Position numbers and translations under genes: made by a program. The notes beneath the pieces are model-generated. The model made no database searches. It was not told where the DNA came from and saw nothing but the letters and a program-made list of their open reading frames with translations. Below, piece by piece: positions 1 through 36,441 of a stretch of 36,441 nucleotides of DNA (the stretch's first letter is position 1; every line of letters starts with the position of its first letter). Source of the stretch: a virus; IMG/VR virus record IMGVR_UViG_3300037247_001858, positions 1 to 36,441 of that record; one strand, given 5' to 3'.

Positions 1-207
1 GATAATCGCGCTAGTCAGGCTGCGTGCGATCGCGCGGTAGTTTCTTGCCTCCTCTTGATAACGTTCTGCGGCGAGGGTTGTCTCAGTCGCGTTTCGATGG
101 GCCCGGCTTGCTTCACGTAGTAACCAGCCCTCGAGTGCCATAGCCGCTGTGAGCAGCTCCGATGGTTCCGACGGTTTCTTCTCTGGTTCCTTGTTTTCTT
201 CTGTCAT
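1..207 (-). CDS. Small helical protein, partial at window edge
   Basis: The reading frame opens with ATG at 207 and runs off the left edge, so only the first 69 codons are visible and the C-terminus is missing. An AGGAGA ribosome-binding site lies about 7 nt upstream, in the string AGGAGACGCC that also precedes the next gene upstream. The N-terminal 17 residues are charged and lysine/glutamate-rich; the rest looks helical and contains LEGWLLREA and YRAIARSLTSAI. The same pattern (LENHLL, then YRVMARTLRNAI) appears in the gene at 216-437, so the two are probably tandem paralogues. No function is recognised. It is the last visible member of the P2 transcription unit. Confidence 0.7.
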   Translation of the reverse strand, partial: MTEENKEPEKKPSEPSELLTAAMALEGWLLREASRAHRNATETTLAAERYQEEARNYRAIARSLTSAII

Positions 208-215
208 GGCGTCTC

Positions 216-437
216 CTACTCCTCTGTGGGGTATGGTTCGTCGTCGATGGCATTCCGCAACGTGCGTGCCATTACGCGATACTCCTTTGCTCTAAGTCGG
301 TTGTCCTCGCTCGCGACGTCACAGCATCCGGCCAGGTGCAGCAGGTGGTTCTCAAGGCTCAGGCTGGTTTGAAGCAGCAGCGTGTCCTCGCGCGGCTTGT
401 CCGGTCGCTTGGACTTCTTGGTGCGCGTTGCGCTCAC
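216..437 (-). CDS. Small helical protein, paralogue of the left-edge gene
   Basis: This 73-aa protein starts at GTG 437-435. The GTG overlaps the TGA of the upstream gene as GTGA, and GGGGGAGACGCC directly precedes it, the same translation-start cassette used by the gene at 207. An upstream ATG would extend it far into the neighbouring gene and lacks such a site. It has a basic N-terminus (ATRTKKSKRPDKPR), then a predicted helix with SLENHLLHLAGCC and a C-terminal YRVMARTLRNAI segment that matches the left-edge protein. Function unknown. A short early phage protein kept in two copies could form a heterodimer, but that is speculation. Confidence 0.65.
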   Translation of the reverse strand: MSATRTKKSKRPDKPREDTLLLQTSLSLENHLLHLAGCCDVASEDNRLRAKEYRVMARTLRNAIDDEPYPTEE

Positions 438-742
438 GGCGTCTCCCCCCGGCATTTGGCGAGCACGGCTTCCATCTCCGTTGCAGCTTGACATAGGAAC
501 TCTGAGAGTTGACAAGGCCTTGTCACCGCTTCACGGTCGAATGCCTTGAGGAACCGTTTGGAGGCCTCCACCAGGTCCGTCCCCGCGTTGATGATGCCGA
601 GGACCTGGGGGGCGTATTCGACTGGAACCCAGAGACAACCCGCATCGTTGTCGTTCACGTAAACGTCAATCGTTAAACGGTTTGGGCCTCTTAGGCCGAT
701 CCGCGCCGTCAGATTCAGCGCTGGGGTGGGGTCGGTGGTCAT
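434..742 (-). CDS. Small early protein with VND/INAGT motif, copy 1
   Basis: The protein has 102 aa and its ATG (742-740) overlaps the stop of the upstream gene as ATGA. The first 60 residues follow the pattern MT-DPTP-L-LTA-I, VND-AG, VP-E-PQV-GIINAGT-L, shared with the gene at 1034-1402, so the two are paralogues separated by one gene. The second half is helical and less conserved. The family is not recognised by name; short beta-rich proteins with an INAGT block look like phage accessory proteins of unknown role. It is cotranscribed with its neighbours from P2. Confidence 0.7.
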   Translation of the reverse strand: MTTDPTPALNLTARIGLRGPNRLTIDVYVNDNDAGCLWVPVEYAPQVLGIINAGTDLVEASKRFLKAFDREAVTRPCQLSEFLCQAATEMEAVLAKCRGETP

Positions 743-1037
743 GGCGATTCCCTGACCTTATTGACTATATCTTGATGCCCCGCGAGTGCCAGATCACGCG
801 AGGTGTAGCGCTCACACTGTTGGTCCAGCTTGCCACCGAAAACCATTGTCTCCCAAAGGACCGGCGGACCGCCACCGAACCCATGGTCCAAGCCAAGAAA
901 GACGGTCGAGATACGTATATCACCGACATGATCTTCGGCGACCCATCTATTGCCGCCCTCGCCAAACCACTTGCCCCATTTCATCAGGTCCGGTTCCGCT
1001 TCGGTTCACCGGCAGAATCCAATACATAGTTAGTCAT
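739..1037 (-). CDS. Conserved phage protein, broken by an apparent 1-nt deletion
   Basis: Two frames together encode one recognisable protein. The first starts at ATG 1037, overlapping the upstream TGA as ATGA, and reads MTNYVLDSAGEP before ending early. The second reads AEPDLMKWGKWF and then contains RISTVFLGLDHGF and WETMVFGGKLD, ending at 739. This layout (VLDxxGxP, then KWxKWF, STVFLGLDH, FETMVFGG, then a xRYxxxxxAxxGH C-terminus) is familiar from uncharacterised proteins common in actinobacterial and other phages. The intact reading would be restored by one extra G near 1003-1004 (CCGAAG to CCGGAAG on the coding strand). If the sequence is correct, the 81-aa ORF starting at ATG 984 is what remains. 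Either a sequencing indel or a real disruption would explain it. Confidence 0.7.
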
Positions 1038-1402
1038 TTTCCCTTGCCCTTTCCGTTTGCCGTCTCCCCTTCGTACTTCGCGAGGGCGGTTTCAAGGTCG
1101 CTTCTCAGTTTCAGCATGTCTTCATCGGTCCATCGCCCGTAGTCGTGCTCGGGGCCGTATTTACACGCTGCGCCCATTGGGCCAAGGGCTATGTAATCGT
1201 AGAGATCCTTCGCCCGTTTACACACGGCCGCCAGCTCCGTCCCCGCGTTGATGATGCCGCAGACTTGGGGGACATGTTCATGCGGAACGCTTAGGTTGCC
1301 GGCCCAGGTGTCGTTTACGGAAACGACGACTGTGGCGAGCGGAAAGCCTTTCACATCGATCTGTGCCGTCAGCTTCAACGGTGGGGTCGGATCGGGGGTC
1401 AT
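1034..1402 (-). CDS. Small early protein with VND/INAGT motif, copy 2
   Basis: This 122-aa protein starts at ATG 1402, which aligns with the start of its paralogue at 742 (both MT-DPTP). GGGAGG lies 11 nt upstream. An in-frame ATG at 1438 would overlap the preceding gene and is not supported. Residues 1-60 carry DPTPPLKLTAQID, VVVSVNDTWAGNLSVP and CGIINAGTEL. The C-terminal half differs from the paralogue and adds a Tyr/Lys-rich tail ending in GKGKGK; the run of lysine and glycine codons there (GGAAAGGGCAAGGGAAA) also forms the ribosome-binding region of the next gene. Function unknown. Confidence 0.7.
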   Translation of the reverse strand: MTPDPTPPLKLTAQIDVKGFPLATVVVSVNDTWAGNLSVPHEHVPQVCGIINAGTELAAVCKRAKDLYDYIALGPMGAACKYGPEHDYGRWTDEDMLKLRSDLETALAKYEGETANGKGKGK

Positions 1403-1403
1403 G

Positions 1404-1577
1404 CTAGTACCATCCTCCCAATTCATCTCGGTACGCATCTTCCGCAGCTTCTTGGGCAGCAGCTCGATAATCTTGTTCTAGCTCACGTATGGCGCGGCGG
1501 TGCTCTTCCGGGCTGAGCGCGCCGTCGGTCAGTTCTCCGTCAAGAATGTCTACTTCCCGATCGAACTGGCTTGTCAT
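1404..1577 (-). CDS. 57-aa acidic helical protein
   Basis: The start is ATG 1577, overlapping the TGA of the upstream gene as ATGA and preceded by GGAGGAAAGGGAAACC. The stop (TAG 1406-1404) lies 1 nt before the next ATG. The peptide (MTSQFDREVDILDGE at the N-terminus, then EEHRRAIRELEQDYRAAA) is acidic and predicted to be mainly alpha-helical. Small phage proteins of this kind are common, but no specific family is recognised. An upstream in-frame ATG at 1595 belongs to the ribosome-binding segment. Confidence 0.65.
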   Translation of the reverse strand: MTSQFDREVDILDGELTDGALSPEEHRRAIRELEQDYRAAAQEAAEDAYRDELGGWY

Positions 1578-1846
1578 GGTTTCCCTTTCCTCCAATGCGG
1601 CATGTCGTACTCGTCTGGTGGCGTCACGGCGCCATCGCTAACCCGGAGTACGTGTACTCCTTCGAGGTCGCGCGCCATGTGGCGAGCTACGGCCATCGCG
1701 TCTGCGATTTCGGCGCATGTCCCGGCGTAGCGGGTGTGTGAGGGAACTTGCGGGGTCGCCTGGGCCGTATAGCCGATGCGGTAGTTCTTCTCGGGCGTCA
1801 GCGGGGGTGCTTCAGCTTGCGAAGTTGATTCGGGCGAACTGGTCAT
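1574..1846 (-). CDS. 90-aa small early protein
   Basis: The chosen start is ATG 1846 (MTSSPESTSQAEAPP); the open frame extends to 2134 but upstream it would overlap the well-supported gene at 1876-2076. The N-terminal 25 residues are Ser/Pro-rich and probably disordered. The body reads YRIGYTAQ, then GTCAEIADAMAVARHMARD, then VHVLRVSDGAVT. This beta-alpha-beta layout (short strand, long helix, strand) resembles small phage proteins that describe a single compact domain. The C-terminal RKGKP is encoded by the ribosome-binding stretch of the next gene. Function unknown. Confidence 0.6.
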   Translation of the reverse strand: MTSSPESTSQAEAPPLTPEKNYRIGYTAQATPQVPSHTRYAGTCAEIADAMAVARHMARDLEGVHVLRVSDGAVTPPDEYDMPHWRKGKP

Positions 1847-1875
1847 GCTTCCACTCACGCAGGGCCCTGTAGTCG

Positions 1876-2076
1876 TTAGCACTTGGCTGGCAAGTTCGGC
1901 CCGGGGATCGGTACTGAGTCGGCATTCACAGAGGGGTGACCTTCTGCCAGCCCCCGCAGGCATTCGTGGATTGCCCAGCGGACTCGCTTGGCGGCGCAAT
2001 TCGCGCCCCGGAGCACCTCTGGTACGACCTCCATGAGCCGTTGGTCCTCGCTGTCTGTGATCTCGATATTCGGCAT
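1876..2076 (-). CDS. 66-aa first protein of the P2 unit
   Basis: The gene starts at ATG 2076 with AAGGAGA 8 nt upstream, and sits about 23 nt downstream of the predicted transcription start of promoter P2, so it is the first gene of this unit. The N-terminus reads MPNIEITDSEDQRLM, followed by a helical middle (EVLRGANCAAKRVRWAI) and a proline-rich tail. The product is small and of unknown function. As the promoter-proximal gene beneath a candidate operator it may be expressed early and under tight control; this is inference from position. Confidence 0.65.
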   Translation of the reverse strand: MPNIEITDSEDQRLMEVVPEVLRGANCAAKRVRWAIHECLRGLAEGHPSVNADSVPIPGPNLPAKC

Positions 2077-2105
2077 AATTACGTCTCCTTGCTGTTGATG
2101 TCAGC

Positions 2106-2134
2106 AACCTACGCGGGATGTCCGGGTGTGTCAA
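2106..2134 (-). promoter_or_regulatory. Promoter P2 (sigma70-like)
   Basis: On the minus strand TTGACA (2134-2129) is separated by exactly 17 nt from TAGGTT (2111-2106), about 30 nt upstream of the ATG at 2076. The -35 box is a perfect consensus; the -10 box is moderate. A GGAATTCC palindrome lies 1 nt upstream of the -35 box. The arrangement is repeated at P1. Confidence 0.65.
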
Positions 2135-2135
2135 G

Positions 2136-2157
2136 GGAATTCCGGGTTAATTCCGGG
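2136..2157. promoter_or_regulatory. Candidate operator at P2
   Basis: AATTCCGGG occurs twice in tandem (2138-2146 and 2149-2157), 11 bp apart and so on the same helix face. The promoter-proximal copy contains the full palindrome GGAATTCC (2136-2143). The same AATTCCGGG box is found at the identical place in P1. A regulator that binds both promoters, for instance the XRE protein at 2177-2386, would explain it. Confidence 0.5.
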
Positions 2158-2176
2158 AAATCTATGGGTTCCGTCA

Positions 2177-2386
2177 TTATCCCAGCCCCACCAGCTCGTC
2201 CACGCTGATCTCTAGCGCAAGGGCAATCTTGCCCAACGCCTCGTAACGCGGGATCCGATGGCCGTGCTCCCATCTCCAGACCTGGCGGCGGTCGACACTG
2301 ATAAGGCGTGCCAGCTCGGCCTGTGTGAGCTCGCCCTGCTCGCGGAGAGCTATTAGGTGCGGTCCGAAGTGTCGGCGGTTAAGCAT
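2177..2386 (-). CDS. XRE-family helix-turn-helix regulator
   Basis: This 69-aa protein is essentially one HTH_3 (Cro/C1-type) domain. Helix 2 and the recognition helix are visible in ELTQAELARLISVDRRQVWRWEHGHR written as LTQAELARLI then DRRQVWRWEHG, followed by IPRYEALGKIALAL and VDELV. Such proteins bind operator DNA as dimers. The ATG at 2386 overlaps the stop of the upstream gene by 8 nt and no strong ribosome-binding site is visible, so translation is probably coupled. It is the last gene of the P1 unit and lies just upstream of P2, the usual place for a regulator of an adjacent promoter. Target assignment to the GGAATTCC boxes is inference. Confidence 0.85.
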   Translation of the reverse strand: MLNRRHFGPHLIALREQGELTQAELARLISVDRRQVWRWEHGHRIPRYEALGKIALALEISVDELVGLG

Positions 2387-2768
2387 GGGGGTGCTTGTCT
2401 ATCGCGGCTCCCAGCTCACTGATACACACCAGCAGCCCCGAGTCTACGATAAGTGCCTCTCTGCCCAGGCGCACCCGGATGCCTCGGGGGCTGGTCAGTG
2501 TCGATAAGAGGTGCTTGGACGCCCTGAGCAAAGACGTCTCACCACTTGACAGAACACCGCACCCGATCTGCAAGTGTGCCAGGATGTCATGTTCCCCCCG
2601 CTCCTTTAGGCGCTCTTCGAGCTTATTGAGGCGCTCGCCTTGGGTTTCGATCCTGTTGAAGAGGTCGGCCAGCTTGCTGGAGGTGGAGCGTGGCACATTG
2701 CGCACGCCGAGACGTGGATCTTCCACCGTCTCCCAGTTAAACGCTTCTTTCTTGCTCATTACCATCAT
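2379..2768 (-). CDS. 129-aa protein with central coiled coil
   Basis: The start is ATG 2768, with AAAGGA 5 nt upstream; two further in-frame ATGs follow closely. Residues 30-60 form a heptad-like helix (LADLFNRIETQGERLNKLEE and on), then a mixed domain with GETSLLRASKHLL and a hydrophobic segment IVDSGLLVCISELGAAI. It is the first gene after the tRNA. Function unknown. The coiled coil suggests oligomerisation. Confidence 0.7.
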   Translation of the reverse strand: MMVMSKKEAFNWETVEDPRLGVRNVPRSTSSKLADLFNRIETQGERLNKLEERLKERGEHDILAHLQIGCGVLSSGETSLLRASKHLLSTLTSPRGIRVRLGREALIVDSGLLVCISELGAAIDKHPHA

Positions 2769-2810
2769 TCACGTCCTTTCCCGCGGTCGACGCGGAGTAG
2801 GTAGCCGAAA

Positions 2811-2884
2811 CAGTGACGGCGGGACTTGCACCCGCGACCCCCTGCTCGCAATGAGCAGGTGCTCTACTGCTGAGCTACGCCACC
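2811..2884 (-). tRNA. tRNA with enlarged (9-nt) anticodon loop, identity uncertain
   Basis: Read on the minus strand the sequence folds as a cloverleaf: acceptor GGTGGCG/CGTCACT (two G-U pairs), TA at positions 8-9, D-stem GCTC/GAGC, A26, anticodon stem CCTGC/GCAGG, 5-nt variable region GGGTC, T-stem GCGGG/CCCGC with loop TGCAAGT, discriminator G. No CCA is encoded. The length is 74 nt. The anticodon loop is TCATTGCGA, nine rather than seven bases; pairing TC with GA would give a 7-bp stem and a 5-nt loop. The central triplet is TTG (Gln), while counting from the 3' side gives TGC (Ala). The arms 26-48 closely resemble alanine tRNAs. The D-loop is short. Isotype is therefore not called. Confidence 0.75.
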
Positions 2885-2903
2885 CGAGCACGATCTCGAC
2901 TTC

Positions 2904-2919
2904 GGGGAAGCACTTCCCC
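2904..2919 (-). other. Hairpin between micro-gene and tRNA
   Basis: GGGGAAGTGCTTCCCC forms a perfect short stem (6-7 bp) directly after the TAG of the 32-aa frame and 20 nt before the tRNA 5' end. No T-tract follows, so it is more likely a processing or stability structure than a classical terminator. Confidence 0.45.
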
Positions 2920-3017
2920 TAAACCGATCCCGTGCCCGTTACCAGTTGCCTCCACGCAGTCCACTTAGCAGCCAGTGCCGACCGCCATCGCATCGGTGAA
3001 GGCAGAGCCAATGTCAT
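2919..3017 (-). CDS. Putative 32-aa basic micro-protein
   Basis: The ATG at 3017-3015 overlaps the TGA of the preceding 27-aa gene as ATGA, exactly as in the neighbouring genes, and opens a 32-codon frame beginning MTLALPSPMRWRSALAAK and ending GTGSV. The peptide is Trp/Arg-rich with a short amphipathic helix. The evidence is position and overlap only; the ribosome-binding site (GTGGA) is weak. It could be non-coding spacer before the tRNA. Confidence 0.4.
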   Translation of the reverse strand: MTLALPSPMRWRSALAAKWTAWRQLVTGTGSV

Positions 3018-3097
3018 TCATCGCGGTCCACCCGTAGTAGGTAGCCGAGCAACGCCAGCGCCAACATCTGGGCGATGGGGATCAGGTAGATGGTCAC
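3014..3097 (-). CDS. 27-aa single-pass membrane micro-protein
   Basis: GTG 3097-3095 overlaps the upstream TGA as GTGA and is preceded by GAGGAAAGGGAAACC, the same start cassette used at 1577. The product ([18 protein letters not shown] then YLLRVDRDE) has one hydrophobic segment of about 17-18 residues and a charged C-terminus, consistent with a small inner-membrane peptide. The longer open frame from 3208 lies inside the upstream gene and is not supported. A role is unknown; holin function cannot be claimed from one short helix. Confidence 0.6.
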   Translation of the reverse strand: MTIYLIPIAQMLALALLGYLLRVDRDE

Positions 3098-3405
3098 GGT
3101 TTCCCTTTCCTCAAGAATGGTTTGTCGCTTGGCGTGTTTGAGTCCAGCCAACCTCGAAGGCAAACAACGAACAGCTCGCATTTTCCTTCCGGGTTGACAC
3201 TGCGGCAATACGGCATCGGGTTGTCATCCCGAAGTACGTCGCCGAGCGAATTCCGAGAGCGGTAGCTAGTCTTCCCCGTCACAGGATCGACACCTTTAAC
3301 CTTTCGTACTCCAAGGTGTCCGCAGAGGTGGTTGTACCACATTAAGGCTCGCGGAGTTCTGGCTTCCTTGCCCCGGTGGAACTTGCATTTTGCACAAATG
3401 TTCAT
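3094..3405 (-). CDS. 103-aa cysteine-rich (putative zinc-binding) phage protein
   Basis: The ATG (3405-3403) overlaps the stop of the AAA+ gene as ATGA, with AGGA about 8 nt upstream. The first residues are [12 protein letters not shown] with a CxxC pair, followed by HLCGH, then [15 protein letters not shown] and a second cluster PYCRSVN-EGKCELF. Cysteines and histidines in this CxxC, HxCxH, C, C pattern suggest one metal-binding site. Short proteins with a CxxC start and a DPVTG motif are frequent in phage early regions, but their function is not known. The C-terminus RKGKP is encoded by the next ribosome-binding site. Confidence 0.75.
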
Positions 3406-4070
3406 CCGCCGTCCTTCCCAGTCAGCATGACGCCGGCCTCGATTTCCTGCAACATGCCGCGCAGGTTGTTTCGGTGACGCTGCGCCAGCCGTACGTACGC
3501 CTCGATCGGCCGCCCGTTCAGTCCCTCACGCTCCGCGATCTCGCGTGCCCGTTTGGCGAACGCGGCTGCCAAGTTGCGCCGTGACAGCTCGATCACGCTG
3601 CATCGGGACAGCAACGGGTGAGCGTCGATCTGCCCGTCGAACAGCTTATCCTGTCCGTCGCATGTCGTGGTGAACACCCAGATCACGTGCGATGGGATCG
3701 GCTCTAACGTCACAAGCAGCGCCCGGATGATCTGTGCCCGGAGCCCGTGCGCCTCTTCCACGATGTAGGCCCGGCCGGTCTTGCCGCCCCAGCCGTAGAG
3801 CTATTGCGTCCGCTCGATCTCGCGCAGCTTGTCGGCTGTAAGATCGTTGGCGTCGAATTGCTCGACGAAGAACGGATCGGCCACCTCTTCGGCGATGAGC
3901 CGGGCGATCGTGCTCTTGCCGGTCCCCGATTGGCCGGTGATCCAGAACGCCCGGCCGGCCAGGCCGCGGCGCTGCAGCGTTGCGATTGTGCGCAGGGCCT
4001 TGCCCTGTCCGATGACATCGGACCACGCGGACGGGCGATAGGCTTGAAAGAGGGGTTGGGTTGCGGTCAC
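3402..4070 (-). CDS. AAA+ clamp-loader-like ATPase, interrupted by in-frame TAG
   Basis: The start is GTG 4070 with AAGGAGG 6 nt upstream. The reading frame is 222 codons but TAG at 3803-3801 (codon 90) splits it. On both sides the sequence is clearly one protein: box [12 protein letters not shown] (11-22), Walker [10 protein letters not shown] (46-54), Walker B-like YIVEEAH (102-108), sensor-1 FTTT (133-136) and the clamp-loader signature LLSRC (153-157). This matches the N-terminal AAA+ part of DnaX/RFC-type clamp loaders, but the usual C-terminal collar domain is absent, so the protein is short. Such loaders open a sliding clamp on DNA. No polymerase or clamp is visible here. Downstream of the TAG no ribosome-binding site for a restart is seen. 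Truncation, readthrough (CAA TAG C context) or a sequence error are the options. Confidence 0.85.
3801..3803 (-). other. In-frame amber codon in the AAA+ gene
   Basis: On the coding strand the context is ERTQ-stop-LYGWGG. The frame is unchanged before and after, so this is a substitution rather than an indel; CAG to TAG would be one transition. It lies between the Walker A and Walker B motifs, so termination here would remove ATPase activity. Confidence 0.85.
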
Positions 4071-4243
4071 GATGCACCTCCTTGCTGCTCACAACCTGGG
4101 GAATCGGGACATAACCCTCTCAGGTCGGATGTAGGCTCGGTTGGATCGCCTTCCGTAATCTCCCAGTCTAAACGATCCAGCGCGTCCAAATCGTCAGCCT
4201 CGACAGACGCCTCGCAATAGATACAGGTGACAATTACGGTCAC
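4067..4243 (-). CDS. 58-aa zinc-ribbon-like protein
   Basis: The frame starts at GTG 4243-4241, overlapping the TGA of the upstream gene as GTGA, and its own TGA overlaps the GTG of the AAA+ gene. Both junctions share the string GGTGC-TCGTGACC. The product begins MTVIVTCIYCEASVEADD and ends near GLCPDSPGCEQQGG. The CxxC pair and the distal CxxxxxC pair suggest a small metal-binding fold; the middle is acidic. Function unknown. Position between two well-supported overlapping genes is the main evidence that it is real. Confidence 0.7.
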   Translation of the reverse strand: MTVIVTCIYCEASVEADDLDALDRLDWEITEGDPTEPTSDLRGLCPDSPGCEQQGGAS

Positions 4244-4593
4244 GACGCACCCCCCTTTCCCGCGAGTATCCCGGCCAACGCGGCGCTTGCCGGACGGGGC
4301 AAGTCGCGCGGACCGAACACGTCTGATTTGACGGGATCGGATGTCAGGTCGGGGGAAACGGCATCGCGTTCGAGGATGGCTCTGCGAACAATCTCATCGA
4401 GCGGGACCATTTTCTGCGAGTCATCAAAATGGTCGGGGCAGTCGGCTTTGGTGAACGAGAAGCCATTGCCGGCGCCGTCTGAATCCCAAGGTGCTGAGTC
4501 GTAGCCTGCGAGGATGGCCTTACGAACTTCCTCAAGGGCAAGCTCCGCGTCAAACTCCGTTGCTGCGTGAATCTCGATCTGGTAGACTTTCAT
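4240..4593 (-). CDS. 117-aa first protein of the P1 unit
   Basis: The start is ATG 4593 (MKVYQIEIHAATEFDAE) with GAGAGGA 8 nt upstream; the open frame to 4704 includes the promoter and lacks a ribosome-binding site. The N-terminal 60 residues look like a compact alpha/beta domain (strand, then helix ELALEEVRKAILAG), followed by DEIVRRAILERD and a Pro/Ala-rich tail. It is the promoter-proximal gene of P1 with a leader of about 75 nt. Function unknown. Confidence 0.7.
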   Translation of the reverse strand: MKVYQIEIHAATEFDAELALEEVRKAILAGYDSAPWDSDGAGNGFSFTKADCPDHFDDSQKMVPLDEIVRRAILERDAVSPDLTSDPVKSDVFGPRDLPRPASAALAGILAGKGGAS

Positions 4594-4675
4594 CGTTCTG
4601 ATCCTCTCTTCTAGGGTTAGAACCAGGCCTCCGGGCGTTATGAGCGTCGCGGGGGCAATTTCATTCACTACCCAC

Positions 4676-4704
4676 AGTCTACCGTACGGATGACAAGTTG
4701 TCAA
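4676..4704 (-). promoter_or_regulatory. Promoter P1 (sigma70-like)
   Basis: TTGACA (4704-4699), 17-nt spacer, TAGACT (4681-4676) on the minus strand. The design is the same as P2: perfect -35, TAG-type -10, 17-nt spacing and a GGAATTCC palindrome 2 nt upstream of the -35. It would drive the genes from 4593 leftwards. Confidence 0.65.
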
Positions 4705-4706
4705 GG

Positions 4707-4717
4707 GGAATTCCGGG
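4707..4717. promoter_or_regulatory. Candidate operator at P1
   Basis: GGAATTCCGGG includes the palindrome GGAATTCC (4707-4714) and matches the proximal box at P2 in sequence and in place relative to the -35. Only one clear copy of AATTCCGGG is present here, against two at P2. Confidence 0.5.
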
Positions 4718-4788
4718 AAACTTGTGAGAATATCTGTGTGTACGATTGTCGGGCGCTGGAGACGCGCTAATCAGATATCGCAAGATAC

Positions 4789-4823
4789 TTATTCCAATTA
4801 TGAGTCCGTCAGATTATTCCAAT
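4789..4823. repeat. Direct repeat TTATTCCAAT x2
   Basis: Two exact 10-mers start 25 bp apart in the AT-rich part of the divergent region. The spacing is about 2.4 helical turns. They may be protein-binding sites; nothing further can be said. Confidence 0.4.
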
Positions 4824-4900
4824 AGGCGCGCAACCCGTTGTGCCATCAGGCGTTACAGTGCGCAAAACCCTTGACGGCTACGGGCGCTTGGGGAATGTAC

Positions 4901-4928
4901 TTGACAGGGAGCGGGGGGATCGTACCGT
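4901..4928 (+). promoter_or_regulatory. Weak candidate rightward promoter
   Basis: TTGACA (4901-4906) is a perfect -35; 16 nt later TACCGT matches the -10 consensus at three of six positions. Initiation would fall near 4935, just at the 5' arm of the structured element. A second TTGACG lies at 4871. Confidence 0.3.
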
Positions 4929-4934
4929 TGGAGC

Positions 4935-5014
4935 GTGTCGCAGAATGAAACAATCCGAACCACCCGCATCGTCGAGGCAGCCTTCCTGCGACACACTCGG
5001 CCTGCGGGTTTTTT
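4935..5014 (+). ncRNA. Candidate structured RNA or attenuator with T-tract
   Basis: GTGTCGCAG (4935-4943) pairs perfectly with CTGCGACAC (4986-4994), and CCCGCA (4963-4968) pairs with TGCGGG (5003-5008), which is followed by six T. The stems interlock in the order 1-2-1'-2', the topology of a pseudoknot, or they compete: GTCG (4971-4974) can pair with CGAC (4989-4992) inside the second stem. Either an intrinsic terminator with an alternative fold or a short RNA starting near the TTGACA is possible. No protein is encoded. Confidence 0.45.
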
Positions 5015-5133
5015 GTGCGCCACGACTCACGGCATGGGCGCTAACGTGGAGCGTTGCCGGAGCCAGGCAAGTGGCATGTGGCGCTCCTCGCGGCCCGTCG
5101 GTGAAGCGGGCTGGTTGTGGACGGAGTGAGCTG

Positions 5134-5274
5134 ATGGGCTGGAAGATCGCTTGGCGCATGATCAAGAAGGGCAAAGTTCGGATGGCCAAACGCCATTTAA
5201 GGCAAGAAAAACAGTGGAAGAAGCTGACAAAAGAGCTTGACGCGCAGGCTTCGGCCGTAAGTCGCTCGACCTGA
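5134..5274 (+). CDS. 46-aa basic protein
   Basis: The start is ATG 5134 with GGAG about 8 nt upstream; the frame is open much further upstream but runs through the structured region. The peptide (MGWKIAWRMIKKGKVRMAKR, then a Lys/Gln-rich helix KKLTKELDAQ) is highly basic, amphipathic and helical. It is the first rightward gene after the control region. Nucleic-acid binding is possible from charge alone. Confidence 0.5.
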   Translation: MGWKIAWRMIKKGKVRMAKRHLRQEKQWKKLTKELDAQASAVSRST

Positions 5275-5517
5275 CAACCCAACTTCAACCCAGCCCGTAG
5301 GGTTCTACTAACAGCCAACGGCAAAAGAATCGGGCGGCGCTGATTGAGATATCAGCCGCGTAGCGATGAGCGCCTACGGCCACCAAACCCACGGCGCTCG
5401 CCAGCGTTCTCATTGGCGGTTGCCGACTGTCCGGCCGATGGTCAAAGCTGGCACAGCGCTTACAATCGGGGCGCTAACGTCGGGAGTCGGGTATGCGCGT
5501 CGGGGAAGCGTGAAACA
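5275..5517. other. Intergenic stretch, no convincing gene
   Basis: The stretch contains a short stem GCTGAT/ATCAGC near 5339-5356 and the second copy of GGGCGCTAACGT (5469-5480). A frame from 5366 overlaps the next gene in another frame and has no ribosome-binding site, so it is not called. Confidence 0.4.
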
Positions 5518-5712
5518 ATGGACCAACAGACCGCAAACGACGCACCGACAACGCCTCGCGCGTCAACCGCAGCGAAGATACGTCGAACTGAACGAGATCT
5601 CGATCGCTTGACGACGAAGTATGTAAAGACCTCGATGAGCACCGAAACGTTCATCCGGCGGGCTGCGACGCTACGCCGGCGCATCGCAGCACTCCAAGCC
5701 CCAGACGCTTGA
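5518..5712 (+). CDS. 64-aa coiled-coil protein
   Basis: ATG 5518 begins MDQQTANDAPTTPRASTA, a disordered Thr/Ala-rich N-terminus, followed by an Arg-rich helical region (KIRRTERDLDRLTTKYV, then FIRRAATLRRRIAAL). The longer frame from 5344 has no ribosome-binding site; GGGGAAG 10 nt upstream is a moderate site. The helical spacing suggests a short coiled coil. Function unknown. Confidence 0.5.
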   Translation: MDQQTANDAPTTPRASTAAKIRRTERDLDRLTTKYVKTSMSTETFIRRAATLRRRIAALQAPDA

Positions 5713-5766
5713 CCACTGTTGCACCGCTGCTTCACGCTTGTTGTGTGTGTCGGTAACGGAACAGTG

Positions 5767-5787
5767 TTACGAATTGGGGAATCGTAA
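5767..5787. promoter_or_regulatory. 21-bp dyad, operator-like
   Basis: TTACGA (5767-5772) and its inverse TCGTAA (5782-5787) are separated by nine bases. The spacing suits a dimeric HTH protein. No link to the GGAATTCC boxes is seen. Confidence 0.35.
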
Positions 5788-5833
5788 TACCGGGAAGTGG
5801 GGTGCATCCGGTTCAATGGCCCGGTTGCGCTGC

Positions 5834-5898
5834 TTATCGGGCCTTGGGGTGCGGCCGACGGGTGCGAGTGCATCATAACGACCATTATCGGGCCTTGG
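5834..5898. repeat. Direct repeat TTATCGGGCCTTGG x2
   Basis: Two identical 14-mers begin 51 bp apart, close to five helical turns. Chance identity of 14 bases at this distance is unlikely. They may be binding sites for a late-gene activator or viral RNA polymerase; the role is open. Confidence 0.5.
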
Positions 5899-6091
5899 AA
5901 TCGTCGATACAGGGCGAAAACCGCGGGTTTGGTCGATATGGGACCCAAGACCGGGCGCATATCGCGTTCCCTGACAGCGGCTACGTGCCCGTCCCGTGGT
6001 ATATGTTACCCTCTCACCCCCCAGTTGCTTCCGGTCCCCCGGGGCGTTACGATCAGTATTGTCTGAAGGAATGCGATTCAGGAAAATCTCG

Positions 6092-6334
6092 ATGATGATC
6101 CAGATTAACGAGTTGCCTGAGCCCATTCAGCCTTGGGTTGAGGAAATCGTGGCCAGGCTACACGAGGTTTGGAAGGAAGGGTGGTCCTCTGCGGAGCAGA
6201 CTATCGTGCTCGCCGCAGCCGACCCGCCCTCACTCGATACGTGCCTTCTCGTCCATCGGGATCAGTTCGGCGTGGTTACTTTGCATCTTGCTCCTTTGCT
6301 CTTGACCGATCTTCCCGAGCGTGTTCCGTTCTGA
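6092..6334 (+). CDS. 80-aa protein upstream of the terminase genes
   Basis: ATG 6092 is followed at once by a second ATG; AGGA lies about 8 nt upstream. The frame is open to 5996 but that part is intergenic. The protein begins MMIQINELPEPIQPWVEEIV and has a helical N-terminus and a strand-rich C-terminus (VVTLHLAPLLL). Its stop overlaps the next ATG as TGATG, so the two are coupled. Unknown function. Confidence 0.65.
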   Translation: MMIQINELPEPIQPWVEEIVARLHEVWKEGWSSAEQTIVLAAADPPSLDTCLLVHRDQFGVVTLHLAPLLLTDLPERVPF

Positions 6335-7047
6335 TGCCCGCGAAAACTCCAACCCGGGCCTTGCGGGCATCCTCGACGGCGAAACCCAAACGTCAGCACC
6401 ACCGGCCGGCGCGGGTTGTTACCGACGATCCTTGGTTTGAGGGCAAGGTCACGGCCGTCGCCATGTCGAGGGTTTTGGGTACGCACATCAACAATCTGAA
6501 CCGCTGGGTTTGCGAGGAGAAAATCCCTTGTACGGTTATCGCGGAGGTCAGGTGGTACGATGTCGACGCGGTTCTCGAGAGAGTTCTCTTGGTGCGATTG
6601 CCCGTTTCCCCGCTACACCAGAAGGACGTCAGCTATGCAAAAGACGCCGCCTGGGCCTGGGATGCTTTCGGTTTACAGCCTTGGAATTGCAGATTGGCCC
6701 CCAGCGGTCGTGCCTGGCGGCTATACTTGGAGGCGAAGAGCAACGGCAGGATACGTGAGCAGCTTGCCAAGATTTCCCTGGACTTGGCGGGCAGGGAACT
6801 GGGCGAGCTGATGACCCGCGAGAAACGGAAGGCTTTGGATGCTGTTGCCAAAGCCAGGAAGGACAAGGAAAAAGAGGAGTCGTTGACCGATTTCCAGCAA
6901 TCTCCCGCGGGCCGGGGCGAGGGTGAGGACGGGTCGGAGGCTGAGGTGGACGACGACGTACTGAAGCCCACACAGGCCGAGTTGGCAATGGCGAATCTCG
7001 ATCCCGACCAGCTTCAGGCGCCGCTGACGGTGGAGACGGACTATTGA
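6334..7047 (+). CDS. Putative terminase small subunit (DNA-binding)
   Basis: The 237-aa protein starts at ATG 6334 within TGATG. After a basic N-terminal arm (KPKRQHHRPARV), residues 30-75 form a helix-turn-helix-like domain (KVTAVAMSRVLGTHINNLNR, then VRWYDVDAVLER), typical of MerR/terminase-small-type DNA readers. A helical middle follows, then a Lys/Glu-rich coil (KARKDKEKEE) and an acidic tail (SEAEVDDDVL). Its TGA overlaps the TTG start of the large terminase by 4 nt. Small terminases select viral DNA and stimulate the large subunit. The assignment rests on position directly upstream of the large subunit, the DNA-binding domain and the acidic C-terminus; an ordinary regulator is the alternative. 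Confidence 0.6.
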   Translation: MPAKTPTRALRASSTAKPKRQHHRPARVVTDDPWFEGKVTAVAMSRVLGTHINNLNRWVCEEKIPCTVIAEVRWYDVDAVLERVLLVRLPVSPLHQKDVSYAKDAAWAWDAFGLQPWNCRLAPSGRAWRLYLEAKSNGRIREQLAKISLDLAGRELGELMTREKRKALDAVAKARKDKEKEESLTDFQQSPAGRGEGEDGSEAEVDDDVLKPTQAELAMANLDPDQLQAPLTVETDY

Positions 7048-8867
7048 CGCAGTCGCTGGCACACGTAGACGCGAGCGTGAATCCGCCCACGACCCTGCGG
7101 GCGAATTTTGAGTTTCGTCACGCCCTGGAGCGGCGGATGGATCGCAACGAGTCCGTGCGCCGGGCGGTGATATTGCGTTGCCGCAAGGACGTCTGCTACT
7201 TCGTCAACGCCTTGGGTTGGACCAAGCAGGAGAAACCCTACCCGCTTCAGGTGCCCATGATTCTCTATCCGTTGCAGACACGGTACATGCGTTTGTTGCA
7301 GAAGGACGGGGGCCGGCGTCATTTTCACCTAGACAAGTCGCGGGACATGGGTCTGACGTGGTGCACCTTGCTCTGGGTCTTCTGGCACTGGCTCCTGACA
7401 CCGGGCGCCAAGTTCCATCTGGCGAGTTGGAAGGAATGGCTGGTCGATCAGAGGGGGCACCCGGGCACGCACTTTGCGAAGCTGGACTACATACTGGAGC
7501 ACCTGCCGGAGTCGATAAGGCCCAACGTCAAGCGTGGGGTGGACCGGCGCAAGATGTTAATGCGCAATCCGATCGGGGGTGCGGTGATTACGGGCGAGTC
7601 CACGAGCCGCCGCATGGGCCACCAGGACCGGAACATGGCGGCGATTCTGGACGAGTTCGCGTTGATGGGCGAAACCCCGCGTGACGGGTATGCGATTCTG
7701 GGGGGTATACGGCCGACGACGGACTGCATGATTCTGCAATCCACGCCGCAGGGCATGGGCAACGCGTTCGCCGATTACAAGAGCAAGGCGCATCACCAGT
7801 TGTCGTTCTGGTGGCCGGATCACCCGCTCAAAGGCAAGGACCTGTCGGGCGAGGGGCTGAACGAGAAACCGCCCAGCGGCTTCTGGTCGGACGACGTGGA
7901 GCGCCTGCGGGGGCGCCTGACCAGTCCGTGGTTCGAGGCACAGGAAGAGGAGGCGGTCAACGAGCAGGAGATAGCCCAGGAGATCCAGATCGACTACTGC
8001 GGTTCGGGCTGGCAATTTTTCCCCGAGCTGGTCTTGCGGCGGATACTGGTCGAGGACGTAATGCCGCCGCTGCATGAGGGCGAGCTGGTCTTGGACCCGG
8101 ACTCCGGCTCCTGCAAGGGCTTTACGGAGTGCGAAGGCCCGCTGAAGCTCTGGATTCACCTTACCCGATCGGGTTGGCCGTCGGCGGAGTTCGATTACGT
8201 GGTGGGTGCGGACATCGCCGCCGGCAGCCGGGACAGTACGGGCGCCGGCTGGTCGAATTCCTGCGCCGCAGTGCTGAACATGCAGACCGGCGAGGTGGTC
8301 GCCGAGCTTGTGGTTCACGGCGTGGATGCCGCGGATTTCGCCGTCATGGTGGTGGCGCTGTGCTACTATTTTCGCAAGGCAGGGCTGATCTGGGAGGGTA
8401 ACGGCCCCGGGCTGCACTTCGGGCGGATGGTGACGGACCACCTGCGCTACGGTAACATCTACTACCGGCGCAAGGAGAAGCAGATCATGCACGCCCAGAC
8501 CCTTGAGCCTGGGTTCTGGTCGGTGCCCACCACGAAGTACTGGCTGATGACCGCCTACCGGGCGGCGCTCGATAAACGGTTGATCATTGAGCGCAGCAAG
8601 CACGCCATCGCCGAATGCCGCATGTACCAGGAGACCGCCACCGGGGTCGTACACGCCATTGCGGCCAGCACGCCGGACCCGACGGGTGCCCGGGAGAATC
8701 ACGCCGACCGGGTAATCGCCCGGGCCTTGGCCTATCGTAAGATGGTGGAAGATGGGTATAATCCTCTGGACCACGAGCGAAGTCCGCAGCGGATCATACC
8801 GGCCAGCAGCCTGGCGGGGGTCCGGGAGTTCGCCGGGCAGAGAGAAGCCGTGGCGCTGGGATACTGA
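7044..8867 (+). CDS. terL: Terminase large subunit
   Basis: This 607-aa protein is the ATP-driven packaging motor with a C-terminal nuclease that cuts concatemeric DNA. It starts at TTG 7044, overlapping the upstream stop as TTGA. The ATPase part shows the terminase-type P-loop KSRDMGLTW (98-106), Walker B ILDEFA (201-206) and coupling motif QSTPQGMGN (232-240). The RNase H-like nuclease part shows VVGADIA with D390, WEGNGPG (450-456) and a distal acidic residue in ENHADR (D555). The length is usual for the family. The P-loop has Leu where many ATPases have Lys after Gly, with an upstream Lys98 instead, as in other terminases of this group. The identification is secure. Confidence 0.95.
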   Translation: MTQSLAHVDASVNPPTTLRANFEFRHALERRMDRNESVRRAVILRCRKDVCYFVNALGWTKQEKPYPLQVPMILYPLQTRYMRLLQKDGGRRHFHLDKSRDMGLTWCTLLWVFWHWLLTPGAKFHLASWKEWLVDQRGHPGTHFAKLDYILEHLPESIRPNVKRGVDRRKMLMRNPIGGAVITGESTSRRMGHQDRNMAAILDEFALMGETPRDGYAILGGIRPTTDCMILQSTPQGMGNAFADYKSKAHHQLSFWWPDHPLKGKDLSGEGLNEKPPSGFWSDDVERLRGRLTSPWFEAQEEEAVNEQEIAQEIQIDYCGSGWQFFPELVLRRILVEDVMPPLHEGELVLDPDSGSCKGFTECEGPLKLWIHLTRSGWPSAEFDYVVGADIAAGSRDSTGAGWSNSCAAVLNMQTGEVVAELVVHGVDAADFAVMVVALCYYFRKAGLIWEGNGPGLHFGRMVTDHLRYGNIYYRRKEKQIMHAQTLEPGFWSVPTTKYWLMTAYRAALDKRLIIERSKHAIAECRMYQETATGVVHAIAASTPDPTGARENHADRVIARALAYRKMVEDGYNPLDHERSPQRIIPASSLAGVREFAGQREAVALGY

Positions 8868-8868
8868 G

Positions 8869-9030
8869 ATGAAGCATATAAACACCGGGGAATTGTGTTT
8901 GGTGGCACACTGGTCGGATGACGGAATCGTGGAACCAGCCTGCATCGCATGTTCTCGTTGTGGTAATTGGATTCGTCCAGCGGACATGGAGCAGGAATGC
9001 CCAGGAAAGTCCAGGAAAGCCAAGCAATGA
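8869..9030 (+). CDS. 53-aa zinc-finger-like protein
   Basis: The ATG at 8869 lies 1 nt after the TerL stop. The peptide carries CIACSRCGNW (CxxCxxC) plus Cys10 and a C-terminal Cys in EQECPG, suggesting one zinc site. Its TGA overlaps the next ATG as ATGA. Function unknown; small zinc proteins next to terminase genes are common in phages. Confidence 0.65.
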   Translation: MKHINTGELCLVAHWSDDGIVEPACIACSRCGNWIRPADMEQECPGKSRKAKQ

Positions 9031-9332
9031 CCATCGACGAACTGGAGCGTCTCAAGAGAGAGATTGCTGAAGACGTGCAGGCTATAGAAAAGGCGTCGGA
9101 TGGAGATATCGTACCCGTTCATCATTCAAACGCCTTGGAGTTATCTGAGAGGTTCAAAAACGAGAAGATGACTCTTGACGAACTCGCCAAACCCGGAACG
9201 GCTTTGGAGAAGTCGCGTGATTTGGGTATGTCGCAGATGCGAACGGCACACCAGAAAATGCGCTGGCGGCGACCGATTGGCAGATGGAACTGGCGCAGAC
9301 TTCTCTTCAAACTGCTTCGTCTGATGGATTAA
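9027..9332 (+). CDS. Small helical protein, probably frameshifted near 9225
   Basis: ATG 9027 overlaps the previous stop as ATGA. As read, the 101-aa product starts MTIDELERLKREIAEDVQ and ends in an unusual Arg/Trp-rich tail. One extra G in the GGG run at 9224-9226 would instead give RDLGYVADANGTPENALAA, then TDWQMELAQTSLQTAS, a normal helical C-terminus whose TGA (9335-9337) overlaps the next ATG as ATGA, like its neighbours. A one-base deletion is therefore likely. The internal segment KMTLDELAKP also resembles the start of the next protein. Function unknown. Confidence 0.65.
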   Translation: MTIDELERLKREIAEDVQAIEKASDGDIVPVHHSNALELSERFKNEKMTLDELAKPGTALEKSRDLGMSQMRTAHQKMRWRRPIGRWNWRRLLFKLLRLMD

Positions 9333-9333
9333 G

Positions 9334-9702
9334 ATGACACTCGACGAACTCGCTAAACTCGTAGAATCCACGGCCAAGGTGATGCACCTGCCGGTGGTGA
9401 AGATTGTTGCGGTGAGCGGCGAACGGCCCTTGGACTTCGGCATCAGGAAGCGTCCGCCGACCGGGTTAAAGCCGGTAGAGCCGCACGTGATGTGTGAGAT
9501 TCAGAAGGACGGCGGCATGGCACTCGGGCGGATGACGGTGAAGTTGTCCGAAATCAAGTTGCTGCCCGGTCTGAACACGCTTACTTTCGTCGACGGAAAT
9601 GAGGATTTGATCAGGCAACGCCTGACCGAAGCGGCGCGAGAAGCAGGAATCGAACAATGGCGTTGCAAGTCCAGCAGTGGGATAAGATCACCGGCGATCT
9701 GA
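9334..9702 (+). CDS. 122-aa conserved-looking virion-region protein
   Basis: ATG 9334 begins MTLDELAKLVESTAKVM. The middle is beta-rich (KIVAVSGERPLDFGI, HVMCEIQKDGG) with a VKLSEIKLLPG segment and a helical C-terminus (RQRLTEAAREAG). The last 15 codons overlap the next gene in another frame (46 nt). The nucleotide start AAGATGAC-CT-GACGAACTCGC resembles an internal stretch of the preceding gene at 9168. No family is recognised. Confidence 0.65.
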   Translation: MTLDELAKLVESTAKVMHLPVVKIVAVSGERPLDFGIRKRPPTGLKPVEPHVMCEIQKDGGMALGRMTVKLSEIKLLPGLNTLTFVDGNEDLIRQRLTEAAREAGIEQWRCKSSSGIRSPAI

Positions 9703-10040
9703 CGGCGGGTCCGATCTACGTCTGCCGATTGACGATTCCGCGTTCTCACAAGCTGCTGAGGGCCTGGGTCTACACACAGAACGTCGTCCTGACCGGAACC
9801 GTGGAGGTCCGGTTGCGCAAGGCGGACCGGATGGACTCGCGCGGCGGTGCGGAGATCGCGGAGCTGATAGACAACGACGATCTGACGGCGCGCAGTGCGA
9901 CGAACGCCCGTTACGACTTCGTCCTGCTGGATTTCGCCAAGGAGATCGCCCCGGCGGAGCGGATGTACTTCCTGAGCCTGACGGGCACGAACGCCGCCGA
10001 CCGATTTGACGAACCGCTGCTGGTGGTGGAGTATGAGTAG
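9657..10040 (+). CDS. 127-aa beta-rich virion-associated protein
   Basis: ATG 9657 has AGGA 8 nt upstream and begins MALQVQQWDKITGDLTAGPIY at the protein level (first 19 residues shown in part as MALQVQQWDKITGDL). Strand-rich segments alternate (YVCRLTIP, VVLTGTVEVRLRKAD, YDFVLLDF, RMYFLSLTG), ending in LLVVEYE. This jelly-roll-like pattern suits a small capsid-decoration or tail-attached protein, similar in style to the proteins at 10697, 11129, 31049 and 35843. The function is inferred from composition and module only. Confidence 0.65.
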   Translation: MALQVQQWDKITGDLTAGPIYVCRLTIPRSHKLLRAWVYTQNVVLTGTVEVRLRKADRMDSRGGAEIAELIDNDDLTARSATNARYDFVLLDFAKEIAPAERMYFLSLTGTNAADRFDEPLLVVEYE

Positions 10041-10051
10041 GTGCAAGGGAC

Positions 10052-10246
10052 ATGATGCCAAAGCCAAAGAATAGGGACGTTGACGGCTGGGCTGAACTGC
10101 CGGCCAACTCTCGCTTGTTTTCGATCGAAGTGCAGAACGGCACAACGAAGATCGTGTTGGATCAAGGCACTGAAGCCCTGTTCGCAAACGGCGTGTCGTA
10201 TATCCGCGATAAAAGTGAGCTGAACGATGCCCAACGACAAGGTTGA
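10052..10246 (+). CDS. 64-aa small protein
   Basis: ATG 10052 (or 10055) follows AAGGGA. The body looks like a small beta fold (SRLFSIEVQNGTTKIVL, then GVSYIRDKSEL), similar to KTSC or RNA-binding beta folds only in outline. It overlaps the next gene by 20 nt. Unknown function. Confidence 0.6.
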   Translation: MMPKPKNRDVDGWAELPANSRLFSIEVQNGTTKIVLDQGTEALFANGVSYIRDKSELNDAQRQG

Positions 10247-10556
10247 CAGCCCGCCGTTGCCCGCGCTGCCGGTCCGCAGCGATAATCTGCGCATGGCGAT
10301 GTACAAGAACATCGCCGGCGTTCACAAGAAGATGATCGAGGTTGTGTACCAGGCTAAGCTGACTGGTCGGCCACCTTCGGTCAACGCCGGGGTGGTGTTG
10401 CTGCACTGCGAGGAGTCGATTGCGTTTTTGGCGGAGGAGTTGCTGAAGCTGCAGGCGGTTTTCGAGTCGGAGCTGACGGGCGTTTTGAAGGAATCGCTGG
10501 ATGAGGCGCTCGCGATGACAGAGGCCGTTGTGGAGAAGAACGGGAAGGGCGGTTGA
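10227..10556 (+). CDS. 109-aa helical protein
   Basis: ATG 10227 is preceded by GTGAGC. After a Pro-rich start (DSPPLPALPVR) the protein is almost entirely helical: MAMYKNIAGVHKKMIEVVYQ, then CEESIAFLAEELLKLQAVF and LKESLDEALAMTEAVVEK. It ends 4 nt before the first structured RNA element. A small helical oligomer is likely; role unknown. Confidence 0.65.
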   Translation: MPNDKVDSPPLPALPVRSDNLRMAMYKNIAGVHKKMIEVVYQAKLTGRPPSVNAGVVLLHCEESIAFLAEELLKLQAVFESELTGVLKESLDEALAMTEAVVEKNGKGG

Positions 10557-10560
10557 CGGG

Positions 10561-10682
10561 ATGAAGTAATCGGCTGCAAGGATGGGGCACTGCCGGGGAT
10601 GGCTTCCCGGAAGTGCCGTACCGAAAGTACCTGTACGAAGGTGCGAACGGATGTTTCGTTCGTGCCTTTTTCTTTGCGCCGC
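10561..10682 (+). ncRNA. Structured RNA element, copy A
   Basis: The element lies between the genes ending at 10556 and starting at 10697. It starts ATGAAG, then hairpin 1 (GGCACT-g-CCGGG 10586-10597 with CCCGG-a-AGTGCC 10606-10617; loop GATGGCTT), then GTACC and CCTGTACGA (10630-10638), then hairpin 2 (AAGGTGCGAACG 10638-10649 with CGTTCGTGCCTT 10657-10668) followed by TTTTTCTTT and the tail TTCTTTGCGCCGC ending at 10682. Hairpin 2 plus the T-tract looks like an intrinsic terminator. A second copy with the same order but different stem sequences is at 13851-13974. Confidence 0.65.
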
Positions 10683-10696
10683 TAGGAGTGACGATA

Positions 10697-11119
10697 ATGG
10701 TTACGAGTGTAACGTCGGCGAGACCGGCAACAAGTTCGCTGATTCAGACGCAGGTTTCGGCGCTCTCCAATGCGGCGTCGGCCGAAGCGCGCAACGTCAC
10801 GCGGGGGGCGGTGACGCTCTTCACGGTGACGGTGGACAATCAGGCGGCCGCCGCCAGCAATACGAAAGTCTGGATCAAGCTCTACGATGACATTTCCAAC
10901 TCGTGGGCGCCGGGCACCACCAAGGCGAAGCTTGGATTCCCCATCGAAGCGTGGACGGCGGCGGATGGTTCTCAGGCTATCGGAACGTATCAGGTCATGC
11001 ACTCCCGGTCGGGTGTGCTGTTCGATAACGGTATAAGCCTCGCTGCGGCCCAAACACCTGGTGACGATGCCACGGCTGCTCCGGCTACGAACGTACTTGC
11101 CGAACTTACACACAGTTAG
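10697..11119 (+). CDS. 140-aa virion-associated beta protein
   Basis: The start is ATG 10697 with AGGAGTGACGATA in front; the upstream open frame to 10613 only runs through the RNA element. The protein begins MVTSVTSARPATSSLIQTQV and has AVTLFTVTVDNQA, NTKVWIKLYDD and a distal YQVMHSRSGVLF, a strand-rich sandwich-like pattern. It is the first gene after RNA element copy A and precedes another protein of similar style. A head or tail decoration role is inferred from the neighbourhood. Confidence 0.7.
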   Translation: MVTSVTSARPATSSLIQTQVSALSNAASAEARNVTRGAVTLFTVTVDNQAAAASNTKVWIKLYDDISNSWAPGTTKAKLGFPIEAWTAADGSQAIGTYQVMHSRSGVLFDNGISLAAAQTPGDDATAAPATNVLAELTHS

Positions 11120-11128
11120 GACCGAACT

Positions 11129-11560
11129 ATGAGCTACTCAACCATTAAGATAGCCGGGGCTAAAGAGGACTTAATCGTCAGTATCCCCGCCGTGGGTGAG
11201 GCTGTGGGGGCCAACGCCACACCGGAGATTACTCTGACGGCGGCAATCGCCGACAGTGTGCCTCATAAGCTTTACGGCGCCGTCGTGAATTGTGAAGACA
11301 ATCCGAACGAAGATGTGACCCTGCGGCTGTGGGACACCGTAGGGACGCCTACGGTGGGGACCGATGACGCCGCTGGTCGAGCCCACGTGTGGGTACCGGG
11401 GAAGCGCGGCCGGAAAACTGAATACGAATGGCCAATGGGTATCCGGTTTCCCACCGGCATCGCCGCCGCAGTAGTCAAGGGCGATGGTGGGACCGGCGGT
11501 TCGGACAACCCCAGCGGGACGGTGCGCGTCACGCTGCGCATCAAGCAGTCTGCGGTGTAG
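11129..11560 (+). CDS. 143-aa virion-associated beta protein
   Basis: ATG 11129 has AGGA 8 nt upstream. Strands alternate through SYSTIKIAG, ATPEITLTAAIADS, HKLYGAVVNCED, VTLRLWDT and SGTVRVTLRIKQSAV, again sandwich-like. It lies directly before the portal gene. No catalytic motif is present. It may be a decoration or accessory head protein. Confidence 0.65.
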   Translation: MSYSTIKIAGAKEDLIVSIPAVGEAVGANATPEITLTAAIADSVPHKLYGAVVNCEDNPNEDVTLRLWDTVGTPTVGTDDAAGRAHVWVPGKRGRKTEYEWPMGIRFPTGIAAAVVKGDGGTGGSDNPSGTVRVTLRIKQSAV

Positions 11561-11571
11561 CAGGAGATCGA

Positions 11572-13329
11572 ATGGCGCTCTTTAATCCCGACAACCAGGA
11601 AGATATAGGTCGCCTGAAGCAGGCGCTGGTTACCTCGAAGGAAGAGCTGCGCCCTTTGCTTTCCCAGCGGAAGGAGTGTCTGACCGCTTATCAAGGGCAT
11701 CGGTTTTCCTCTGAGAGCATGCCGAAGTCCGCCGATCCGCGCATGTCCATTCCGTTGATGGAGATCGCCGTCGACCTCCACGAACAACTACTTGCCGGAG
11801 AATCGGTGCGCGCCGTTGTTGCGCCGCGCCGCAGCGATCTGGCCCCGTTGGGCGAATTGGTGAAGGATACGCTCGATCTTCTTATGGACGCCATTGAGAT
11901 CGGGCAGACCTTTCAGGATTGGGTTAAGGAAACCTTGTGGGGTTGTGGTGTCGCCAAGGTCGGCCTCTCATTCGAGCGCGGTCGTATTCGCGGCCGGGGC
12001 GGCGGCTTTACACGCCGTATCAATATCCCGTTTGTGGACATTATCGATTTCGACGACCTGCTTATCGACACGTCCGCCTCGCGCTGGAACCGCAAAAAGT
12101 TCATCGGTAACCGGTATTTCGTGCCGCTTGATTGGGCGAAGGCAACGCCGGGGTTCAAGGCGGATGCCCGCAAGGAATTGCAAGCCATAGACCCCGAACT
12201 GAATCGGCCGATTGGATCGTCATCGCCGATCCCGCGCCGCTTCGATTCCAACGCCCTGTTCCCGATGACCGAGTTGAACGATGTGTATCTGCCGTTGGAT
12301 CAGATGATTCTCACGATCTCACCGAACGGGCCGAAAGACGTGTTGCGCAAGGAGCGATGGAAAGGGCCGAGCACGGGGCCTTACCATCTGCTCGGTTATG
12401 AGTTCGTGCCAAACACCGTTATCCCCAAACCGATGGCCTGGGCGTGGATTGACGCCCACACCTCCGTCAACGTGATGTACAACATGGCCGTCAGGCAGGC
12501 GCTGCGCTCCAAACGTAATCCGCTGGTGCCCGTGGGTGCCGAAAAAGATGCCGAACGATTGAAAGACGCGAGGGATGGCGATTGGGTGCCCGTAACCAAG
12601 CCTGAGTTGATCCAGACTTTCGTGGTGCCGGGGGCGGACCCGTCGCTGCTCAATCTCGTCGGTCAGCTCATCAACGTGTTCAGTTTCATGGCCGGCAACG
12701 TAAATCTGCTCGCCGGCCTAAGTGCACAAAGTCCCACGTTGGGCCAGGACAAGATATTGCAGGGTGGCGGATCGCGGCGCATGGCCGAGCTTCAGCGTAG
12801 GAGCAAACGGGCGTTTGCAGGAGTAATGAGCGCTCTGGCGTGGTATCTGTTCCGAGAACGGGATTTGCGGGTGCGTATGGAACGGAAGGTGGGCGATATC
12901 AGCATACCAGTGAGGCTGCGCCATGAGGACCTGAAGGGTCGCTTTCTGGAATTCAATTTCGACATTGAACCCATACGCCACAAATCTCCGGACGAACGGC
13001 TGGGTTTGCTCTTGAACTGGATCAGGGAGGTCGTTCTGCCGCTCCAGGGCCAAATGGGGCAGGCAGGGTTTGGCCTGGACATTCAGGAGTTGCACCGTAT
13101 CGGCCGGGATTACGGGGATATCCCGGAACTCGATCGGATTATTCGCAATCTGGGCCGCAATCTGAGCCCGCAGGAGACGGCGGCGTTGACGGGCGGCGGC
13201 GGTCGCGGGTCCGCCGGCGGCGGTGCCCAAGGGCAAGGTGGGGCGGCAAACATCGGGGGCAACGGGACCGGATTTGGTTTTTCGCCGTCCCCTGCGCCGG
13301 CCGTGGCCGGTCAGGGCGGGTTTGTGTAG
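11572..13329 (+). CDS. Portal (head-tail connector) protein
   Basis: The 585-aa protein starts at ATG 11572 with CAGGAG upstream; the frame open to 11428 overlaps the previous gene. Portals form the dodecameric ring through which DNA passes. Typical podovirus-portal features are the helical N-terminus, LLAGESVRAVVAP, the long central domain, and the C-terminal block NLLAGLSAQSPTLGQDKIL with the following Arg-rich helix RRMAELQRRSKRAFAG. The Gly-rich C-terminal tail (GGGGRGSAGGG and on) is probably disordered. Size and the order portal, conserved protein, scaffold, capsid support the call. Confidence 0.88.
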   Translation: MALFNPDNQEDIGRLKQALVTSKEELRPLLSQRKECLTAYQGHRFSSESMPKSADPRMSIPLMEIAVDLHEQLLAGESVRAVVAPRRSDLAPLGELVKDTLDLLMDAIEIGQTFQDWVKETLWGCGVAKVGLSFERGRIRGRGGGFTRRINIPFVDIIDFDDLLIDTSASRWNRKKFIGNRYFVPLDWAKATPGFKADARKELQAIDPELNRPIGSSSPIPRRFDSNALFPMTELNDVYLPLDQMILTISPNGPKDVLRKERWKGPSTGPYHLLGYEFVPNTVIPKPMAWAWIDAHTSVNVMYNMAVRQALRSKRNPLVPVGAEKDAERLKDARDGDWVPVTKPELIQTFVVPGADPSLLNLVGQLINVFSFMAGNVNLLAGLSAQSPTLGQDKILQGGGSRRMAELQRRSKRAFAGVMSALAWYLFRERDLRVRMERKVGDISIPVRLRHEDLKGRFLEFNFDIEPIRHKSPDERLGLLLNWIREVVLPLQGQMGQAGFGLDIQELHRIGRDYGDIPELDRIIRNLGRNLSPQETAALTGGGGRGSAGGGAQGQGGAANIGGNGTGFGFSPSPAPAVAGQGGFV

Positions 13330-13691
13330 TGCCGACTTTTTGCTATCGTCTGCCGGATGGTCGGGTTGTGGAACGGGATGCCCCCATGAGCCGAATTCCG
13401 AAATTCATCAAAGTGGGCGGTCTTGTAGCCCAGCGCGACTACCGCGCCGAACACTGCGGCGTGGTGGGCACGAAGAAAACCCACTGTCGCCCGAATATGG
13501 CCCTGGGCGTGCATCCCCGGCAGATTCCGGAGCTTCAACGGTTGCTCAAGCGGCGCGGTGTGCGAGCTACCCAGTTTGACCAGCGAACCGGCGATTGCCT
13601 CGTCGAGGACCGATCGCACGTCAACGACATCTGCAAGGCGCGCGGGATGCGGAATCAGGACGGCGGGTATGGTGACTTCTGCGGTGTGTAG
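13329..13691 (+). CDS. Conserved phage protein between portal and scaffold
   Basis: GTG 13329 overlaps the portal stop as TAGTG. The 120-aa protein begins MPTFCYRLPDGRVVERDAPM, reminiscent of FmdB-type ribbon starts but without a clear CxxC. It then has RDYRAEHCG, ALGVHPRQIPELQRLLK and DRSHVNDICKARG ending NQDGGYGD. Proteins with a xGVHPxQI core and a C-terminal GYGD motif are common in phages next to portal genes. Their biochemical role is not established. Confidence 0.75.
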   Translation: MPTFCYRLPDGRVVERDAPMSRIPKFIKVGGLVAQRDYRAEHCGVVGTKKTHCRPNMALGVHPRQIPELQRLLKRRGVRATQFDQRTGDCLVEDRSHVNDICKARGMRNQDGGYGDFCGV

Positions 13692-13719
13692 TGACTTTGG
13701 GACAATTTCGGGCTAGAAT
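13691..13719 (+). promoter_or_regulatory. Candidate internal promoter upstream of scaffold and capsid
   Basis: GTGACT (13691-13696), 17-nt spacer, TAGAAT (13714-13719). The -10 is good and the -35 matches at four central positions. A second weak pair, TTGACA (13724-13729) and CACAAT (13747-13752), follows. It would add transcription for the capsid genes. Confidence 0.4.
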
Positions 13720-13728
13720 GGGGTTGAC

Positions 13729-13851
13729 ATGGCGTTACACGGTCAGCACAATAGAAGGCGCGCTAAGATGCGCAGGTTGAAAGTCAGAGCCCTGCGGGCT
13801 CGGGCGCGACGTGGATCGCGCTCTCCAAAACCGCAAAAACGAGGAACATGA
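13729..13851 (+). CDS. 40-aa arginine-rich peptide
   Basis: ATG 13729 opens a 40-codon frame with about 15 Arg and 4-5 Lys: MALHGQHNRRRAKMRRLKVR, then ALRARARRGSRSPKP and a short basic end. Its TGA (13849-13851) coincides with the first base of RNA element copy B. The composition resembles small nucleic-acid-condensing or RNA-binding peptides. The ribosome-binding site (TGGGG) is weak, and a frame this rich in Arg could arise by chance in GC-rich DNA, so confidence is moderate. Confidence 0.45.
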   Translation: MALHGQHNRRRAKMRRLKVRALRARARRGSRSPKPQKRGT

Positions 13852-13974
13852 TGAAGCCGTAACCGGCCGCAAAGACCAGGCGCAAGCTGGCTTGGCTCCC
13901 AGCTAGTGTCGTACCACGAGCTCCTGTACGAGGGCGCGGATGGTTTTCCATCCGCGCCCTCTTCTTTGCGCCGC
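13851..13974 (+). ncRNA. Structured RNA element, copy B
   Basis: It has the order of copy A: ATGAAG (13851-13856), hairpin 1 (AGCTGG 13885-13890 with CCAGCT 13899-13904; loop CTTGGCTC), GTACC (13911-13915), CCTGTACGA (13923-13931), hairpin 2 (14 perfect pairs, GAGGGCGCGGATGG 13930-13943 with 13948-13961, loop TTTT) and the tail TTCTTTGCGCCGC (13962-13974). Stem sequences differ from copy A while pairing is kept. It sits 28 nt upstream of the scaffold ATG. Confidence 0.7.
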
Positions 13975-14002
13975 CGCCGGCACCTTTTCAGGAACCATTG
14001 CG

Positions 14003-14851
14003 ATGAGCGACGAAAACGTCGGCAAGCCGGAAGACGAACGGAATCCAGAGGACGAGGCAAAGGGCTCCGTAGAGGACGAGGATGGGGATGACGACGACGA
14101 TCTCGATGAGGAGTTCGACGAGGACCTTGTCGATGCAGCGCGCGTCGTAGGTCTCAATCCCGACGACTTCGATACGGAGCGCGAACTTGAACGGGAGACG
14201 CAAACCCGCGTGCGTGCTCTGGAGACTTCACCGGCGGGCGCCGCGACTGATACGGTGGAGGAGAAGGAACTGAATCTGGCTGCCCTGGAAGTCGCTCTCA
14301 AGAACAAGGATGACCTCGATGAGGGGCTGGTCGCCGCACTGGAGAAGTTGGCCGCCGATAGTGGCGCGAACTTCAAGAAGCTCGTCGAACGCCTGGAGGC
14401 CCGTACGGGCGACGAGCAGGCGCTAACCAAACGAATTGGCGAGTTGTCTCGGCAGGTTTCGAGGTTGGGGGCGCAGGAAGTGCAACATCGGCTTGATGAC
14501 TGGATCGCCGATTCAAAATCTGTGCAAGCCTATCTCGGCGAGGGGAAGACCCGCAATTTGGATCCCGATGGTAAGTTTGCGCGTCGCCGACGTGCCTTGA
14601 GCCACCGCGCCGACACGATCGCCGGTCGTCAGCGAGGTGGTTTCACGATGGAACAGATGTTCAAACGCGCTTTCAAGAAGATGCACGCGGTCGAGAAGGA
14701 TGATCCGAAGAAGTCTAAGGGCGCTACCCGCATGGCACGCGCCAGCGGATCGAAGCCCACGGACTTCTCCGGTGGTTCCGACGAATCGCCGGAGGCCGTC
14801 AAGCGTGAAGCCGTGGACGTGGTCGCCAAGTTCCGGCGTAACGCGGGTTAA
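14003..14851 (+). CDS. Scaffolding protein
   Basis: ATG 14003 with CAGGA upstream; the open frame to 13940 runs through the RNA hairpin. The 282-aa protein has a very acidic N-terminal quarter (DEDGDDDDDLDEEFDEDL at about 27-44), a long charged helix/coiled-coil middle (LNLAALEVALKNKDDLDEG, KLVERLEART, LTKRIGELSRQVSRLG) and a basic C-terminus (RMARASGSK, VVAKFRRNAG). This charge layout and its place just before the major capsid gene are typical for phage scaffolds, which guide procapsid assembly and leave before maturation. The basic C-terminus would contact the capsid protein. Confidence 0.8.
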   Translation: MSDENVGKPEDERNPEDEAKGSVEDEDGDDDDDLDEEFDEDLVDAARVVGLNPDDFDTERELERETQTRVRALETSPAGAATDTVEEKELNLAALEVALKNKDDLDEGLVAALEKLAADSGANFKKLVERLEARTGDEQALTKRIGELSRQVSRLGAQEVQHRLDDWIADSKSVQAYLGEGKTRNLDPDGKFARRRRALSHRADTIAGRQRGGFTMEQMFKRAFKKMHAVEKDDPKKSKGATRMARASGSKPTDFSGGSDESPEAVKREAVDVVAKFRRNAG

Positions 14852-14912
14852 GCCCCCAAGGGTGAAGGTCGACGGTCCAGGGTCTGCGACTTTGGATCAA
14901 CAGGAGTAAGCG

Positions 14913-15974
14913 ATGCTAGTATCGGAAATCAAAGACATGGTCACGGGGACGCTGGACGTCTACTGGAAGAAAGGCCGATTCACCCAGATCGCCCAGAAAT
15001 TCCAGCGTTATGCGTTTTACGGGTTGTTGCTCCAGGAGAATCGCCTGTCGTTCGACAGCGGCCTGGGGATCACCCATACGCTGATGGACAAGCTCTCGGA
15101 AACGGCGGAATGGGTGGGCCTGTTCGAGGGCGGCACGATCAAGTTCACCGACCTGCTCACGCAGATGAACGTGGACTACAAGCACATCAGAAACCACTGG
15201 CCGTTCGACGTGAAGGAAAAGTGGTTCCAGTCCGGCACGAACGAGAAGGTCGCCGACGTGCTCAAGGCGCGCGACATGGCCTGCACTTTGGGGCTCATTC
15301 AGAATCTTGAAGAGACCGCCTGGGGCGTTCCGGACACGGCTGCAACCAAAGAGATGTTCCCGATTGCGTTCTGGATCGTCTGGAACAGTTCGACCGAGGG
15401 ATTCACGGGGAAGTATCCTAACGGTTTCTCGTCGCTGGCCGGCGTCGATCTGGACAAGCACGACACCTTCCAGAACTACTCGCGCATCTACACCGATCCG
15501 ACACCTGAAGATCTGCTCCAGGATATGCGCTTGCTGCACATGAAGACGGACTTCCGCAGCCCGCTGGACGTGAACGAGTTTCGGGGCATAACCGGGCAGA
15601 ACTTCCGCATCTACACCAACGACGTCGGCATGTTGAATATGTGGGGGTTGGCGGAGAATCGCAACGAAAACCTGGGCTGGGACATCGGGTCGCAGGACAA
15701 CCAGACGACCTTCAAGGGCAACATGCTGGTCCACGTTCCGAAGCTGGACGAAAATCCGCTCGCCAGCAGCGACGGCACGGCCATGAAGGACCCCTATTTC
15801 TTCGTCAACAAGGAGAACTTCCACGTTGTTGTTCTGAGCCAGGACTTCATGCGGCGCAGCGAGCCGATGAACGACCGCAACGACCCGGATACCTTCGTGA
15901 ACTGGAAGTTCCTGACCGTTCAGACGATGTGTACCAACCGCCGGGCCAACGGCATTGTTGCCGCTGCGGCGTAA
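14913..15974 (+). CDS. Major capsid protein (HK97-fold expected)
   Basis: The 353-aa protein starts at ATG 14913 with CAGGAG 9 nt upstream. It begins MLVSEIKDMVTGTLDVYWKK and has WVGLFEGGTIKFTDLLTQ, a central alpha/beta region and a C-terminal LTVQTMCTNRRANGIVAAA of the type where the capsid backbone ends. Size, position right after the scaffold and lack of enzymatic motifs support the call. The fold is inferred and not shown by sequence alone. Confidence 0.85.
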   Translation: MLVSEIKDMVTGTLDVYWKKGRFTQIAQKFQRYAFYGLLLQENRLSFDSGLGITHTLMDKLSETAEWVGLFEGGTIKFTDLLTQMNVDYKHIRNHWPFDVKEKWFQSGTNEKVADVLKARDMACTLGLIQNLEETAWGVPDTAATKEMFPIAFWIVWNSSTEGFTGKYPNGFSSLAGVDLDKHDTFQNYSRIYTDPTPEDLLQDMRLLHMKTDFRSPLDVNEFRGITGQNFRIYTNDVGMLNMWGLAENRNENLGWDIGSQDNQTTFKGNMLVHVPKLDENPLASSDGTAMKDPYFFVNKENFHVVVLSQDFMRRSEPMNDRNDPDTFVNWKFLTVQTMCTNRRANGIVAAAA

Positions 15975-15992
15975 TCACAGGAGACAAGCAAG

Positions 15993-16847
15993 ATGGGTCA
16001 CGTAAATGTTGACTACCAGCGCGGCGTGGATGCCAGCGCCGATACGGTTTTGGGCCTGTCGGGCTTCTGGGGCGATTGCCCGATACTCGGCAGCCTGGAG
16101 AACCGGCGTAAGGCGTTCGGCCATATCGAAGACGGCCTTGGCATTCCAGACCTCGGCGCGAGTGGCAGCGTCAACGGCTACGACGTTACCATGGACGCCA
16201 CCGGTACGCCGAATTTTGGTAGCGATGCGCGCAGTGGCGGCGGTTTGATTATCAAGACCGGCACCGACGACAACGATGAAATCAACTGGGCTTATGGCGG
16301 TGACACAGCAGCGCCGTTCAGGATTTCGGATGCTTCGAGCGAGAAAGCAAAGCTCTGGTTTGAGTTCGCTATCTTGCCGTCGCTGATTACGGCGACCCAG
16401 AACGGCTGGTTTATGGGCCTGTGTGAAGTCGGCGGCATAGCACTGGATGCTTTGATCGACGACGACGGAGGTATCGATTCCGCCCGCGACTTGGTTGGGT
16501 TCTTCAAACCCGAAGGTGACGCCGGGACGGTGGACTTCATCTACCAAAAAGGCAGTCAGACGCTCCAGACGGTCCTCAATGGCTGGACGACGCTCAACGT
16601 GAGTACCCCGACCAAGCTGGGAATGGTCTACGACCCGAATGCACCGGCGGCCGAGCAGATTCGGGTTTACGTCAATGGTGTTCCGGAAACCAGCGCGTAT
16701 GTTACGGCGGCGCTGATCGCAGTGTCCGCCAGCACCGGGTTCCCCGACGCCATTATGATGGCCCCGACGTTTGGCGTGAAGAACGCTGACGCGTCCGCGC
16801 AGACCAACAAGATGCCGTTCTGGGGCTGCTATCAGCTTCGTGTGTGA
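15993..16847 (+). CDS. LamG/concanavalin-like head decoration candidate
   Basis: The 284-aa protein starts at ATG 15993 with CAGGAGAC upstream. Its long strand-rich body contains GGGLIIKTGTDDNDEINW, SEKAKLWFEFAILPS, DFIYQKGSQTLQTVLNGW and QIRVYVNGVPETSAY, the alternating strands and late xxYVNGxx motif typical of concanavalin A-like jelly rolls. Directly after the capsid gene, such proteins are often capsid decorations or head fibres. Glycan binding is possible but not demonstrable here. Confidence 0.65.
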   Translation: MGHVNVDYQRGVDASADTVLGLSGFWGDCPILGSLENRRKAFGHIEDGLGIPDLGASGSVNGYDVTMDATGTPNFGSDARSGGGLIIKTGTDDNDEINWAYGGDTAAPFRISDASSEKAKLWFEFAILPSLITATQNGWFMGLCEVGGIALDALIDDDGGIDSARDLVGFFKPEGDAGTVDFIYQKGSQTLQTVLNGWTTLNVSTPTKLGMVYDPNAPAAEQIRVYVNGVPETSAYVTAALIAVSASTGFPDAIMMAPTFGVKNADASAQTNKMPFWGCYQLRV

Positions 16848-16859
16848 GGTTAGCCTTTT

Positions 16860-18785
16860 GTGCCCATCAATCCGCTATCGTATCTTGACTTCAAGCGCGC
16901 AATGGCGTTTGATTTGCACTGGGGCGACTTCTCCGGGTTGTCCGAGCGCGACCTGGACATTCTGCACACTCTGATTCAAAGCGCCGTGCGCAAAGTCTTT
17001 TTCCCGCTGCGGCCCGGGACCGGCCGTCTCCACGAATGGTCCTGGACTAGTCCGCTGCGTACCCTCATCGTGCGTTCTTTGATCACCGGCACGTTGTCTG
17101 CGATTCCGGCGCGCGCCGGTGGGACCATCATTCTTACCGCCAACGAAGCGATCTTCGACAGCGATCTGGTCGGCCACGACTTGACGTTCGACTCCAGCGG
17201 TCAGCGCTACACCATCGTCGAGTTCGTGCGTGATGCGGTTGTCAGGGTGATCGGCGCGGTGCGCGGGAGCGGCCAGGAAACCCTGCTGGGTGAAAAGCAG
17301 GCCGTGGTGATCGAGACGGCGGTTCTTGATGTAACTACGACGACGATCACGGAAAGCTCGTCTAAGTCCTTCTACGCGGACATGATAGGCGACAAGGCCG
17401 TGTTCGCAGGCGGCGGCAGCTACACGATCGAGCGGGTCGATACGGCCAACAATCAGATCACTGTCGCTGGCGACGCCAGTGCCGAGACTGGGGCACTGAC
17501 GATTGAACGGTCCGTGTTCGGTGGTACGAGTACGGCCAATATAACAGGCGGCGGTAGGATATTAGCCCCTGGGGGGACCTTTCGTCAGGACATGGAGGAC
17601 GACGGCGATACCGTCAGTGTTGTAAGTGCAACCGTCTACACGATCTACAGGTTCGAGAACAGCGGGAGAGTACTGACCACGCCTGCGTTTGCCGCCGCTG
17701 ATCTGTTTGATGGTACGAATCCACAGACTCTGACCATCAAGAAGTCCTTTGCGACGGACTACACGGTGGTGGCGGATCAAGGCGAATGGGTTATCAGGAT
17801 TTTCACGCCCGGGGTTTTTGTGGCCGATGATGTCGGGCGCTTCCTGGTCTTCAGTCCCTGGAATGATCTGGGAACCCATAAGATCGTGCAGTTCATCGAC
17901 TCTCAGAATGTAAGGGTGCTGGTCGGCGCCCGCCCGATTCGTGCGCAGGAGGGCGGCTTTATCGTGCGCGTCGCCGGCCGGCTGGACTCCGCAACGCCGC
18001 GTACGTTCGACGGCGTTACGACCCTGCTGACCGCGACGAGTGCCCTGTTCACCTCGGCGATGGTGGGACTGGTGATGGAGTTTCCTTTCCCGGAGGTGCC
18101 GCCCCGTAAGTACGTTATAACAGAGGTCATTAGCGGCAACGCTGCGGTGCGCGTGGCCGGTGACGCGACGCGGGAAGGGTCGAACGATAACTTTCTGGTC
18201 GTTGGCCCCTCCGATCTGGCAGCCAACGACGCCTTTACGGTCCTTAACACCGGAGCGGACTACGAGATGCCCGAGGACTTCGGCGGTCTGGACGGGCCAA
18301 TTACCTTCGCCTCCGACAGTTGGTCCAGCACGGTGGAGATCACCACGGAGACCAATATCCGCCGGGCGCGGCAGCGACTCAGCGGCGATGGCCGACCGCA
18401 ACTGGCGGCGCTGCGCCCGCAGATTCACGATGGGAAGTTCACGCAGCGCTACGATCTGCTGCTCTGGCCGACGCCCGACGGCAAGTACACGCTGGAGTAC
18501 CGGCAGATCGTGGTTCTGCCGGAGATCGACGAGGCTAATCCCTTCCCGCCGGGCGGGGCCGTGTACGGCGAACTGTACCTGTCGGCCTGCCTGGCGCTGG
18601 CCCAAGAACGCATCGACGATAAACGGGGCCTGCGCTGGCAGGAGTTTCAGGAGCGCCTGGCGGCGATGATCGAGGTGGACGCGATCGCCGTGGGTGCCGA
18701 ACATCTGGGTAGGGGATACGAGGAAGGCAGTCAGGGCGTCCGCTTTCTGCCGAAGACGCAGGATGTTGTTTACGTTCCTGGCTAG
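16860..18785 (+). CDS. Head-tail adaptor protein with inserted beta modules
   Basis: GTG 16860 starts a 641-aa protein. Residues 1-70 and about 468-641 resemble one podovirus adaptor-type protein: helical start (LHTLIQSAVRKVFFPL) and later YEMPEDFGGLDGPITF, LLLWPTPDGKYTLEYRQ, GELYLSACLALAQERID. Between them lie at least four related beta modules at about 88-142, 160-212, 313-365 and 385-440, sharing the pattern FxSxxVG, then Y-I, then V-V-GDA (FDSDLVG, FYADMIG, FVADDVG, FTSAMVG). The adaptor would sit below the portal, and the modules would form an outward decoration. Function is inferred from position and pattern; GTG has only a weak ribosome-binding site. Confidence 0.68.
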   Translation: MPINPLSYLDFKRAMAFDLHWGDFSGLSERDLDILHTLIQSAVRKVFFPLRPGTGRLHEWSWTSPLRTLIVRSLITGTLSAIPARAGGTIILTANEAIFDSDLVGHDLTFDSSGQRYTIVEFVRDAVVRVIGAVRGSGQETLLGEKQAVVIETAVLDVTTTTITESSSKSFYADMIGDKAVFAGGGSYTIERVDTANNQITVAGDASAETGALTIERSVFGGTSTANITGGGRILAPGGTFRQDMEDDGDTVSVVSATVYTIYRFENSGRVLTTPAFAAADLFDGTNPQTLTIKKSFATDYTVVADQGEWVIRIFTPGVFVADDVGRFLVFSPWNDLGTHKIVQFIDSQNVRVLVGARPIRAQEGGFIVRVAGRLDSATPRTFDGVTTLLTATSALFTSAMVGLVMEFPFPEVPPRKYVITEVISGNAAVRVAGDATREGSNDNFLVVGPSDLAANDAFTVLNTGADYEMPEDFGGLDGPITFASDSWSSTVEITTETNIRRARQRLSGDGRPQLAALRPQIHDGKFTQRYDLLLWPTPDGKYTLEYRQIVVLPEIDEANPFPPGGAVYGELYLSACLALAQERIDDKRGLRWQEFQERLAAMIEVDAIAVGAEHLGRGYEEGSQGVRFLPKTQDVVYVPG

Positions 18786-18807
18786 GAACTCTTTGGAGAA
18801 CTGATCG

Positions 18808-19530
18808 ATGGGAATTCACAATCTTCTGTACAAGCTACAGCGGGTGTCGGAGCTGGAATTGCGGGGCGGGGACGTACGGACTTGGCGAAACGGTGAAGCG
18901 TTCACCGCGAAGCTCCTGGGCGGCGGGACGGATGCTAGTCCGCTGACCAGCGGCACGGCGAACCTCAAGTTTGTCGAGTTTCGATGTTCGTGTTCTGCGT
19001 CAAGTGGTGATAACCGTTTGATGTATCTTCGCTACCAGCTCACCGGCGGTGGCGGCGGCGAGTGCATGCGCGCTTCAACGGTGGTGAAGTCGAACGTTGG
19101 TACTGCGCACGGAGCGCACTTTGGCCTCGAATTCCTGGCCACCGCCGGAGGTTCGGAATGTTCCGGGTTGGGCGTTGGGCTTCGTGGCACGCTTATGATC
19201 CCGAACGTTGCGAGTTGGGCGCCGGCCGGCACCTATGCAGCGGGCATGTTCGAGATTTTCAGTGAGGGCACGGTCAGCGATCCGGCGGGCATGACGGAAT
19301 TGGCTTGTCTGCGGTTGGTCAATAGTGGCGACGGCACGGGGAAGGTTGATGTAGACACGGACGCGTTCATCTTCTCGCTTCAGGGCTGGACGACTGCGGC
19401 CGATGCCACGAAGAACATCCGGACCGACAGTCTGGCGGAACTGGCCAGCGGCAACGTGGTTGGAATTCGTTGCAAGATCGGGTCAGGGACCTATTGGATT
19501 CCGGCGGTTCCTTCGGCTTCGTGGAACTAG
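18808..19530 (+). CDS. 240-aa virion protein, unknown
   Basis: ATG 18808 has GGAG 10 nt upstream. The protein begins MGIHNLLYKLQRVSELELRG and continues with a strand-rich, Gly-rich body (LTSGTANLKFVEFRCSCSAS, AHFGLEFLATAGG, DAFIFSLQGW) ending GSGTYWIPAVPSASWN, a pattern often seen in phage virion proteins with a VVGIRCKI-type last strand. It is probably a jelly-roll surface protein. No enzyme motif. Confidence 0.65.
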   Translation: MGIHNLLYKLQRVSELELRGGDVRTWRNGEAFTAKLLGGGTDASPLTSGTANLKFVEFRCSCSASSGDNRLMYLRYQLTGGGGGECMRASTVVKSNVGTAHGAHFGLEFLATAGGSECSGLGVGLRGTLMIPNVASWAPAGTYAAGMFEIFSEGTVSDPAGMTELACLRLVNSGDGTGKVDVDTDAFIFSLQGWTTAADATKNIRTDSLAELASGNVVGIRCKIGSGTYWIPAVPSASWN

Positions 19531-19538
19531 GAGGTTTT

Positions 19539-19874
19539 ATGCTGTTTGACGTGCAGGAACGAATCAACCTGTTGAACATTCTGCCGGACACGGGGAACGC
19601 GGTCACGTTGAGGATTCTGCGGGATTTTCAGCGCGCATCGTCCTTCACTGAAGAGGAAATGGCCGCAATCGGTATGGTTCAGGACGATGGACGAGTCAAT
19701 TGGGACGTAGACAAGGCGACGAAGAAAGAGATTGAGGTCGGCGATACGATGAAGGAACTGATCGTGGGCGCCCTGAATCAGCTTAACGCGAGCAATCGCC
19801 TGAACATGGCGCACCTTCCCCTCTATGAGAGGTTTGTGGCAGGCGGCCGGACGCCTGATGCAGTGACGGAGTGA
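19539..19874 (+). CDS. 111-aa helical protein
   Basis: ATG 19539 has a strong TAGGAGG 8 nt upstream. The first residues are MLFDVQERINLLNILPDTG. The protein is mostly helical, with AVTLRILRDFQRASSFTEEE, KKEIEVGDTMKELIVGALNQ and LPLYERFVAG. Short helical proteins of this kind are widespread in phage structural modules. Specific role unknown. Confidence 0.7.
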   Translation: MLFDVQERINLLNILPDTGNAVTLRILRDFQRASSFTEEEMAAIGMVQDDGRVNWDVDKATKKEIEVGDTMKELIVGALNQLNASNRLNMAHLPLYERFVAGGRTPDAVTE

Positions 19875-19881
19875 CGTTCCC

Positions 19882-20295
19882 ATGACGCAGTTGCACCCTT
19901 CAGCGCGGATAGCCAAGAAGCATAAGCGTGTGCAGGGGATTGATAACACACAGATTAGTGACACAATCACCGTGGCTGCTGATCGTTATGGTGTTCTTTA
20001 TAAACTGTGGGTGGACGTTGACGTGGCTTCCGAAGCCGATCTGGAAGCCCTGAATCAGCGGGTACAGGTTGTAGTAACGATTGGAGCCCAGGACTTCAAG
20101 GTCTGGATTCACCCTTATGTTGAGACCACCGACACAACCCCAGACTTTCATCGACACGTTGACCTCGGACCGTGGTTCTTCGACTTCGGTGAGGATGGGT
20201 TCTATAGCGGGGTCAAAGGCGATGACATCGTAGTGCTGATTGGTGTAGCGGCTACTGTAGTAAAGGTCGGGTACAACGCCATCTATTCGGATTGA
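19882..20295 (+). CDS. Tandem paralogous beta protein, copy 1
   Basis: The 137-aa protein starts at ATG 19882 (MTQLHPSARIAKKHKRVQG). It is beta-rich with a block containing IHPYVETTDTTPDFHRHV and GPWFFDFGEDGFYSGVKGD. Copy 2 at 20301-20717 aligns over the full length. Between them 62 nt are identical (20155-20216 and 20574-20635), encoding the GPWFFDFGEDG block. The pattern suggests a small virion surface or fibre-attached protein. The stop overlaps an upstream TTG of the next frame. Confidence 0.7.
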   Translation: MTQLHPSARIAKKHKRVQGIDNTQISDTITVAADRYGVLYKLWVDVDVASEADLEALNQRVQVVVTIGAQDFKVWIHPYVETTDTTPDFHRHVDLGPWFFDFGEDGFYSGVKGDDIVVLIGVAATVVKVGYNAIYSD

Positions 20296-20635
20296 GCATT
20301 ATGACTGCGATACATCCCTCACAACGAATTGCCAGGAAGAACAAGCGGGCGGTAAGTGCGGATGATACTGCACTATCGTCCACGATCACCGTTCCTGCCG
20401 GGGAATTTGGCGTCATATACCGTTTGTGGGTCGATCTCGACGTGGTTTCCGAAGCCGACGTGGAGAACCTGAACGCCAGTGTGACGATATCCGTCACGAT
20501 CGGTTCGACAGTGTTCACGCTGGAAGTGCATCCATATATCGAGACGACGGACACGGGTTCCGACTTCCACCGTCACGTTGACCTCGGACCGTGGTTCTTC
20601 GACTTCGGTGAGGATGGGTTCTATAGCGGGGTCAA
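20155..20635 (+). repeat. 62-nt identical core in the two paralogous genes
   Basis: 20155-20216 and 20574-20635 are identical (first bases CACGTTGACCTCGG), including third codon positions, whereas flanking sequence of the same genes is clearly diverged. The copies start 419 bp apart. Confidence 0.85.
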
Positions 20636-20717
20636 GGGCGACAACATCGTTGTTGCCGTAGATGCGGCGGGGACGGGGATCAAAACCCAGGTGAACTACC
20701 TCTATAGTGGGGACTGA
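20301..20717 (+). CDS. Tandem paralogous beta protein, copy 2
   Basis: ATG 20301 gives 138 aa (MTAIHPSQRIARKNKRAVSA) aligned with the start of copy 1; a TTG at 20292 that overlaps the previous stop is an alternative. Strands ITVPAGEFGVIYRLWVD, VTISVTIGSTVFTLEVHPY and the conserved GPWFFDFGEDG follow. N-terminal and C-terminal parts differ from copy 1 at many positions while the 62-nt core is unchanged. Structural role inferred from module position. Confidence 0.7.
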   Translation: MTAIHPSQRIARKNKRAVSADDTALSSTITVPAGEFGVIYRLWVDLDVVSEADVENLNASVTISVTIGSTVFTLEVHPYIETTDTGSDFHRHVDLGPWFFDFGEDGFYSGVKGDNIVVAVDAAGTGIKTQVNYLYSGD

Positions 20718-20726
20718 CGTGCAACC

Positions 20727-23081
20727 ATGGCAGAACGCGTCCTCAGCCTGCAATATCCACACAGAGGCCTGAACCGCCGGTTCAGCATTCAGCACCCGCC
20801 TGACTACAGCACGCTCGACAGCCTCAACATGCGGCCCTTCGATCCCATCGAAGAGCGCCAGCGCGGAGGGCCAAGGCCCGGTTTGTCTACCTATCTGAAT
20901 CTACGGGACGGGCCGCCCGACTTCCCCGTGAACATGCTGGCGGACATCAACGTGTCGGGCGAGGAGGAGATAACACCGGCGCGCTTCATGGATGATTTCC
21001 GGTACGGATCAGACGCCGGTTGGACGTTTTCGAACACGAGAACCACGCACGGCGTAGGCCTGTTACGCACTCCGGGGGTCCAAGTCGGAGAGATCAGCCG
21101 CGAACTCCCTGGCAACCTGGACTCCGGTTCGGAATACACCGTACAGGTGTCAATGCCGGGTATATTGCCGCCCTTGCCTGGCAACATCAGGGGGCTGGAC
21201 GGGGTCGTACGGTTGGACCTGGGTCTGGATGCGGAGACTATCTTCCGCGAGGGTCCCTGGAACCGTATAGAACTGGTCGCGCGCTACATTATACCGCTGC
21301 CGACCATCGACCTCCTGCCGGTTACGGAGTTGGAGGTCTCGCTTATTCACATGGAGGGTCGGCACGAGGTGCGGCGCGTCTGGTCCGATAGCGCGGTGTC
21401 TCCGAGGGGTTGGAACATATGGGATTTGCTCATGTCCGTGCGGGTATTCCCGGACAATATCGTCACCATCAGGATGGCGTCCAACCCCGATTTCTGGAAC
21501 ATTACGTCACCCGATCTCGGACTCGGACAGAGCAGTGGACGGTTCGTGGCAATCGGCCTGCAGCGCGGAGCGACCGACGCCCTGTGGGAACACAGTCCGA
21601 TCGTTCGGTGGTTCTTGATTGATTACTTTGTTCGCAGCCCGCCGATCTTTCCAACACCCCAAGCTCTTCTGGTCGCCGCCGTCAATGGGAAGGTCACGCT
21701 CCAGAAGGACGAGAATACGCTGTTGAACCCGGTGGATGACGCATTGCTCGATCAGAAGGCGAAGCCGCTGATGGCCGTGGATGCCATCGCGCCGTCGGGC
21801 GGATCATTAGCGACACCGCCTACTCCCGGGCCGAATCGGCAGCCGGGGATTCGTCTGTTCATCGCTGACTACACGAGTGACCCGACCGTCGGCCCCAAGG
21901 TTTACGATCCAAAAACGAACAAGCTGATTGCCTGGGAGGCCGACTTCTATCCAGATGGCAGACGTAAAGGTGTCGGTCCCACGGGTCTGCCGATGGGCAA
22001 TCCGATCATGGTGCGCTTCGGCGGTCGAATTTATCTGGCGGGCAACCCGCCGCACGCCTGGTATGCGTCGCGCACGTCTGGTGAGGAAAGCGACAGCGAT
22101 CCCTTCGATTGGGATTTCGGCGAAAACATCTTCCAGGGCGGCGAGGATCCGGCGGCGGCGATCTCGGGCCAAGCGGCGGAGGTCGGTGACATCTCGGAAC
22201 CGTTACGTGCCTTGATGCCCTTTGTTGACGATTACCTGATCTTCGCCACGGCCAACCGGCTGTTTCGCTTGCCCGGCGACCCCGGATTCGGCGCACGTAT
22301 CGTATCCCTAAGCGACGAAGTGGGCGTGGCCGGGCCGCAAGCGTGGTGTACGACGCCGGAAGGTGCCGTGCTGCTTATGGACCAGGAGCGCGGGCTCTTC
22401 GGGCTGAAGCCGGGTGCCACGAGTTTCCCGCTACCGATCAGCAGCGAGGTTCTGCCGCGCGAGCTGCGCGACATCGACGTGCGCGACGTGATCGTGCAGT
22501 TGGCCTACGATCACCGGCAGCCCGGCGTACACATCTTCCTGACTTCGATATCCGGCAGGCAGTTGGAGCACTGGTGGTTCGATCGCCGGACGGGGGGTTT
22601 CTGGCCCTTCAGTCTGGTTGATCAGTACCTTCCGTCGACCGTTTTTGCCTATCAGAGCACAGCGCCGGATCGTAGTGGCGTACTGCTGGGCGGCCGGGAC
22701 GGGGTGATTCGCAGATTCGACAACCCGGCTCCCCTGGATGACGGCGTGCCGTTCGAGCAGTACATCGTGTACGGGCCGTTCAATCTGGCGGGCGGGGATT
22801 ACCTGGAGGGCGTCCTGCGCTGGATACGGGGCACGTTGCCTACCACGGGCAACGGCCTGAGCTTCGAGGTGCGCACCGGTCCGACGGCCGCTGATGCACT
22901 GGACGACGATTCCCCCCTGCAACGGAGGTTTGCGGGGCGCTTCGGGGCTGATTCCAGGGAGCGCAAGGCGGTTCGTTTGCGTGGTGTGGTGGCGTTTGTC
23001 AAGATAATCGGTGGCCGGTCGCCTTGGGCGATCGAGACGCTGGATGCTTCCGTGGAACCCTTGGCGGCTGCACGGGCATGA
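20727..23081 (+). CDS. Tail nozzle/stabilisation-type protein
   Basis: ATG 20727 starts a 784-aa protein. Early signature: LQYPHRGLNRRFSIQHPP then LDSLNMRPFDPIEERQRGG; later a long repeated-strand region with DDYLIFATANRLFRLPGDPG, AVLLMDQERGLFGL and VLLGGRDGVIRRFDN, resembling a propeller-like arrangement. Podovirus tail nozzle or stabilisation proteins of this size show this start and the same order behind the adaptor. It would form the distal tube below the adaptor. The family is inferred from pattern and position. Confidence 0.7.
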   Translation: MAERVLSLQYPHRGLNRRFSIQHPPDYSTLDSLNMRPFDPIEERQRGGPRPGLSTYLNLRDGPPDFPVNMLADINVSGEEEITPARFMDDFRYGSDAGWTFSNTRTTHGVGLLRTPGVQVGEISRELPGNLDSGSEYTVQVSMPGILPPLPGNIRGLDGVVRLDLGLDAETIFREGPWNRIELVARYIIPLPTIDLLPVTELEVSLIHMEGRHEVRRVWSDSAVSPRGWNIWDLLMSVRVFPDNIVTIRMASNPDFWNITSPDLGLGQSSGRFVAIGLQRGATDALWEHSPIVRWFLIDYFVRSPPIFPTPQALLVAAVNGKVTLQKDENTLLNPVDDALLDQKAKPLMAVDAIAPSGGSLATPPTPGPNRQPGIRLFIADYTSDPTVGPKVYDPKTNKLIAWEADFYPDGRRKGVGPTGLPMGNPIMVRFGGRIYLAGNPPHAWYASRTSGEESDSDPFDWDFGENIFQGGEDPAAAISGQAAEVGDISEPLRALMPFVDDYLIFATANRLFRLPGDPGFGARIVSLSDEVGVAGPQAWCTTPEGAVLLMDQERGLFGLKPGATSFPLPISSEVLPRELRDIDVRDVIVQLAYDHRQPGVHIFLTSISGRQLEHWWFDRRTGGFWPFSLVDQYLPSTVFAYQSTAPDRSGVLLGGRDGVIRRFDNPAPLDDGVPFEQYIVYGPFNLAGGDYLEGVLRWIRGTLPTTGNGLSFEVRTGPTAADALDDDSPLQRRFAGRFGADSRERKAVRLRGVVAFVKIIGGRSPWAIETLDASVEPLAAARA

Positions 23082-23101
23082 TAAGATGCTGAAAGGGAAG
23101 A

Positions 23102-24022
23102 ATGATGCCTTTAGAAGCGGCTGCATTTGCTGCACAGAGTGGCGGCGGTGGTTCAACCGGCCCCTTTGAATTGGTCGGCGACATCCTGAGCAGTACGCCG
23201 TTCGCGGCCGCAGTGGCACTATGGGACTCGTACTGGGCGAATATAAGGCAGGAGGAATTCCGGCAGGAGCAGCTACGGCTCGCCGAAGAGGCGCGCGGCA
23301 GACTTGGTCCGGCCAACGAGAGGCTGCTGGCTGAGACGGAACGTATTGCCGGACAGAACCTTGTGGCAGGGGAGAGTTTCTTCGGCTCCGCAGGGAGTCG
23401 ATTCGCCGACGTGGCCGATCCGCTGCGCGAGAGCATCGGGGAACGGACGCGGTTGGGCATCGCCGGGGCGGAAGATATTGTCAATCTGCAGCGGGAACGC
23501 GAGACACGTCTGCTCGACGAATTCGGCAACCTCGGTCAAGCGGAGCGCGCTGATATCAATCAGCGATTTGGTGCGTTCGGACGCACGCAGCAGGCCAGGC
23601 TGGCCGGGCTGGGACTGGGCGGCACTACGGCGGCCGCCGGCGTGGCCAGTGGTGTCCTACGGGCCCGGGGTCGCGAACTGGGTCTGTTCGAGGAAGGCCT
23701 GCGGCGCGAGCGGCTGGACCTCAGCGAACGTCTGAGCGGTGAAACGTTGGCTGCGCAGGGCGCCTCACTGGAATTCGCCACCGGCCTGCGCGGCGAGGAT
23801 ATCCAGGCACGGGGTGATCTGGGGTTTGCCGGTTTGGATTACGGAGATAGGGCCTTTACGAACCTCATCAGTGAACGCGAGCGCCTTGGGCTGGCCGGAC
23901 CGCGGGAGGAGTTGGCGGGGGTGGAGCGCATGAACGAGCTGGAGTTGAATCAGATCATCAATGAGCCGCCGGTTGTCGGGCAAAGTTCGCTGCTTGGCTT
24001 TGACCTGGCGCAGAGGGGATAG
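23102..24022 (+). CDS. Internal virion protein, Ala/Gly-rich
   Basis: ATG 23102 (second ATG next to it) follows AAGGGA. The 306-aa protein is Ala/Gly/Glu/Arg-rich and helical, with long coiled segments (FRQEQLRLAEEARGRLG, ERADINQRFGAFGRTQQ, RRERLDLSERLSGETLA) and a small Gly patch GLGLGGTTAAAG. It is the first of three helical proteins after the nozzle gene, the place of the ejection proteins in T7-like phages. These leave the capsid during infection. Function is inferred. Confidence 0.62.
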   Translation: MMPLEAAAFAAQSGGGGSTGPFELVGDILSSTPFAAAVALWDSYWANIRQEEFRQEQLRLAEEARGRLGPANERLLAETERIAGQNLVAGESFFGSAGSRFADVADPLRESIGERTRLGIAGAEDIVNLQRERETRLLDEFGNLGQAERADINQRFGAFGRTQQARLAGLGLGGTTAAAGVASGVLRARGRELGLFEEGLRRERLDLSERLSGETLAAQGASLEFATGLRGEDIQARGDLGFAGLDYGDRAFTNLISERERLGLAGPREELAGVERMNELELNQIINEPPVVGQSSLLGFDLAQRG

Positions 24023-24025
24023 GTC

Positions 24026-25708
24026 ATGCCGCTGGTCATTCCGGCACCACGCAATCTCATCGGCGAGACCTTCACGGCCTACATGATTGGCAGGGAGGAG
24101 AATCGTGTCCGTGAGGAGCAGCGCCGCCGGCAGGAAGAAGCTGCGGACTCCGGTGGTGGAGCGCTGGGCGGGGCTATCGGGATGGGGTTGGGGATACTTC
24201 TCGCCCTTCCCACGGGCGGGGCCTCGCTTTCGCTGACCGCCCTGACGGCGGGTGCTGCGGTGGGTAGCGGCGTCGGCCAGCTCGCGGGCACGGCCATTGA
24301 CCCGCCGGGCAGAGGATACCCGGGCGGGGCGGCGGGCCAGTACGCGCAGGGCATCAATCGTATATCGCAGGGCGTTCTACGCGCCGCGCAGATCGAAGCC
24401 AGCACAACACTCAGTGAGAATGAAAAGCAGGAGGCGTTCCTGAACGACCTCATGCAGACGTACGGGGGTGATGCGGTCACACAATTCGCCGCCTACGAGA
24501 AACAGATTGGGGAGACGGCACGTGCTGCAAACCAGCCGGCTCCTACACAGTCCGAGCTGCGCCAGACGTTTATCAAGGCACGTGGTACGCAGATCCAGCA
24601 GAGCGCCTTCAACGTCAAAAAAGGCTTCGCTATGGCGAAGGCGGTTGGCGAGGATGAGGCTGACAAACTTCGTCTCTACATGAAAAACCGATTCGGTAAA
24701 CTCGAAACGGTTTTCGAGATGGACGGACATAGTCTAAGGGAGGCCGAAGGGCTTCGCCGTACAGAGAGCCTGATTAACGAAGACCTGGCCTCCAACCGGA
24801 TTACACAAGAGCAGGCTTCAGCGTTCAGGTTGAAACTTAGACGACAGCAGGCCGAGCTTTCGCGCCGTCTGATCCGCAAGCCGCCGGCGTTGACCAGTAT
24901 CCAGCAGATGCGCAAGGCCGGTAAGCCGCTTCAGCGTGGAGGAGTTTATACTGACGAGAACATACCCGGGTCCATCGTCTCAATCAGCGACAAGGGCACA
25001 CCCTTTTACCAGGTTCCTCCCAACACTGTCGTCCAGGACAAGGCGAATCCTAACCGGTTTCTCACCTTCGACATTAAGGGCAAGCAGCAGTTTTCAGGTT
25101 ATCGTCGTGCGGACGGAAAGATTTATGGTGTCGGTCAGGAGTTTGAGATTCCTGGCCAGCCTGGGTTGTTTCAATACGACACCGACAGCGAGATCAAGCA
25201 GGTGCCCGGTACGGGCAAGGACGGCGACGATGATCTGTTCAAGCCGCTCCTGTCTACTGCGACCAAGTACTTCACCAGTGAAGACTTGCCTTTGGGGGAT
25301 GCGGGCGACAAAAAGGGAGCACTTACGCTTGCAGAAGATACGGTGCGCGGTGCGGGTCAGGCCGCAGAACGGTTGCGTGAAGAGCAGCAGGTAAAGCAGC
25401 AGCGAGAGGCGCGCGCCAAGGAACTGCAAGGTGCCGGTTCTGTACGGGAGGTCATGGACATCCTCGGCAAGTCCGATCCCAAGGTCGCACTGTCCGCCGC
25501 GATGCTTAAACAGGCGGTCAGGACGAACTTCGGATTCCCAAGATCAACTGAAACGTTGGAGAACGCCGCCGCGACGGTAGTAACGGCGCTGCGCAATATG
25601 GATCGCACCCGGCTGTCCCCTGCGGTTCAGTTTGAAATGATCGAGATGGCCGAAGAGATTGCTTCCATAGTGGAACAGCATCGGCGAGCCCGTGGAGGTG
25701 GACGATGA
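24026..25708 (+). CDS. Internal virion protein with glycine-zipper segment
   Basis: ATG 24026 is 3 nt after the previous stop. The 560-aa protein has a glycine-zipper, membrane-prone region at about 43-95 (GGALGGAIGMGLGILLAL, then TAGAAVGSGVGQLAG) that could insert in the envelope during ejection. A helical charged region follows and a small strand domain (PNTVVQDKANPNRFLTFDI). The C-terminus is helical. Its TGA overlaps the next ATG. Ejection-protein function is inferred from position and the Gly-rich segment. Confidence 0.65.
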   Translation: MPLVIPAPRNLIGETFTAYMIGREENRVREEQRRRQEEAADSGGGALGGAIGMGLGILLALPTGGASLSLTALTAGAAVGSGVGQLAGTAIDPPGRGYPGGAAGQYAQGINRISQGVLRAAQIEASTTLSENEKQEAFLNDLMQTYGGDAVTQFAAYEKQIGETARAANQPAPTQSELRQTFIKARGTQIQQSAFNVKKGFAMAKAVGEDEADKLRLYMKNRFGKLETVFEMDGHSLREAEGLRRTESLINEDLASNRITQEQASAFRLKLRRQQAELSRRLIRKPPALTSIQQMRKAGKPLQRGGVYTDENIPGSIVSISDKGTPFYQVPPNTVVQDKANPNRFLTFDIKGKQQFSGYRRADGKIYGVGQEFEIPGQPGLFQYDTDSEIKQVPGTGKDGDDDLFKPLLSTATKYFTSEDLPLGDAGDKKGALTLAEDTVRGAGQAAERLREEQQVKQQREARAKELQGAGSVREVMDILGKSDPKVALSAAMLKQAVRTNFGFPRSTETLENAAATVVTALRNMDRTRLSPAVQFEMIEMAEEIASIVEQHRRARGGGR

Positions 25709-28700
25709 CTCGCTTCAGGGATCCCATCGACACGGCCTTTGAAGATGTCTTGCGGCGCATCGGTCAGCCTGAACCGGTGTCGGATGAGGGCGATAACGGT
25801 CGTCAGCTACCCGATCCTTTTGATGCTGCTGTCGACGATGCTCTTCAGCGAATCGGGACGCGCGAGGTCGTCCCTGTCGAGCGACCCGCTGAGCAACGCG
25901 AAGCGGAGATCGCCAGCGGAGAAGCGACACAGTCTCAGCGAGAAGTGCCGCCGGTTGGACTAGTAACGCTTCCGAAAGTCATTCCTATCAAGAATGCCGA
26001 TGGTAGTTTTTCCAGCGAGCTATCAACCTCTGTTACTATCGACGGGGTTGTTACTTTGATACCCACCATCTGGGAGGGCGAAAAGCTAGAGGTTCCAGAG
26101 GCAACACGGCGGGCAATAGAGTTGATGAAACAAGGTGTTCGGTTTCCCACCTTTGGGCCAGAGACACGTGAGAACATCGAGAAGGCTACACGTGCTTCTC
26201 AAGAGCGTTCAAAGCGACTTGGAGAAGGTGAAAAGTTGGGATTTCTGGGAAAGCCGCCACAACGTGCGCCTATAGCCCAGCAAGAACCGACCGGGCGCGA
26301 CTTTGCCGTATTGACGGAAGAAACAGCGAAAGCCTACGGCGTCACGGCACCGGAACCGCCACCTCGAATTTCCCCGCCCGAACGCAGAGAACTTGAACAG
26401 TCGTGGGGTCACAAGTTGGCGCAGGCCATTGAGGATGGGATAGACCACACCAGCATTGTTCTTATCAGCAAAATCGCCAGGGGAAAGCCACTCGAAGAGC
26501 GCGAATTGGCAGTCTGGCAGCAGATCGTCTCAGAGGTGAGTTCCTTCGTATTCGATCCTGCGACGTATTTGACGTTCGGGCTCGGTGGTATCTTGGGGAG
26601 AAAGATCGCCAGCAAGGTTGGCCAGAAACTCTTGCGGAAAGTTACGGAACGCGCTGTGGCCGGTGCCGCTGGCCTGGGGGCCTTTACGGCCGTCAGACAC
26701 CCGCTTGAAATCAAGGCTAGGACGGGTGAATTTCCCGGCGTCGTCGGGACGGCATTTGAAGCCAGTAAAGCTGCGGCTCTCGGTGGCGCTGCCGGTGTTG
26801 CGGGGTTGGTGCCTCGAGTCGGATTGCCTCTTGAGATCGGTACGTTCGCCACGGGTGGAGCGGCGTTCGAGGGTCGGTTGCCCAACAAGGGGGACTTCAT
26901 TTCCGCGACGGGTGTGATTCTAGGTATCAAGGCATCCAACCTCGCCGGTCGAGCGCTCTTCAAGTTGGGACGCAAGATCGTTCTCGACGACATCGAGACG
27001 AAGGCCATCGCCGACGTATCACCGGAGAAACGGCGTCAGATCGCTCGGGTGGCCGGTGAACAGGCTAGTACACAGGCGCGTGCACAGCCTACAGAGCAGA
27101 GGGCAGTGCCGTCAGCACAGGCAGCACCCACGCCAGTCGCCAAAGAGACTACAGCTACATTGGACAAGGTTCGTGACGGCTTTCGCGTACTACGGCGTCG
27201 AGGGCTGGGCGTGCAGGCGGCGGTGCGGCGGGTGCGGCAGGACTTCAACGTAGCGTCGGACATGACCGATGCACAGATCGCGGGGCGGGCTGCACCGAAG
27301 GTGGCTGAGGCAAAGGCTGAGGAACGCGGATTTGAGGAACCTGTAGCGCCTGAAACACCTCTTGGTACGGGAGAAAAGTCCCCAACCAGCATCAAGAACG
27401 CCGTTGTCGATCGGGAACGGGCGGCGCGAGGGTTGCCTGCGGCGATGGAACCGGCTCGACGTTCCTTTGGAACGGTTTGGGATGAAGCCATGCGAACCGT
27501 TGAGTCACAACCAGCGGTACAAGATGCGCTGATCTTTGAATTGGCCAAGAAGGCCAGACCGGTTTCGGATGTGGAAGACGCATTGCTATTGCACAGGCAG
27601 ATAGCACTCCAGAATAGATACGACACCTTGGAATTGGAGCACGCAAAGGCGCAGAAGGCCAATGACCAAGCGAGCATGACGGAGTTTGAGGCTCAGCAAG
27701 AGATGCTGCTCGCAGAATTGTTGCAGTTGTACGACATAAACAAAGCAGTCGGTACGGCTACATCACGAGGCCTCAACGCTCGGAAAATGCTCGCCGTCGA
27801 AGACTTCACGCTCGTGCGCATGGTAGCGATGAAGCGCAAGGCGAAAGGCGTCGAGACACTGGCCGCTGGAGATGCAGAAGCGGTTACAGAGACCCAGCGC
27901 AAAATAGCAGACCTGGAAGCACGTCTGCGCGAACACACAGAACGCATTACTCAACTGGAAGCTGACCAGGCGTCCGTGGACGTCGTCAAACAAATTGTAG
28001 CATCCGAAGGGACACGCCCAAGGAAGAAGCGCACGATTGCTGCGAAGGCCGAATTGGACGCGGCCTGGAAGGATGTTGAAGACTATCTCGCCGGCAGGAC
28101 ATTTGCTAACCCGCTCGACCCGGCGTTGATCTCGCATTTTGTCAAGCTGGCAAAAGCGCACATCAACATGGGGATCGCCAGCTTTCAGGATTTCGTCGCG
28201 GCGGTCGCGGCCCGGATCGGGAAGGAGAAAAGCAAGAAACTCGGGGATGCGTTGCGCCGTGCATGGGATAGTACGGTTGCCGAAGATACACCTCGACCGC
28301 GACAGGATCTCAAGACACCGGAAGGTACCTCACGGTTTGCCCGGAAGCTCGCCAAGTTCTTCGTGTCGACCGGGATTACCGAACGTAACCCGCTGATCGA
28401 CGCGGTTCATGGCGAACTGGTTAAGGCGGTGCCCGACATCACTCGCCGGCAGACAATGGACGCCATTTCCAGTTACGGCCAATACAGCCCGCTGAGCCAG
28501 GAAGCCCTCGATGTTCTCTTGCGGGATCTGAAGGGCCAGATGCAACAAGTTGCCAAGTTGGAGGACATGCAGGTCGGGCGGGCACCGCTCAAGACGGGGC
28601 AAGAGCGCCGCACGCCATCGGACGAAGAACGTATCCTTATACAGCAAGTGAACGAGATGAAGAAGCAGGGCGGTTTCGACATTACCGATCCTGCGACCCA

Positions 28701-30513
28701 GTTGAAGTCTGCACTTGCCTCTGTAAAGACGCGCTTGCGCAATCAGATCGCTGATCTTGAACATCAGATAGAGACAAAAGAGAAGATCATCAAGAAGCGC
28801 GCCAGGGTGATTCAGGATGAGGATGTATTCCGTCTGATAGATCGCCGCGATGTGCTTGTAGAGCAATTCAACGAGATTTTCGGCAAGCCGGAACTGAGTA
28901 ACGAACAACGGGTGCGCACTGCCATTGCTTCAGCAAAGCGCTCCATCGCGGAATACGAGCGGCGTATATCCGAGCGGGACTTCACGGCCAAACGCCCGTC
29001 CAAGATACAAGTCACCAGGGAGTTGCAGGCGTTCCGTGATCGACGCGATGCGCTCGGGGCCGAGTTGAAGGAACTGCGCGATCTTGCCAATCCGAAGAAA
29101 ACAGCCCAGGAACGGGCGCTTTCCATGTTGAAGTCACGGCTCCGAACGCGAATTGCGGACTACCAAGACCGCTTGGCGAGAAAGGATTTCGCACCCAAGG
29201 TGCGCACGAAAACGGTGCTCGACAAAGAAGCGGAAAAGCTGCGACACGAAGCCGAACGGCTGAAGGCGGAGTTTCTTCGGGAGTTGGAAAAGGACAGACT
29301 CAGGCGCAGGACGGTGGTACAAAAACTTCTCAGCACATTGCCGCAAACTCTGAATCTGGTACGTGCTATTCTTGTTTCCTACGATATGTCGGCTGTGGGT
29401 CGACAAGGCGCTCTTGTCAATTTCGGCAATCCACTCAAAGGGGTACGGCCTATATGGCGCATGTTCCGTTCCTTCTTTTCCGTGGCTGTCGCATCTCGTG
29501 TCCGTAACCAGTTGGACAATCGCCCGAATGCCGCTCTTTACAACCGCGCGGGGCTGGAACTGATGGATTTAGACGGTCGCCTGTCGAAGCGGGAAGAGCA
29601 GTACCTTGGGCGGTGGTCACAATATGTGCCCGGTGTGCCCGCGTCGGAACGAGCGTTTGTGACGTATTTGAACGTCTTGCGTGCCGACATGTTCGACGCC
29701 CTAGCGGCCACGGCGAGCAGGAACGGTACAATCGCCGACGCCGACGCCAAGGCTATCGCCCGCTACGTAAACGTGGCCACTGGCCGAGGTGGCGTGGCTG
29801 AGTTCCAAAGGGCAGCCCGTTTCCTGGCGACCGTCTTCTGGTCCCCTCGCTTGGCTTTCAGCCGTTTTCAGTACTTGTTCCTACAGCCGTTGTGGGCTGG
29901 GCAGGGTGTGTCCCTGCGCACGCGCATGACGATAGCCCGCGAGTACGCGAAGACCCTTACCGGTATTACGATCTTCTTCGCTAGCGCCACGGCCGCACTT
30001 TACGCACTACTTGGTCCGCCGGGCGATGATGAGGAATGGAATGTTGAACTCGATCCGCGATCATCGGACTTTATGAGAATCCGCATCAAGGACACGCGCA
30101 TCAGGCCCTTGGCGGGGTTGTCGCAAACAACGGTGCTTCTTACAAGACTCTACACCGGTGAAACGAAACAACTGAGAACCGGTAAAATCGTAGCCATTCG
30201 CGGTGCCGAAGTGCCGTTCAGGGGTACGACAGGCGCCAGTGTCGTTAGTCGATATCTTCGCAACAAATTGGCTCCGGTGATTGGGACGGGACTGGATGTC
30301 CTGAGTGGTAAGAACGTCGTTGGCGAATTGGTAACACCGAAGACGGTGGCAAGAGATTTGACTATTCCGCTTAGCTTCCGGGACATTGCCGTTCTTATGA
30401 AGGAACACGGTGTTCCATCGGCGCTGACGCTGCAAATGCTGGAAAGTTTCGGTATGGGTGTTCAGCACTATGACGACAATATCAGAAAGCAGGAGAGGCG
30501 CTATCGCCGCTGA
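25705..30513 (+). CDS. Giant ejected polyvalent-type virion protein
   Basis: ATG 25705 overlaps the previous stop as ATGA and opens 1602 codons. N-terminus: a duplicated segment (DPIDTAFEDVLRRIG 6-20; DPFDAAVDDALQRIG 37-51), then LIPTIWEGEKL and VRFPTFGPET, a motif seen in phage virion proteins. Middle: Ala/Gly-rich, then long coiled coils. About residues 998-1200: three tandem helical repeats. About 1200-1600: a conserved block with YLNVLRADMFDAL, AIARYVNVATGRG and FWSPRLAFSRFQYLF, as in the large polyvalent protein domains described in phage ejection proteins, plus a hydrophobic segment (TGITIFFASATAALYALLG). Such proteins enter the host with the DNA. No catalytic triad is clearly visible. 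Confidence 0.8.
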   Translation: MTRFRDPIDTAFEDVLRRIGQPEPVSDEGDNGRQLPDPFDAAVDDALQRIGTREVVPVERPAEQREAEIASGEATQSQREVPPVGLVTLPKVIPIKNADGSFSSELSTSVTIDGVVTLIPTIWEGEKLEVPEATRRAIELMKQGVRFPTFGPETRENIEKATRASQERSKRLGEGEKLGFLGKPPQRAPIAQQEPTGRDFAVLTEETAKAYGVTAPEPPPRISPPERRELEQSWGHKLAQAIEDGIDHTSIVLISKIARGKPLEERELAVWQQIVSEVSSFVFDPATYLTFGLGGILGRKIASKVGQKLLRKVTERAVAGAAGLGAFTAVRHPLEIKARTGEFPGVVGTAFEASKAAALGGAAGVAGLVPRVGLPLEIGTFATGGAAFEGRLPNKGDFISATGVILGIKASNLAGRALFKLGRKIVLDDIETKAIADVSPEKRRQIARVAGEQASTQARAQPTEQRAVPSAQAAPTPVAKETTATLDKVRDGFRVLRRRGLGVQAAVRRVRQDFNVASDMTDAQIAGRAAPKVAEAKAEERGFEEPVAPETPLGTGEKSPTSIKNAVVDRERAARGLPAAMEPARRSFGTVWDEAMRTVESQPAVQDALIFELAKKARPVSDVEDALLLHRQIALQNRYDTLELEHAKAQKANDQASMTEFEAQQEMLLAELLQLYDINKAVGTATSRGLNARKMLAVEDFTLVRMVAMKRKAKGVETLAAGDAEAVTETQRKIADLEARLREHTERITQLEADQASVDVVKQIVASEGTRPRKKRTIAAKAELDAAWKDVEDYLAGRTFANPLDPALISHFVKLAKAHINMGIASFQDFVAAVAARIGKEKSKKLGDALRRAWDSTVAEDTPRPRQDLKTPEGTSRFARKLAKFFVSTGITERNPLIDAVHGELVKAVPDITRRQTMDAISSYGQYSPLSQEALDVLLRDLKGQMQQVAKLEDMQVGRAPLKTGQERRTPSDEERILIQQVNEMKKQGGFDITDPATQLKSALASVKTRLRNQIADLEHQIETKEKIIKKRARVIQDEDVFRLIDRRDVLVEQFNEIFGKPELSNEQRVRTAIASAKRSIAEYERRISERDFTAKRPSKIQVTRELQAFRDRRDALGAELKELRDLANPKKTAQERALSMLKSRLRTRIADYQDRLARKDFAPKVRTKTVLDKEAEKLRHEAERLKAEFLRELEKDRLRRRTVVQKLLSTLPQTLNLVRAILVSYDMSAVGRQGALVNFGNPLKGVRPIWRMFRSFFSVAVASRVRNQLDNRPNAALYNRAGLELMDLDGRLSKREEQYLGRWSQYVPGVPASERAFVTYLNVLRADMFDALAATASRNGTIADADAKAIARYVNVATGRGGVAEFQRAARFLATVFWSPRLAFSRFQYLFLQPLWAGQGVSLRTRMTIAREYAKTLTGITIFFASATAALYALLGPPGDDEEWNVELDPRSSDFMRIRIKDTRIRPLAGLSQTTVLLTRLYTGETKQLRTGKIVAIRGAEVPFRGTTGASVVSRYLRNKLAPVIGTGLDVLSGKNVVGELVTPKTVARDLTIPLSFRDIAVLMKEHGVPSALTLQMLESFGMGVQHYDDNIRKQERRYRR
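28699..29310 (+). repeat. Three tandem coiled-coil repeats in the giant protein
   Basis: Units of about 70 codons begin near 28702, 28911 and 29121. Shared pattern: K-RLRNQIADLE / KRSIAEYERRI / KSRLRTRIADYQ, then KDF-APK or RDFTAKR, then RDRRDALGAEL / RHEAERLKAEF / IDRRDVLVEQF. Each is a helix-turn-helix-type coiled hairpin. Nucleotide divergence is substantial, so the duplication is old. Confidence 0.7.
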
Positions 30514-30671
30514 CGTTTCTTGCGCCTCTTTCTGGCCTTGCGCAGCTTGCTCTTGGCCAGTGCGGCGGTGGCAACGGCGTACGCGGATGATCGCTTGCTG
30601 CGACCCGCACGAGGCTTGAAATCGCTGGCGTTCATCAGGTGGCTGACGAGGCGCTCGAGTTTTTGTGGCAT
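30501..30671 (-). CDS. 56-aa Lys/Arg-rich protein on the opposite strand
   Basis: On the minus strand ATG 30671 (GGAG 9 nt upstream) opens 56 codons ending at TAG 30503-30501, overlapping the 3' end of the giant gene by 13 nt. N-terminus: MPQKLERLVSHLMNASDFKP; C-terminus: KSKLRKARKRRKKRQRR. It fills nearly all the 214-nt gap between two + strand genes. The composition, site and ribosome-binding sequence support a real gene; the very basic tail suggests nucleic-acid binding or virion-interior function. It would need a separate leftward promoter, which is not obvious. Confidence 0.6.
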   Translation of the reverse strand: MPQKLERLVSHLMNASDFKPRAGRSKRSSAYAVATAALAKSKLRKARKRRKKRQRR

Positions 30672-30727
30672 GGCAAGGTTCTCCGAATCTTGCGAGCAGT
30701 ATCGCAGAAGAAAGGTGGAGCGTCAAG

Positions 30728-31039
30728 ATGGCTGAACGAATCCGTACCGAGGTCGGGTCTCTGGAGGAGACGCGCCGGACGTTTCGGCAGATTGATCGGC
30801 TGCTTGCGGCACTTGGCCGATCAGCGGCCGGCACAACGGCGACAGCGGCGCAAGTATTGACGTTGACCGCCAAGGGTTCGCTGGTTACGCATGACGGAAG
30901 AAAGGAAGATGAGCTCGTTGTCGGCCCAAACGGTCAAATAGTAGTCGCCAATTCGGCGGAGACGGAGGGCCTTCAGTGGGTGCCACGCGGCGAGAGGCAC
31001 TTCACCCTACTGGCCGCAGGTGCGGAGATTGCTATCTAG
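30728..31039 (+). CDS. 103-aa small virion-module protein
   Basis: ATG 30728 has GGTGGAG 7 nt upstream; the longer open frame from 30665 overlaps the leftward gene. It begins MAERIRTEVGSLEETRRTFR, a helix, and then has a beta part (VLTLTAKGSLVTHDGRKED, GQIVVANSAETEG, WVPRGE). Small chimeric tail/appendage proteins of this shape are common. Function unknown. Confidence 0.6.
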   Translation: MAERIRTEVGSLEETRRTFRQIDRLLAALGRSAAGTTATAAQVLTLTAKGSLVTHDGRKEDELVVGPNGQIVVANSAETEGLQWVPRGERHFTLLAAGAEIAI

Positions 31040-31048
31040 GAGACCGAA

Positions 31049-31657
31049 ATGGCCACGATCGCAAAAACTCAAGGTACTGAAATTCTGACTCACCAGTTGG
31101 TCACACATCCCGCGAGCGTGTACGGCTCCGCTCAGGACGTGTCGACGAAACTCGGTGCAACAATTCTCATGTACGCCGGCTTCATCCAGGCGGCGGCGAA
31201 TACCAATCCCGGCTCTTTCATTGTTCAGGTGAGTGGTGCGTCGTCGGGCGATGAGGATTGGGTGGACGTTGCCACATTCACCCTCAGCGAGACGGGTACG
31301 CCGGCGGATGAAGGTATGACGGCGACCGAGGCTTCGGGTGAGACCGTACTTGCCGTGACGCTCACTGCTGGTTTCGCAGCCCTTGACGACATTTATATCC
31401 TCGACGCGAGCGTGTTGGCTGCTAGCGAGTGGGCCAAGATCGAGCAAATTGTCACGGATACCACCATTGACATTACGGACGGGCTGACGACCGGGAAGGA
31501 CAGCGCGGACACAATCTTCGGAAGCGCTGAACGGTTCTCGGTATACCTGGATCTGACGGCCGTAGGGCGCTTGCGGGTCATCTTCATGCACGAAGGAGGA
31601 ACAGGTGCGGACATGCACGTTAAGGCGATGATGGTCACTGGAGATTCGATAGGGTAA
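31049..31657 (+). CDS. 202-aa strand-rich virion protein
   Basis: ATG 31049 follows TAGGAGACC. It begins MATIAKTQGTEILTHQLVTH and contains NPGSFIVQVSGASSGDEDW and RFSVYLDLTAVGRLRVIF ending MHVKAMMVTGDSIG, alternating strands consistent with a jelly-roll surface protein. The stop TAA overlaps the next ATG by one base. Function inferred from composition. Confidence 0.65.
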   Translation: MATIAKTQGTEILTHQLVTHPASVYGSAQDVSTKLGATILMYAGFIQAAANTNPGSFIVQVSGASSGDEDWVDVATFTLSETGTPADEGMTATEASGETVLAVTLTAGFAALDDIYILDASVLAASEWAKIEQIVTDTTIDITDGLTTGKDSADTIFGSAERFSVYLDLTAVGRLRVIFMHEGGTGADMHVKAMMVTGDSIG

Positions 31658-32484
31658 TGCTTGCCAAACCTCAAATGTGGTGGCCGGGGATCAATCGACA
31701 GCATTCGCTGAGCCGTGGACTGGTGGGATGTTGGCCGATCTGGGAGGGTGCAGGTCGTAAGATTGGAGATGTTATCAATGCCAATCATGCTACTCTGACG
31801 AATATGGACCCTGCAACAGATTGGGTCGGGGCACCGAATGGATGGGCATTGGATTTCGATGGAAACGACGATCGAGTTGTCATAGATAATCCGGCCATAT
31901 TGCAACTCGAAAGCGGCCCGATAACCATTGTTGTACGGGGTTTTGACCGTAGCGGCTCACGTGGTATTGTTACCAAAGGACAAACACGCGGTTCGACAGG
32001 CACTCGCTCCTTCGACCTCTTCGACACGGGTTCTCAATTTCGCTGGCATGGCGTAGGAGCTTCTGCGATCGCGTGGGCGGCTACCACCAGCACGCGACCG
32101 GCACTAAACCAATGGCATCAATATGTGGGTGTTTGGGATGGTAGCTCTGATACCAACGCCGCAAAATTATACATTGATGGCCGCATAGCCGCAGAGGATA
32201 CCCCTTCTGGTATAGCACTGACGTCTGGGAAGGACTGGAACATTGGTGGACAGGCTTCGGTAGTTGATACTTTTGAGTGGGATGGTTTTATAGACATCGT
32301 GTTGATCTATAACATCGCTCTTTCTGCATTCGAGATTCAGCAGCTTTACGTTGACCCTTATGCAATGTTTCGTATTCCGTCCATCGCTCGGCGGCATGTG
32401 GCGGCGGCGGCGGGATTCGTCCCCTATCCCAGACCACGTGGCCTGCGCGCCGGGATGGGTGAATTGGTAGGAGGTATGCACTGA
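31657..32484 (+). CDS. LamG/concanavalin-like tail or receptor-binding protein
   Basis: The 275-aa protein starts at ATG 31657. It opens SRGLVGCWPIWEGAGRKIGD, followed by ALDFDGNDDRVVID, later LYIDGRIAAEDT and a C-terminal FIDIVLIYNIALSAFEIQQL, then YVDPYAMF. This order (SGLVGxW start, LxFDGxDDxV, xxYIDG, IxDIxIYNxALSAxEIxxL) is diagnostic for the LamG-like carbohydrate-recognising fold in phages. It is likely a surface-exposed adhesin or decoration. Confidence in the fold is high; receptor function is inferred. Confidence 0.82.
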   Translation: MLAKPQMWWPGINRQHSLSRGLVGCWPIWEGAGRKIGDVINANHATLTNMDPATDWVGAPNGWALDFDGNDDRVVIDNPAILQLESGPITIVVRGFDRSGSRGIVTKGQTRGSTGTRSFDLFDTGSQFRWHGVGASAIAWAATTSTRPALNQWHQYVGVWDGSSDTNAAKLYIDGRIAAEDTPSGIALTSGKDWNIGGQASVVDTFEWDGFIDIVLIYNIALSAFEIQQLYVDPYAMFRIPSIARRHVAAAAGFVPYPRPRGLRAGMGELVGGMH

Positions 32485-34223
32485 TGCAAGTTACAGGCGG
32501 GGCAACCGACGTTACGAGGTACTTCGCGTTGCGAAAGACCTCGGACGGTACGGCGGCTACGGGCCTGACGATTACCGGCTTCGATCTCCAGTACGTTCGC
32601 AGCGGTGCGGCGCCATCGGCCAAGGTCGATGCTACGGCGCTGGCAGCGACCGACTCTGCCCATGCCGATAACAAGGCGATCGAGATTGACGGTACAGACC
32701 AGCCCGGCCTGTACCGGGTGGACTGGCCGGACGCGGCGTTCGCAGCGGGCGTGCCGGAAGTCGTCTTGACTGTCAAGGTGGCGACGGCGTTCACCGAGCA
32801 CCTGGCTGTGCAGATTGATGCACCTGTCAACATGACCAAGTGGGCCGGTACGGCAGTAGTCGCCGGAGCGATTCCCGCTGTGCCCGCTGATGCTGCGGGT
32901 GGATTACCTGTCAGCGATGCTGGGGGGCTTGACTTGGACAACCGGACGCCGGCCTCCGGGACGGTGACGAATCTCAACACGCTCTACGACGGCGTGGAAG
33001 GTTTCGCCCCGGCATATATGGGTCCACGCGGTCCGGGCGTCTATCTCAACGATGCAGCCGCTAATACGAGCACAGTCAATGGCGTTGACGGGACATGGAA
33101 CAACCCCGTCAGTACCATAGCGGCCGCGAAAACAATTGCGGACAGCCTCAGTGTGGACCGCATCTATCTCGTCAATGATACCGCAATCACGCTTGCGGCT
33201 GCGATGGAGGACTACGAGTTTGTCGGCATTGGTGAGATGATGGCAAACACGATCAATCTCGGCTCCCAAGACGTTGACAATAGTCACTTCGAGAATGTGC
33301 TGATCTCGGGTGCCCAGGGCGGAACGGGCAGGCTTCAGGCCAAAGGTTGTGTTCTTTCCGTGATTACCGCGATGGAGATCACGGCACTAGAATGCCTGCT
33401 CGCCGGCGGCACTTTAACGTTGCGAAACGATTGTGCTTTTCACCGTTGCTGCTCGACGGTCGCCGGTGGCGGTACACCCATTCTGGACATCAACTCCGTT
33501 GCCGACGTGAATGTGTACTTCCGAGATTATTCGGGGGGCCTCCAAGTTAATAATGCCGTTGCGACAACTGTAATGTCGTACGATTGTCCGACTGGCCAAA
33601 TTGTTATAGACGGGACGTGTACGAGTCTGACGATTCACGTTCGCGGCAACTGCACGATCACGGACAACGGTACAACGACCAGCTTGACACAGGACGCGGC
33701 GGTCAACCGCACGAACATCAACGCCGAAGTCGACGCCGCTATCAGCGATGCGGCATTGGCAACTGCCGCCAACCTTGTAACGGTGGATACCGTCGTGGAT
33801 GCGATTAAGACCATCACGGATAACCTGCCGAACTCTGGTGCACTGACCACTATCGGGACCGACACGGCACGGCTCACGGCAGTACGGGCCGCAGTTCTGA
33901 CAGATTGGATCAACGGCGGGCGGTTGGATGTGATCATGGATGCGATTCTCGCCGACACTGGAACGGACGGCGTGGCGTTGTCAACGGCAGTCAAGGAGTC
34001 GATTGCGGACATATACCTCACCCGGCAGATGACCGAATCGTATAACGCAGACGGCGCAGCTCCCACGCCGGCTCAGGCGTTCTGTTTGCTTATCGCGGCA
34101 CTGACGGAGTTCTCGATCAGCGGTACGACGATCACGGTAAAGAAACTGGATGGCAGTACGACGGCGGCCACTTTCACCTTGGATGACGCCACGAACCCGA
34201 CCAGTAGAACGCGAGCGACCTAG
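32484..34223 (+). CDS. Tail fibre-like protein with beta-helix region
   Basis: ATG 32484 overlaps the previous stop as TGATG. The 579-aa protein has an N-terminal beta domain (TRYFALRKTSDGTAATG, YRVDWPDAAFAAGVPEVV), a collagen-poor middle with VNGVDGTWNNPVSTIAAAK, then repeated short strands typical of a right-handed beta-helix (RIYLVNDTAITLAAAMEDYE, NVLISGAQGG, TILDIN and similar), and an Ala/Thr-rich helical C-terminus. Trimeric fibres with a single-strand beta-helix have this form. Host-range role is inferred. Confidence 0.7.
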   Translation: MQVTGGATDVTRYFALRKTSDGTAATGLTITGFDLQYVRSGAAPSAKVDATALAATDSAHADNKAIEIDGTDQPGLYRVDWPDAAFAAGVPEVVLTVKVATAFTEHLAVQIDAPVNMTKWAGTAVVAGAIPAVPADAAGGLPVSDAGGLDLDNRTPASGTVTNLNTLYDGVEGFAPAYMGPRGPGVYLNDAAANTSTVNGVDGTWNNPVSTIAAAKTIADSLSVDRIYLVNDTAITLAAAMEDYEFVGIGEMMANTINLGSQDVDNSHFENVLISGAQGGTGRLQAKGCVLSVITAMEITALECLLAGGTLTLRNDCAFHRCCSTVAGGGTPILDINSVADVNVYFRDYSGGLQVNNAVATTVMSYDCPTGQIVIDGTCTSLTIHVRGNCTITDNGTTTSLTQDAAVNRTNINAEVDAAISDAALATAANLVTVDTVVDAIKTITDNLPNSGALTTIGTDTARLTAVRAAVLTDWINGGRLDVIMDAILADTGTDGVALSTAVKESIADIYLTRQMTESYNADGAAPTPAQAFCLLIAALTEFSISGTTITVKKLDGSTTAATFTLDDATNPTSRTRAT

Positions 34224-34615
34224 TGGCGATCAAGAACATCATTGCACAAGGCATCGGGTTTTCGCCGGGCTCAGTCAAGTTCATACCAACGCTGGGGTTT
34301 TCGATCGGCGTTGGAGTTGTGTACCGCTTCACCGCAGGCATCCTCAAGTACGTCGCAGCAAATTACAGTTCACTGGCGTCGTTCTATTTCGAGGTGTACC
34401 ATCGGGCTCGAATAGGAACGGTACACGCGCAATTGTACGACATAACTACATCAGCCGTTGTCAGTGGTTCTCAGCTCAGCACAACGAGCACTACAAGGGT
34501 ACGCCAGAGAAGTGAGGCGCTGGCCTTGACGGATGGTCATGAATATGAGGCGCAATTCGGCACAAGCGGCGCCGATAGGGGCTACGTCAAGGGTGGCGTG
34601 GTGATAGACATCTGA
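34223..34615 (+). CDS. 130-aa strand-rich tail-region protein
   Basis: GTG 34223 overlaps the previous stop (TAGTG). The product begins MAIKNIIAQGIGFSPGSVKF and continues with YFEVYHRARIGTVHAQLYD, EYEAQFGTSGAD and YVKGGVVIDI, a small jelly-roll-like pattern. It is probably an appendage protein acting with the fibre. Confidence 0.6.
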   Translation: MAIKNIIAQGIGFSPGSVKFIPTLGFSIGVGVVYRFTAGILKYVAANYSSLASFYFEVYHRARIGTVHAQLYDITTSAVVSGSQLSTTSTTRVRQRSEALALTDGHEYEAQFGTSGADRGYVKGGVVIDI

Positions 34616-35079
34616 TGACTGCCGGATACATAATGCCGCAGAGCAACTTGACGGCGACCAGTAACCCCACCGTCAATGACGATGTGACGCTCGGGTATCA
34701 CGAAGGATCGCTGTGGGTCACTACCGCAACGGGGTTTGTATTCGTCTTGGCTGATCCATCGGCCGGTGCGGCGGATTGGCAGCAGGTGTACCCGGTCGGG
34801 TTGCGGATAACCACCATAACCACGGATACGACACTCACAACGTCACATACAATCGTTCTGTGTGATACTACGTCAAGAGCATTCACCGTGACATTGCCCA
34901 CGGCCGTCGGCAATGAAGAACGGGTGTACTTCATCAAGAACATCGGGTCTCCGCCGCATCCGGTGACCATTGATCCCAACGCCGCAGAGACAATTGATGG
35001 TGGTTTAACTGCCGTAATATCGCGGCGGAACCCGACGGTTATGATCGTTTCCGATGGGTCGAACTGGCGCATCGTGTAG
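34615..35079 (+). CDS. 154-aa beta-rich tail-appendage protein
   Basis: ATG 34615 lies in TGATG. The N-terminal part has SNPTVNDDVTLGYHEGSLWV, a motif seen in bacteriophage tail-fibre-associated repeats; later HTIVLCDTTSRAFTVTLPTA, then ERVYFIKNIGSPPHPVTIDP and a final SDGSNWRIV strand. That C-terminal block (vLcDtts-ftVtLPta-g---r-yfIKN-g--vtIdp-----Idg) is a common phage tail-spike or fibre module. Role inferred. Confidence 0.7.
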   Translation: MTAGYIMPQSNLTATSNPTVNDDVTLGYHEGSLWVTTATGFVFVLADPSAGAADWQQVYPVGLRITTITTDTTLTTSHTIVLCDTTSRAFTVTLPTAVGNEERVYFIKNIGSPPHPVTIDPNAAETIDGGLTAVISRRNPTVMIVSDGSNWRIV

Positions 35080-35088
35080 GGTAGAATT

Positions 35089-35265
35089 ATGTCGTATGAC
35101 CCACTGCCAGTCCAAACGTCCGGTGGCCAAGAGAGGGTCTGGACAGCGGACGACGAGACACGTGAACTCTTGAAGATGATCTTAGTCGAACTGAGGATTA
35201 TGAATCTGCACCACACCGTCCAGACGGACAACGTGTTTGATTCAACAGACGTGGAGACACCATAA
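35089..35265 (+). CDS. 58-aa helical tail-module protein
   Basis: ATG 35089 gives MSYDPLPVQTSGGQERVWTA, then ETRELLKMILVELRIMNLHH ending at TAA, overlapping the next ATG by one base. The central helix ELLKxILxELRxMNLH resembles small helical proteins often found between phage structural genes. Function unknown. The frame exactly fills the gap between its neighbours. Confidence 0.65.
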   Translation: MSYDPLPVQTSGGQERVWTADDETRELLKMILVELRIMNLHHTVQTDNVFDSTDVETP

Positions 35266-35843
35266 TGGGATTTCAACTAGTAGATGGAACAGGCAAGGGG
35301 TACGCACAGAAGGTAGATGCGATCAATCGCGCGCATATCGTCGCGTTTACGCGATGCGATTGTGCAGACAATTCTATCCGGTTGGGCAAGGCGTTTGAGT
35401 TTGCAACGGGGGCATTTATAGGGCCTACCACGGATGTCGAGCACGCGATTCTTTACCTCAAGAACACGTCCCCGACCGAGGCGCTGATTATTCATACCAT
35501 CCGAACATGCGGGTCGGCCATACAGCAATGGATTGCTTACAAGAACGACGACGGGGGTACGATTATTTCGGATGTAAACGCGGGCGTCGAGCAGAATCTA
35601 AACTTTCGGTCTACCAATGTCGCCTTAGCCGATGTGTGGGCCGCCAGTGCCGCCGGGAAAACCCGATCGGGCGGGAATTGGTTGACACAATGGATAAACG
35701 ATGTGGGCCACTCCAATCTTGACTTCGAGGGCACATTGGTTCTCGGAACCAATGACTCTCTCACCCTGACTGTCGAGAACGTGGTATCGGCGACGACGGT
35801 GGCGTGTGCTCGGATTCTTGCCTACTACGAGGTTCTCTCCTAA
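35265..35843 (+). CDS. 192-aa appendage protein
   Basis: ATG 35265 begins MGFQLVDGTGKGYAQKVDAI. The protein is strand-rich with HAILYLKNTSPTEALIIHTI, LDFEGTLVLGTNDSLTLTVE and a C-terminal TVACARILAYYEVLS. It reads like a phage virion beta-sandwich protein; nothing enzymatic is visible. The TAA overlaps the next ATG. Confidence 0.65.
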   Translation: MGFQLVDGTGKGYAQKVDAINRAHIVAFTRCDCADNSIRLGKAFEFATGAFIGPTTDVEHAILYLKNTSPTEALIIHTIRTCGSAIQQWIAYKNDDGGTIISDVNAGVEQNLNFRSTNVALADVWAASAAGKTRSGGNWLTQWINDVGHSNLDFEGTLVLGTNDSLTLTVENVVSATTVACARILAYYEVLS

Positions 35844-36268
35844 TGCCCACGCCGGTTACGATCAAGTTTGGGCCTTATGAGGCCAAGGTCACTCCCCTCG
35901 GCCAAGTCGTCACCGCCCCCCTTGCCTACGACGAGACAGAATTCAGGGAATTGGCAGTAGACGACACTGCGTACAACTTCTACAAGCCCAAGTCTGGCCA
36001 GCAGTTCGTCATCACCGGTATTCGCGCTCGGGCGGACAGACAGGTGAGTACGACCGTAGATGCCGATGTGGTCATTTACGAAGCGTCGGCAGAAGATGCG
36101 ACGACGGTGGACAAGGTGTTGCATCAGGATGCTATGGTCAGGGGTGAATCTTTCACGCTGATCCCGGTGAACATCCTTGTGCGCGCGGGCAAGTTTGTAA
36201 ACGCCAAGACTACGGACGACGACATTCACATGACGATTTTCGGCTACTATGTGCCGGCAGTGGCCTGA
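35843..36268 (+). CDS. 141-aa appendage protein, last of the rightward module
   Basis: ATG 35843 starts MPTPVTIKFGPYEAKVTPLG. Strands QFVITGIRARADRQVSTTVD, DADVVIYEAS and TIFGYYVPAV with an acidic central part suggest a beta-sandwich. The protein ends the rightward set; 15 nt later a leftward gene ends, so transcription is convergent here. TCGGC-ATG-GCCGA (36270-36282) is a weak stem at the junction. Confidence 0.65.
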   Translation: MPTPVTIKFGPYEAKVTPLGQVVTAPLAYDETEFRELAVDDTAYNFYKPKSGQQFVITGIRARADRQVSTTVDADVVIYEASAEDATTVDKVLHQDAMVRGESFTLIPVNILVRAGKFVNAKTTDDDIHMTIFGYYVPAVA

Positions 36269-36283
36269 GTCGGCATGGCCGAA

Positions 36284-36441
36284 CTACGTCTCTTGAATGT
36301 CCACAGCCTTGATGTCCTCCACCCGAATAATGAACGTTTCCCGTTTGCGATCGGCCAGATTGCGGAACCCGGTCAACTCAACAAAACGATCGTGTACCCC
36401 GTCAACAGATTGGAGGACATTCTTCAGGTCATTGTATTGAT
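36284..36441 (-). CDS. Leftward gene, C-terminal part only
   Basis: The frame is open from the right edge and ends at TAG 36286-36284. The visible 51 residues include QYNDLKNVLQSVDGVHDRF, VELTGFRNLADRKRETFIIR and VEDIKAVDI. The composition is protein-like, with helix and strand alternating; the antisense + strand frames are broken. The product is not identified. It shows that the next module runs leftwards. Confidence 0.6.
   Translation of the reverse strand, partial: QYNDLKNVLQSVDGVHDRFVELTGFRNLADRKRETFIIRVEDIKAVDIQET

Follow-up and report, generated by a model that had tools for sequence, protein, structure and literature searches.

A duplicated four-way-junction RNA element, possibly a transcription attenuator, in the presumed virion operon of an almost uncharted phage lineage

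The window analyzed here (IMG/VR virus record; 36,441 bases) contains two structured RNA elements of ~110 bases each (copies A and B; Table 1), which stand before two blocks of presumed virion genes. We tentatively regard both copies as cis-acting RNA leaders of the transcription-attenuator kind that might tune the expression of these two blocks, a reading that is quite possible, if short of probable, and we have filed the sequence with attenuators and leaders, as a new RNA element.

The two copies are 70% identical across 110 aligned bases and, each folded alone, give the same four-way junction of helices P1 to P4, with folding z-scores against dinucleotide shuffles of −6.3 for copy A and −6.6 for copy B. 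P1 is an 11-bp closing stem with one bulged base, in which CGGC-N-GCAARGA pairs with TCTTTGC-GCCG; P2 consists of 5–6 pairs, a purine mismatch and a further 5–6 pairs, with TGGCT in the loop; P3 is made of GTAC paired with GTAC around an 11-base loop; and P4, with 15 pairs in copy A and 14 in copy B, leads into a T-rich tail. None of the 39 consensus pairs is broken in either copy, and 12 of them vary, five on both sides and seven on one side. When A and B were used without other copies, a permutation control gave 221/20,000, which is moderate only, and the stronger support for the structure comes from the copies of a related phage.

A preliminary description of this DNA had reported a duplicated structured element with shared short blocks and two hairpins. 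The blocks are where it placed them, and the duplicated element, with the same fold in A and B, is real and larger than was proposed: the two hairpins seen at that time are P2 and P4, but P1 and P3 had been missed. TTCTTTGCGCCGC, taken for a plain shared block, is one strand of the closing stem P1, by which the ends of the element pair together, and GTACC and CCTGTACGA, also listed as plain shared blocks, form the third hairpin, P3. The first hairpin of copy B had been given 6 pairs and has 11 around a mismatch; for the last hairpin, the count of 14 pairs in copy B was right, whereas copy A has 15 rather than 12.

Table 1. Positions in the window of the two element copies, their parts and neighboring features.
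Feature	Position	Strand	Basis or remark
RNA element copy A, whole	10571..10681	+	folding, A/B pairing, covariance model
Copy A P1 5' strand CGGC-T-GCAAGGA, one bulged base	10571..10582	+	folding, pairing
Copy A P2 hairpin, TGGCT in loop	10586..10617	+	folding, pairing
Copy A P3 hairpin GTAC/GTAC, 11-nt loop	10618..10636	+	folding, pairing
Copy A P4 hairpin and T-rich tail, terminator-like	10637..10669	+	folding, terminator score
Copy A P1 3' strand TCTTTGCGCCG	10671..10681	+	folding, pairing
Copy A alternative helix (10627-10632 paired with 10639-10644), antiterminator-like, incompatible with P4	10627..10644	+	suggestive only
RNA element copy B, whole	13864..13973	+	folding, A/B pairing, covariance model
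Copy B P1 5' strand CGGC-C-GCAAAGA	13864..13875	+	folding, pairing
Copy B P2 hairpin, TGGCT in loop	13879..13910	+	folding, pairing
Copy B P3 hairpin	13911..13929	+	folding, pairing
Copy B P4 hairpin, best terminator-scoring site of the window	13930..13961	+	terminator score
Copy B P1 3' strand TCTTTGCGCCG	13963..13973	+	folding, pairing
Copy B alternative helix (13920-13925 paired with 13932-13937), weak, with one mismatch	13920..13937	+	
140-aa gene read through copy A, weak Bbp16-like match	10697..11119	+	
282-aa gene read through copy B, scaffold-like by position only (inferred)	14003..14851	+	
Promoter-like GTGACT-17-TAGAAT	13691..13719	+	relative: TTGACA-17-TAGGAT, same place
Small Arg-rich ORF of 40 aa, after the promoter-like site and before copy B	13729..13851	+	conserved in relative

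A TerL search yielded one related contig in IMG/VR, IMGVR_UViG_3300023284_002013 (51 kb), whose TerL is 71% and whose MCP-like protein is 78% identical at the protein level. This relative has exactly two copies of the element (A' and B'), at the same two gene boundaries as A and B. Both were recovered by a covariance model that was trained on A and B alone and given a short calibration, at 8603-8718 (68.0 bits, E 1.1e-15) and 5277-5385 (41.5 bits, E 1.2e-8), and searches with covariance models found no further full copy in the window record or in the relative. Copy B matches the relative with 80% identity over 112 bases, compared with 67–76% in the larger matched stretches around it.

Across the four copies from these two phages, which form the conservation set, 94.8% of the pair cells are paired and nine pairs show double changes, in an alignment that was fitted to the model and thus leans towards structure. 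The covariation score of 0.372 was compared with 0.240 in shuffles (0/500), and when the partners were slid by 1–3 columns only 42–52% of cells paired, with at most three double-change pairs. In copy B', P3 has gained one base on each side, and the two pair with each other (CGTAAC/GTTACG), which constitutes a covarying insertion. The compensatory change first claimed from A and B is also seen across the four copies. Conservation is uneven in copy A', where P2 and P4 are clearly kept and P1 and P3 weakly, and where the closed form lies ~10 kcal/mol above the best fold. The four-copy model also gave a weak match in antisense orientation across P4 of copy B (13918-13998, −; 26.7 bits, E 2.3e-5), as expected from a self-complementary hairpin.

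More homologues were sought widely. Pattern scans of IMG/VR returned the relative and chance matches, a GTDB pattern scan gave ten stretches of which none scored with the covariance models, and searches with the portal, TerL and MCP led only to the same contig or to nothing; the element was not found in phage and plasmid collections and is absent from three phages with a distant TerL. The phage lineage is thus almost uncharted, with one relative in IMG/VR and none in the scanned GTDB genomes, and the element is limited so far to this lineage. Between 7044 and 36268 of the window, nearly all virion-region proteins that were tested lack a PHROG or Pfam match.

On the gene strand, the paired columns contain 14 G-U cells and three A-C cells, and this excess indicates selection on the sense RNA rather than on a DNA palindrome; the same one-strand bias speaks for RNA and against DNA palindromes as the only explanation. 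A coding origin was likewise rejected, since the four copies have no open or common frame: the one that runs open through copy A into its gene meets stops in A', and A' and B' have stops in more than one sense frame. Judged from the sequences, we take an RNA structure under selection on the sense strand, at two conserved sites, to be demonstrated. Among 4,227 Rfam models, self-cleaving ribozymes and riboswitches included, there was none that attained its gathering score within or close to the element; the best score, 24.6 bits for Plasmid_R1162 against a cutoff of 55, and all others were not above chance, in agreement with the earlier remark that the element was not recognized as a known family. 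ARAGORN did not recognize the element as a tRNA or tmRNA, and its sole finding was a tRNA-Gln gene with anticodon TTG at 2811-2884 (−), which puts it on the other strand from the virion genes. A literature search found no published description of the element. The comparisons by which the preliminary description could be judged from sequence, namely copies in a relative, retained pairing, Rfam and coding frames, all went its way.

Copy A begins 14 nt past the stop of a 109-aa ORF and ends 15 nt before the 140-aa gene, which is followed by one more gene and then by a portal-like gene. Copy B lies 12 nt past the 40-aa Arg-rich ORF and 29 nt before the 282-aa gene, behind which stands an MCP-like gene. 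We presume that this is a virion operon, based on a weak TerL match (the terminase to phrog_5989, E 2.6e-5), one match to a virion-protein PHROG (a late protein further downstream to phrog_8510, virion structural, E 7e-11), and gene order; no other family match bears on function, and the portal, scaffold and MCP are presumed from gene order and size alone. AlphaFold models of the MCP-like (pLDDT 31) and portal-like (pLDDT 34) proteins were unusable, and PDB sequence searches found nothing useful. In both phages, a promoter-like site precedes the Arg-rich ORF with the same spacing; no promoter of its own was found for copy A. The Arg-rich protein of the relative (34 aa, compared with 40 in the window) is 53% identical over 34 residues. 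This Arg/Lys-rich ORF, at 8467-8571 in the relative, has the promoter-like site before it and copy B after it, and its product might bind RNA or DNA, as a virion protein or as a regulatory one.

The P4 hairpins are set apart by their terminator score, which is of the d'Aubenton-Carafa type. On both strands of the window, the only positive sites are P4 of copy B (29.0) and P4 of copy A (20.1), and on the + strand of 20 kb of the relative only the two orthologous P4 hairpins are positive, with 16.7 and 8.8. In 30 simulations of the window, a positive site was usually absent, and 9 had at least one. All four copies thus combine the G+C-rich hairpin and T-rich tract of an intrinsic terminator with a positive score. 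The preliminary description had each copy end in a terminator-like stem directly upstream of a gene, as found here. The T tract is kept as TTTTT/TTTTTT in A and A' despite their differing P1 strands, and is poorer in the B copies. Elsewhere in the window (1-36441), no intrinsic terminator was recognizable outside the presumed virion operon.

The space behind P4 is informative. From P4 to the start codon there are 27 nt in A, 41 in B, 24 in A' and 28 in B', and 24–41 nt are too short to accommodate a sigma-70 promoter together with a ribosome-binding site. As far as can be read from the DNA, the next genes would therefore be transcribed through P4, and they must be expressed by read-through unless there is some unusual initiation inside the element. 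Genes that stand behind a terminator-like hairpin and are reached only by read-through represent the layout of an attenuator. Among the options offered by the preliminary description, i.e., processing, attenuation and antitermination, the anatomy favors attenuation with read-through.

A candidate for the switch is a six-pair alternative helix between the second half of the P3 loop and the lower 5' strand of P4. In this helix, 23 of 24 cells pair, the best value among 4,371 combinations of two six-column windows that lie outside the main fold. In the predicted folding of growing transcripts, it prevails in A and A' up to the synthesis of the P4 3' strand, and is weak in B and B'. Column shuffling gave 0.0066, a value computed after the helix had been noticed, and shuffling of partners among the sequences reached the score in 96 of 500 cases and so gives no support. 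These data are no more than suggestive of a helix that would block P4.

Taken together, we hypothesize that a polymerase arriving from upstream would make P2 and P3 and then the intrinsic terminator-like P4, at which some transcripts would presumably end while others continue into the next presumed virion-gene block. During the synthesis of P4, pairing of its lower 5' strand with the P3 loop might delay or block the hairpin and favor read-through. After read-through, the ends of the element would pair as P1, giving a stable four-armed leader before the ribosome-binding site; P1 could form only then, since its 3' strand overlaps the T tract, and it may stabilize the read-through message or give the ribosome a clean leader. 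If one valve of this sort precedes the first head-gene block and a second one the scaffold/capsid-like block, the ratio of the blocks could be set. We infer, further, a factor that shifts the balance, protein or other, for which the Arg-rich protein is a candidate by its position and charge only.

Other mechanisms of control were considered and rejected. A short leader ORF before P1 (ATGAAGTAA / ATGAAGCCGTAA) is missing from copy B'. Attenuation at the level of translation, by the upstream gene, is at odds with the distance from stop to P1, which is 12–14 nt in the window vs. 31–35 in the relative. Kissing of the P2 and P3 loops is not claimed, as the copies share, by eye, only a three-base core (GCU with AGY).

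Termination alone does not explain why P1 pairs past the T tract, and this speaks against the attenuator. It is on this point that a role in RNA processing or stability gains ground, since pairing beyond the T tract would imply that the full read-through RNA is the form that is kept. In T7-like phages, RNase III processing hairpins lie between the genes of a polycistronic messenger; here, a host RNase, for instance RNase III, might similarly cleave or protect P4 and the P1/P4 stack, splitting the messenger into end-protected segments. The long, near-perfect stems at gene boundaries and the closed structure with paired ends would suit such a role. However, the present element has P1, P2, P3 and a T tract in addition to an inter-gene hairpin, and processing needs no T-rich tail, yet the tail is kept in A and A'; nor does processing explain why the P4 hairpins are the sole terminator-scoring sites. 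We consider this explanation rather unlikely. The positive score of P4 with its T tract in all four copies would also fit ordinary intrinsic terminators that end transcription units, with the remaining fold stabilizing the 3' end of the RNA and leaky read-through feeding the downstream genes, but a plain terminator requires none of P1, P2, P3 and their loops, which are conserved between copies and phages, and P1 takes in bases past the usual stop point, making this explanation improbable.

The closest system in logic is that of the put RNAs of phage HK022, where two structured cis elements, putL and putR, occur in one phage; they are ~70 nt long, consist of two stem-loops, lie downstream of early promoters, and have been shown to bind polymerase (PMC9378689). 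By analogy, P2 and P3 might bind polymerase and allow it to pass P4 and later stops, and two structured copies per genome, structure kept despite sequence change, polycistronic operons and a terminator-like hairpin immediately after are all in line with this. By contrast, the present element is 110 nt long, has four helices including a closing stem, lies among presumed virion genes rather than at early promoters, and has no Rfam match, so that it does not agree with the put definition and antitermination of this type seems quite improbable. A trans-acting small RNA, or a particle or packaging RNA released from the messenger, might be suspected from the compact form, the paired ends, the conserved hairpin loops and the vicinity of packaging and presumed head genes. 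However, copy A lacks a promoter that would serve it alone, the presence of two diverged copies is more in keeping with cis elements, and both phages retain the location ahead of gene starts; we regard this origin as very improbable.

With intrinsic terminators and attenuator leaders in general, the element shares a G+C-rich hairpin with T-rich tail before a gene and perhaps, if the candidate holds, a competing helix that uses the 5' strand of the hairpin. It differs from them in that the terminator hairpin is enclosed in a closed four-way junction and occurs in two copies in one presumed virion operon, and in that no ligand, leader peptide or protein is known for it.

A bolder proposal, which we consider improbable, is that the element represents a new class of regulatory RNA in phages: a leader built as a four-way junction, present twice per presumed virion operon, that acts as a terminator/antiterminator switch answering a phage product such as the Arg-rich protein of 34–40 residues, with one shared signal setting the head-gene blocks. 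The RNA family library that we used (Rfam) is missing this element. Phages need fixed ratios of head proteins from few transcripts, and how this is controlled outside the model phages is mostly unexplained; a folded RNA at two boundaries of presumed head-gene blocks would offer a defined and testable point of control.
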